From NCBI GenBank assembly GCA_037447655.1, contig JBBHKE010002292.1, forward strand, positions 184,315 through 248,314: a DNA stretch of 64,000 nucleotides, given 5' to 3'. Below, piece after piece: positions 1 through 64,000 of the stretch. The DNA is from Zygnema cylindricum. Taxonomy: Eukaryota > Streptophyta > Zygnematophyceae > Zygnematales > Zygnemataceae. Each line of letters begins with the position of its first letter. The stretch's first letter is position 1. The notes under the pieces are model-generated. The model saw only the letters and a list, made by a program, of their open reading frames with translations, did not search any database and was not told the DNA's origin. Made by a program: the position numbers and the translations under genes.

Positions 1-1762
1 ATGAAGACCTCCTTAAGTAACTGACCTCCTTCTGTGGTAAAATCTATGAGAATCTTGATATTATAAAAATACTCTACAAGACCTGGGGTTGTTGCTTTCA
101 TATATGTTACCTTTGTGCATGTCACTTTCATATGTGTCACTTCATTTCTGTCACTTTCAAATATGTCTCTGTCCCAAATCCGCTGCTACTACCATTTGAT
201 GCTCTCTCTTAACTTGCTAGAGGAGACAGACAAGAAAGAGACAAGCCAGAGACTCGGTTTATTTATTATTCCTTTCAAGCTTTTTCAAGATGGTGTCTTC
301 CTCCAGTCAATGAATTCCTCCAGAAGTAGCCACAGTACAAACACAGAGAAATTAAGATTTGAATAGGCAAATGAGTGTAGTTGTAAATGGGAATAACGAA
401 ATGGACAGGTTTTTGTTTTTGTCTTATTTGGTCTCTGGAAGTGACTTGGACATGACAAGCGGTCATGTCTAAAACCTTTTTTATTTCTGACATTTGCCTC
501 CATGATTTATCTGATTTGTGTCTTTTCAAAAATGAAACTCTCCCTTCTCTCATTTCATTTACGTAGAATTTTCAAAGTTAAGACTCTCCCTTCTCCCATG
601 TCATTAATGAATCGTTTCAAAACTTGAAACTCGCCTTCTTCTCTCATTTCATTAAGTAATGAATCTTTCAAAAATTAAAACTCTCCGCTCATTCATTTCA
701 TTAATGAAACTTTTGACCTGGTTTCTCAACCACTTTATTCTCCTCTTCTTCATGTCCTAGAAAGATTCTTATTCTCTTTATTATTATTATAAATTACTGT
801 ATTGTCAAATATTATGTTATATTTGATTTCATTAGATGAGTTTTTAACCTCTTTTATCTTCACTGTAGTCTCAAGATTCTTCCGCTGAAAAACTTTGTCA
901 AGATTATTAGTGGATTGCTCTTGAAAGTTTGTAATTCTAAGTCAAATTTTTGTTCACAATATTATTAGTACATAGCTTTTAAAAACTTCATATAACTGGA
1001 ACCTTTACCCCTCCTTTTCAATACAGCCAAAGTTATCAAATTTTGCAAAATTTTGGCTTCTCTCATGAGTTTGTTCCTCCTTCCTTCAAAACACAAATAG
1101 TCATTCCTTCTTCCTTTAAAACTTAAATTCTAGCCTCTTATTTCTTTATAGTCTTTGCCATATCATTTTCTGTACAATTGTCCCACCAAATTTGCTTTCA
1201 AATTTGTTTTTGAAATTGCTTTCAAATTTGCTTCAACTTTACTTTCGAATTTGCTTTCAATTTTTTGCCTATTGAGGTTCTTATGCCCTGACTCTTAAAC
1301 AATCTAATCAAACACTAACAAGAGAGAGAGATCTGATCTAATCTGATCTCTTAACTATCTAATAACACTACTTGATAGCTTTGTTGGGAGGAAAACTGTC
1401 ATAGACAGGATAGCATGAAGTCTCTTTGGGTTGTTCTCTACTTCTTTGTGGCATTTTGTTTGTCCGGTATTTAATTTTTCAATGTGCATATTTTAAGTTT
1501 TTTTTTTTTTATTGACAGTATATTTCTGAAATCCTGATTTTCATCTGACAAATACCCCCCTCTCTCAAACCCTGTATCCACTCATTAACTTTTCTCCTCA
1601 AAATACCTCTGTTACTCTCTTTAATCCATACCTCTCAAGTTTTGTTCAAGCTTTTGTCACCCCTTATTTTTCTGCATTCTTGTCTGTACATTATCCAAAA
1701 CTTCTATGTGAGAGATTTTACTTTCCTTCAACTTTTCGTTTCTATTTTTTTGATACTTACAG
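1..1762. other. 5' flank of the KAS gene; no gene recognised
   Basis: AT-rich sequence in which I recognise no coding region on either strand. It presumably holds the promoter and the missing 5' exon(s) of the KAS gene, including the plastid transit peptide. A short candidate 5' exon begins with an ATG at 1415 and encodes a hydrophobic leader (MKSLWVVLYFF...), but nothing confirms it. The stretch 1642-1762 is open in frame with the first sure exon, but its translation looks like a pyrimidine-rich intron end. Confidence 0.4.
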
Positions 1763-4700
1763 GAGGGAGGAATAAATCATCATGTGTTTATGCCCAAGCA
1801 TCAACCCTTACCACGGCTCCACCGGAAAGAGAGACAGATCCTAAAAAACGTATTGTAATTACCGGTATGGGATGTGTTTCCGTTTTTGGAAACGATGTCG
1901 ATACATTCTATGATACTTTACTCGAAGGAAAAAGTGGAGTAAGTTTAATCGACCGATTTGACGCTTCCCCTTTTCCAACCAGATTTGCGGCTCAAATTAG
2001 AGATTTTTCCTCAGAAGGTCTTGTGGATCCCAAAAACGATAGGAGAATGGACGATGTTCTTCGATATACGATGGTGGCCGGAAAAAAAGCACTTTTAGAC
2101 GCAGGAATGACAGGAGACATGTGGGATAAGGTAAAGTTTCATTTTTTTTTCAGTCACACCTCATGCTGAGGACCTTTTTTTTCCCTTTTCTTTGTTTTTT
2201 TTTTGTGTGTTTTCTGGTTAGATTTTACCCTGAGTTCTTGACTTTATTCAGGAACTTTGTTTATTGTTGGTGGGATGGAATGTGCTTGAGGTTTTGAATA
2301 TTTTGCAATTTAATAATACAGGTCTCAAAATTACCACATATGTCTGTGACAAGAACCTTTTTAAGGCCATCCCTTGAGTCACTACACCTTACATCCTCCC
2401 CCTCCGCCTCTCCCTCCCTCTCCCCCTCTAGAGTTAATCAACTCTCATTCGAGTGTGTGTGTTTTTTGACCCAAAATCGTAAATGAGTGTTAATAAACTA
2501 ATTAGTTAAGTGGCTCATAATGAGCCGTGTGACAGAACATAATATGCTGTAGTTAATTCTAATGTTTTTTTTTCTTTAATGATTCACTTACTTTAATAGC
2601 GATGGACAGTGAACTGAACGTTTATCAATATCACTAGTGTGGATTTAACCCAATTTTTGTGTGTTCAAGTTTGGTGTAGAATCATACCAATCCTAAGACA
2701 AAAGAAGAAGTACTGTAAAGAATGTCGCTGTTGTTTGCAAAACGTTAATATGTATAGCAAGTTAAACTTGCGTAAAATTGACTAATAGCTATCCGTTTTT
2801 CCCTTTTTCTTTTTTGTTTTGGGTTAGAGCGAGCAGAAGAACATGAATGTTTGTATTCGTGAATATGCCCCTTTTCACTTCTTTCTTAAGCGAATAAGTT
2901 TTTGATGTGGTCACTTATACTTGTGTTGTAGACTGGCTGTACATTTGCCGTCTCCCTCTCTCCCTCTCACTCCCTCTCCCTCTCCTCATTCCGTTATATT
3001 GCAAAACTCTGTGGTGAAGCCATGCTTTTTCAGGAAGGAAATAGATGACAAATACCTCCTTTTTTTCTTTGGACAATTGATAAAAAGAACTTCAAAAAGT
3101 TGCATTTTAAAGACGAGCTATAAATCTATTGCTCCTTCTGCTATTCTGCTTTTTGTTTTTTTTTCTGTTTTTCACATAATTTAAATGTGCGAAAAACATA
3201 TGAAAACGCTATATGTGGTTAGCCCCATACTGTTATTATACACAAAAAAACGCGTTTGTTAGGCGTAAAATTTGGGATAGCCAGGTATAGTGTTTCCACT
3301 GTTGACTGATGGTTCTTGCGCTTGAGCCTCTGACCTTTTTTTTCATGAAATCTTCAAAATTTTACACATCATTGCATTTTTTGTAACGCTTTGTGATGTT
3401 TTACAACGACACTAGTAAGGTTTCTTTTTGAAAGGTTTCTTTTTGAAAGGTTTCATTTTGTAACAGTTTTCTATTAAGTGTTGAAATGTTTACGGTTTTT
3501 GTTATTTTGGTAGGTCGACAAAACTCGCGTGGGAGTTCTGGTGGGCTCCGGAATGGGAGGTCTGAGTGCCTTTTCAGATGCTGTTTTGAACCTAAAGGAC
3601 AAAGGTCACAAAAAAATGAGCCCCTTTTTTATCCCTTATACTTTGACAAATATGGGAAGTGCCCTTTTAGCGATCGAACTCGGTCTTATGGGACCCAATT
3701 ATTCTATTTCCACTGCCTGTGCCACTTCTAATTATTGTTTTGTGGCGGCTGCGAGTCACATTCGAAGGTAAAGTCTTTTTTTCTTTTCTTTTTCATATTC
3801 GAAGGTGAAGTCTTTTTTTCTTTTCTTTTTCATATTCGAAGGTAAAGTCTTTTTTTCTTTTCTTTTCTCATTAAGCATTTCTTTCGTTTCTTTTTTATCG
3901 TTTCATCTTTTTAATTTCATCTTTTTGATTTCATCTTTTCATCTTTTTTATTTTGAAGGTAAAAGCTTTCGTTCTTTTCTTTCGAAGGTAAAGACTTTGT
4001 TTCTCCTTTTTATTTTCATTTGAAGGTAAAAGCTTTTTTTTCTTTTGGTTTTTCTTTTCGTTTTTCTTGTCGTTTTGTCGTTTGGAGGTAAATGCTTGCT
4101 TTTCGAAGGGTAAAGACTTTCTTTCTTTTCTTTTTTCTTTAAGCATTTCTTTCGTTTCTTTTTTTTGTGGAAGTTAAAAGCTTTCTTTTTTCTCTTTCGA
4201 AGGTAAAGTCTTTCTTTCTTCTTTTTTTTATTCGAAGGTAAAAAATTTCTTTCTTTTCGTTTTACTTTTCTTCTTTCGAAGGTAAAGGCTTTCTTTCTTT
4301 TCTTTTAACACCCTCCTTTATATTTTCTTTTGAAGGTAAAGTCTTTCTTTTTTCTTTTAAAGGTAAAGCTTTTTTCTATCTTTATCTTGTACTTTTGTCT
4401 TTTATCCTTTTTTTTTTTTGTTCTATTTCTTTTTATGTTTTTGCTTTTTCACTTTTCTTTTTTTCCTTTAGTTTATTCAGTCGGGAGGGTTAGTTAGTAA
4501 GTGTTTGTTTGGAGGCAAGATTGTGGAAATGGTGGGAGAGGAGGTGTGGGAGAGATGAGGAGGAGAGGGAAGGAGATATTGAGGGGTAGAAATGAGGTGG
4601 AGAGGAAGAGGGAGAGTGGGCTAGGGGGAGAAAGAATGGTAATTATTATGGGGTCAGAGGTAGGGAGGTAAAGGAGCGTCTTTTTCTAGTCATCTTCCTT

Positions 4701-7700
4701 CTTGTGTAATTTTGAAAATTGTTTTAGCTGTGCAGTCTTTGCTTAAATTGTGTTTCTTTTGCCTATAGTTGTTAGTTTTGCCTCTTAAGCTGTTTTAAAT
4801 GCCTTTTAAGTTTTTTTTTTTTTTAACTCTTAAGACCTGTTTTCTGCTTCTTATGTTATTTTTCGCCTCGTAAGTTGTTTTTTGTTTCATTTTTGTGGGG
4901 AGAGGCGGATATGAATGTGGGTATGTTTTGTTTTCTTTTTTTTCTTTGTATTCTGTTTTCTTCTTCTTAATTTGTTCCTTTTTCCGTGTAAGTTGTCTTT
5001 TTTTCCCTCTTTCTTCCAGGGGAGAGGCGGATATGAATGTTGGTTTTTGTTTTTTTTTCTGAAAGTTGTTCTTTTCCCTCTTTTTGTAACAGGGAAGATG
5101 CCTCCCTTACGTTTTTCTTTTTCTTTTTTCCCTCTTTCTTCTAGGGGAGAGGCTGATATGAATGTCGGTGGATTTGGGTTTATTTATGGGTGTTTTCCCT
5201 CTTATATTTTTTTTTTGCCTCTTAAGTTGTCCTCTTTTCTCCTGTTTTTCGATAGGGGAGTGGTGTAAATAATGTGGGTGTTTTGTCATTTCCTGTTTCT
5301 ATCTTAAGTTGATTTGTTACATTTCCATTTAAACAGTTCAACAGGATTGGCTCCAGTAGTTTTCGTTCCTTCGTTCGTTCGTTTACTCGTTTTTTTTTTT
5401 TTTCCTTGGCGGATATGGTGGTAGCCTCTCTTATGTTGTTCTTCTTTCGTCTTTCTTCAATCTGAGAGATTCGTATATGAATGTGGTTGTTTTTTTTGTT
5501 TTCTGTTTTCTCTCTTGATTTGATTTGTTTTCCTACTTCGACACTTCAATTCTCAAACAGTCTTCGGTCTTGTATTTTTTATTCGTTCTTTTGTTTGTTC
5601 ATTTTTTCGTTCGTTCATATTTCCATTTTTTCTATTTTTCGTTCCTTTCCTTTCCTCTCGTCTCCTCTCCTTTTCGTTATTTGCATTCCCTTTTCTTTTT
5701 CCTTTCCTTTGTTTTCTTTTCGTTTCTTTTTCGTTTCTTTTCGTTTTTTCGCTTCTATTTCATTTTTTTTCGTTTTTTTCGTTTTTTTCCAGGGGAGAGG
5801 CAGATATGATGATAGCCGGGGGAGCGGAGGCGGCCATTATTCCGATTGGACTAGGAGGATTTGTGGCTTGCCGAGCTCTTTCCAACCGAAATGACGACCC
5901 CACAAAAGCTTCTCGGCCATGGGATAAGCAGAGAGAAGGATTTGTTATGGGAGAAGGAGCCGGAGTCTTGGTACGTGAAGATCCCTGTTTTGATTTTGAA
6001 GCAGAGAGGGGGACTTGTTATGGGAAAAGGAGCCAGGGTCTTGGTACGATTAGATTCCTGTTTTAAGTATTTAGGGGGAGAGGGATTTCTTATGAGTACA
6101 TATACTGTGCCTACTGTACGATTTACTGTATTTCATATCGTTTTTTGATGTATTTTGTATCGCATGTAATACACCTTGCATCTCTATTAGCTTCAATAAC
6201 ACTAGTTCAAATGCGTCTATTCTCAACTGAAAATCATAAACTAATGTCAATAACACTATTTGCTTAAGAAGTCCATAATGAGTTTCGCTGTAAAATAAAT
6301 TTGTGTAGGTCCGCTTTAACACTAGAAGTTCACTAACTCTAATAGCGATTGGCAGTGTAGTACATTGCGATAAAGAAAAAAACTTCATTTGATGTATAGT
6401 TGAGATATTTGAGTATTCGATACGATGTATATAGCATCGACTATGTATAGCATCGTTCAATATTGGAAAAATATCCAAAAAAATCTCAAATTTTGGGATT
6501 CAATATGGTATTCATCTCGTATTTTGACGCCTTGTTTTCCTTGCCGCATTATTTGTGTCTGTTGATCCCTGGAATTTGATGTCAGACAGTAATGCGCATT
6601 ATGGATATACACGTATTCATACGCCAATGCACGCAGCGCATATAATATGCTCAATATATACAATAGGATATGTTAAGATAATGTATATATATATATATAT
6701 AATATATCAACCTCACGATATCATATAATATACATATCATTATGCTCACTCAATATGCTTCATATACATCTCCTCTATATATATATATATGTCGATATAT
6801 GCTCATATATAATAATAATATATGCATGCATGCATACATATGTACATACGCCATATATGCGCGTAACATACATGTAATATACGCGTATTGACGCCTTAAA
6901 ATCTAAATTTTGCACCGTAATCTCTATTAGCGTTAATAACACTAATTTGGTGTTGCTTTTGTTTGCCTTTCGGCTGCAAAATAGCATTATTAATACTAAT
7001 TGCTTTTTTCTTAACGGTAATTCTTTAAGTGGCTCAAAATCAGCCATGTCAATCAAGCTTAAATTAAAATCAATAACTCTTAATTAAACCCCTTGCTAAT
7101 AATTACTTTATAAAAAAATTCGATTCGTGGTGTATTGTACTACACCGTGTATAGCTATAGTCTTGAAGATTTTTTTTCACTTTAATCAACTTTTCTCTGT
7201 GCACACGTCTGGTTTTCATTTGGAGACCACCAATCGGAAGGTAAGAATCTCACCTTTCCATTGCATCCGTTTGATTAATAATATGAGAAGTGTGCACGGA
7301 GATAGATGAGTTTAAAGACTGAAAATAATACTAACGTTAATAGCGACACAAGGTTTACCTGTAATGCAGCACCTGTCGACAAGAAACCCACCTGGAAACG
7401 GTCTAAGTCCTAACCAACGATGCAAAAGGGTTAAAATATCCTTTATCGATTCAAAAGTGTTATAACATCACTTATCGATTCAAAAGTGTTGAACCATCAC
7501 TTATCGTTTCAAAAGTCACTTATCGAGGGCATTTTCAAAAGTCCCGTATGTTCACTAAGAACATTTTCAAAAAAAAAAAATGTTTGGTAATACCACAAGA
7601 AGAAAATGCTCACTAATAAGACTAACAAAAAAAAAAAACAAATTGCAGGTGATGGAAAGTTTGGAAAGTGCCTTAAATCGTGGAGTTCCCATTATCGCGG

Positions 7701-10207
7701 AATATTTGGGAGGGGCCGTGACATGTGATGCCCATCACATAACGGACCCCCATCCCGACGGCCTCGGAGTGTCTTCCTGTATCGAAAAAGCTCTGGAAGA
7801 CGCAGGAGTTTCACCGGAAGAGGTAACTTTTTTAAGGGTTTTTAAGTTTTTTAAGCTCTGGAAGGATAAAACAGAGGCAGGAACAATTTTTAGGTACTTT
7901 TGGGGTGAATTTGGGATGTTTTTGTGTATCGAAAGCTCTCGAAGACGCGGGAGTTTCACCGGAAGCGGTAAACTTTGTATAAGGTTGTGAAGTTAAGAAA
8001 AAAAAAGAAAAAATGGAGGGTTGAAACTTAGTTTGTTTTAATATTCCTAAAGGGTATGGGTAACTTTTGGGTGATTTTGTGTATCGAAAAAGCTCTGGAG
8101 GATGCGGGAAAAAAAAAAAAGAGGGAACCTTTAAAGACGGGTACCAATATTCTATAATCATTATACAAGCGTCAAGGGCTTATGTTAAGCGAATGAAAAT
8201 TTCTTAATTCTTATATTTCCGCTTAATACTTCTCTTTCCTTATTATTATCAAAATGATGTTGTAGTTTGTTACTGGTTTATACCAATTGAATCTACATCA
8301 ATAACATAGTGCTACCATAGTTTTGAACCACAGTTCAAAACTACGGAAATTACACGAAAAATACGATATAATAGGTATAGAGGAGATTGCTTCAATGAGG
8401 TCTTTGTGTTAATAATTTTTAATCCGAGCCAGTTAAAAAATGACGGAAAACATAAAAAGTACAGAAAAGATATAAACTATGGAAAGAATTTAAACTACAG
8501 AAAAAATGAAAACTACGGAAAAAATAGAAAATACGGAAAAAAAATAAAAAATACGGAAAAAATAAGTTTTTTTTTTGGGGTCCAGGTGAATTATATAAAT
8601 GCCCATGCGACTTCCACTATTGTGGGAGACTTGGCGGAAGTAAAGGCGACTAAATTGGTTTTTGGGGCCGAATCGAAACATATTAAAATGAACGCAACTA
8701 AGGTACTTTGGGAAGTAAAACTTTTTTTATTTTGTTTTTTTTGAAAAGAAGATGACCCGAATTTAAAGTTTTTATTGAGAGTTATATATGTTTTTTTTTT
8801 TAAGTAAAGGCAACTAAAGTCGTTTTGGGAGCCGAATCAAAACCTCCCATTCTGCTGACGTCTCTTTCCCCCTCTTCGTTCTCTCCCACCCTCTCCCTCC
8901 CTCTCCCTTTCCCTCCCCTCCCTCTCCCTCTCCCTCTGCTGACGTGGCAGTCCATGATTGGGCACTGCCTGGGAGCTGCGGGAGGACTGGAGGCCATTGC
9001 CACTATTAAAGCTATTACTACCGGATGGCTCCATCCCAGTCTTAACCAGTTTGTGAGTCTTTTTGAGAGGGGAGAGGGAGAGGGAGAGGGAGTGGGGGAG
9101 GGGGAGGTCGAGGGGCACTTATTTTTTTTTCGTTAAGTTTTTTGATTTGATTTGATTTTTTATTGAGTTTTTTTTTCTGTTTTGTTTTTTTGTACTTTTT
9201 TGGGATTTTTTTGGATGTTTTTGGATATCCTTGTACTTGTTTGAGGTTTTTAAAGTTCTGATTTTCTTATAAACTGCTCCCACTATTAAAGCTGTCACTA
9301 ACGGATGGCTCCATCCCAGTATTAAACAATGAAAACTAAAATTTTAGGTTTTTTCTCACTCTCCCATTCGATTGTATATGTTTTGTTAAGTCGTTCTATC
9401 TCCCTCTCTCCCATTTGATCGGTGTACATTTTGTTACCTTTGACTCTTTAACTGTCTCTCATTCGATTGTATACTTTTTGTTAACTTTGCCTCTCTCTCC
9501 CCCTCTCTACCATACAATTGTATACTTTGTGATTAACTGTATATACCTCTCCCATTCAATCGCATAGATTTTGTTTTTCTTCGCCTGTCACTCCCTCTCT
9601 CCCATTTGATTGTTTACATTTTGTTTAACTTTTGTTAACGTTAATTGTTACAGGATCTCGAGGATGTTGTAACTTATGACACCGTTGCAAATGTGAAACA
9701 AGAACATGAAGTGAATGTTGGTAAGATTCATTTAAAAAACCTTTTAAAACCTTAGAAACACACAAAAAAAAAGACCTTGAAATTCTTACTCTCAAAATCT
9801 TGGTAAGCTTCCTCCGAAAGACCATCAAGTGAGTGATTCATTCAAAGAGCCTCACTTCACTATAAAAAACCTATCTTTGTTAACTGTTGATAAGCTTTTT
9901 AACTTCCTTAAACCTTAAATGCTCTAGAATGTTGATCCTAAGGACTTAAATAACATGAAACATCTTATAGAATCCGTAATTTTCTACTTTAACACTTTTA
10001 GAAGCCGTAATCTTTTTAATGTGTGACATTTTCTTTACTGTTTTATGTGTAAAAGAAAGGACTAAAAGTGAATAGAAACTCTGGATTTCCGTAATTAAAT
10101 TGTTGGATTACTTTTTTTTCTTTCTTTCTTTCTTCACAGCTATTTCTAATTCTTTTGGATTTGGAGGCCACAACTCGAGCTGTGTTTTTACCGCATACAA
10201 ACCTTAG
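1763..10207 (+). CDS. 3-oxoacyl-[acyl-carrier-protein] synthase I/II, plastid type (KAS, FabF family), multi-exon
   Basis: Condensing enzyme that elongates acyl-ACP with malonyl-ACP in plastid fatty-acid synthesis. Exons read from sequence: 1763-2130, 3514-3767, 5793-5970, 7649-7822, 8586-8702, 8951-9052, 9654-9720 and 10140-10207. All have GT/AG borders and compatible phases, giving about 441 residues to the TAG at 10205. The first sure exon contains [20 protein letters not shown], the classic KAS N-terminus. The catalytic Cys lies in [11 protein letters not shown] (codon 3718-3720), and the catalytic His residues in INAHATST (codon 8604-8606) and [11 protein letters not shown] (codon 8963-8965). 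The C-terminus has [20 protein letters not shown] and VKQEHEVNV resemble plant KAS I, so the I versus II choice is open. The true start and transit peptide lie in exon(s) upstream of 1763 that I cannot place. Introns are 0.25-2 kb and hold repeated copies of exon edges. Confidence 0.93.
3760..4375 (+). repeat. Reiterated exon 2 / 5' splice-site junction in KAS intron 2
   Basis: The end of exon 2 plus its donor (TTCGAAG then GTAAAG) is repeated about a dozen times in the following pyrimidine-rich intron. The first three units, starting at 3760, 3797 and 3834, are near-identical 37-bp tandem copies. Later ones are more diverged (near 3953, 3984, 4020, 4083, 4105, 4197, 4235, 4276, 4330 and 4358). 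Most keep a GGTAAA donor-like core. Confidence 0.85.
4897..5270 (+). repeat. Reiterated 3' splice-site / exon 3 start in KAS intron 2
   Basis: The sequence opening exon 3 (AGGGGAGAGGCAGATATGA at 5791) occurs in decayed form at 4897, 5018, 5143 and 5253, spaced about 110-125 bp apart. Each is preceded by a pyrimidine tract and most by an AG. A weaker match lies near 5470. The copies read AGGGGAGAGGCGGATATGAA or close variants, so they look like decoy acceptors left by tandem duplication of the exon edge together with its upstream intron. Confidence 0.8.
6170..6359. mobile_element. MITE-like element with TA-flanked inverted ends, in KAS intron 3
   Basis: Begins TACACCTTGCATCTCTATTA and ends AATAGCGATTGGCAGTGTA, imperfect inverted repeats opening with TA and closing with TA. 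Shares the CAC...CTATTAG end and internal TTAATAACACTAA-like words with the 18134-18336 copy. Consistent with a small Tc1/mariner-type (Stowaway-like) nonautonomous element; no coding capacity. Confidence 0.45.
6685..6870. repeat. AT/TA microsatellite-like stretch in KAS intron 3
   Basis: Runs of TATATA with interspersed ATGCATGCATGCATAC. Simple-sequence DNA within the 1.7-kb intron between exons 3 and 4. Confidence 0.6.
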
Positions 10208-13200
10208 TGTTTTTCCTTAAAAAAAAGAAGGGTCAAATTATCATTATTTTGGAAAGAACAATATCGGTTTTGTCTAGGTTAAAATCGTTAGAAATTGATC
10301 ATAGATAAAGTCTTTTCAGCACATGTAGACAGTTGTTTTCAGTTTTTCAGTTTGCTGGTTTGTTAAAAATGGTATAAAGTATCTCTCTCTCTCTCTCTCT
10401 CCCTCGAATGAAAAAACGATCATCTTACTTTAGTGAAATTTTGGACGTTAGAAAAGACAAAGTATGGGTAGACCTAAATGCAAATTTGAGGTAGTCCTAT
10501 TTTATATCGAATATTTTTATTTTTATATCAGTTTGTAGTTCTATTATGTCTATATATTTGTATATTTATTTGAAGTATTTCATTCTATGTTTTCATCGAG
10601 AGAGTAGATTATGGAAGTCTCCAAAAATACTTTGCTTTTTACTTTTTTTCCCATGATTTTGAGAAAAAACTTTCTCGATTGTCCCTGTTTTTTTTTATTA
10701 CTTTTCGGTAAATTTGAGTTTTTGAGTCCACGAAATGAATAGTTTGTTCTCAAAACCAAAATTTAAAAATGTTTTGTTGTTTTGATTTTGTTTTAATTTA
10801 TGAACACATTTTGATTTATTTTGCTTATGATTACCGTACACCAATTTTGTTGTTGACCCTATTTTGGGACCAAAAAAAAAAACGACCTGTTTTTCAACTG
10901 AAGTGGTTGTTTCTGAATTTTTAAAATTTCTAATGAAATAAGTATCTTATCGTATGACAAAATATAAACACGAAAAGAAAAACATATAACATGAGTGTTT
11001 TTCTAGAATATTCTCATATGGCAAGGTAGGGGATACTTCAATGGAGAAAAAAAAAAAAACTGGAAAAAATTTATTTATTGCAATGCTTTTTTTTTTTTCT
11101 TTTGAAGTATTATTGTGACTCGATGGACATCACCTATTAAGAACTCAATTTACTATGTCATCTAGGGAAAGTAAGCTTTACTGAAAATGGGCACATCCTG
11201 AGTACATTGAAACTGTAAGAAAATCGGGAAGGATGGAACGGAAAAGGAAAGTGAACCGAGGAAAAAAAAGTGTAGGAGAGAAAATGATCCTTTAGGACTT
11301 GAAAAGTACATGATATTTTTCTACTTAATCTGTTTTGACAGTTAACAAAGAGATTGGGCAGGTTACATACAACACGTAAGAGGAAAATTGATAATAATTA
11401 TTAGAAGTTTTATTCAAAGTTAGTTAAGAACTATTTAATAACTAATAGAAGTAGCATAAATGATAATTAACTACACTTAATTATGTTTTGGCACTTGTTT
11501 TAATCAATTTTCACAGGAATTGTGACGACGGGAGTCTCGGTACACCGGCCTAGCTCTCCCTCTCTCTCTCCCTCCCTCTCTCTCTCTCTCGCTCCCTCTC
11601 TCTCTCTCTTGGAAAGTCCCAAGCATTTCTTGAGTTAGCAAGACCTAAACTTCCTAGGTTCTTTCGAACGTATTTCTTAAGTTACCAATAGTCCTACATT
11701 TCCTGAGTAATTCCTAAGTATTTCCTAATTTCCTAGTAACTCCCAAGTTTCTTAAGGGATTCCCTATTATTTCTTTTAATACCTTCACGCGTTTCTTCTA
11801 AAGCTTATTGTATAATTTACTAAGTTGCTAAAAATCGTCAACTATTTGTAACATTTGAAGTTCACTATAAATAAAACAATCAAATTGAATTACAAAAATA
11901 AATGGAATCATGAGACCACACTATATAGAAGGAACAACAACCTTTAATACCGGTGCTCGTGAAAAAAAGGAGAGAATAAATGAAGGTAAAAGAGGTAAAA
12001 CGACAGCTAAACGAGGGGTATAAACGACCATGTGAGACAAGTTCCTGTACCGTTTTTTTTTTTTTTTCTACAATTAAGACAATCCCTAACTAATTGGTTT
12101 TTCTTAATGAATGAAAAAATAATCTAACTGGTTTATGTTAGGGTTGGAACTCTAGTTGGTTTATATTCTTCTAGTTTTCGTACCATCATTAGGTTTTAAT
12201 GTTTTGATTTCGATTTGTTTTTTGTAGGGTTTTATTCGTGTCTTTAGTTTGTACTTTTGTTTGTCATTTAGAATGACCAGCTTTGTCGGTTATTTGCAAT
12301 TCCTATATACTATTATAACAATAATAATCATTAGTGTGGATTACATGGTCACCTTAACCCTAAATACAATTAGAATCAAATCAGTATTATTCCCCTAAAT
12401 CAATATTAATACCTGAAATCGATATTATTGATATAAATTTCGTCTTTAGTTCCTAATAATTCCGTTACACTAATAACTAGTTGTAAGCTTAAGACCCTCT
12501 CGAACTCTCTTCACCATCCCCTTCTCCTTCCCCTTCTCCTCATTTTACTTCTTCTTTTCTTTTCCTTTTTCTTTCCCTTCTCTCTCTTTCTTTTCCTTTT
12601 CCTCTTTATTTTCTTCCTTCTCGTTCCTCCTCGTCCTTTTCTTTCCCCTCTCCTTCTCCTCCTCCACCTCAGTCTCCTTCTTCGACACTTTTTCCTCTCC
12701 TGTATCCTTCTCCTTCTCTTCCAATTTTTCCTCCTTCTCTTTTTCTCCTCCTTCTCCTTTTCTCCTTATTCTTCTTCTTCATCTTCTTCACTCTTTCCTT
12801 TCCCTTCTCCCTCTCCTTTTTTTTTCCCTTTCTCATCAATGCCCATTTTCCTTTCCCTACTCTTTTTCTATTTTCTCTTTTCATTATTCCTTCTCCTTCT
12901 TCCTTCCCGTCTCTTTTTCATTTTTGCCATTTTTTTCCCTGACCAACATTGAAACAACAATTTAAAACCCTAAATTGCACAAAATCGATCAAATTCTTAT
13001 AACCAATGAAACAAACCTAACTAAAAAGGAGTACAAAATCAATGAACTAAATTACTGATGAATAATTCGGGATAAACCTCTTACTGTGATCCAAATAAAA
13101 CTCGAATAAAATTACAAGAAAAATTGAACCAACGTCCTTGAATTCGAACAATGATTTTGTCGAAATCGGCCAAAAAAGTTGTAACTTTTTCTCATATCAT

Positions 13201-13445
13201 TTATAAAACAAAGAACTCTCCATTAAAGTTTTTCTTTTTTTTCAATCTTTTTTCTATGATCTCTAACATTCTACAACACTAGTCGGCTAAAACTGTACTT
13301 TTCTCTACATCTTAAAAACTCTCAAAGCGGAAACCAAAAAGAAAAGGAACTCAACTTTTAACAAATAGACAGAAAAGTTATTATTTTATATGGTCTCTTC
13401 CTTCCATACCAAAAAAAACTTCAACGTGGACCTTCCTTCACTAAA
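10208..13445. other. Intergenic region downstream of KAS; no gene recognised
   Basis: AT-rich DNA holding the KAS 3' UTR and then nothing recognisably coding. It includes a short CT microsatellite at about 10382-10404, a CT/CCCT tract at about 11552-11612, and an almost pure pyrimidine tract (CTTCTCC-type) at about 12495-12920. Open frames in the latter translate to low-complexity Lys/Arg/Glu and are not genes. Confidence 0.5.
12495..12920. repeat. Polypyrimidine tract (plus strand)
   Basis: Over 400 bp that is nearly all C and T on the plus strand, built from irregular CTTCTCCTTTTCC-like words. A simple-sequence region with H-DNA potential; it has no motif that would make it a gene. Confidence 0.75.
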
Positions 13446-13828
13446 GTGCAGCATTTGTATTCTCACCTCTCTCTCCTCTCCTCTACCTTGAAATCTCTCT
13501 TGATATCTCTCTCTTCCTTTCTCTCTACCTCTCTCAGTTTTTCTCTCTCTACCCCCCTCTCTCTCTCTGTCCGCCCCCCCTCCCCCCCTCTTTCTATCTC
13601 TCTACTTCCTCTCTCTCTCTCTCTCGGCTCCAGTGCTACAGCAGGCACACTAGCATGGATGCCCACTCTCACTCTCTCTTCTTTCTCTCTCCCTTTCAGT
13701 ATTTATTTTTCTTCCTTTGTCTCTCTCTGCGTATACACAAAATTACGACAAATTTGAAAACCTCCTCCTCCTCCTCCTCCTCTTCTCCTTCCTTTCTACC
13801 TCCCATAAAACACTTTCCCCTATCCTCT

Positions 13829-14226
13829 TCAAGCAGCCATACCTCCTCCTTCCCCTTCTCCTCCTCCATAATTTTGCAATCCTCTTTGGACCATATAAGT
13901 CTCTAAATCTTTATCCAAATCTTCCACAGACGGTGTAGCACCCCTCCCTCTCCCTCTCCCTCTCCCTCTCCCCCTCCCCCTGACAATTCCTCTCCCTACT
14001 CCTCTCAAGCCTCTCCCTCTCCCTCTTTGCAGCCCTAATCCAAAAGCATTCGCCATTGCTCTCCTCTCTACAGCCCTCCCCACTCCCCTGCTCATCCCTC
14101 CCCCCCTCACTAATCCCCTCCCTCTCCCTCTTCCTCCCCCTCTCCCTCTCTCACTCTCGCTCCAACCAGCCGCAAATGTCAAATTTCTCCCAACCCTCTC
14201 CTCAAACCCTCCTCCTCCTCCTCCTC

Positions 14227-14261
<35 letters not shown>

Positions 14262-14651
14262 CCCTCCCCCTCCCTCTCCTCCAACCGTGACTGTTGTCAC
14301 CCCCCTCCCTCTCCCTCCCCTTCCCTGTCTCTGCGTCATCAGAGCCGCCTGTCTGGCTGACTGCTGACGTGTCGACGCCTGAGCTTTCCTCAAAGCTAAA
14401 GCTGCCACGTGGACTCTATCTTGGGCAGCCGCCGAACCTATGGCTCGGAAACGTTCATCCAAAGTCCTCGGGACACCATTAATAGCGTTGCCGCCATTAT
14501 TACCATTATTAGTGTGGATATTGATGAGGTTGTTGGTAAAGTTGCCACGTGGCAGGTTTCCGTTTTCTCCATATGTCACGGAAGGTCTCGCACGTGTGAA
14601 GCGTCCACCAGAGGTTCCTCTGGAAGGGAAGGAGCCTCTCCAGCCGGCCAT
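13829..14651 (-). CDS. CHTOP-like RGG-rich protein (mRNA export/chromatin target of PRMT1 family), frame broken at a C15 run
   Basis: Reads right to left from an ATG at 14651. The N-terminal half contains RTLDERFRAI and an Ala/Gln/Arg-rich helix (ALALRKAQASTRQQSARQA), then RG repeats. The second half is dominated by RGRGRG and ends with SVEDLDKDLETYM, the acidic C-terminal motif of the FoP/CHTOP and ALY export-factor family, stopping at 13829. In animals CHTOP joins the TREX complex, is arginine-methylated by PRMT1, and aids mRNA export. The two halves lie in different frames that overlap within a GGA/poly-G stretch. A run of 15 C on the plus strand (14250-14264) is the obvious place for a one-base length error or real slippage. 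Telo-box motifs lie just upstream. Low-complexity RG sequence alone would be weak evidence; the two flanking motifs make the call. Confidence 0.68.
14250..14264. repeat. C15 homopolymer at the CHTOP-like frame break
   Basis: Fifteen consecutive C after a (CTC)n run on the plus strand. The upstream and downstream parts of the CHTOP-like reading frame differ by one base across this stretch. Confidence 0.85.
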
Positions 14652-14676
14652 GGATGGTTAGAGGAAAGGAGAGGGA

Positions 14677-14872
14677 TTAGGGTTTCAGGAATTAGGGTTT
14701 CAGTTTTGAAAAAGGTCAGGAGCTTTAAAGTTTTAAAGATGAGTGTGGAAACGTTAGGGTTTTGAATTAAAAAGGTGAAAAAAATAATCGTACTGTGTAT
14801 TTTTTTGATAGGGTTGGCAAAGTAAAAACTGCAGAGGAAGAGAAATAGGGTTAGGGTTAGGGATAGGGTTAG
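14677..14872 (-). promoter_or_regulatory. Telo-box cluster upstream of the CHTOP-like gene
   Basis: On the minus strand AAACCCTAA occurs at 14677-14685, 14692-14700 and 14754-14762, followed by a CCCTAA-rich array at 14846-14872. Telo-boxes are known promoter elements of plant translation and RNA-processing genes. Their position 25-220 bp before the CHTOP-like ATG fits a promoter or 5' UTR. Confidence 0.6.
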
Positions 14873-15106
14873 AGAGAGGGAATGAGAAAGTATGGATCAG
14901 CTTTCAGTTTTTCAATGTTTCGGTCAAGGTTGCGTAGGCGTCACGTCGTCGAAAGCAAAGATTTCAGGACGAGGCTTTACTCCATGTTCCATGTACAGTC
15001 GTACAGTTTTGTGAGTATTCGTAAGTACGGTTGCACAAAAAGCTGGTTTCGGACTGTACGATCTTTGTAGAGGGCGTATCGCTATTTTCTGGTGGTGTAC
15101 ATGGAC

Positions 15107-15577
15107 CAGAAGTCGCAAAAGTCAAAAGTTTAGATAACCGAAACCGACCGTTTTTTTTTTTCAAAATCTGAGTACCCGACGCCCGACCGAGTTATGTCAC
15201 GCTCCAAAGTTGTTAACCGTTAACCGACCGGCGTTTACGAAAATAAAAGTTAACCGAAACTCGATTTCTCGCGACTACCCGTACCCGCCCGTACCCGAAG
15301 AAGTACAAAATTTTAAAGAAAAAAAATAATCATGATGTCACGTACTTCCACAATACCAAGAGTACAAAGTACAATAATGTTGGATTGTATGGGCAGTACA
15401 ACATTTTCAATTTTTTTTCGTTTTTTGCTTACCCGACCGTAACCGATTTTTGTTTTTTTTCTGTGAATCAACCGCCCGAATCCGCCCGGTCCCCCAAATT
15501 TGGCAACCGAATCCGTTCCGCATCCGAAGGTCGGTCAACGGTCGGTCACGGTTTCGGTTGACCGTTTGCGACCTCTG
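15107..15577 (+). mobile_element. Nonautonomous hAT-like element (471 bp) in duplication copy 1
   Basis: Begins CAGAAGTCGCAAAAGTC and ends GTTTGCGACCTCTG, inverted ends matching the fuller copy at 52857-53667 (CAGAGGTCGCAAA). It is flanked by 8-bp duplications ACATGGAC and ACATGGAG, 7 of 8 matching. The paralogous site in copy 2 (about 35868-35875, ACATAGAG) is empty. The interior is rich in ACCGACCG and CCCGACCG words and carries no transposase frame. The 8-bp target duplication and CAGAGG termini fit the hAT superfamily. Confidence 0.8.
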
Positions 15578-16494
15578 ACATGGAGCAGGATTTTTTGAAA
15601 ATTGATACCGGTGTTTTTGAGAGTTCTCGATAATTGAAGCATCGAGCGGGAAATCTAAATAATTAAATTAAACATCCATAAAATAAATAATGGTAGATAA
15701 ATGACCATTATCGCTCGTCGCGATACAATCGCGACTTTTTATTTAATCATAGTAATCAACAAGATAATTAATATATAATAAAATTTAATATTAATAATAA
15801 CAATTAAAAATAATCAGAAAATAAATGATTTACTTAATATAATCGTGATATTGCATTATCATTATTCATCTATTTGATTTTTTTTTTCTATTTAGAACGT
15901 TTTGGTTTCGTCGAGGCCGCTTTATTTTTCCCGCTACGGGCACGTTCCCATTTACATGACGTGACGTGTCGTGACGTAAAATTTTAATCTTGCGGAATCG
16001 ATGACCATGGAATGACCACTGGCCCATCGCGTTAGTGTTGATAATAGGATTTACATTAATTCAAAATTAATAAACAAAAAAAAGTACGATAATATTGAAA
16101 TCGCAATGACACAGTCGACTCGTCACCCAACCACAAATTTCAAATCTATCTGCAGAGCAGTTGCCAATAGCCCAATACCGAATTAGTCGAGTACGACAAG
16201 ATATGTCACCTTCCAATTTACCATTTGCTCCATCATTTTCCCGCCATTTTCTACCGCCAAATTTTTACCGCCAAAATTTCCCGCCAAAATTTTACGGCCG
16301 ATTTTTTACCGCCAAATTTAACTCAAGTAGTGTTGTTGATGACAAAGAGGATTGAAATGATTTCCGAAATGAAGATATTTTTTTCATCATATTCCATTTA
16401 CATATTTTGCTTTTTTTTATCTCTCTCTGTTCATCGCCTTTCACTCTACCACTCCTCCCTTTTACCTTTTATTTGGTTACTCCTATGAGCTCCC

Positions 16495-16742
16495 TGTTGG
16501 AGGAATGTCCACTTCGGACTCTACACGTGTGTATCGCAGTAAATGCTGGTTCCGCCGGTGCGCCGTTCATTGCCGTAAATTCGGTTTCAAGCGCTTGCAT
16601 GCACAATCGGCCGGGTAGCTCAGTTGGTAGAGCTAGTGTATGTCTAACACAAGGTCCCGGGTTCGATCCCCGGCTTGGCCATTTAACCAAAGTTTTCACT
16701 TTGGCGCCCATGCGATATGTAGAATATCGCCAATCCTCAACA
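16495..16742 (+). mobile_element. 248-bp LTR-like insertion containing a tRNA-like gene
   Basis: Starts TGTTGGAGGAATG and ends AATCCTCAACA, i.e. TG...CA with a short inverted repeat. It is bounded by a perfect 5-bp target duplication CTCCC (16490-16494 and 16743-16747). Duplication copy 2 has the uninterrupted site near 36811-36830. These are the marks of a solo LTR. A tRNA-like sequence occupies 16609-16681. No internal region, primer site or ORF remains. The sequence differs from the TRIM LTR at 48686 apart from the TGTTG start, so it is a separate family with the same architecture. Confidence 0.75.
16609..16681 (+). tRNA. tRNA-like sequence inside an LTR (possible anticodon GTC)
   Basis: Seventy-three bases fold as a cloverleaf. 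The 7-bp acceptor GGCCGGG/CTTGGCC has G-T wobbles, and the D arm is GCTC...GAGC. The anticodon stem has four pairs and an A-A mismatch at 27-43, with loop ATGTCTA. The T arm is CCGGG/CCCGG with a TTCGATC loop. The A box (TAGCTCAGTTGG) and B box (GGTTCGATCCC) match Pol III consensus. T33 is present, but T at position 37 is odd, so it may be a tRNA-derived promoter and not a working tRNA. Confidence 0.6.
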
Positions 16743-16747
16743 CTCCC

Positions 16748-18062
16748 TCCCTCCCGCTCCATCTCCATATCCTTCTCTTTATCCGTCTCCCTATCCGCTT
16801 TCCTCCCTCGCTCCCTCTCCGCCTCTATCTCCCACTCTCTATCTCCCTCTCCCTCTCCCTCTCCCACGAGAGAAATAAGGAGCTGCCATTGTCCCTGTGG
16901 CTCTGTCCTTAACACTCTCTCCCTCCCTCTCCCTCTCCCTGTTCCTCTCCCCTTTCTATCCCTAGCCCCTTCGTTCTCCCTCTCCCTACACCTCTCCCTC
17001 ACCCTCCTTTTTCTCTCTCTCCCTTTTCCTTAGAAGAGGATATGAGAAGAAGCTACTCTTCCCTCTGTCCTTGTCTCTCCCTCATCCCATCCCTCTCTCA
17101 TTATCTCCCTCTCCCTCTCCCTCACTTTCTTCCTCTCCTTCCCCTCTCCCTTTCCCTCTCCCTCTTTGTTTTCCTCTCCCTTTCTCTAACTTTTGCTTGT
17201 AAGAGAGTCTGGGAGTTTCCCTATGCCCCTATCCTTGAGTGTCCCCCTTCCTCTCTCCCTCTACCTCTCTCTCTTTTCCTCCCTCCTTCCCTCTTCCTTT
17301 TTACCGTAAGAAAATGTGGGAGGGAGTTGTTTTGCCCCTGTCCCTATCTCCTACCCTCTCCCTCATCCTCTCCCTCATCCCCTCCCTCTCCCTCATCTTC
17401 TTCTTCTCACTCTCCCTATCCCTCTACCCCTCCCTCATCTTTTCCTTTTCCCATTCCCCCTCCTTCTCCCTCTTTCTCTATCTCTCCCCCTTATCCACTT
17501 CATCTGTCCCTCTCCCTATGTCCCTGCCCCTATCCTTTACCCTTGCCCTCTCCCTCTCCCTCTCCCTCTCCCTCTCTCCCTTTTTATTGTAAAAAAGTAT
17601 GAGAGGTAGTTTTTTTCCCTATCCCCATCCTTTGACCCTCTACCCCATCCTCTCCCTCTCCCTCATCCTTTCCCTCTCTCTCTCCCTCTCCCTTACCCTC
17701 TTCTTCTATCCCTCTCCTTATGCCCTCAGCCCTGTCCCTCACCATCGTTCTCTCTGTTTTCCCTGCACTCTCCCTCTCCCTCTCACTCTGTCTCCCTATT
17801 CCCCTCCCTCGTTCTCTCTTTGTCCCTCACCTCTCCCTCTTGCTTTCCCTCTTCCCCTCTCCCTCCCTCTCCCTCTCCCTCTCTCTTTTCATTACAAGAG
17901 AGTGTGACAGGGAGTTGGTTTTGCCCTGTTCCTATCTCTGACCTTCTCCTCTATCCTCTCCCTCTCCCACATCCTCTCCCTCTCCCACATCCTCTCCCTC
18001 TCCCACATCCTCTCCCTCTCCTCTCATCCTCTCCCTCTCCTCTCATCCTCTCCTTCTCCCTG
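16748..18062. repeat. Pyrimidine-rich minisatellite, copy 1
   Basis: About 1.3 kb of CTCCCT-type repeats broken by related ~45-bp spacers resembling TTGTAAGAGAGTGTGGGAG plus a TTTTGCCCCTGTCCCTATC-like tail. Spacers lie near 16868, 17030, 17190, 17297, 17580 and 17887. They form an irregular higher-order repeat with a 110-310 bp spacing. It lies downstream (3') of rhodopsin gene 1. Open frames here are low-complexity Ser/Pro/Leu and not genes. Confidence 0.85.
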
Positions 18063-18133
18063 TTAACAAAAAAATTTCACACTTTCTACCTTCGGGTTAG
18101 GAATATTTGTTAAGAGACACAAAGTCAAAACAG

Positions 18134-18336
18134 TACACTGCTTATTGTTATTTGCTTTAAAGATTTATTAGTATTAATGTGAAACTATAATTAATAACAC
18201 TAATTTAGTGCAAGGAGACGTGGCAGGTAGTATTCCACTTCTTTAAAAAATGTTGTTAACTCTATTTTGTGATTTTTGGCCAAAAAAAACAGCGACAGAA
18301 TTAGAGTTATTAACACTAATAACGATGAGCGGTGTA
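18134..18336. mobile_element. TA-flanked MITE-like element (203 bp)
   Basis: Left end TACACTGCTTATTGTTATT, right end complement TACACCGCTCATCGTTATT, so it has 19-bp imperfect terminal inverted repeats starting at TA. It is present in both duplication copies (also 38183-38385), so it predates the duplication. It has no coding capacity and fits a Tc1/mariner-type MITE. Confidence 0.6.
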
Positions 18337-18748
18337 AGTTTTAGAACCAAGATCTTGCAATAAATAAATTCCATAGCGTTGTTTGCAAATACTTTTTATC
18401 AAGTCTTATAATCCATCATGTCTTATCATTTACATATGCCAATTTCAAAGTTATCTTGCGATAAGAGAGTTGGAACATAATCCCATAACTGTTTGCAAAT
18501 AGTTTATCAAGTTTTATAATTCATCAAGTCGTATCCTTACATATTGATCAATTTTCAAAGTTACAAACTAAAGTTGCAAAAATGGCTCAAGACTATCTGA
18601 CAATAAACACTAACTTCTGTAGCAGCTTAAGCAGGAAAGCTTTCTAATTCTATTAAGGCTGTTGCCCATGTAAATCTGCATATTGACTCCATACCAATAG
18701 AAAATCAAATAGCGGCCCTCAATTTACAATTTTGACTCAACAGCTAAC

Positions 18749-18891
18749 TTCCTTCTTTCATTCATTCCTTCCTAGTCATCACTCTAGGGCCTCTGTCTTA
18801 CATTTACAAACCTACCTTTCTTCCTTCTTTCATTCATTCCTTCCTAATCATCACTCTAGGGCCTCTGTCTTACATTTACAAACCTACACTT
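18749..18891. repeat. 72-bp tandem duplication specific to copy 1
   Basis: Two near-identical units start at 18749 and 18821 (TTCCTTCTTTCATTCATTCC...). Duplication copy 2 has a single unit near 38806. Located between the minisatellite and the rhodopsin 3' end. Confidence 0.8.
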
Positions 18892-19500
18892 TCTGTAATC
18901 TCAACTAGTCTCTACGATCATAAATCGAAGAAGGGTATAAACATCTGCAAGACTAAAAAAATGTCATTTCTATACAAATTTCCGATGATTGCCAAGTTTT
19001 CGGAAGAAACTGTTTTCAGAATATCTATCTCTCAAAATTTCAACCATCAACGAATCTTAGCATCATGGTTTATTGGAAAGCCAATCTGTACAGATAATGT
19101 TGTCTGGAAAACTAGCTCAAGGGTCTTCAGACCTGCCCAAAAAAGGGAAAAAGAAATGTTACAGGAAGCTCGAAAATTAAAATTTCTTTTTGAGTACCAA
19201 CATTTGAGTGTTACGCCAAAAAAAAAAAATGAAATCAGAGCAATCATAAAAAAAGCATTCTTCTGGGTCCAAAAAAAAAATAACATGCTAAAAAACAGAA
19301 AAAAAAAATTCCCTCATGTCAGTTCACACCACAAGTTCAATCGTGGATTTTTTTAACTAGAATCCATATTGTGGAGCTAATAAACACTTATTCAAGAAGT
19401 GGACAACTCTAAATTACTATTATTTGACAGTAAATGCATTAATATTGAGATGTTCTTACTCCAATACTTATGGAACGGTTTTAGTTCACTGAAATACTAC

Positions 19501-21472
19501 TCACTCTGCCTTTCCCGAGGGAGCAACCGAACTTCCTCCGAGCCGCAAAATCAGAGTCCAGCCAAACACCACTTTGGCAAGGATGTCCAATATGCCATAG
19601 CAGGCCACTTCAGCGTCCACACTAATTGTGTTTGAACCCTCTCCAAAGGCCCAGACCACAGGGTACAGCAGCCAGACGACGATCAGCAGCGACGACAGGC
19701 CGTCGTACAATCCACCTAAACCGTTGGATCAACCAAAACAAAATCAGTACTTTTAAACTCTTGAACTATGCAATTGTGTCCCATAATACAAGTGTATATT
19801 ATACAGATTTCTCCGAATACAATATGAGCATAGTATGTTGACACTACATATAGCGTTCCGTACTATTGCGAACTGTACACATATGTGTAAAAGGATGGCA
19901 GACGGATTTAAATCTTGGCGGGAAATTTTGATTGGATTGAAGCACATTAGCGAGAAACGGAAAAGGGGAGACAAAGCGATTGCATTCAAAAGAACCTAAA
20001 TACTTTCCCACACCCAACAGTGAAGGTGTGCTCTGGAAACAAACATGCATTCTATGTTGCCATTCATTCTCACCCATTGCGCTGCTCCTTGTATACACTT
20101 GGCGACGAATAGAAACGGCAAGGTCCCAGAAGATTAACACCATGAACAAACAACCAAATGAATACCATCCCCATCTGCTCGAGCCGACGGCAAGTGCTCC
20201 AAAAAGACCAGTTAAGATCATGAGAACATCGTAGAAGATGATACGAGCCGTGTGCTCGAATGTAGGAATGCCCAAGAGAACAAGATCTAAGAGGAGAAGT
20301 GGCGTAGTAAAGAGCCAATCCACATATCGGGCATAATGAAGTTCACGATATGTCGTTCCTTCCACGAGAACCAGTGTGGAACCGCCACCTGTTGCCTGCA
20401 CCAGTTTCAAAATTGTAACTTCAGCTTCAGTACCAGTTGCAAAATCTAGCCGCAAACCTCACGAAGAAAGAGATATTTTTCAAATCAACTTAAAGCGACA
20501 AGTAGTGGCAAGTAGACATTTATCACATTGACACTAACGCGGAAGGTAGGGAACTAATTTTGGTTAGCACCTATGTTTCCATGCCAAAAACAAACTGACT
20601 TATCAAACAACACTAATATATATCCTGTTTTAGCTGTAGAATTGTGGTCAATAAAAACAATCAAACATTTTTGTTTAAGGAGCTGGGACTGGAGTAAGAT
20701 GCAGCACTAATAGATAAAATTTGACAAAATGAAATGACGTTTAAAACTGCAAAGTAAAAACTATGAAGAATATAATCTAGCAATGTTGACTCAGTCGAAT
20801 CTGGCTCAAATTAAAAATATTAAACATCCTGGCATGTTAGCAAAAGTGAAATCCTTATAGTCATCAGCCTAAGATTTTCAAGCAGTGTGTTTCCACCACC
20901 TAGTAACATTTCAAATTTTGAAAACTTGACAGAAGAGATCAGCAACATGAAATAGTAACGAGGGAGGAACTAACCATGGTGAAGTAGGAGAGTGTAGCGA
21001 TAGCCATAATGGCATATGTCACATCTGATTGCCAGAAAACAGAAACAGAACAGGATTCTTATTAAAAAAACTAAACCGTTTCAAGCATTATTGATACGAA
21101 ATGCTGTAAGAACAATCAATTCTAAAGCTAAAAGGTGGCTAAACTTGGAGTAGGAGTGACTTACTCCGTTACAAAAAGCCACATCACAGAAAAGACTATT
21201 TTCTTACATGAAAGCATTTGACAGCATATTTCAATTCTTTTGGTTTAGTATTCTAAGTGCATTTTCATACCAATCTTTCCACTTTCCACTTTAGCTGTAT
21301 TTCTTCACAAGACCTTTGCCAAAAACTTACAGTAATGAAGCCGCTGATCAAGAGGACTTGAATTTGGACGACGATAGGAAAGAAAAGCCATTCCTAATGC
21401 AGAGGCAAGGAATATTCCAAATACAGTGTAGAGAATAGCATAGCCGCTTTTGTCCAAATATTCAAAAGCCAT
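19501..21472 (-). CDS. Microbial (type I) rhodopsin, bacteriorhodopsin-like proton pump, gene 1
   Basis: Seven-helix retinal protein predicted to pump protons outward in light. Exons on the minus strand are 21472-21331, 21024-20975, 20395-20074 and 19715-19501. Borders are GT/AG with matching phases and encode 242 residues. I chose the ATG opening MAFEYLDKSGYAI. Helix C reads RYVDWLFTTPLLLLDL: D90, T94 and D101 correspond to bacteriorhodopsin D85, T89 and D96, the DTD proton-pump signature. Helix G has DILAKVVFGW, with K219 as the retinal Schiff-base Lys and D215 as the D212 counterion. E197 and E207 keep the spacing of the E194/E204 proton-release pair. Length is typical, with only a short C-terminal tail. 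The upstream flank has three ~70-bp repeats. The paralogue is at 39478-41451. Related pumps are known from green algae and fungi. Confidence 0.93.
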
Positions 21473-21539
21473 TGCTGGAAAGCACGTTAAATAACGCTCT
21501 TGCAACTGCTGATCCTCCTGCTAGAATATGAAACAGAGC

Positions 21540-21730
21540 TGCTAAACCTCTGCCGTATCAACTGGTCAGTTACTTGAAAGAAAGTTGATTAGAAGATGAT
21601 TGCAAAAAGTTTCGACTCTCTGGCTGTATCAGCTGTCAGTTACTTGAAAGGATGATTAGAAGTTGATTGCAGAAGGTAATAATGTCTGGCAGTATCAGCT
21701 GGTCAGTGGCTGGAAATGAGATTGCTGGAA
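21540..21730. repeat. Tandem repeat upstream of rhodopsin gene 1 (3 units)
   Basis: Degenerate ~66-78-bp units, each beginning GTATCAGCTGGTCAGTTACT or a variant, at about 21552, 21630 and 21696. They lie just 5' of the rhodopsin start. Copy 2 of the duplication has four units. Confidence 0.75.
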
Positions 21731-22084
21731 CTGGTTAGCTGCTGGATGTAAGTGCCTCCTGGAAGCCTGGAAGGAAGATTCTACTTGGGAGCTGCTGGAG
21801 TGATAGACTAACCAAGCTCATCAGTTGCTTATATAGTTACATAAGTTATGGTTTTAGAGTGGTGCTATACCGTACGGCACACAGACACGACAAATAATTG
21901 TACCAGAAGCAACTTCATGACAGTACGGACATGTCTTTTTCGCATTTTGTAGCCAATAAGACACTGCGCCTCCATTATATCGTTCGTGCGTTTCGTGTTG
22001 CGACCCTATACTGCGGTGATGTTCCGTGCGTTCGAAAAAGTGTCGGCGTTCTACACGAATGGCGAGTGTCAAAATGTTTTTCAA

Positions 22085-25000
22085 CATAGATGTCCAATTC
22101 GTCCGAATTTGGACTTTTTGACGAAAACTACTACGTAGTATTCGCTTGTTTCGTAAAATTCGTAAATTTCGTAATTCTAACACTGTACGGACAATTTGTA
22201 CGGACACTATAAAAAAAACGTTGCTTCATTTGAGCGCGCGTATTTTTTATCTGTATGACACATAGTTCAAAACTAGGTGAAAGTAGGCCCATACAATATG
22301 CCTATTGTATGCAAAACATACAATATGACCATAGTTGTTCACGGCGTTTAGTGCGAAGATTTAATCGCGACGAATTATACATAACAAACGTATAGAACCT
22401 TTTGAAAAAATCGTAAAAATCGTTAATGAATTTTTCGTCCGTACTATTCCGTACATGTAAACAAAAATAAATTTCACATATATCGCAGTTTGTACCATTT
22501 TCGTACATTTTCCGTATCTTTTCGTAATAGTCCGTACATTTTAGGTACAATTCCGTGCATTTCCGTAAAATTTCTGTTCCGTTTACCGGACAGAAAGTAC
22601 TACGAAGTGCAGCGTATCTTTTCGTCAAATTCCGAACATTTACCGTACAAAACCGTACAGCTATCGTAAAATATTGTACAGTTTCCGTGAATTAGCCATT
22701 CAGTTTACCGGACAGAAAGTACATCGCGTTTTTTCCCGATTTATTCAAAAGTCACGAATTATACGTTTTAATCGGAAAAAAGGAAAAAATCGCGCGATTT
22801 GAACAACTATGAATATGACCTTAAGACCCATATTGTATTGGTCGCAAAATGAAAAATAATAGTAACAGGGTTGAGTTGCACATCGATCAATAGAGAATTA
22901 AACGTCATGTCTAAATTTTGAAAAACATTCTGACAAAAAACAAATTTCTGTGAGTTTTGAGGTTTGTTTTATTTAAACCGTCAGATTTAGACGATCGGAC
23001 GGTCGCTGATCAAATTAGCGATCTAAGACGATCACATGAAAAGCCCATAACACAACTCATCCTACGCCGTGTCGGTTCACAAAAAAAATTCGTCCAGCGG
23101 CGTGCACTGTACTATGATCATACGTCATATTCGTACGTTCGTACAAGAGTGTGCACAACGCACACACATACACTATGCCTACTCTACGCGAGTTTTGTGC
23201 CAAGTTTTGTGCGCCTACCAAAGGCATGCAGTAAAAACGCCTACTTTTGAACTATGGTTTTGCTTCATTTGCGCGCGCGTATTTTTATCTGAACAACAAG
23301 CCACAGAATTTATGGCGTCTCGCACACGTATTTTTATCTGAGCAGTGAGCCGCGGAATTTATGGCGTCTCCAACGGCGGCTTCCTTGAGCCGTTTTGCTT
23401 CATTTGCGCACGCGTATTTTCATCTGACCTCCACTCCGACTTTAGATGTAAGCCGCCGTTAGAAACGCCGTAAATTTCAGCGCTCGCCGCTAGTTCGTTG
23501 CACTTATCAGTTTTTTAGGGTATTGAACATTTAAATTTTTTAAATTTGAAAGTTAAAAAATAGTACGAATTTTACGACGAATTTTATAAAGTTTGAAATT
23601 GTTTTATGCGCAGAGTACGTAGTATTCGATAGTTTACTTCGTGCGTTTTATGCGCATAGGACATCTATGTTTTTCAAAAAATTTGCTTGGAATTTAACCA
23701 ATAAGAGAAAAGTATGCTTTGCATCACCATAAAATGTTTTTTTATATGGACGCCGACACGCTGGTTATTAATTTTGCACGTTTGACCTTTTTACACTTCA
23801 ATGTTGCTTATTAAAATCCCACTAAACATATTTCTCTTTTAGCACGATACCTCTGTTACTTTAAGAAACAATTTGGGCGTTCAACATTGGCTTTTCAAGG
23901 TGTGATCCAACAACTTTGAAACAAGCGAGCTCTTGTTTGCTGCTTTTTAAATTTTTCTTTTTGAATTTTCGACATTTATTTTTATTTTTCCAATGTTGCT
24001 TACCGGCAAAACTATTTACCAATAGAAATTCTGGCTTGATACGTTATCCTTCAATTTTATCTGTTGATGTAAATCGCCTTTTTAATTTTTGTAGGTTACC
24101 ACATCTAGTCACATATTTTATAAGTGGTAGACAAAATTCAAAGTTATAAATTTTACTTTTTGCCGCCATTTATCAGCAATTTCTATTTAAAATAGCGAAA
24201 GTTTTACCTTTCTATATTTCGCCTTCTACCGCCATTGATTTAATGAGGGAAGCTAAGTATAAATTTTGTATAGTGGTTTCCTATCTTTTTGTGAGATTTA
24301 TACGATTGAGATTTTATCTCTTACTTTTGAAAGTTAACTATAAACCTTCTCAATGTCATCTTTTTATTTAAATTTATATAAATAAGCCTTTGAATTCTAC
24401 CACTTAGTCCTCAGATAATTTGTTCATAACTTGTCTTACATAAAAAAATAATATTTACAAATTTATATTTTAATATAAATTCTAGCAATGTCATCTTCTA
24501 CCGGAAATGAACCACATGCTTTTCAAAGAGCCACAAACACAAAATTTTAATCTTCTAAATTCAAAGGGTCGAATCTCCTATCGTTAAATGAGCCAGTAGT
24601 TGTAATGAATTTGGTATTATACAATGAGCCACTAATTGTAGAAATATAGTGAGTTGATGTAACTAATCTATTTTTGGTTATTTAGTTCCTATCTTTGATA
24701 AAATAAATAAATATTTTTTTCAAAACATGATCGTTTGCAACATAAAACACTTGTCATTTATATCGTTTTATGTGAATTTTCGTTTGATTTTTTTGTGGTT
24801 TTCATTGAAAGTACAAATAGACAATTGCAAGATAATAGAGAGCATATTTTAACTATCCACAAGGTTGACACGATTTTAGTAATTGTTAGGACATTGGTGG
24901 AATCAATAGTAAGGCAAATTAGTCATTAGTTCGATTTCCCGTCTATGTCTTGTGAATCGATTCGCGTTACGTACATTTATTCGTTGGCACAAAACTATGT

Positions 25001-25783
25001 TTGTTATACGTTTGTATTGGTTCATAGTGTTGCGTGGTACCACGTGTGCGGACCAGCACACTGTTTTTTCAACATCTACTGTTTTTTCAACGTCTATCAC
25101 CTACACTGTTTTTTCAACATCTACCGTTTTTTCAACATCTAGCACCTGTTTATGTCTTGCTGACAAATGTTCGTTTCATAGGTGTGTTTGAAAGGCACGT
25201 TTTCCGTGCCGTGTATTCTAAAGTCAATTTGGTGTTTTGTAGACTAAGTGAAATTCTGAAGGCTTCATAGCCGCCCAGAAACACAAGTCAACCTAAGCCT
25301 CTAAGATAGCCCGGACCCGCTTTGGTTTGACAACAAAAAACAACCACCCTTGCAAGCAATAATTCTGACCAACTTCACCAAGTAAAGGTAAGACTCCCTT
25401 GAGTCCGCCGCAAAAAGAATCACTCAAAACGCTAAACAGAGCGAAATGTTATGGTTGATCAAAGTCACACTCTAAGTCTATATACTTGTTGTACTCACTG
25501 AGACTTAGGCAGCCATGGCTGCCTTTAAGCAGCTGAGGAGACAGACAGCCGCAGCTGAGGAGACAGACATCGGACACACCTTTGACAAAAAGATAAATGA
25601 CTTGACCAAGATACGATCCTAGTCCTTCACACTCACTGCCGGTCAAAGTAGTTGTCCTCCTTTTTGGCAAAGTCGTAAAAAAATCGTTATATTCCTGGGG
25701 TGTGATAAGGTGTGATAGTTATTTAAACAGTACCGTGGCGGTTAATTCATTGTATGGAAATTACGGAAGTTGTACATATAAAT
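22085..25783. other. Repeat-rich region; no gene recognised
   Basis: Mosaic of dispersed repeats rich in CGTAC/GTACG words. It includes the block GCTTCATTTGCGCACGCGTA, seen near 22228, 23265 and 23394 and again at 45341. The piece 23385-23500 recurs at 45315-45435. A TTTTTTCAACATCTAC repeat runs 25060-25140. A perfect palindrome GGCAGCCATGGCTGCC sits at 25508-25523. Short frames here lack recognisable domains. Confidence 0.5.
25060..25141. repeat. Short tandem repeat (about 19-25 bp)
   Basis: CTGTTTTTTCAACATCTAC-like units at about 25060, 25079, 25104 and 25123, one pair separated by a short CACCTA insert. Confidence 0.75.
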
Positions 25784-26471
25784 TGTTGAAATGCACGGAG
25801 TCGAATCTGACTCTTTAAATTAACGCGATCGGACGGTCGTCATTTCAACCATCAACCCGAAATGAACTTTTGGCGGCTATTGGGGACAATGTCACGCAAT
25901 GCCACGTGGCAGGATATCATTGGCCACCGGAAAAGAAGGGACGAGAAACCATGGCTCCTGAGCGTCGACTAGAAGGCCATGTCGTACAATGGCCGTACAA
26001 GAACAACATCGACCATTGTACCTTCTTGTATTGTACAGTCCTCGCATTCGTCTAAGGTTTAGTAGTAGGTAGCTGTGAGTAGAGTTTTAGGGACTTAGTG
26101 TTGTTGAGGCGCCTCTCTCTAGGTGACCTTATATATAAAAATGCCTTTATTTGGCCACTCATACCTTACTGCTCAAGGGAGCAAATTTCGTGATTCTTTT
26201 TGCGTCTGACTCAAGGGAGTCGAGCTCTCACAATGGTGAAGTTTATCGGAACTCTTGTCTAAGCGTGGAGTCTTTATTTGATATGAAAGTTGGAAGGGAA
26301 AATTTTATCTTAGAGGCTTCATATAAGCTGGATATTGTGTGGGCCAATAGAGGTCACAGAATTACTATTATGGGCCCACCCTCTAGGGTGCCCATTTTCA
26401 ATGGAACGTGGTTCATAAACTTGGAAACTATGATGAGAGGTGCTCTTTTTGAAAAACGTCAGTGGGGCATT
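25784..26471 (+). mobile_element. Older copia LTR plus gag stub, duplicated unit 1
   Basis: Starts TGTTGAAATGCACGGAG and aligns in patches with the 890-bp LTR of the younger element (GATCGGACGG..., CCACGTGGC, CTCTCTCTAGG, CACAGAATT). After TTATGGGCCCACC at 26368 a 34-codon gag N-terminus (MGPPSRVPIFNG..., ATG 26370) runs until it meets a TGTTGAAAAG LTR start at 26472. It belongs to the element whose interior resumes at 33446. Confidence 0.75.
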
Positions 26472-26597
26472 TGTTGAAAAGAGGTAATTAATAGTTCACT
26501 TCCCTATTTTAGTTTTGTTTTAAAGAAAGAGAGTAAGGATCAAAGGCGCGCCATGGCTGCCGCCATATTTAGAAAGTGGCAGTTTTTGCAGTTAAGT
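26472..26597 (+). mobile_element. Fragment (first ~126 bp) of the younger copia LTR
   Basis: Identical or nearly so to the start of the 5' LTR at 27235. It then switches abruptly to the older LTR at GCGGTCGTCATTT, the junction of a ~763-bp tandem duplication. Confidence 0.8.
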
Positions 26598-27234
26598 GCG
26601 GTCGTCATTTCAACCATCAACCCGAAATGAACTTTTGGCGGCTATTGGGGACAATGTCACGCAATGCCACGTGGCAGGATATCATTGGCCACCGGAAAAG
26701 AAGGGACGAGAAACCATGGCTCCTGAGCGTCGACTAGAAGGCCATGTCGTACAATGGCCGTACAAGAACAACATCGACCATTGTACCTTCTTGTATTCTA
26801 CAGTCCTCGCATTCGTCTAAGGTTTAGTAGTAGGTAGCTGTGAGTAGAGTTTTAGGGACTTAGTGTTTTTGAGGCGCCTCTCTCTAGGTGACCTTATATA
26901 TAAATTGCCATATTTGGCCACTCATACCTTACTGCTCAAGGGAGCAAATTTAGTGATTCTTTTTGCGTCTGACTCAAGGGAGTCGAGCTCTCACAATGGT
27001 GAAGTTTATCGGAACTCTTGTCTAAGCGTGGAGCCTTTATTTGATATGAAAGTTGGAAGGGAAAATTTTATCCTAGAGGCTTCATATAAGCTGGATATTG
27101 TGTGGGCCAATGGAGGTCACAGAATTACTATTATGGGCCCACCCTCTAGGGTGCCCATTTTCAATGGAACGTGGTTCATAAACTTGGAAACTATGATGAG
27201 AGGTGCTCTTTTTGAAAAACGTCCGTGGGGCATT
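26598..27234 (+). mobile_element. Older copia LTR plus gag stub, duplicated unit 2
   Basis: Near-identical to 25834-26471 at an offset of 763-765 bp. It contains the same LTR body, TTATGGGCCCACC at 27131 and a gag stub from ATG 27133. The stub is cut at GCATT (27230-27234) by the younger element. The interrupted gag continues on the far side at 33446. Confidence 0.8.
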
Positions 27235-28124
27235 TGTTGAAAAGAGGTAATTAATAGTTCACTTCCCTATTTTTGTTTTGTTTTAAAGAAAGAGAGTAAG
27301 GATCAAAGGCGCGCCATGGCTGCCGCCATATTTAGAAAGTGGCAGTTTTTGCAGTTAAGGGTATTTTGGCAAAAATGATGCATAGGTCTGATTTGAACTT
27401 GTGACCTCTAGGTTCTTTATAGACCAACTCCTTAACCATTAAGGAGATACGAAACGATACACGTGACGGGTTTCATAAATATATAAACAGTAACGAAACA
27501 GCTAATTAACAGCAGACTAACCAAAATGAGCAATTTCTGCATGTACGCGAATCTGAACCGTGTAAAATATGTTTTGATCGGACGGCCGGCATTAAAGCCG
27601 CCACGCGAAGTGAGCTTTTCGGCGGCATACGGATATAGCGTCACGCGGTGCCACGTGGCGCCACATTATTTGATACCGGAGAAGATGGGAGGAGGAACCA
27701 TGGCTTTCGATATGACATGTGTCACCTTGTAGACCTTGTCGTACAATTGTTGTACAATAAGTACATCGCCCATTGTACCTTCTTGTACTTTATAGTGTTC
27801 CTATTGGACTAGGGTTTAATAGTAGGTAGTCGTGAGTAGGCAGACCGAGACTTAGTAATATTTAGGTACCTCTCTCTCTAAGAGAGCTTGTAACTATAAA
27901 GGTCATCTTTGACCAGCCATAACTTACTGCTCGGGTGAGCAAATTCAGTGATTCTTTTTGCGTTTGACTCAGGGAAGTCTTGTCCTCACAAGGGTGAGAG
28001 TGGTAAGAATATTTGTGTGCCTGGGCGGCGCTTATTCAGCGGGAAAGTAGAAGGGGCAAATATTATCCTAGAGGCTTTACATAGGCTGCTCATTCTGTGA
28101 GTCAACGGAGACCACAGAATTTCA
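27235..28124 (+). repeat. 5' LTR of the copia element
   Basis: Starts TGTTGAAAAGAGGTAATTAA, ends CACAGAATTTCA, 890 bp. Contains a TATA-like ATAAATATATAAAC near 27474-27488 and, on the minus strand at about 27370-27450, a decayed tRNA-like stretch. Confidence 0.93.
27370..27450 (-). other. Decayed tRNA-like sequence antisense in the copia LTR
   Basis: Read on the minus strand, TTAATGGTTAAGGAG resembles a tRNA A box and D arm, and AAGTTCAAATCAG resembles a B box and T loop, at roughly tRNA spacing. Anticodon and T stems pair poorly. The same block recurs in the 3' LTR near 32691-32770. Confidence 0.4.
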
Positions 28125-28139
28125 GGTTATGGGCCCACC
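28125..28139 (+). promoter_or_regulatory. Primer binding site complementary to the initiator tRNA-Met anticodon arm
   Basis: GGTTATGGGCCCACC directly follows the 5' LTR. It is the complement of the anticodon stem-loop of plant-type initiator tRNA-Met (GGTGGGCCCATAACC), 15 of 15 by recall of that tRNA. Drosophila copia, yeast Ty5 and Volvox Osser are known to prime from such a half-tRNA. The gag ATG at 28129 lies inside this site. Confidence 0.8.
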
Positions 28140-31100
28140 CTCTAGGGTGCCCATATTTGATGGATCAGAATTTCTTTATTGGGAAATGATGATGGAGGGA
28201 GAACTATTTGAGAAGCATTTATGGGGCATAGTGTCTGGACAAATTCGATGCCCACCTCCACCTGGGTTTGGAGGGACACGTTTTTCTGGCACCTCCGCCT
28301 CTACAGTTGGTAGAACAGCTGCCACCATCACCGAGGATGAAGATGAGGAAGGAGAAGAGATTGTCATAGAAGGAGAAAAGGAAAGAGTTGCAACTCAAGT
28401 AACACCATTGCCGAAGGCGATACCGGCAGCAGCACCACCAGCAACAACGACAAGGGTTCAGACCGAAAGATTAGAGTATGAAAAGTGGAACTACAAAGAC
28501 AAGGTTGCAAAGCTCTTAATTCTTAAAAGTGTAGCAAAGGGCATTGCCATTCCCCTTATGCATGTCAAATCTTCATCTCAGATTTGGATATCACTAGTTA
28601 ACAAATATAAGAGTGGATCATTGCAGCAGCAACAGTTGGCAGAAAATAAGATTGCAGCTTATACTTATAAGGGAGGAAGTATGGATAATTATTGCAATGA
28701 TTTAGGAGCATTGTTTGGAGAGTTAGAGAGTGCAGGTAACTCATGGTCTGAGAGACAAAGAGTGAACACATTAATGATGAAACTACCTGAAGAGTATGAG
28801 AATATCATTAACCGATTGCAGGACATAGGAGATAGCAATTGGAATTGGGATGACACTGTGGGAATGATTTTAGTGAAAGAAAGCACCATAGAGCTTAGGA
28901 GAGGGAGTCCAAGTGTTCAAGCATTGTCTGCAGGATCTGATTGGCGGAAGCGTGATGAGGAGAGAGGGAAAGATCCTTATCGAAACTTTGGTGGAAGAGG
29001 ACAAGGAGGTGGCAGATTTGATAGACAGGGGAGAGGAACTTCTGGAGGAGGATTATGTCACTTCTGCAAGAAACCTGGACACTATATGGCAGATTGTGTT
29101 AGACTTGCAGATCTTCGACTGAAAGATGGTCAAGGAACTTCAAAGGACGGAGGAAAGAAAAAGGCTTTCCTGACTCAAGTTCTTGATGAGGAAGTGGAAG
29201 GAAAAACTGAACCTGAAGAGGAGCTTGAGGAGCTTCTCTTTAATCCGAAAAACACTGAAAAGCATGTTGACATTCCACGGAGACAAAAGTGTGCTTTCGG
29301 AGGTAAGAGGGATCCACCCGAGGATGGGTGGATCATAGACTCAGGGGCTTCAATGCATATGTGCAAAGATAAGCGGTGGTTCACTAAACTGAGAAAGATC
29401 CCAACAGTTGAGATAGAGTACAGAGATGGTAGAGTAGAAACCACAAGTCTTGTTGGAACTGTTGACTTGAAGGTTCTAGTTGATGGAAAGGCCTCAATTG
29501 TAACACTCTCAGACGTTCTTTACATTCCACAACTTAGCAAGAACCTAGTCTCAACAGCTGTCCTAGATGAAAAGGAGTTTGAAACAGGAACTAGGAAAGG
29601 AATCTTCACACCAAGCTTTGATAATGAGGTTTATTTCATAGCTGAGAAGGGCAGTCAAGGAATGTTCAGAATTGTACTTTGCAATGAAAAGAGTGTTCTC
29701 TACTCGTGTGCAAGTGAGATGATGCTTTGGCATAAAAGGTTGGGGCATGTGCATCTAGATAGATTAAAGAAAATGAAGAAAAATGGAATAGTGGAGGGTA
29801 TTACTTTTGAAGATGATGAGACCTTTCATGATTGTAGTGGATGTGCCCAAGGGAAGATTCATAGACTTCCATTTCCAAAGGCAACCACATTTAGGAGAGA
29901 GAAAGTATTAGATCTAGTTCACACTGATGTTTGGGGACCTGCTAGGTATGCCTCACATGGGGGGAAAAGATGGATGTTAACTATCACAGATGATTGGTCT
30001 AGATACACGAAGGTATACTTTCTCAGACATAAGTCAGAGGTATTAAGATGTTTCAAAGAGTATAAAGTATGGAGTGAAAAGCTACATGAAACCTCAATAA
30101 AAGAGATAAGAAGTGATAATGGGAAAGAATACACCTCAAGGGATTTTGAAGAATATCTTAAAGAAGAAGGAATTCATCATGAGAAAACTGTTCCCTATAA
30201 TCCGGAACAAAATGGAGTAGAAGAAAGAGTGAATAGAACTTTAGGAGATATGTCTAGAAGTATGTTAAGTGATAAGAGGATAGGGCTGCAGTTTTGGGCT
30301 GAGTCTATGAACTATGCTAATTTCATCAAAAATAGAGTCCTAACTTCAGCAAATAAAGAGGAAACTCCGTATGAGAGGTGGATAGGAAGAAAGCCTGATT
30401 TGTCTAGTTTGAGAGTGTTTGGAAGTCAAGTCTACAGTTTGGATTCCGATAAGACTAAATGGAAGTTAGAGGGAAGAGGGAAACCAGGATATCTTGTAGG
30501 ATATGATCAGAGCACAAAAGGATACCGAGTGTATGACTTGAAAAAGAGAGATATAATTTTGGTAAAACACATAGTGGTGATGAATGAAGAGAAGTCCATT
30601 GATCCATTCAAATATAATAAAGAAGTCAAAATCAGATTTGAAACGGATCAGTTTTCTGACTTTGACTTTGAAAATGAAGAGAAGGAAGAGGGAGAAAAAG
30701 AAAAATCTGCAGATCTACCAAACGAGAAGGAGGAAAGGACAACATCCGAGGCAACGCCACAATACGAAGTGGAAACCGATGAGGAACTTGATTAGACACC
30801 GGAATTGGAAGATAGGGAAGCTGAAAATTTCCCAAAACGAAACCCAAGAATGCCTTCCATACCGGCGTCCGATTTTGAAGGGGGAAGAAGAAGTAGTAAA
30901 CGACTTCAAGAAAGACAAGTAAATAACCAACTCACAAAGATGTCTCACCCAGATGAACCTCAAACATACTTAGAGGCCATAAACACTCCAGAAAGTAGGC
31001 GGTGGATCACAGCTATAAATGAAGAAATGGCCTCTATCATGGAAGCCAATACATGGGAGTTGGTAAATTGTCCACCGGACCGAAAACCGATCGGATGTAA

Positions 31101-32506
31101 GTGGGTTTTTAAACTTAAATTAAACCCGGATAATACCATTGAGAGGTACAAAGCTAGGTTAGTTGCAAAAGGTTATACACAGAAAGAGGGGATAGACTAC
31201 GAAGAAACCTTTGCACCTGTAGTCAGATTTCCTTCTGTTAGAATCCTTTTAAGTATAGACGCAGCGGAGGATATGGAAATCCACCAGATGGATATTAGAA
31301 CTGCCTTTTTGCACGGAGAGTTGGAAGAAGAAATTTACATGAGGCAACCGGAAGGATTCGTGGAAAGTGGGGAAGAAAACAAAGTTTGCAAACTGATAAA
31401 ATCACTCTATAGGCTTAAGCAAGCCCCGCGACAGTGGAACATAAAGCTCGACGAATTTCTGACCGGTTTGGGGTATATCAGAATTAGTTCAGATCACTCT
31501 ATATATTTATTTGAGGATGAGAATGGAGTGATATTTATTGCTATTTATGTGGATGATTTGTTGGTCTTAAGCAAGTCCTTAGATAAAATTAACAAACTAA
31601 AACGGGATCTTGGAAGCAGTTTTGATATGAAAGATCTTGGCGAAGCAAAGTACATTTTGGGAATTCAGATGGAGAGAGATAGAGGGAATAGAATTATAAG
31701 ACTCACTCAAAAAGAAGCAATCGGTAATATGCTAGAAAAATTTCAAATGGAGAAAGCAAACAGATGTACTACTCCCATGGATTTGAAGAAAGTGAGTGAG
31801 GGGAGTGAAGAGGGAGGAATATTCATCATTAATGATGAGATGGACGAGATAGAAAGAAAATTTATGGAAAATATCCCTTATCGGCAGATTGTAGGCAGTT
31901 TAATTTATTTTATGAACTGTACCCATCTGGATATAGCTGCAGCTGTAGGTGTCCTTAGTAGAAATCTTAAATGAACCAAGAAAGAGAGATTGGGAGGCTG
32001 CCAAAAGGGTGATGAGGTATCTGGTGGGGACAAGGGAATTATGGTTGCATTTGGGAGGGGAGCACACTGACATCACCACTTGGAGTGATGCCAGTTATGG
32101 AGATGTGCCTTTAAGGAGGTGTACGACTTGATATGTGTTGCAAATTGGATCCGGTGCATGTTGTTGGAGTAGCAAGCAACAAAAAGTAGTTGCTCAGTCC
32201 ACTATGGAGGCTGAATACATGGCTTCCTGTGCTGCCACCAAAGAATTAATGTGGGTTAAATCTTTTTTTGAAGAACTTGGGTTCATGAAGTCTGGAACTC
32301 AAAATGTTTTTTGTGATAATCAAGCTGCTATCTCGATTGCAGCTAATCCGAAACATCACTTCAAAGCTAAGCATATGGATATTAGACTAAGCTTTGTCAG
32401 AGAGAAGGTAGAAAATAAAATTATTAAACTGGTTCATAAAACTGATAGAGAAATGATTGCAGACATGATGACAAAAGCACTGCCTTCCCCTAAGTTGATT
32501 TATTGA
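28129..32506 (+). pseudogene. copia gag-pol polyprotein gene, interrupted
   Basis: One long frame 28129-30795 (888 codons) continues in frame after a TAG at 30793 to 31974. It then shifts +1 and continues past a TGA at 32129 to 32506. Domain order: gag with copia-type PIFDGSEFLYWEMMM near residue 8; zinc knuckle CHFCKKPGHYMADC near 311; protease WIIDSGASMHM near 400; pre-integrase LWHKRLGHVHLDRL near 533; integrase with DVWG near 600, RSDNG near 660 and the catalytic Glu before RVNRTL near 696; reverse transcriptase with QMDIRTAFLHG and YVDD (31546-31557); RNase H with STMEAEYMAS and HMDIRLSFVREKV. Order integrase then RT defines Ty1/copia. The two stops and the frameshift would prevent a full product unless the first TAG is read through. 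Confidence 0.93.
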
Positions 32507-32542
32507 TGAGAAAACTGTGGATTAAAATTGAAAAGTGACTAG

Positions 32543-32555
32543 GAATTAAGGGGAG
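32543..32555 (+). promoter_or_regulatory. Polypurine tract of the copia element
   Basis: GAATTAAGGGGAG lies immediately before the 3' LTR start, the expected site for plus-strand priming. Confidence 0.75.
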
Positions 32556-33445
32556 TGTTGAAAAGAGGTAATTAATAGTTCACTTCCCTATTTTAGTTTT
32601 GTTTTAAAGAAAGAGAGTGAGGATCAAAGGCGCGCCATGGCTGCCGCCATATTTAGAAAGTGGCAGTTTTTGCAGTTAAGGGTATTTTGGCTAAAATGAT
32701 ACATAAGTCTGATTTGAAATTGTGACCTCTAGGTTCTTTATAGACTAACTCCTTAACCATTATGGCGTTACAAAACGATACACGTGACGGGTTTCATAAA
32801 TATATAAACATTAACGAAACAGCTAATTAACAACAGACTAACCAAAATGAGCAATTTCTGCATGTACGCGAATCTGAACCGTGTAAAATATGTTTTGATC
32901 GGACGGCCGGCATTAAAGCCGCCACGCGAAGTGAGCTTTTCGGCGGCATACGGATATAGCGTCATGCGGTGCCATGTGGCGCCACATTATTTGATACCGG
33001 AGAAGATGGGAGGAGGAACCATGGCTTCCGATTTGACAGGTGTCACCTTGTAGACCTTGTCGTACAATGGTCGTACAATAAGTACATCGCCCATTGTACC
33101 TTCTTCTACTATATAGTGTTCCTATTGGTCTGGGGTTTAGTAGTAGGTAGTCGTGAGTAGGCAGACCGAGACTTAGTAATATTTAGGTACCTCTCTCTCT
33201 AAGAGAGCTTGTAACTATAAAGGTCATCTTTGACCAGCCATAACTTACTGCTCAGGTGAGCAAATTCAGTGATTCTTTTTGCGTTTGACTCAGGGGAGTC
33301 TTGTCCTCACAGGGGTGAGAGTGGTCAGAATATTTGTGTGCCTGGGCGGCGCTTATTCAGCGGGAAAGTAGAAGGGGCAAATATTATCCTACAGGCTTTA
33401 CATAGGCTGCTCATTCTGTGAGTCAATGGAGACCACAGAATTTCA
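32556..33445 (+). repeat. 3' LTR of the copia element
   Basis: 890 bp, same ends and length as the 5' LTR, followed by the target duplication GCATT at 33446. Confidence 0.93.
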
Positions 33446-35496
33446 GCATTGTTAATGGTCATGTGAGGCAACCATTTGCAAAATATGGGAATTCCACCAG
33501 GTTTTGGAGAAACCTGCTTTTCAAGAGGATGTGGAGGCAGAAGTAATAGATGAAGTTGAAGAGGCATCGTGTTGGACAAAAGAAAAGAGAAGGGGAAGGA
33601 AAACTCACACCTATAGCACCGATAGGTACTAGATCCCTACCAGTAGGGGTTTGGGGTTGTTCTAAAAACAGAGGCGAATGATACTGTAATATGGGATTTT
33701 AATAACACAATGACAACTCATTTTATTCTCAAGTGTCTTACTCAAGCAGTTGCTACCCCTCACCCAAATGTTCACAAAGGGTCTATTTGTGGGAGGCGTT
33801 TGTAAATGTTTACAGGAGTGGAACAATTTCAACAACAACACTTGGCTGATCAGAAGCTGCAAGCATATGTTTACAAAGGAGGAAAGATGCTTGAATTTTG
33901 CTATGATTTATCCGAATTATTTAGGGAGTTGGAGAGAGATGGAAAAGAGGAGACCGAGAAAGGAAAGGTGGATGATTTGCTAATAAAAATGCCAGATGAT
34001 TATGAGAACATTGTTAACAGGGATCAAGATTTGTCAAATCATCGATTGACCTAGAACTCCGTTGTAAGGATGATTTTAGTTCGGGAGAGTACGATAAAGA
34101 TTCAGAGAGGAGGAAAAAGAATTCAAGCATTGGTTGTTGGGGCTGACTGGACAAATAACGATTCCAAGAATCCTTATAGAAAATTTGGTGGAGGAGGAAA
34201 AGGAATTCGATCGGATGGATCTGGATCCAGGCCTCCAAACGGGCTTTGTCACTTTTGTAAGAAGTCAAAACATTACATGGCGGAGTGTATTAGACTGATA
34301 GAGCAAAGACTGAAAGACGGGCAGATCGGTGGATCAACTAGAAGAAAGAAGAAGACGCTTTTGGCAACACAAGTCACGGGATAGGATTCCAATGATGATA
34401 GATAACTTCTCCTAAACGAGGAGTTGGAGGTGAAAGCCGAGCCGGAGATTCCAAAGAAGCAAAACTGTGCTTTCAACAAGGTCAAAAAAGCTCTCGAAGA
34501 GTATATGTGCAGAGAGAAACGGATGTTTTCTAAAATAAGAAAGATCCCTACAGTAGATATAGAGCACGGGGATGGGAGAGTAGTAACCACTAGCTTAGTG
34601 GGATCTGTGGAACTGAGAGTTTTAGTTGAAGGTAAAACATCAATAGTCACTTTTTTGGATGTCCTTTTTATTCCACATTTGAATAAAAATCTTATCTCTA
34701 CGTCCGTTTTAGATGAAAAAGGTTTTGAGACTAGCACGAGGAAAAAAGTCTTTACAGCTAGCTATGAGAATAAAGAATACTTCACAGCTTAAAAGGGTAG
34801 CTAAAGAATGTCTAGGCTGAATTTAAGTAATGGAACGACGGGAGTTTGCTATGCTAATGTAAACGACTTGATGATTTGGCATAAACAATTGGGGAATGTG
34901 TATCTAGATAAACTAAAAGAAATGAAAAAGATGGGGGTAGTTGAGGGAATACAATTTGGGGATAATGATACCTTAGATGACTGTAGTGGATGTGCTTATG
35001 GTAAGGCCCACATATTACCTTTCCCAAAAACTGCAACCTATAAAGGAGAAAAAGTCCTAGATATGGTACATACCAGCGTATGGGAACCGACCAAAGTGCC
35101 ATTGTTGGAGGAAGAGATTTATGATTTCTATTACTGATGACTGGTCTAGGTTATCTAGAGTATATTTCTTGAAAAATAAATCTGAAGCACAAGTTTACTT
35201 TAAAGAGTATAAAGCATGGAGTGAGAAGCTCTATGAGACACCTATAAAGAGAGTGAGGAGTGATAATAGGGGGGAATACACTTCTAATCTGTTTGATGGT
35301 TTTATGAAAGAGGGAGGAGTTCAACACCAAAAGACTCTCCCAAATAATCCGGAACAAAACGGTGTAGCCGAGAGATTAAATCGGACGTTAAGTGATAGTG
35401 CCCGTAGCATGATACTAGATAAAAAGATAAGAAAATGCTTATGGGAAGAAGCAAAGAACTGAGCTAATTACCTTAAAGATAGAGTTTTTACCTCGG
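33446..35496 (+). pseudogene. Interior of the older copia element, decayed and truncated at the gap
   Basis: Continues the gag interrupted at 27234. The region is broken by many stops and shifts but keeps recognisable parts in order. A gag piece includes YKGGKMLEFCYDLSELFREL (about 33866). The zinc knuckle CHFCKKSKHYMAEC lies near 34247, and protease-flank sequence spans 34540-34790. Pre-integrase MIWHKQLGNVYLDKL lies near 34872. Integrase pieces are MISITDDWSRLSRVYF near 35121, VRSDNRGEYTS near 35253 and NGVAERLNRTL near 35359. It runs into the 10-N gap at 35497, so its RT, RNase H and 3' LTR are not visible. Confidence 0.88.
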
Positions 35497-35506
35497 NNNN
35501 NNNNNN
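35497..35506. other. Assembly gap (10 N)
   Basis: Ten N separate the older copia interior from sequence just left of duplication copy 2. The real distance is unknown. Confidence 0.99.
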
Positions 35507-36810
35507 AATTTAAAATAATATATAATTAATAGAACAACTAATGATACTAATTTATTTTTCAGCGCTAACATAGCGCTGCTCGCTATTACCATAATTAGAT
35601 GGTTAGATGGTAATGAATAAAATACCTATAAATTAAATAAATAAATCTAAAGGGCGAGCTACAAAGTTAATAGATTCAAGGTTGCGTAGGCGTCACGTCG
35701 TCGAAAGAAAAGATTTCAGGACGAGGCTTTACTCCATGTTCCATGTACAGTCGTACAGTTTTGTGAGTATTCGTAAGTACGGTTGCTCAAAAAGCTTGTT
35801 TCGGATTGTACGATCTTTGAGGAGCGCGTATCGCGATTCTCTGGTGGTCTGTCATGACTACATAGAGCAGGATTTCTCTGAAAATCGGTACGGATGTTTT
35901 TTAGATAATTGAAACATCGAGCGGGAAATCTAAATAAATAAATTAAATATCCATAAAATAAGTAATGGTAGATTGGTAGATTAATACCATTATCGCTCGT
36001 CGCGATACAATCGCGACTTTTTATTTAATCATAGTAATCAACAAGATAATTAATATATAATAAAATTTAATATTTAATAATAAAAATTAAAAATTATCAG
36101 AAAATAAATGGTTTACTAAATATAATCGTGATATTACATTATCATTATTCATTTATTTGGTTTTTTTTTTTTTTTCTATTAGAACGTTTTGGTTTTGTTG
36201 AGGCCGCTTTATTTTTTCCCGCTACGAGCAAGTTCCCATTTACATGACGTAACGTGTCGTGACTTAGAGTTTTAATCTTGCAGAATCGATGACCATGGAA
36301 TGACCACTGGCCTATCGCTATTAGTGTTGATAATAGGATTTACACTAATTCAAAATTAATAAACAAAAAAGGTACGATACTATTGCAATCGCAATGACAC
36401 GTCAGCATGTAGGTTGGCAGTTGACTCGTCACCCCAACCTCAAATTTCAAATCTATCTGCAGTGAAGTTGCCAATAGCTCAATACCGAATAGTCGAATAC
36501 GACAAGATAGGTCACCATCCAGTTTACCATTTGCGACATCACTTTACCGCCAAATTTTTACCGCCAATATTTCCCGCCAATTTTTTCCCGCCAAATTATT
36601 CCCGCCAAATTTTTACCGCCATTTTTTTTTCTTGGAACTCAAAGTAGTGATGTTGATGACAAAGAGGATTGACATGATTTCCGAAATGAAAACATATTTT
36701 TCATCTTTTTCCATTTGCATATTTTCCTTTTTTTTGTCTCTCTCTCTCACTGTTCATCTCCTTTCACTCTGCCACTCCTCCCTTTTACCTTTTATTTGAT
36801 TACTCCTATG

Positions 36811-38110
36811 AGCTCCCTCCCTCCCTCTCCATCTCCATATCCTTCTCTTTATCCGCCTCCCTATCCGCCTTCCTCCCTCGCTCCCTCTCCGCCCCTATCT
36901 CCCACTCTCTATCTCCCTCTCCCTCTCCCTCTCCCACGAGTGAAATAAGGAGCTGCCTTTGTCCCTGTGGCTCTGTCTTTAACACTCTCTCTCTCCCTCT
37001 CCCTCTCCCTCTTCCTCTCCCTTTTTATTGTGAGAGAGTGTTAGATTCCGCCCTTTCTATCCCTTACCCTTTCTTTCTCCTTCTCCCTACACCTCTCCCT
37101 CTCCCTCCTTTTTCTCTCCATCTCCCTTTTCCTTAGAAGAGGATATGAGAGGAAGCTACTCTTCCCTCTGTCCTTGTCTCTCCCTCATCCTAACCCTCTC
37201 TCATTCTCTCCCTCTCCCTCTCCCTCATTCTCTCCCTCTCCTTCCCCTCTCCCTTTCCCTCTCCCTCTTTGTTTTCCTCTCCCTTTCTCTAACTTTTCCT
37301 TGTAAGAGAGTCTGGGAGTTTCCCTATGCCCCTATCCTTGAGTGTGCCCCTTCCTCTCTCCCTCTACCTCTCTCTCTTTTTCTCCCTCCTTCCCTCTTCC
37401 TTTTTACCGTAAGAGAATGTGGGAGGGAGTTGTTTTGCCCCTGTCCCTATCTCCTACCCTCTCCCTCATCCTCTCCTTCTCACTCTCCCTATCCCTCTAC
37501 CCCTCCCTCATCTTTTCCTTCTCCCATTCCCCCTCCCTCTCCCTCTTTCTCTATCTCTCCCCCTTATCCACTTCATCTGTCCCTCTCCCTATGTCCCTTC
37601 CCCTATCCTTTACCCTTGCCTCTCCCTCTCCCTCTCTCCCTTTTAATTGTAAAAATGTATGAGAGGTAGTTGTTTTTTCCCTATCCCCATCCTCTGACCC
37701 TCTACCCCATCCTCTCCCTCTCCCTCATCCTTTCCCTCTCTCTCTCCCTCTCCCTTACCCTCTTCTTCTATCCCTCTCCTTAAGCCCTCGGCCCTGTCCC
37801 TCACCATCGTTCTCTCTGTTTTCCCTGCACTCTCCCTCTCACTCTGTCTCCCTATTCCCCTCCCTCGTTCTCTCTTTGTCCCTCTCCTCTACCTCTTGCT
37901 TTCCCTCCACCCCTCTCCCTCCCTCTCCCTCTTTCTTTTTTTTACAAGAGTGTGACAGGGACTTGGTTTTGCCTCTGTCCCTATCTCTGACCTTCGCCCC
38001 TATCCTCTCCCTCTCCCACATCCTCTCCCTCTCCCACATCCTCTCCCTCTCCCACATCCTCTCCCTCTCCTCTCATCCTCTCCCTCTCCTCTCATCCTCT
38101 CCTTCTCCCT
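36811..38110. repeat. Pyrimidine-rich minisatellite, copy 2
   Basis: Counterpart of 16748-18062, with the same CTCCCT repeats and ~45-bp spacers. It has an additional spacer near 37018 (TTTTTATTGTGAGAGAGTG). It lies 3' of rhodopsin gene 2. Confidence 0.85.
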
Positions 38111-38182
38111 GTTAACAAAAAAATTTCACACTTTCTACCTTCGGGTTAGGAATATTTGTTAAGAGACACAAAGTCAAAACAG

Positions 38183-38385
38183 TACACTGCTTATTGTTAT
38201 TAGCTTTAAAGATTTATTAGTATTAATGTGAAACTATAATTAATAACACTAATTTAGTGCAAGGAGACGTGGCAGGTAGTATTCCACTTCTTTAAAAAAT
38301 GTTGTTAACTCTATTTTGTGATTTTTGGCCAAAAAAAACAGCGACAGAATTAGAGTTATTAACACTAATAACGATGAGCGGTGTA
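38183..38385. mobile_element. TA-flanked MITE-like element, copy 2
   Basis: Counterpart of 18134-18336 with the same TA-bounded imperfect inverted ends; carried by the segmental duplication. Confidence 0.6.
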
Positions 38386-39477
38386 AGTTTTAGAACCAAG
38401 ATCTTGCAATAAATAAATTCCATAGCGTTGTTTGCAAATACTTTTTATCAAGTCTTATAATCCATCATGTCTTATCATTTACATATGCCAATTTCAAAGT
38501 TATCTTGCGATAAGAGAGTTGGAACATAATCCCATAACTGTTTGCAAATAGTTTATCAAGTTTTATAATTCATCAAGTCGTATCCTTACATATTGATCAA
38601 TTTTCAAAGTTACAAACTAAAGTTGCAAAAATGGCTCAAGACTATCTGACAATAAACACTAACTTCTGTAGCAGCTTAAGCAGGAAAGCTTTCTAATTCT
38701 ATTAAGGCTGTTGCCCATGTAAATCTGCATATTGACTCCCTACCAATAGAAAATCAAATAGCGGCTCTCAATTTACAACTTTGACTAAACAACTAAATTC
38801 CTTCTTTCATTCCTTCCTTCCTAGTCATCACTCTAGGGCCTCTGTCTTACATTTACAAACCTACACTTTCTGTAATCTCAACTAGTCTCTACGATCATAA
38901 ATCGAAGAAGGGTATAAACATCTGCAAGACTAAAAAATATCTATTCTATACAAATTTCCGATGATTGCCAGGTTTTCGAAAGGAACTGTTTTCAGATTAC
39001 CTATCTCTCAAAATTTAAACCATCAACGAATCTTAGCATCATGGTTTATTGGAAAACTAATCTGTACAGATAATGTTGACTGGAAAACTAGCTCAAGGAT
39101 CTTCAGAAGACCTGCCCAAAAAAAGGGAAAAATAAATGTTAAATTCCCTATGAGTACCAAAATCTGAGTGTTACGCCAAAAAAAAAATGAATTCAGAGCA
39201 TTAAACATTCTCCTGGGTCCAAAAAAAAAAACATGCTAAAAGCAGAAAACATTTTTTCCCTCTCTTATGTGCAGCACAGTACACCTTTTTTAGTCATTTC
39301 AGTTCACACCACAAGTTCAGTCGTGGATATTTTAACAAAAACCATATTGTGGAGAAATAAAAGCTTATTCAAGAAGTGGACAACTCTAAATTACTATTAT
39401 TTGACAGTAAATGCATTAATGTTAAGATGTTCTCACTCCAATACTGATGGAACGGTTTTAGTTCACTGAAATACTAC

Positions 39478-41451
39478 TCACTCTGCCTTTCCCGAGGGAG
39501 CAACCGAACTTCCTCCGAGCCGCAAAATCAGAGTCCAGCCAAACACCACTTTGGCAAGGATGTCCAATATGCCATAGCAGGCCACTTCAGCGTCCACACT
39601 AATTGTGTTTGAACCCTCTCCAAAGGCCCAGACCACAGGGTACAGCAGCCAGGCCAAGATCAGCAGCGACGACAGGCCGTCGTACAATCCACCTAAACCG
39701 TAGGATTAACCAAAACAAAATCAGTACTTTTAAACTCTTCTTCAATGCGATTGTTTCCAATAATAGAAGTGTATATTATACGGAGTTTAAAATACAATAT
39801 GAGAATAGTACGTTGACACTACATATAGAGTTCCGTACTATTGCGAACCGTCCATATGGAAAAGGATGCCAAACGAATTTAAATCTTGGCGGGAGATGTT
39901 GATTGGATTGATGCACATTAGCGAGAAACGGAAAAAGGAGACGAAGCGATTGCATTCAAAAGAACCTAAATACTTTCCTACACCCAACAGTGAAGGTGTG
40001 CTCTGGAAACATTCTATGTTGCCATTCATTCTCACCCATTTCTCTGCTCCGTGTATACACTTGGCGACGAATAGAAATGGCAAGGTCCCAGAAGATTAAC
40101 ACCATGAACAAACAACCAAATGAATACCATCCCCATCTGCTCCAGCCGACGGCAAGTGCTCCAAAAAGACCAGTTAAGATCATGAGAACATCATAGAAGA
40201 TGATACGAGCCGTGTGCTCGAATGTAGGAATGCCCAAGAGAACAAGATCTAAGAGGAGAAGTGGCGTAGTAAAGAGCCAATCCACATATCGGGCATAATG
40301 AAGTTGACGATATGTCGTTCCTTCCACGAGAACCAGTGTGGAACCACCACCTGTTGCCTGCACCAGTTTCAAAATGTAACTTCAGCTTCAGTACCAGTTG
40401 CAAAATCTAGCCGCAAACCTTAAGAAGAAAGAGATTTTTTTCAAATCAACTTAAAGTGACAAGTAGTTGCAAGTAGACATTTATCACATTGACACTTACG
40501 CCGAAGGTATGGAACTAATTTGGTTAGCACCTATGTTTCCATGCCAGCGACAAACTGACTTATCGAACAACAATAAAAAATATCCTGTTTTGGCTGTAGA
40601 ATTGAGGTCAATAAAAACAAACAAACGTTTTTGTTTAAGGAGCTGGGATAAGAGTAAGAAGCAGCACTAATAGATAAAATTTGACAAAATGAAATGTTGT
40701 TTAAGGAGCTGGGATAAGAGTATGAAGAATATAATCTAGCAATGTTGACTCAGTCGAATCTGGCTCAAATTAAAAATATAAAACATCCTGGCATGTTAGC
40801 AAAAGTGAAATCCCTATGGTCATCAGCCTAAGATTTTCAAGCAGTGTCTTTCCACCACCTAATAACATTTCAAATTTTGAAAACTTGACAGAAGAGATCA
40901 GCAACATGAAACAGTAACGAAACTTCGAAGGGAGGAACTAACCATGGTGAAGTAGGAGAGTGTAGCGATAGCCATAATTGCATATGTCACATCTGATTGC
41001 CAGAAAACAGAAACAGAACAGGATTTTTATTAAAAAAACTAAACCGTTTCCAGCATTAGGATTCGAAATGCTATAAGAAAAATCAACTCTAAAGCTAAAG
41101 GTGGCTAAACTTGGACTAGAAGTGACTTACTCCGTCACAAAAAGCCACATTACTACCTAGCATTCACAGAAAGGACTATTTTCTTACATGAAAGCATTTG
41201 ACAGCATATTTTAATTATTTTGGTTTATTACTCTAAATGCATTTCATATCAATCTTTCCACTTTCCACTTTAGCTGTAATTCTTCACAAGACCTTTGCCA
41301 AAAACTTACAGTAATGAAGCCGCTCATCAAGAGGACTTGAATTTGGACGACGATAGGAAAGAAAAGCCAGTCCTAATGTAGAGGCAAGGAATATTCCAAA
41401 TACAGTGTAGAGAATAGCATAGCCGCCTTTGTCCAAATATTCAAAAGCCAT
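39478..41451 (-). CDS. Microbial (type I) rhodopsin, bacteriorhodopsin-like proton pump, gene 2
   Basis: Paralogue of gene 1 with identical architecture: exons 41451-41310, 40992-40943, 40357-40036 and 39692-39478 on the minus strand, each the same length as in gene 1 (142, 50, 322 and 215 nt), 242 residues. It keeps VDWLFTTPLLLLD, the E/E proton-release pair and the DILAK retinal Lys, so the pump residues are intact. Substitutions versus gene 1 are few and mostly conservative or peripheral: GGYAI for SGYAI, ASTLGLAF for ASALGMAF, TYRQL for TYREL, GWSRWG for GSSRWG, ILAWLL for IVVWLL. The preserved frame and splice sites argue that both copies are functional or the duplication is recent. The 5' flank has four tandem repeats versus three. 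Confidence 0.92.
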
Positions 41452-41519
41452 TGCTGGAAAGCACGTTAAATAACGCTCTTGCAACTGCTGATCCTCCTGC
41501 TAGAAGATGAAACAGAGCT

Positions 41520-41775
41520 GCTGAGCCACTGCCGTATCAGCTGGTCAGTTACTTGAAAGAAAGATGATTAGAAGATGATTGCAAAAAGTTTAGACTCTTT
41601 GGCTGTATCAGCTTTCAGTTACTTGAAAAGATGATTAGAAGCTGATTGCAAAAAGTTTTGACTCTCTGGCTGTATCAGCTGTCAGTTACTTGAAAGGATG
41701 ATTAGAAGTTGATTGCAGAAGGTAATAATGTCTGGCAGTATCAGCTGGTCAGTGGCTGGAAATGAGATTGCTGGA
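41520..41775. repeat. Tandem repeat upstream of rhodopsin gene 2 (4 units)
   Basis: Units of about 66-75 bp beginning GTATCAGCTG or GTATCAGCTT at about 41533, 41606, 41673 and 41739. One unit more than gene 1. Confidence 0.75.
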
Positions 41776-42929
41776 ACTGGTTAGCTGCAGGATATAAGTG
41801 ACTCCTGGAAGCCTGGAAGGAAGTTTCTACTGGGAGCTGCTGGAGTGATAGACTTTCCAAGCTCATCAGTTGCTTATATAGTTACATAAGTTCTGGTTTT
41901 AGAGTGGTGCTATACCGTACGGCACACAGACACGACAAATAATTGTACCAGAAGCAGCTTCATGACAGTACGGACGTGTCTTTTTAGCATTTTGTAGCCA
42001 ATAAGACACTGCGCCTCCATTATATCGTTCGTGCGTTTCGTGTTGCGACCCTATACTGCGGTGATGTTCCGTGCGTTCGAAAAAGTGTCGGCGTTCTACA
42101 CGAATGGCGAGTGTCAAAATGTTTTTCAAAAAATTTGTTTGGACTCTAACCAATGAGGGTGAACCTCCATCAGGCAAAAAGTGGGGTTCGTTACTGAAAA
42201 CAGTACATTTTCGTATTGATCCAGCTCATCTCCGTACATTGACGTGCCATTTTTATTTTTTAAACATGATTACTGGAGATTCGTCAAGATTCTCCAAACT
42301 TTTGGGCGACAACGTCGACCGTCAGATTATGCGATTTCGAAGCAAGCGGTCACTTCGTCCAGTGATTAATCACTCTCCTCAGGGAAAAGACTTGCCAATC
42401 ACCGGACGCGTAAAATGCTTACGCGTGGAACGGTCACCTACGAGCCGCGCGCCTTCGGACAGGCGGGAATCAAATCCAACGAAAACCACAAAAAAAAATA
42501 TTTGATGAAGAATGTGTCGTGACGCCTCCTCCACGATCCGCTGACATCCGGAAACACGAACGAGAAAACAACTGCAAAAAATACAAATCTAGAACGTACA
42601 AATTGTACTTTCACGTAATTCAATTTTACGGCTGGATGTACGGATACAAGTTCAGATATTGTGCTTTTGGAATCTTTGACTGCTCGCCCTCCGAACATGA
42701 ACCTACGTGCATCCAATCGAAAGAAAGCACCAACGCGATAGATTCCTTGCTGACACGACCTGATGGAGAAGTGAACGAAGTATTACCTCCAGAGAAGTGA
42801 ACGAAGTCAACGAAGTCTTACTGCCAGTAAACGGTTTCGTACGATTACTGTCGGCGCCCGATGGAGAAGCGGCATAACGGTATGGTTACATCACCGTGCC
42901 TCGGTTTAATTATTCACCTTCGCCAACAC

Positions 42930-43459
42930 CAGATCGCAAACGGTCCACCGAATGTGACCGACCGTTAACCGACCGCCGCGGATCCGGAACGGATTCGGTT
43001 GCCAAGGGGTCCGGCGGTTGCGGTCGATTGACCTGGGAAAAAAAACGGTCAAGTTATCGACAAAAACCAAAAAATGTTTTTGTACTTTTTTTCCAACATC
43101 GTTCTTTGTACTTTGGCACGGGAAGTAAATGGCATCATAACTAGTCGCCATCGACACCCAGTCGTAGTAAGCTATTTACGCGAAATCAAAGGCAGCGACA
43201 AAGCACAAATTGACGCGGTAATACACTATTCATTTCATAACGGAACGCGACACCGTAATTATTGCTTATTCCGTTATTACATTGATTAATTTTGTACTTT
43301 TGATTCGGGCGGCCGTTGTCTTGAAAATCGATATTCGTTGTTTTAAGTAAGCGGCGGTCGGTTAACAGTTAACAATTTGGGCGTAATAAAACCGGTCAGG
43401 CGTCGATTTTCAGATTTTGAAAAAGTCGGTTTGCGAAATTGCGACTTTTGCGACCTCTG
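42930..43459 (-). mobile_element. Nonautonomous hAT-like element, inverted copy (530 bp)
   Basis: Left end CAGATCGCAAACGG and right end GACTTTTGCGACCTCTG match the termini of the 52857 element in opposite orientation. ACCGACCG words and a CATGATTAG-like inner block are shared with it. Target duplications are not clear (GCCAACAC versus CCACAGTC). No transposase frame. Confidence 0.65.
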
Positions 43460-43689
43460 CCACAGTCTTTGAACAAAGTTTTGTCTATAAGTTTTTACAT
43501 ACGTGTTCTGATTTGAGTGGCTCCACGTAAGATGGCGTTCAAATCTCTAAAATCGTCAAAGATACCAACCATTTTCGTATGGAAATCCGTACTTGCGTAT
43601 TACGTACGTGTACTTCGCAAGTGTACCGCGTCAATGTACCTCAAAGATCTCCTTCACTCTGTTGACTCAAGAAAAAACAGTATTTCTTT

Positions 43690-43925
43690 TCGACAAATAT
43701 TTTACGGTCACCTTCTCAGAAGGCACGTGACTTTGGGGACGTGTGAAAAGTTTTCATTATTCATCGACGCACGTGTCTATCGTTCAGGTGTAGTGAATCG
43801 ATTGGTTCTGTAATGGTGAATTCACCTCCGCGAGGTGGGTTCACCATTACAAAGGCGGATGGAGCGATTGCTTCGCAGATGAAGACCAAAATGTAATTGG
43901 ACGGTCGATAGCTTCTCTCGGATAA
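43690..43925. repeat. Dispersed repeat with central palindrome (inverted copy at 50205-50460)
   Basis: Matches 50205-50460 in reverse orientation: AAGGCACGTGACTTTGGGGA, then the palindrome at 43810-43850, then GGCGGATGGAGCGATT. The palindrome has 19-bp arms (GTAATGGTGAATTCACCTC, two mismatches) and a CGC loop. Confidence 0.75.
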
Positions 43926-44564
43926 TTAGAGAATCGTAATCTTATTTTGTGTAATGTTATTTTCAAGAAACTCACGAATATATAGTACGGCATGGTGCGG
44001 GCAAGAACAAAAATTATGTATTAAACCTTACTTTTCTTTAGATGTAACCATACCCTCATAGCGTGTTCCCACCGGAAAAAAAAACACTTCCGCAACACAC
44101 GGACGTTCGAATAATGTACGGCTTTTTGAGCACCGACTTTGTAGATTTCGGAAGTTCTCGAAAAACGGTACAAACGAACTTCCTCAAAATATTGTCTGAT
44201 ATAGAGTAGGGTAAAATTTGCGTCTTTCTGTGAAACAGGTTCACAGGCCAACGGTAACCCGAAAAGCTGACGTAGCAAAAACAATATCCGAACGGCTATT
44301 TCGTTGTTTTCGCGCGAAAAAATCTGCATGACTTTGAGCCACCGTTGTCGTCCTTCGAACATAGTAAATTTGTAAATTTGCAAGTTTGTTTTGCGCCTTT
44401 GTTTAATGACGTCAAAGCAGGTGATGTGTCATATGACACCTTCGATCGGAGTTACGTGCCATAATTTTTGTGTGAACGACACCCGTTTTTCGATGAGTTT
44501 TCGGAAAATCATCGGAATGGGCAAAAAGTTACAAATGCTCCGGTGGTTATAGGCTATCAGTCGA

Positions 44565-45040
44565 GGTTTCGTCAAAGTAAATATTTCAAGACGAGATATT
44601 TCTCCATGTTCCTCGTATAGTCGTACAGCTGTACAGTCGTACAATTTTGTGAGTATTTGTAAGTACGGTTGCTCAAAAGCTGGTTTAGGATTGTACGATC
44701 TTTGTAGAGCGCGTATCGCATGAAAATCGATACTGATGTTTTTGAGGCATCTCGATATTGAAACATCGAGCCTGAAATTACCATTATTGCTCGTCGCGAT
44801 GCAACCACGACTTTTTATTTTATCATTACAATAATCAAAAAGATAATTCATAATTTCATATATAATAAACTAAAATTAAGAACAATAAAAAATAGTTTGA
44901 AAAAATAATAATCGTGATATTACATTATCATTATTTGCTACTTTTTTTTCTCTTTTTCAATTTGAACAGGCCGCTTTACTTTTTTTTGCTACGGCATGTT
45001 CCAATTTACATGACGTGACGTGTCGTGACGTAAAAGTTAA
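44565..45040. repeat. Dispersed copy of the duplication's left arm
   Basis: Similar to 14935-15995 (minus its hAT) and 35687-36275: GAAACATCGAG, GCTCGTCGCGATGCAA, and ACATGACGTGACGTGTCGTG at the right end. It shows that the left ~0.6 kb of the segmental duplication is itself a repeat family. Confidence 0.75.
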
Positions 45041-45294
45041 ATCTTCAGAATTGCACGGAACAGCGTCTATTTCTACGCGACGGGGTAATATTTCATGGTG
45101 TGACGTGACATGTCATGATGTGAAATTCTTTGCTTCATCAACACACGTAACTGCGTCTATTTCTATGCGACGGGGTAATATTTCATGGAATGACGTGACA
45201 TGTTATGATGTGAAACTCTTTGCTTCAGCAACACACGGAACTGCCTTCGATTTCTTGGCACGTTCCCATTTACATGACGTGACGTGTCATGACG
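45011..45294. repeat. ~86-90 bp tandem repeat with TGACGTGACGTG core
   Basis: Core TGACGTGACGTGTCGTGACG or variants at 45011, 45101, 45191 and 45275. Intervening sequence ATTTCTACGCGACGGGGTAA is shared between units. The core is partly palindromic and contains TGACG motifs. Confidence 0.8.
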
Positions 45295-47299
45295 AAAAAA
45301 ATTGTCTTCAGAATTGCACGGCGGCTTCCTTGAGCCGTTTTGCTTCATTTGCGCACGAGTATTTTCATCTGACCTCCACTCTGTCTTCAAAAGTAAGTCG
45401 CCGTTGGAGACGCCGTAAATTTCGGCGCTCGCCTGTCGTGCATGTGTCAAATAACGTGAAGATGCATGCAATATCATCAGCTCTGCTCCACTTAAACCGA
45501 AATGATGAAAATATGTTGTGAATGAAATCAGACATGAAAGAGAAAAATAAATAAATATAACAACAGGCAAGGTGAAAGAAAAAGAACGTCAATGACTTAG
45601 CTGGTTATGGTTAGGTCGGTTTATTACTAATCCGAAAGATGGCCACTAGGCCCCTTGGTCTAATTATATTCCTTGCAGGAGTTATCTTATCGAGAATAAT
45701 CTGAATTTATACTTAAATAAAACGAATCAAAGCATAAACAACCGAGAAAGACAAACAACAACCGAAAATGACAATATGCCCGACACTTATGAGGTTTGAG
45801 ATAACCAAACTCAAAAGATGCGCATAAGCCAATTAGAAATAAATACACAATCACAAGAAATAAAAACAACAAATCAATAATCCCAACATGTAACTTCCAC
45901 ACTAATTAACGTTCAGCGATAGCCGAGAAAAGAAGTTTGTGTTGTGAGAACGCGGTCGAAATCCACTCAAAAGGACGAGAAAAGTGAAGGGAAACCGTGT
46001 AGATCTTGGCGGAAGCCGTATAGATTAATATGTAAGGCTTTACAAGATATTGATAATGTAATGGAAAACTAGACGCTTCACGCAAAGGCAGATAATCGCC
46101 TCTGAGTTGTCCGGACAATTTTACAAATAAAAGATGGCTGCAGAAAATCCTCAATACTGAAAATAAATAAAATGAATAATTCCTGCACTTGAAAATTGTG
46201 ACCAGGAAATAATGTAAAATGAACTAAGTAACCAAAACTACGTTTAGCGAAAAACAGACCAATCAGAGTACAGCGTGCTATGTAAGTATTTGCGTCTAGT
46301 TTAGATTCAGCCAATAGGAAGCCGAAATCCTATGCCCTACGTTACAGAATCTATAACCTACGGATTAAAACCCTTCCTATCTACATGTGAACGCGTGAAC
46401 CTCCAAATGGTTCACGACTTAAAATGGTCCAATGACGTCGCTTCGTCAAAACTGACAGCCGATTTGTCTGTCATTTGCATCGACGATCCAGATGCGATGT
46501 AACAAAATTGCATATTCGGCGTCGACGGCCGAGATGCTCCCTCGCGTGAAATGATTCCAAATTGTCGTCGGTCGGGATTTCGGGAAAGAAAGTAAGTACG
46601 GTAGGACCGAAGGTACGGTCCAATTTACGATCGCGGAAATTCTGAACAAAAGAAGTCGTATGGTCGACGTGAAAAATCGAATTCACCGTCGGCGGAAATC
46701 CCGAGAGAATGTATGTTGTACGGACGAAGTCGCTGTCGGCAGAAAATCTGGGATTTCTAAGTTGTACGGTAAACTTGTCGTCGGCGCATATAACGGCCAA
46801 AAACGAATACGTACGGTAGACGCGTACGACGATGTGAAAATTGTACGGTTGACGCGAACGCGAAATGTGGGTATGTACGGTCCTGCGAATCCCAAGTAAC
46901 ACCCAAATATAAATAAGTGTGGCGGCTGCCCGTCCTAACACCTAAATACAAACAATTAGAATGGCCGACGAGATGCGGCATGACATGATTTGCAATTTGT
47001 TTGATGGCCTACTTTCTGTGAATGTTGTTTCCCTTCACTTGCTAAAATGTGATATTCCACTTTGTGACCTATCGAGTACGTTGCTTCTGCGAAATCTTGT
47101 CATCGCGTCCGGCGTGTGTGGCCCTAGAAATTCTTCGGGTAGCTCGAAATAACTATTTTTTAGTTTTAGAGCTTAATTGCTTTAGTCATTAGTGAATTTT
47201 TTGTTTTCTTTATGCCTTATTTTGCCTCTTCTAGTCTTTAAATGTTCTTTTTCTCCTTTTTATAAATACCTTGTTGTACCCGGATGGTTATTCCACTGT

Positions 47300-47770
47300 A
47301 AGTTCTTGACCAAGTGACAAAAGAATCCTGCTACCACTGAAATCGTATGTTCGCCTCCTAACTCTGTTGAAATTGTACGGCCGGCAAGTGACCGACGAAT
47401 CCGAGCCGCGCAGTGAATCTATATGATTGCCCCTCAAGACTGTTGAGATTGTACGGCGGGCGAGAGACCGACGAATCCATGTTGCTGATTGACATCTTAT
47501 GAACGTTTCCCAAGATTGTTGAACTTGTACCGTTGGCAAGCGAACTTATTATACGGGTCCCGCACTAAATCCGTATGACTATGACCCATCACTGTCACAA
47601 TTGTACGACTGGCAAGCGACAGAAAAATAGGGTCGCGCATAGAAATCGTAAGATCTTGAAGTTGTACAGTCGGCAAGCGACCAAAAATTTTCGGGCGCGC
47701 ACCACAACTGTACGCTCGCCTTTCATAACCGTGTTGCAATTGTACGGCCGTCATTACCCGAAGAACAAAG
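47300..47770. repeat. Degenerate GTACGGCCGGCAAGYGACC array
   Basis: At least six diverged copies of TTGTACGGCCGGCAAGTGAC, with related words CGACGAATCC and GTATGA, spaced irregularly at about 60-95 bp. No coding sense. Confidence 0.6.
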
Positions 47771-48780
47771 TTTACTGCAGGAAATGTAGTGCGTGACGCC
47801 ACCACCAATTCAGGTACGACTTCGTACATGAGACAAACATCCATATTTTAGAAGATCGAATCGATAAACCTATGCCGATTTCAGGCCTATGGTCATTTTA
47901 GGGCAACGTGTTCCTGGGTACTATTTGTGTCGTAAAAGCTTCTCTATACCCTGAAGCCATGTATCTATCATTTAATAAACTAACACAGTTACTCTTTATA
48001 CAAACCAAGAGGCAAACAATCTTCATACAAAAATTATATTCAGTTAATGAGTGGTCGGAATTGAGGAGAATGTGAGTAGTCGTGTTGTTTTTTCTTACAA
48101 ACTAGACTTGTGAATGTGAGTATCCTTCGTTTTTTTCCAAGACGAAATAACAAAATCATGTAATAACACTGCAAGAAAATATACCATGGTTAATAGGCTA
48201 GCAAGTAGGGATGGATGCAAAAGAAAATGAAACACTATATACCGATGCGTCACAGGTACACATGTGAATCGAAACAAACAAACAAACGAGGCGGGAAAGG
48301 CCACTTTTTTGTGCGAATGCGGAGGGGTGGAGTACTTCCTTTGCCAAAATATGGTTGGTGAGAAAGGAACGCGCAGAGTAGAACGAGTAAAGATGAATGG
48401 CCAATCATGGCACAGCATCACAATATTGCATGCAATAAACACTATTGTTCTGTATCGAGTGAAAATTTATTGCTATAAATTTGATGTTTGATATATCGAA
48501 TTATCGAACCTTTAGAGGGACATTGAAATGGATTCCCATTTGTTCGCGTCATCGGAGTGTCGCCCATGGGGTGAAACTTTCGCTATTGCGCTGCCGCATG
48601 TGACGATGGTCACATAGAGGCTGACGGCCGGTTCTGACGCGCGACATGTACGGAATGCTGGAGCGCCGCCTTTAGGCAGGACTTATGTTGACGTACGCAA
48701 AACGTGCTGATCGATACCCGAAATTGTGGTAAATTCCACACTAAAACCTATATAAAATTGGACCCACCAGCATAACATCT

Positions 48781-48853
48781 GAGCTGGTGGTACAGTGGTT
48801 AGTACATTCACAGCTAAAGTGAAAGGTCTCAGATTCAAATCTTGGCCGGCTCA
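48781..48853 (+). tRNA. tRNA-like sequence in TRIM 5' LTR
   Basis: Acceptor GAGCTGG/CCGGCTC, D arm GTAC/GTAC, anticodon stem TTCAC/GTGAA with loop AGCTAAA. The T stem is weakened in this copy (TCAGA/CTTGG). Position 33 is G and not the universal T, so decoding function is unlikely; it reads as a Pol III promoter module. Confidence 0.7.
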
Positions 48854-48908
48854 TCAATCCCTTTATTGGGATGGTCCATTCTATCCCCTGATTCTAGGAA
48901 TCTTAATA

Positions 48909-48924
48909 TGGTATCAAAGCCAGG
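48909..48924 (+). promoter_or_regulatory. TRIM primer binding site (initiator tRNA-Met 3' end)
   Basis: TGGTATCAAAGCCAGG directly follows the 5' LTR; the plant initiator tRNA-Met complement is TGGTATCAGAGCCAGG, one mismatch. Confidence 0.85.
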
Positions 48925-49068
48925 GGACTAGGTTTACATGGACAATTATGACCGGCTACCTCTCAAGGGGGGGTGTTGACGTACGTAAAACGTGCTGATC
49001 GATACCCGAAATTGTGGTAAAATCCACACTAAAAGCTTTATAAAATTGGACCCACCAGCATAACATCT

Positions 49069-49141
49069 GAGCTGGTGGTACAGTGGTTAGTACATTCACA
49101 GCTAAAGTGAAAGGTCCCAGGTTCAAATCCTGGCCGGCTCA
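49069..49141 (+). tRNA. tRNA-like sequence in TRIM 3' LTR
   Basis: Same module as at 48781 but with a perfect T arm (CCAGG TTCAAAT CCTGG) and consensus B box GGTTCAAATCC. The A-box region is TGGTACAGTGG. All four stems pair; variable loop of five; discriminator A. Loop AGCTAAA would give anticodon CTA but lacks T33. Confidence 0.75.
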
Positions 49142-49201
49142 TCAATCTCTTTATTGGGATCGTCCATTTTATCCCCCATTTCTAGGAATCTTAACAACTT
49201 A

Positions 49202-49545
49202 TACTTGATTCGGCGACGAAAAATGTATACAGTCGGCATAACGATGGAACCGACAATTCTTCGAGACTCTGGGTGTGAACATAAAACGCCGATTTTCCAC
49301 GGCTGGTTCTTTTGTTCGTCGGCCGTCCGCGCGTCAATTTCCAGTCGCCAAAAATATTATGTTTCGAAGCCGCCGGCTTTTGCGGAAGCACTTTATTTCA
49401 TCGGACGGACGCGATGGTTCCGGTTGACTTCGTGTAGGAGACTCCCTGCGACAAAACCACGTATTGTTATTGGCTGGGGTTTATATAGGAGTTACTAATT
49501 CAGGTTCAGTGCAAATTGACGTGGCTTATTCTGAACCGTTTATTA
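49202..49545. repeat. Dispersed direct repeat (second copy 55183-55545)
   Basis: Shares GGCGACGAAAAA, AAGCCGCCGGCTTT and GACGCGATGGTTCCGGTTGA in order with 55183-55545, about 80% identical by eye. The TRIM inserted at its left part. Confidence 0.8.
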
Positions 49546-49752
49546 GTTTTATGAAAATCACGGTGGCGTTCTATCAGACGAAAAGTGAGGTTGTGTACAA
49601 AAATCCAAACCTATCCGTACTATGTCGTACATCATATTTTATTTTTCTACGGGAGCAACATAACAAATGATGTTGCCAATATTTTCCAAAAGTCTGGGAG
49701 GTAACAGTGACCGTTGGATGCTTTTTTGCGAAGCATTTGCTTCGAAAGTTTT

Positions 49753-49795
49753 TGTAAATGGTGATGTAACTCGCGAAGGTACATCACCATTTACA
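49753..49795. repeat. Perfect 16-bp-arm hairpin
   Basis: TGTAAATGGTGATGTA, an 11-base spacer ACTCGCGAAGG, then the exact complement. Related in sequence (GGTGA/TCACC) to the palindromes at 43810 and about 50290. Confidence 0.85.
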
Positions 49796-50204
49796 GAAAA
49801 AAATTGAGCCGCGACACGTTGGATAATTAATGTACGTGTCAGGACGGCAACCAATGGAAATCTAAAATTTTTGCACACGATATATGCATTCAAAAATAAA
49901 TAGTTGTACAATTTGTAAGAATTTTGACTTTTTCCCAAAAACTACGTGATACTCGCTTGTTTTCTTAAATTTTGACGTTTCAAACTGTACATACAATTGT
50001 TACGGACATTAAAAAACGCATAGTTGTCCCGTGCGCATAATACGCACGATACTCATTTAACGATGAAAAAAATGTTACAAAATGCATACCTGACTATGTA
50101 CCAGTACATTTACGTACATTTTTTGATTTTTGAAAGTTTCAATTTCAAATTTTTGATACTGCATAAGCTAAAAAATAGTGATGTGTTACAGAAAATAGGA
50201 TTAC

Positions 50205-50460
50205 AATTCGCCAAGGATCTGGGAATAAACATCGACCGTCCGATTATGTTTAGGTCTTCATCCGCGAAGTAATCGCTCCATCCGCCTCTGTAATGGTGAA
50301 CCTACCTCACGGAGGTGAGTACACCTTCACAAAACCTGTAAAATCGTTACACATAGACAATAGACACGTGCGACAACGGAAAGTTAAAACTTTCACACGT
50401 CCCCAAAGTCACGTGCCTTCGAACAAAGTGAACGTCAAATCTTTTGCAGAAAAAAAAAGT
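50205..50460. repeat. Inverted partner of the 43690-43925 repeat
   Basis: Reverse complement of the 43.7-kb copy, including ATCGCTCCATCCGCC, an imperfect GGTGA palindrome at about 50293-50332 and CCCCAAAGTCACGTGCCTTC. Confidence 0.75.
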
Positions 50461-50589
50461 ATGCCTTTTTGCCATAAGTAGTACAATTTTTGCCTGCCTT
50501 TATACTGGTTATATTCGTACAAATTTCGACTTTTTTATGATTTTTTATGTAGTGTTCGTTACTTTCATACCGTTCATTAGTCTGGCTGT

Positions 50590-51110
50590 ACGATGTACGA
50601 AAACGTACTAAAACCATCCTCTTAACCCTAAAATATCCTTAAAAAATCCTCGAACGTACGAGAAACATACGGAAATGTACGGTATTGTACGAAAGGTGCA
50701 CCTCAAAAACATAAGAGTACGGATAATGCAAGGCAATGGTACTGTTATTTACCGGAATGTACGAAATGCACGGAAAGTACCTTAAACACCCTAAATTCCC
50801 CCCTTTCAATATCCCTAAAAGTAATGAAATATACAGATGCTGTACGTAGGTGTACAAAAGATGTAACTAAGTATAACTGAAATATACGGAAACGTACGAA
50901 AATGTACCCTAAAACACTCAAAATATTAACCGTCAAAAGTACGAAAAAATAAGGACCCTATACGTAAATGTACAAATAAAAGTTGGCTTTTTAACAGAAA
51001 TATACGAGAATGCACGAGAAGGCACCCTAAAATTCCTCAAATCCCCCTTAATAACCCTAAAAGTATTGAAATGTACGAAGTCACTACGCAAATGTACGAA
51101 AAAGTACGGG
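50590..51110. repeat. Degenerate ~120-bp tandem array rich in GTACG
   Basis: About four diverged units at about 50591, 50758, 50879 and 50997, each with AATGTACGAAA-type words followed by CACCCTAAAA and CCCTAAAAGTA. Confidence 0.6.
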
Positions 51111-51564
51111 TACGTAGTTTGGTACGCATTTTATTACATTTTCATCATCGTTAATTGCGTATTGTGCGTAGTGTTTGCGCGTTCATTTCGTGCGTATTAC
51201 GCGCACGGGACATCTATGCATGCCTTCCAAAAGAAATACAGTTTTTGCGTTCCTTCCAACTTCATGGTTTCGATCGCTATTTTTTGTCGTTTGTTTTGAA
51301 GTACAAATTCCATAGTTGTTGAATATGCGCGATTTTTTCCTTTTTCCCTGTTTCTACGTATTGTACGTGACTTTTCAAAAAATCGCAGAAAAACGTCTAC
51401 TATAAATTGAAACTGAAAATTTACCGAGACCTATAGAAAAATTATGGTAACTGTACGAATATTTACGAAAACTATACGGCAAATGACGAAAAGATTCGAT
51501 GCACGTATCAGTACTTTCTGTTCAGTTAATGTACGCAGAAATGTACGGAAATTTATGGTCACGT

Positions 51565-51710
51565 CAAGACGTTGTTGTGTCACACTATTTGGGCACCGTA
51601 AGTTCAAAATGTGTACGGGGGTCTTCTTTAAGTCGTCGAGACGTTGTTGCGTCACACTATTTGAGCACCTAAAGTTCAAAATGTGTACAGGGGTATTCTT
51701 TAAGTTTCCA
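51565..51710. repeat. ~72-bp tandem duplication
   Basis: AGACGTTGTTGTGTCACACT and AGTTCAAAATGTGTAC recur once, at offsets of 72-78 bp. Confidence 0.85.
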
Positions 51711-52856
51711 AAAAGAAGCCGCCATAAATACTTCAACAGTTGAAAGCGAAAATTCAAGGAAGACGCCATTACCGACGCCACGGCAGTAGTTAGTAAACTG
51801 CCGTTGAAGCCGTTAACGAAGAAGTCACGGACCTCCAAAAAAGAAAACCATGTGAACGACAAACAATTTCATTCTGACGAAAAATGAGCGTTTCACAGGA
51901 GTTGAACCTGGGACTATGTATGCCCCTAGCATCCGCTGATAAGAATGGCCGTAATCAGTTGATGAAGATGTTTCCACGTGTAGGTAGGGTGTAATAATTA
52001 CTTAAACACATGTTTTTTTTTTCCGTTCATTTGACGGAAAACATACAAACTGTGGTACATGTTCAATTCAATTTTTTTAACATGTACGGATTTGTACGGA
52101 AAAATATTCATTAACGTTTTTTACTATTTTTTCAAATCGACATCTCCAGTTTCTACGTATTGTACGCTCGTTTGAATCGTGAGTAAAATGCATAGTTGTT
52201 TATAGCGATTAGTGGGAACGTTTCAATCTTGACGAATTATACGTAACGAACGCATTGAACCTTTTGATCAAATCGTAAAAAGTCGTTAATGAATTTTTAT
52301 CCGTACAATTCTGTACAATTAAAACAATTTCTTCTTAAATATAGCGCAGTTTGGAGGGTTTCTGTTAAATGAGCGCTAAAGTGTTATAAATATTTATATA
52401 AACATGACACTCCTGTAAGTGATCAAATTTTTTCATCAACTGGTAGCGGGTATTGTAAATGAGGATACCCCAAATTTTTGTCTCACCTTGGTTCAAATGT
52501 TCGCAAGGGCACATTTCTTTCAAATTTCGTGAGTCTGCGCCCATCTGACAGGCAGCCATGACCGCCTTCTCTGACAGGGAGGCAGCTTCCTTGCGGTTTC
52601 GTTTTCAATATTTCATGGCGCCTTCTTTCAAAAAAGATTGAGGAAGACGCTCGTACAAATTTCAAACTTATCCCGCGAAAATAGTATGAGGTTTCAACAT
52701 CTCTTTTCGAAAATGTCCGTACATTTTCAATGAAGAGACGTACAAGTTCCGTGATATTTCTGTTCGTACAAAGGTATTGCCGCTTTGTCGTACACATAAA
52801 TTACTTCCGCGGACGAAAAAATCGCGTCACGCTATTACGAATCAACATACTTACAT

Positions 52857-53667
52857 CAGAGGTCGCAAAAGTCAAAAAAAATCATACCCGAAACCGACCG
52901 TTTTTTTTTTTTCAAAATCTGAGTAACCGACGCCCGACCGAGTTTTGTCACGCTCCAAAATTGTTAACCGTTAACCGACCGTCGTTTACAAAAAAAAAAA
53001 TTAACCGAATCTTGATTTTTCGCGACTAACCGTGCCCGCCCGTAACCGAAAAAGTACAAAATTAATCAATGTACTACGGAATAAGCCAATAATTACGATT
53101 TGTCGCGTTCCTTAAGATTTGCGAAATGAATAGTGATACTACCGTGTCAGATTTGCGACGCTTTGTCGCGTTCCCTAAGATTTGCGAAATGAATAGTGTA
53201 CTACTGTGTCAGATTTGCGACGCTTTGTCGCGTTGCCTAAGATTTGCGAAATGAATATTGTACTACTGTGTCAGATTTGAGACGCTTTGTCGCTTTCCCT
53301 AAGATTTTCGAAATGAATAGTGTACTATCGTGTCCGATTTGCGACGCTTTGTCGCGTTCCCTTTGATTTGCGAAATAAATAGCTTATTACAGTACCGTGT
53401 CAGATTTGCGACGCTAATCATGATGCCACGTACTTCCACGATACCAAAAGTACAAAGAACAATAATTTTGGAAAAAAAAAGTACAAAATTTTCTTTTTTT
53501 TTGGTTTTTTGTTTGACCGACCGTAACTGACCGTTTTTTTTTCCTGGTGAGTCAATCGACTGTAACCGCCCGACCTTCAAAATTTGGCAACCGAATCCGT
53601 TCCGGATCCGGCGCGGTCGGTCGGTTAACGGTCGGTCACGGTTTCGGTTGACCGTTTGCGACCTCTG
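52857..53667 (+). mobile_element. Nonautonomous hAT-like element (811 bp)
   Basis: Terminal inverted repeats CAGAGGTCGCAAA (13 bp) and a perfect 8-bp target duplication ACTTACAT (52849-52856 and 53668-53675). Subterminal regions are packed with ACCGACCG/CGGTCGGT words. The centre holds a 62-bp tandem repeat (53097-53420). No transposase frame. Same family as 15107-15577 and 42930-43459. Confidence 0.88.
53097..53420. repeat. 62-bp tandem repeat inside the hAT element (5 units)
   Basis: Units starting GATTTGCGAAATGAATAG (or GATTTTCG) at 53116, 53179, 53241, 53303 and 53365, each followed by GTGTCAGATTTGCGACGCTT or close variants. Confidence 0.9.
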
Positions 53668-53675
53668 ACTTACAT

Positions 53676-56402
53676 TGACAGCGAAATGTTAGGATATTTG
53701 GCGAATCGGCGTCGGCCGAAATCGTGCAGTTAAATTTTTGTTCGGTTCGCGCCAGTTATGTTTTGTTTCGTTCGGTACTGTACTTTTGTGTCGGTTCGGT
53801 TTGGTGCGAGCGCCGACCGGTATTTATTTGTTCGAGTCGCACGCTGGTCGATTGCGAGGAAATGTTGGTTCGCGAAGCGTGACGCGATTTTTTCGTCCGC
53901 GGAAGTAATTTATGTGTACAACAAAGTGGCAATACCTTTGTACGGCCGATCTTGCTACGATCTTGTCAATGTATTTTGTTGATTCGTAAATAGCGTGGCT
54001 CGATTTCGTCGCGCGTGACGACGCTCATTTTTTCATTTAATTTCAAATGATATTTTTACGCCGGTTCGTTTTATTATAAAAGTTTATTTCGTTTCGTGCG
54101 TTAGAATATTTCCGTACGAGACCTATAGTACAGTACTTTCAGTTTCAATAGGTTCGTTTCACTTTGCGTCTAAGTTCAATGTAACACTTAGACGATTCAA
54201 TTTCAATTTTGCGGCTAAGTGCTCTCACCGTGGAGCTCACATAACGACAAAAAGTTACTGTCTGCAACCATTTTATTTACATGTGGTCGCCGCAGTTTTG
54301 TTACCGTAAACGCTCGCCGGCCGTGTGAATTGCTAATTTTATTATGACGGTCGACGTTCGCAAGCGCAGCAAAATTTTAAGCGGTTGAAACAATATTATG
54401 AAAGTCAAAGATGTCCAACCGATTGACCGTCAAATTTATACTCAACGGTACTTTATTTGTACCAATGTGTACTTCAAACGTACGTTTTTTGACAAAATGA
54501 CGTAAGTGACTGTCCGCAACCAAAACAGTCACTGTCATGATCAATTCCCTTTCAAAATCGTCACAAATTATACGTTTCAATCGTAATATTTGAAAAAATC
54601 GCACGATTTGAACAACACTGGTAAAATGCGTTTTGAACAACTATGACAAATTCAAATTGCGAAAGTACACGTACATGACACATGAAAGTACAGATTTTGA
54701 AACGTAATTGGTCGGTTTCGAAATCTTTGACGATTTTAAAGATTGGATTCTCACCTTACATGGAGCCACTCAAATTGTACCACGTAAATAAAAACTTATT
54801 TACAGACGCTCTGCAATGTAACCGAGGCCTCTGAATTACAGAAATATTGCTTGCTGTCCGTACTATTATTACATAGACCTCCTGATGTAACCACACCATT
54901 ACTAGTAGTTGAAAATGATTGATAGGGCCGAATTACGTTGCAAAACAGCTGTAATATGTTCCGCTGACTTGATGACGTAAGCGTTTTGCGTCAGGTCATT
55001 TTTTGAGAAGCTCCCGTACAAGATACTTTTAACGATATTTAAACAGATTCTCATCTCTTCGCAACGGAATATCGCGCTCAGGGTCAAAAAGGTTTTGTTT
55101 ACGCCGTCATATGCGACAATAGTAACAGACTCCAGGTTCTATCACACAATCTGTACCGAATGACCGAGTGCCACGTAAGACGTGACTTTACATGCTTCGG
55201 GCGACGAAAAACGTAACTATGGGATAACGATAGCACCGACAATTCGTTAAGAATGTGATGTGACCATGAAACGTCGAAAAATGTTTTACTAACGACTTCT
55301 TCGATCGTAGGCCGTCCACGTGTCAATTTCTTATCGGCAAAAAACAATATGTTACGAAGCCGCCGGCTTTGTGTGGAACCACCTTTTTTCATCGTACGGA
55401 CGCGATGGTTCCGGTTGACTTCGTGCTGGAAACTCCCCAAGGCAAAACCGGGCATTATTATTGGCTGGAGTTTATGTATATGCGTCATTAATTCAGAATT
55501 AGTGCAGCATGACGTGGCTTGTTTTGAACCGTTTAAAACACATCCACATCCACGATCTTCGGGAGTCGGGAATCTAATTTGTTATGGTTGTAGGGCATCT
55601 TACAGAGTATGTTTTTCCTTTTCGTCTAGTAGTTTGTTTAGTAGTTTGTTTAGTTTTCAAGTTAACCTAGTTACCTTTGGTTTCCTCATTTGTTTGTTTC
55701 GTTTTGCTTTTTAGTCTCTGGTGGCTCTTGTAGTCTTTAAATTTTTATTTTCTTTTTTTTTAACCCTTTTTGAACCTCGATGGTTTTTCCATCGCACTTT
55801 CTGTAATAAATATTTTCGTTTATTCAAAGAATTATCGTTGAGAAAAGAAAATTGGTGGCTAAAATCTAGGTCTAGAATTTATAGGGCACTGATAAATTAC
55901 TTAGCATGATTTCCTCCTGAATAGAAGTCTAAACTGCTAGGGAAAGCCTAAATTGCTTTGTCTGATTAAGGTTGAAAAAACAACGACTAGATACTGCTCT
56001 TGACTGTAACAACCTATTAAAATAAGACCCAGATTAAGCCTTTGAAATACAAAAAATATTTATTCGAAAATTGTTAATTTAAATTTTTCAAAATTCTTGG
56101 AGAGGAGTCTGAAGGATACCTTCACGCGCCATACTTCTTAAGTGTTCTTTTTTACCCATCACGTATGTTTTTTTTTTTATCTAGGTTTTTGTTTAAAAGA
56201 AAAGAAGGACATAATAAAGTAATCCGTGAAATATATTAGCTGACTTTTTATTTTTTTTCGTCTTCTCCTAAAACCCCCCTCCAATTATCTCTCTCACAAA
56301 TACTCTAGGAAGGTATTTCCATACAAGCTACTTTCACGATTTTAGCGTTCTCACGTCTTTACTACTCTCAGAACAACTGACTGTACGGAAATAACGGGAA
56401 TC
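53676..56402. other. Repeat-derived and unassigned DNA; no gene recognised
   Basis: Diverged repeat material (GTACG words, the 55183-55545 repeat, ATACGTTTCAATCG blocks shared with 22.7 kb) followed by AT-rich sequence up to the C2 gene. No supported coding exon. Confidence 0.45.
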
Positions 56403-59400
56403 ATGGATCCCGGAAATGGAGGCGTGCCCAACAAAAGGTCCCGTAACCACCAAGAAATTACAGATGGGAGAGATGCAAAAAAGACAAACTTGGAGCAAAA
56501 GACAGATTTTGTGACACCTCCCGCTTTCGATCTCCATGTGGCGGTTGCGATGGCGAGATTTGCATTCGATGCGTATAACACACCGGATGTAAGGACACTT
56601 TTTGAGATCTGTTGATACGGGAATTAGTGTGGATAGCCTGGAAAATGGAAATTTGAAAGGATTGGAATGTCATTGTCTTTGACCTCAATGGTGGATTTTT
56701 GATGTCGTGGTTCCAATCCAACAAGAATATGATACCGGATTCATGAATAATTGTTCAGACTCAGTAATCTAGAATAAGTGAGAATTGGGTGTCTCTCCAA
56801 AACGGAATGGATTGTTATCAGCTCGAAAGTCAAAAATCAAAATAGTTTGAACACTGAAAATATTGGACATTGAACGGACATTGCACATACGGACATTACA
56901 CTTGTCGGACTTACACACACATCCAGCTTTAAACATGTTGGACATAGACATTTGCTGGACGACCGTTTTGTATCGGTTGATATTTACTGTCTTTGTTTGC
57001 ATATTCTATTGCTGAATATTTTCAATGTAAATCCTAAATGTTTTTTCTTGTTTCTCTCCTGCCATTTTGTGTTATTTAACGTGGATTTCAAAGGATGAGT
57101 TCTTGGCACAAATTTAGTCGTTAATCAAATTCTAAAATAAACCATGTCGTTCGATGTGTTAATTTATGACTGATGTGGAGCAGTTGGACCTTTAATCAAC
57201 CCCCAAACATGTAATTCAGGGAAAACATTTTTTTAAGCGCACGTGATCATTGGACATTGAACATTATGTTCTATATTTTGCGAAAAAAATTCCATTTCAA
57301 AAAATTTCATAAAGAAAACCGCAAATCTTTTTTAGACTTCCATAGGTTTTATTTCCGACATTTTGCGTTCAATTTATGCTAGAATTGCCTGAAACAGTTT
57401 GATTAAATAAACATATACATTCGTTGTCTACGTCTTTTTTTTTTTTTTGCAGAGCTCTTTGGGATACACGCAGAGGGACGTCACGGGGTGTGATACTCTT
57501 TATGTTTCAGAGTAATTAATATATTCTTTTAAGGTTCTATTTTGGACATTTTTGGTCTTCTATGGTTTTCATCCTGCGTCTCATGTTTATTTTGCTTTTT
57601 GAAGATCATTTTTCTGTCAGAGTTTCTATAAATACTATTTTTGGGCCATTTGTTTGTTTTTATTTTTTTGCAAGAATTATTCGATCGTATAAGACATACT
57701 GGATGGTATGTTTCTGGTTTTATTTTCTTTTCTTTTCACTCTTTCTATCGTATGCATATATAGGATAGAAAGTAAAGAACAATCTTACATATTACACATA
57801 TATGTATGTCTAAACTATTTTTTTGTGGGCAGAGAATTTCTTAACGAATGGTACACTGGACAACTGACAGTCAAAGTTGTCAAGGGATCCAACCTTCCGG
57901 ATGTCGATTTCTGGGTAATGATTTTAAATTAATTCCGCACTAAATTTATGCTGACGTTCACCTTAAATATCAGATTAAACTCCAAGGTAAGTTTTACGGT
58001 TTCTTCTACAACATTCTGGAAGTAGTTCCTTACACGATTTTTCTTTTTTATAATTTTGAGCTAAATTGTGCATTGACATCTACACGGAAGAAAGTAGTGG
58101 ACGTTTTGTGAATTCTGAACAAAATTTCTGTAATTTTTCAAAAACTGATTCCGAAAACCTTTAGTTGTAGTCAAACTTACTTTTGTGATCAACCTACGGA
58201 TTATAGGTTTAATCTATTATGTTGACTGGGATTGTATACACACTAATTCCGGTAATCGATTTACTACATAAAATAAATTGTTAATTACACTCGGTAATCA
58301 GGTTTTTTGAAGTGGAATGGTAGCCATATTAGATTTGGTAATTTATGTACCTACGACACCATAACTACTGAGCTTTGTCATGAAGTCGCAGTTGTATCAG
58401 TCTTTCTGGCACTTAGTTCATTACATGAAGAAGAAATGTTAACGAACTGTTTTGGTAATTGGCTCACTACATGAAAAGAGGCTAAATTTTTATAGCAATT
58501 GAGCTATGATATGTGGTTGCAATCAAGACGATTTTGGGTAATAGACTCACTACATGAAATGGGAAAATAACGACACAAATTTCAGTACTTGATACACACA
58601 TATGCGGTTTACCTAATGATCTATGATATGAATATAGATCTTTATGCACTCTGATTTATTGCATGAAATATCGTTGTTGAACATTTTCGGCTAGTGAAGC
58701 TTAACATGAAATGGGATCGTAAGGACACCAGTTTTTGTAGTTGATATACTTATTGTACGATTATTGATAATGAACCATGTTGCAATCATATAATAGCTAT
58801 TGTTGGTAACTGATTCGTTAGATCAATTGAAATTTAACCACACTAAATTTGGTAGTTAAAATATTTATTTACAGATATATCATTTGAGCTACGATACGAA
58901 GTTGCAATACATTCACACTAAGGGTAAACACACATTTTCGATAACGGATTCGTTGCAAGAAATGAGATCATAATTACACTATTTATAAGTTGATGTACGT
59001 ATAAAAGTGTCATAGCTTCTGCAGCTATGAGATGAAGCTACAATTGTATCCACACTGGCTTTGCTAGTTGATTCATTACATCACTGTAGCCACACTAATC
59101 TCGATACATGATGTAAGCATTTACAGTTAGAATTGAGCTATCATAAAAGCTGCAATAACATCCACACTAATTATAGTTAGTGATGTTTTGTATGTGATAG
59201 GATAATGAACACTTGTTTTTGGTAATTGATTCATTACGGGAAATGGGTTTACAAACATAATAATTTTGGTAGCCGATATACTATTATGCTTGTGTAGGCG
59301 CAATTACAGCCATATTATCGTTCATCATTGATCCATTACATGAAATAGAAATATTATCGTAAAATCAGCTATACTAATAGCTGATATACATTGTTATTGT

Positions 59401-60293
59401 TATCGAGTTACCATATGGAATTTCAGTTTTATCCATACTAGTTTCGGTACTTAGTTTATGACATGAAAAGCACAAACTGTAGTTTTAGTGCATGGTAGTT
59501 TATTTGCATGAAGTGTGGCCGGAACCAGAGAACTCTATAACTATTTCATTACATGTCGTTATCCTTATGTCGTTATCGAATCAGCAGATGGTTTCGATAA
59601 AACTGAAGTCATCGGAGGGTAAGAATTCCCATTTTCTATTTTTTTTATTTTCTCACAAACAAATGATAATTTTTCTATATTTATATGTTGTTTTATGATT
59701 ATCATTATTACAGTTGATAGAAGAACTGTTTTTCCTTTTCCTTTTCCTTTCCTTTGATTCATACTGAAATTCCGAAAATGAAAGGGTGCGAATCAATTCA
59801 GGTCTTTTGTCTTTTTCGTGGCATATATGAAAATAAAAGAAATGCAATTTTTTTTCCTTCAAAATAAAATAGTGCACCTGAAAATGTATTTGGTATTTTA
59901 AGTTTTTAAGTTGACTTCTCTTTATTTTTTCGTTTTTTTTTTCCCTACAGAGAGACCAATCCAGTCTGGAACCAAACTTTTTCTCTTTTGATTCCATCAC
60001 CTTCAGTGGCAGTTTTAAAGGTAAAGAAAAAGACATGTTCCATTAAGCTCTATTTTTGGGGTTTTCTCTTTTTTTTTTTCAGGTAACTGACTCAGCAAAA
60101 GAAATTTAAGGCAAGAAAAAAAAAAACAAAAAAAAGAAATAGCCACGGTAAAAATAAAAATACACGTGAATGAAAATTAGACTCATTGAACTCATTTTGT
60201 TTGACTTACAGGTGGCAACAAGAGATACGAATTTCAACTCCTCAGATAAGAATTTGGGTGAAGGGACGGTAAAGTTAAAGGATTATTGTGACA
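56403..60293 (+). CDS. C2-domain protein, possibly the N-terminus of a lipase-like protein (partial)
   Basis: Exons: 56403-56588, MDPGNGGVPNKRS... ending VAMARFAFDAYNTPD; 57453-57511, SSLGYTQRDVTGCDTLYVS; 57833-57914, EFLNEWYTGQLTVKVVKGSN then LPDVDFW; an exon ending 59618 with YPYVVIESADGFDKTEVIGG (start uncertain); 59951-60020, ETNPVWNQTFSLLIPSPS; 60212-60293, VATRDTNFNSSDKNLGEG. Phases fit, except that the left edge of the fourth exon is unresolved. Together they make a C2 fold (GQLTVKVVKGSNLP, DPYVVI-like, NPVWNQTF), normally a Ca/phospholipid-binding module. Helix AFDAYN ahead of a C2 domain recalls class-3 lipase/phospholipase-like proteins, but no catalytic GXSXG is visible. The usual SDPY Asp appears replaced (RYPY), which could weaken Ca binding or mean a misplaced exon edge. 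Further exons are missing beyond 60293, where a decayed copia element begins. Confidence 0.6.
58200..59480. repeat. Degenerate repeats filling a C2-gene intron
   Basis: Many diverged copies of phrases such as TTGATTCATTACATGAAATG, GTTGATATAC and CCACACTAAT recur about every 70-100 bp through the 1.5-kb intron. No ORF. Confidence 0.65.
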
Positions 60294-60299
60294 GTAAGA

Positions 60300-60910
60300 C
60301 TTTTGAATCCTTTTAAAATAATTTGTTTATAAAATACGTAGTTTTCATTAGAGGTGGATTGGAGGACGCCATCAAATCATGCACAAAAGAAAGATCAATG
60401 CATTGATGTAATAAATAGAACTGAATTAAGGATGTGTTCTTCTAATGAGAAGAGTCCCTTATATACAAATCACACATGGTAAGTGCCCTTTAGTGCCCTT
60501 TACTGCACTTTAGTGCCCTTTACTGCACTTTAGTGCGCTGTAACTTAAATATCCTAGTCTAGCTTCCAAGGAATATATTCTAGATTGTAATGGATTTTTT
60601 CAGGGCCGCAATTCACAAAGTGAAGGAGACCTAAATTAAAAAGGTAAATCCGGACGACTAGTTTGAAAAAAAAATGTACGGGCATACGATGAAAGATAAT
60701 AAATGAAAGTGAATCAAACATAGTGAATATGAAAGATACGTGTGATAGAAAGTAAAAGACAAAGGAAACTGAATCGCAAAGGACTTTCTCGTAGGACGTC
60801 AAATAAAAGGAAGGAGGGCACCGATGCTAAATGATCCGTAACACCCTTGTCAAGTGCAAACTGCGAAGTAGATTGAGATGAAAAGAAAAGAAAACTAAAT
60901 TACCGTAGCA
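60300..60910 (-). repeat. Possible 3' LTR of the decayed copia element / C2-gene intron
   Basis: By position this should hold the 3' LTR of the decayed copia element and the boundary with the C2 gene. I could not find a second LTR in the window to fix its ends. Confidence 0.3.
60482..60540. repeat. Decamer-type tandem repeat
   Basis: AGTGCCCTTT and ACTGCACTTT alternate about six times. Confidence 0.9.
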
Positions 60911-63900
60911 CCCCCCCTCAAGCCGAACCCAATAGTTATATTGAGATGAAAAAAATAAAATTTGATTAGGAGGAAGAAAAAAGCCAGAGAAGTGATATTT
61001 TTCTAAATGAGGTTGATAGAGAGCCTTGGTGAAGTAATAAACCACCTGATCCGTGGACCGAACATAAAAAAAATGGAGAGTGGCATGCTCGACGCGCTCT
61101 CGGGAACAATGATATTGAATGTCAATATGTTTTGTTCGCTTGTGGTAAACTATATTGCCAGTTAAGGCAAGGAATCCCCGTGAGACGGAGAAAAATATAC
61201 CGATCGAAGGGGAAATGCGAGATGAGAGAGAACACCTCGAAACTAGGCAGCCTCCTTCGCAACGTTGCAAGATGCCATGTATGCAGCCTCAGTGCTAATA
61301 CATGAGGTGGGGGGTTGTTTACTACAAGACAAAGAAATAAACCCACTGTCCAAGAAAAAACAAAAACCAATACTGAAGCGGCAAGAAAGTTCGTCTTGGG
61401 CCCAATCTGAATGAACGCAACCGGTTAAAACAATAGAGCTAGAAACTGAGTATGTGAGACAAAGCAATTTAATGCCTTTGCCCACAGTGTGGTTTCATAC
61501 ACAGGATGATTGGTTTAAACTATATTCAGTTTTGATAAAATGATATACGAGGTGTTTAGACTTGAGAGAAATGTAGCTTTCAAGGTGATGCACGTAAATA
61601 TCTTTGAAATGGATACCATTCAAAAAGGCCTTTTTCACATCCATTTGATGAACATGAAAATCATGTTCAACACCATAGCGAGAGAGTGCGAATAGATGTT
61701 AAGCGAATGACTAGAGTATAGGTTTTTGTGAAGAGAACGTCTTCCATTTGAGAGAAACCCTTGGTCACCAAGCGAGCCTGCCTTTTTATTGACCCAAAAG
61801 TCCCATCTAGAGCATTGGGCATCGACAACAAGTCTACAAAGAGGTATCAAACCGGTGTAAAGTGGTTTTGGTTCAAAAAGTGGTCGATATGAGAGAGCCA
61901 GAGGCCCCATCCGGGTAAGCATACGCAAAAAAGGCATGCCCTATGGTTTCTATAAGACGGGATGGAGAAACTCGAGAGAGTGGGGGATGTTGGCGAGGTT
62001 ATTTGGGAGGGTAAATCTTAAGAAGAGATGTGTGGGAAATCAACGAAGGGAAACAGTTATTAAAGAGGGGATCTTGATAGAAAAGAGAGAGGGAAGAAGA
62101 GAGGAATTTTGATGTAGGGCTAGAATTTTTAGAGATTGTAGTAGGACGGAGAGGAAGAGCAGATGAAGGATTGATAGGAGTGACAAGAGGGATCCCAATC
62201 GGTAAGACATCGGGGAAAAGGAAGAGGGAGGTTGGTGAAGGATTAGAAAGGGGAAAGAGGGAGGGAGGGGGAGAGTGAGCAAAATTGGCGGTTTTCAATG
62301 GGAGGGTTTTGACAATGTAAGGTTAGAGAGGTCTGACGAAGAGAGAGATCTTGGGGAAGGATTGAGGAGAGAGGGAGAGTGAAAGGAGAAGAGAAGAAAC
62401 GTGAATAGAGGGTAAGGGGGGAAGGGAGGGGTAAACAAGACAAAGTTTGGAGAAGGGGTTTTGTTTGAGATTACTTGTGTAGTGGTGATGACGCGTTGTT
62501 AGAAAAGACACCAGATGCGATACGCTTTGGAATTTGAAGCATATACGACGTTGATGTCTCGAAGGGCGCGAGCCGAATTTAACGTTCTATTTGAGAAGAT
62601 ATTTGTACCACGATTCACATCTATAGATTTTAAAGTGGCGTTCATTGGTTTTAGGAAGTACCATGCTTCGTTGGGAGTTGTTTTGGGTAGAATGCTAGTG
62701 CGACAAAGATTGCGTAGGTAGTTAGTGCATACGACGGCCTCAGCCCAAAATTATAACAATAGGTTTGAACAACGTAACATGGAACGTGGCATTTCACTTA
62801 AAGTGCGATTGCACCTTTCCACGACGCCTTTTTTTGCGACGCCGATTTGTTGGGGAGGAGAATGCGCGGTTATATGATGAGCGATTCCGTGTTGAGGAGG
62901 GAAAGTGGAAATTGATCGAAGACAAAATTGCTACAGTTATCGCTCTGAAAGGTCTGGATTCGATTTTAATGAAGTTTTTTTGTTAACGCATTAAATTATT
63001 GAAAACATACAAACACATCAGATTTGCGACAAATTTTGGACACGTGGGAAAAGCTAGTGCCGTAATTAGTGAAGGTGACAAAAAATAGAAATCCGTTGCA
63101 ACTGCGTGTGCGCATAGATTTGACAAAGTGGTTAAAGTGTTCCTATTTAAGTGACTATAGACTAAATGCCAAAGCGGAAAGTTTTCTATACCCGCACTTA
63201 AATCAAACAATTTGGGCGGATTATAAGATTTGAAAAGGTACATAAAATCTTGAGCTACGCCAAAATTGATAGTGGTTTTGTCGTTTTTTTTTTTTTAAAT
63301 CTACTCTTTCGTTAGCAAGTGCCGCACTTAGGCCTTTTGAGGTGGCAACATTAACAAGAGAAATATTTCTAACTAAGCCAGGTACAAATAGTACGTTGCA
63401 AGTGTGAATAAACGCATTAGGGACGTTCACGTCGCCAAAGTGAGTGGCCAATAGGATTCAATCGTCTCCTACGCCAATCTGTATACGAGATAGGAGATAG
63501 TAAAAGCTAAGTTGAGTAAACCAATCGGACTATGATTAGAGGTGATAAACGAAATCGCTTTCGATTACATAATCGTGAGGTGTGGTTTGAGAGAAAAAAA
63601 TGTACCCTTGAAAAATCAGATATTGTGAATGATAAGATTGGCAATATCCTGAAAAATATTGCCATACCCGAATTTGGGAGTGGGAGGATCCCGAAAGGAT
63701 TAATATATGAAGCTAAAGAATTATAGGGATATTGGGGAGACGAGGAAGTAACCGACCAAAGAGAGACAAGTGAATTAGAAGAGGCGTAGTGTGCCGCCGC
63801 GATAGAAGATTGTAGGGGGTATGGTGGGAAAGTATAATGGTATGGATAAGGAAATGTGGAGAAAGAGAGGAGTTCGAGGAGGTGGAGAGGTGGAAAATAC

Positions 63901-63970
63901 CAGCGCAACGGCGTGGGTAGCTTTGGCGTCCTGACCGAATGTTGTAAGATTGGAAGCCTCAATTGCCTTG
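60830..63970 (-). pseudogene. Decayed Ty1/copia element (minus strand), partial
   Basis: Read right to left, scattered in several frames. Post-protease sequence FIHTCNVLFVPGLVRNISLV lies near 63390. Pre-integrase LWHLVYSHLNRNTL lies near 63165. An integrase remnant TFQSDNCSNF is near 62945, followed by a worn NGV-type region. RT remnant HQMDVKKAFLNG lies near 61640. RNase H remnants are STEAAYMASCNVAKEA near 61265 and HIDIQYHCSRERVEHAT near 61105. The sequence between the RT start and RNase H is largely deleted. A minus-strand polypurine tract CTTGAGGGGGGG (about 60911-60922) precedes a TG, likely the 3' LTR start at 60910; its far boundary is unresolved. The 5' part continues beyond the window. 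Different subfamily from the 28-kb element. Confidence 0.8.
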
Positions 63971-64000
63971 CGCCTAACCAGTTTTTGGCAAATTCTAATA

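Follow-up and report, generated by a model that had tools for sequence, protein, structure and literature searches.

The 64-kb window, by which is meant the whole stretch of Zygnema cylindricum DNA that was analysed, carries at positions 48681-49201 a short LTR retroelement together with its target site duplication (TSD). The element is 511 bp long with an interior of 65 bp, and is as such a short non-coding LTR element of less than 1000 bp, as TRIMs are. Read on the forward strand, it is composed of a 223-bp 5' LTR (48686..48908), delimited by sequence and family alignment, of a non-coding interior (48909..48973), recognised by sequence and interior search, and of a 223-bp 3' LTR (48974..49196), identified by sequence comparison. 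The termini of the 3' LTR are TG...CA and the 5' LTR ends with TA instead of CA (TG...TA). The pentanucleotide ACTTA is read in the sequence on either side (48681..48685 and 49197..49201, no strand being assigned). The interior opens on a primer binding site (PBS), TGGTATCAAAGCCAGG (48909..48924, +), complementary at 15 of its 16 bases to the 3' end of a land-plant initiator tRNA-Met (iMet). It closes on a polypurine tract (PPT), AAGGGGGGG (48965..48973, +), seen in the sequence, which is G-rich and adjoins the 3' LTR, the commonest interior ends across the family being likewise G-rich.

Within the 5' LTR, a TATA box, TATATAAAA (48749..48757, +), whose motif recurs family-wide, has its first T 32 nt 5' of a tRNA-like module (48781..48853, +) identified by ARAGORN and family alignments, with an A box at 48788-48798 and an altered B-box region at 48832-48842. 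The module is followed in U5 by a hairpin, ATCCC-TTTATT-GGGAT (48857..48872, +), a pattern present in 72 of 95 LTRs. In the 3' LTR, the sequence TATAAAA (49039..49045, +) precedes the second copy of the module (49069..49141, +), supported by Rfam and by its predicted fold, with an A box at 49076-49086 and a B box at 49120-49130. Further downstream stands TTTT (49167..49170, +); at this place TTCT is read in the 5' LTR and in the form most frequent across the family. The two LTRs are identical at 209 of 223 positions and, judged by this divergence of 6.3%, the element is middle-aged. The position, the 223-bp LTRs in direct repeat, the 65-bp interior, the iMet PBS, the PPT and the ACTTA duplication given in an earlier note on this DNA all proved exact to the base on re-examination.

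Elsewhere in the window, a Copia-type element (27235-33446, +) has 891-bp LTRs that are 96.5% identical. Its PBS, GGTTATGGGCCCACC, corresponds to the anticodon half of a plant iMet at 15 of 15 bases, and the element seems to use a truncated primer. The agreement of both PBSs with a plant iMet suits a plant or green algal host, without being proof of one. As a partner of the TRIM it is not obvious, its PBS corresponding to the anticodon half of iMet and not to the 3' end. The segment 25834-27360 holds a tandem repeat with a spacing of about 765 bp, the repeated sequence being 597 bp long or more. Its copies are 98% identical to each other and resemble the Copia LTR at about 72%; this repeat is the remains of a second Copia-related unit. 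A tRNA-Asp (GTC) call of 54.3 bits in pyrimidine-rich surroundings (16609-16681), seemingly unlike plant tRNA-Asp, may be another tRNA-derived repeat. Finally, the window comprises a beta-ketoacyl synthase exon (PF00109; 1642-2169, +) and an open frame resembling an exon of a microbial (bacteriorhodopsin-type) rhodopsin (19844-20455, -), for which PF01036 is found in 20 of 20 homologues among the matches listed.

The tRNA-like module

The earlier note had described a 73-nt tRNA-like cloverleaf block in each LTR. Both blocks are indeed called by ARAGORN as tRNAs with the anticodon CTA, under the label 'Pyl', and the 3' copy is also recovered by the Rfam tRNA model (RF00005) with 56.6 bits and an E-value of 1.5e-9. 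The 5' copy, whose T-stem bases are altered, is missing from the Rfam list at the gathering threshold. As to folding, the minimum free energy structure predicted for the 3' module (-25.4 kcal/mol) coincides exactly with the four-stemmed cloverleaf, and that predicted for the 5' module departs from it. The anticodon loop of the window module reads AGCTAAA, with a G at position 33, which confirms the absence of T33 that had also been pointed out.

Among the 95 LTRs delimited in the genome, 36 belong to a young type, and the other 59, referred to as old-type/other, are all those outside the young type, rearranged ones included. The main D stem of the young type is GCAC/GTGC and its loop is AGCTTAA (anticodon CTT) in 32 of the 36 LTRs; the old-type/other LTRs mostly have the D stem GTAC/GTAC, with the loop AGCTAAA (CTA) in 39/59 and AGCTACA in 8/59. 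The majority sequences of the two sets differ at 6 of the 73 module positions, at 4 of 95 in U3 and at none of 55 in U5. Between the types, the change from T11-A24 to C11-G24 preserves the pair, and that from A30 to G30 preserves a wobble pair. The young-subfamily module forms a perfect cloverleaf (-26.7 kcal/mol, 56.3 bits), and its A and B boxes are intact, with a mean majority of 0.99 and 0.96, respectively. Over 48 LTRs, the commonest A box is TGGTACAGTGG (28/48) and the commonest B box GGTTCAAATCC (26/48).

The pairing and covariation analysis covered the distinct modules of 71-74 nt, i.e. 70 for the 95 LTRs, and 94.7% of their cells are paired. Pairs altered on both sides were observed three times, versus 2.8 in shuffles, so that the covariation amounts to one inherited event, without sign of repeated selection. 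Besides, within either type, conservation of the module is no higher than that of U5, but higher than that of U3 positions 1-60.

The perfect cloverleaf with its full acceptor stem, together with the ARAGORN tRNA calls with anticodon CTA or CTT, would suit a captured tRNA gene giving a mature, working suppressor-like tRNA, the element being mainly its vehicle. We consider this very improbable. T33 is absent from the main loop forms of both subfamilies and the anticodon is shifted from CTA to CTT between them, features better suited to a promoter than to a decoder. Moreover, many copies are decayed, with 21 of 61 modules, reference included, folding within 6 bp of the cloverleaf, a count in which the 61 include unscored modules of a length other than 73 nt, such as intact 72-nt young ones. 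Absence of T33, anticodon change and decay thus lead to the rejection of a decoding tRNA, in agreement with the earlier suggestion that the module is probably no decoder.

Tandem duplications in or of the tRNA module were also seen within single LTRs (L059:1437-1571, L071, L074, L107 and L112), and internal duplication of the module seems to happen easily.

A dispersed family

The genome searched comprises 352.8 Mb in 2,689 contigs. At least 73 matches were obtained with the window LTR as query (40 of 807 first-look candidates scored), at least 75 with a young LTR (40 of 908) and at least 40 with the interior (40 of 120), the first-look candidates being unconfirmed copies, so that 807, 908 and 120 are no copy numbers. 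LTR-like candidates are several-fold more numerous than interior-like ones, as expected with many solo LTRs. From the first 100 loci, 66 elements with 95 LTRs were delimited, namely 24 two-LTR elements, one three-LTR and one four-LTR array, and 40 single or truncated units. These counts are partly non-independent, some loci being duplicate or allelic versions of one another (shared flanks in L043/L065 and in L024/L023). The LTRs measure 221-223 bp in 81 of 95 cases (range 208-254) and the interiors 65-68 bp in 28 of 29. Perfect 5-bp TSDs surround 17 of the 26 multi-LTR elements; when the flanks were shuffled 2000 times, the number of such elements averaged 0.89 and never exceeded 4. They also surround 12 of the 40 single-LTR units, one of them within a G run. 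A chance repeat and a local duplication are ruled out by these TSDs and by the dispersal of the copies. In the 24 two-LTR elements, the two LTRs diverge by between 0% and 13.1%, the young subfamily reaching 0%, which reveals recent activity of the family.

Two loci deserve a separate mention. At L096:101-1182, four LTRs and three interiors are enclosed by a single TSD (TGATT) round the whole array, the LTRs being 2-7 bases apart. At L062:507-634, a group II intron match lies near a young element, below threshold (34.5 bits, gathering 40).

Among the LTRs adjoining 61 distinct interiors, 48/61 upstream and 51/61 downstream ones contain 60 nt or more of the module. Loci L031-L060 had been chosen via the module itself, which biases its conservation there upward; only the interior search, of whose 40 places 37 are included, made no use of the module. 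Where the module is missing, several LTRs are incomplete, being truncated or running past the end of the locus sequence, and others are internally rearranged (e.g. L036, L107 and L112). For the Helenus elements considered below, it has been proposed that they arose when a SINE inserted into an LTR (PMC10886601), and one may accordingly think of a SINE or tRNA fragment that landed by chance in the LTRs of a single element. This explanation is the least credible of those weighed here: the module is present in most LTRs of the family, and all 30 loci extracted (from 42 module matches) have LTR sequence on both sides, the module search having scored 40 of 989 candidates, so that copies outside LTRs may also exist. 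A chance insertion in one element is refuted by the recurrence of the same anatomy and module in other copies genome-wide, and the multicopy family that the earlier note had supposed, with the module as a rule, is borne out.

Promoter signals and transcription

All 36 young LTRs and 54 of the 59 old-type/other ones carry the TATA motif (TATA, then A or T, then A) 32 nt above the module. A TATA box about 32 nt above the start is usual for Pol II, and plant tRNA genes also carry TATA-like elements at such an upstream distance. A run of four T (T4) is present within the LTR, downstream of the module start, in 10/59 old-type/other and 1/36 young LTRs (11/95 overall), in U3 in 0/59 and 1/36, respectively, and in none of the 29 interiors counted. 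In one young copy scanned whole, the 415-nt stretch from the module to the LTR end, which is the presumptive transcript, contains no T4. Of 17 elements with intact TSDs, 15 have their first genomic T4 at a distance of 2 to 368 bp past the element, and no downstream T4 was found for the two others, the flank being only 100 bp for some elements. With no T4 in most LTRs or in any of the 29 interiors, a Pol III transcript would have no clear end, which leaves room for transcription by Pol II or for read-through. Avoidance of T4 as evidence of Pol III was itself discarded as non-significant, 29-51% of shuffles being also without T4. As far as sequence signals go, a Pol III start at the module is plausible, and no Pol III end is apparent.

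The main rival is Pol II transcription from the TATA box of the LTR: the element would be the same TRIM, and the tRNA fold at the 5' end of R would be a passenger or a structure with another role. The near-constant TATA motif at the usual Pol II spacing and the T4-free presumptive transcript of the young copy both speak for it. The intact A and B boxes of the young subfamily argue the other way, and the TATA-like elements of plant tRNA genes, located at the same distance, deprive the spacing of part of its weight. Cassandra-like TRIMs with TATA boxes and without 5S, which are on record (PMC10853983), likewise favour Pol II, and the recurrence of the tRNA-bearing design in fungi, animals and Selaginella (PMC10886601) is against it. 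All in all, Pol II transcription appears possible, if rather unlikely.

The reading that we prefer, with a probability of roughly 0.6, is that of a non-autonomous Helenus-type TRIM whose RNA would be produced by Pol III from the module, the latter acting as a promoter and not as a decoding tRNA. Its support lies in the anatomy: the succession of LTR, PBS, PPT and LTR, the 5-bp TSDs, the solo LTRs, the arrays, and the sense-strand A and B boxes in a full cloverleaf below a TATA box. According to this model, Pol III would be recruited via the A and B boxes, with the TATA box serving as an upstream element, and the RNA would start at or just before the cloverleaf, which would place the U3/R boundary there. 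The RNA would then pass through U5, the interior and U3 into the 3' LTR. Reverse transcription would be primed by initiator tRNA-Met and the integration proteins would be provided in trans, probably by a Copia-type element, a partner that the 5-bp TSD and the PBS for the 3' end of iMet make probable. A more elaborate version can be put forward, to which we attach little credence: the TATA box and the A and B boxes would set one and the same start, and the genomic RNA would begin with, and repeat near its 3' end, a cloverleaf kept for structure as well as for promoter. With no Pol III terminator, RNAs spanning several LTRs would insert as arrays, and the fold would act in packaging, reverse transcription or end processing.

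A deletion derivative

The earlier note had named absence of the module from other copies as the observation that would speak against its reading. Such absence does not hold for most copies, but it does for one whole element, L101 (C931; L101:193-542). Both of its LTRs are 142 bp long, differ from each other at two positions and lack 81 bp, from LTR position ~62-65 to 142-145, the ends being ambiguous by three bases. The TATA box, the A box and the anticodon arm are lost and the T arm is retained. GTATT is found on both flanks as the TSD of this transposed copy, the 5' flank having an additional T. Over the 115 loci examined, the exact deletion junction occurs only in L101, where it occurs twice. 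A parent element may have suffered the deletion in its 3' LTR while its 5' LTR was intact, and the deletion would then have been copied to both LTRs by one round of reverse transcription. Since a single round could spread the deletion in this way, L101 is no proof of a dispensable promoter.

Relation to known elements

tRNA-derived SINEs have a tRNA head with A and B boxes, as has the window module; they possess no LTRs, PBS or PPT, are mobilised by LINEs, and their head usually falls short of a full cloverleaf. On this definition, SINE identity is rejected by the presence of LTRs, PBS, PPT and a 5-bp TSD. Identity with Cassandra is rejected as well, given that the Rfam search of the window, at gathering scores, recovers tRNA but no 5S.

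The group to which the element can be related is Helenus, described by Kojima in 2024 (PMC10886601) as TRIMs with a tRNA-derived sequence in their LTRs, from fungi, animals and a single plant, Selaginella moellendorffii. The same paper proposes the name TRIMp3 for those TRIMs that carry a Pol III promoter, leaves open whether Helenus is transcribed by Pol III, and also mentions 'suppressor' calls with a CTA anticodon among fungal Helenus (PMC10886601). The claim that no family of this kind had been described is thereby overturned, Helenus being defined by exactly such tRNA-bearing LTRs. In a literature search on the group names, the TRIM sense was met in PMC10886601 only, the other matches being unrelated by title.

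The window element is a new family within the known Helenus design, as matched on anatomy and not on published consensus sequences: it is a TRIM of less than 1000 bp with a tRNA-like sequence in both LTRs, a PBS, a PPT, a 5-bp TSD, and A and B boxes. With Helenus it further shares the location of PBS and PPT in a short interior, the 5-bp length of the TSD as in fungi and Selaginella, a mostly non-decoding tRNA, and tandem arrays as in the zebrafish family, and its iMet 3'-end PBS is that of some fungal Helenus families. It differs in size from the only plant family named, Helenus-1_SMo, whose LTR and interior measure 120 bp and 85 bp, compared with mostly 221-223 bp and 65-68 bp in the Zygnema family. 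The TATA box is conserved in the Zygnema family, whereas the word TATA is absent from the main text of PMC10886601.

To Helenus, for which one plant species was known in 2024, the present data add a family in which some copies still have identical LTR pairs. They raise a question common to all such elements, namely whether the genomic RNA is derived from a terminator-less Pol III-type promoter or from Pol II, and the coexistence in one genome of young copies, decayed copies and a derivative deleted for the TATA and A boxes makes this promoter question testable. In addition, tRNA gene predictions in such genomes may be inflated by transposons, as PMC10886601 shows for rust fungi.

The likeness in design to Cassandra, proposed from the outset, holds, both being TRIMs with a small-RNA gene module in the two LTRs. 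According to PMC7215508 and PMC10853983, Cassandra likewise uses a small-RNA gene as internal promoter of the LTR, has a Met PBS, TGGTATCAGAGC, and forms short arrays of about three LTRs. These sources attribute to it a 5S gene in place of a tRNA and describe Pol III terminators, in contrast to the Zygnema family, which is mostly without T4. Finally, Ajax, a nemertean 5S TRIM (PMC10886601), has in common with the Zygnema family a small-RNA-derived promoter in the LTR of a TRIM and a 5-bp TSD, but differs by its 5S fragment, its animal host and its tRNA-Leu primer (PMC10886601).
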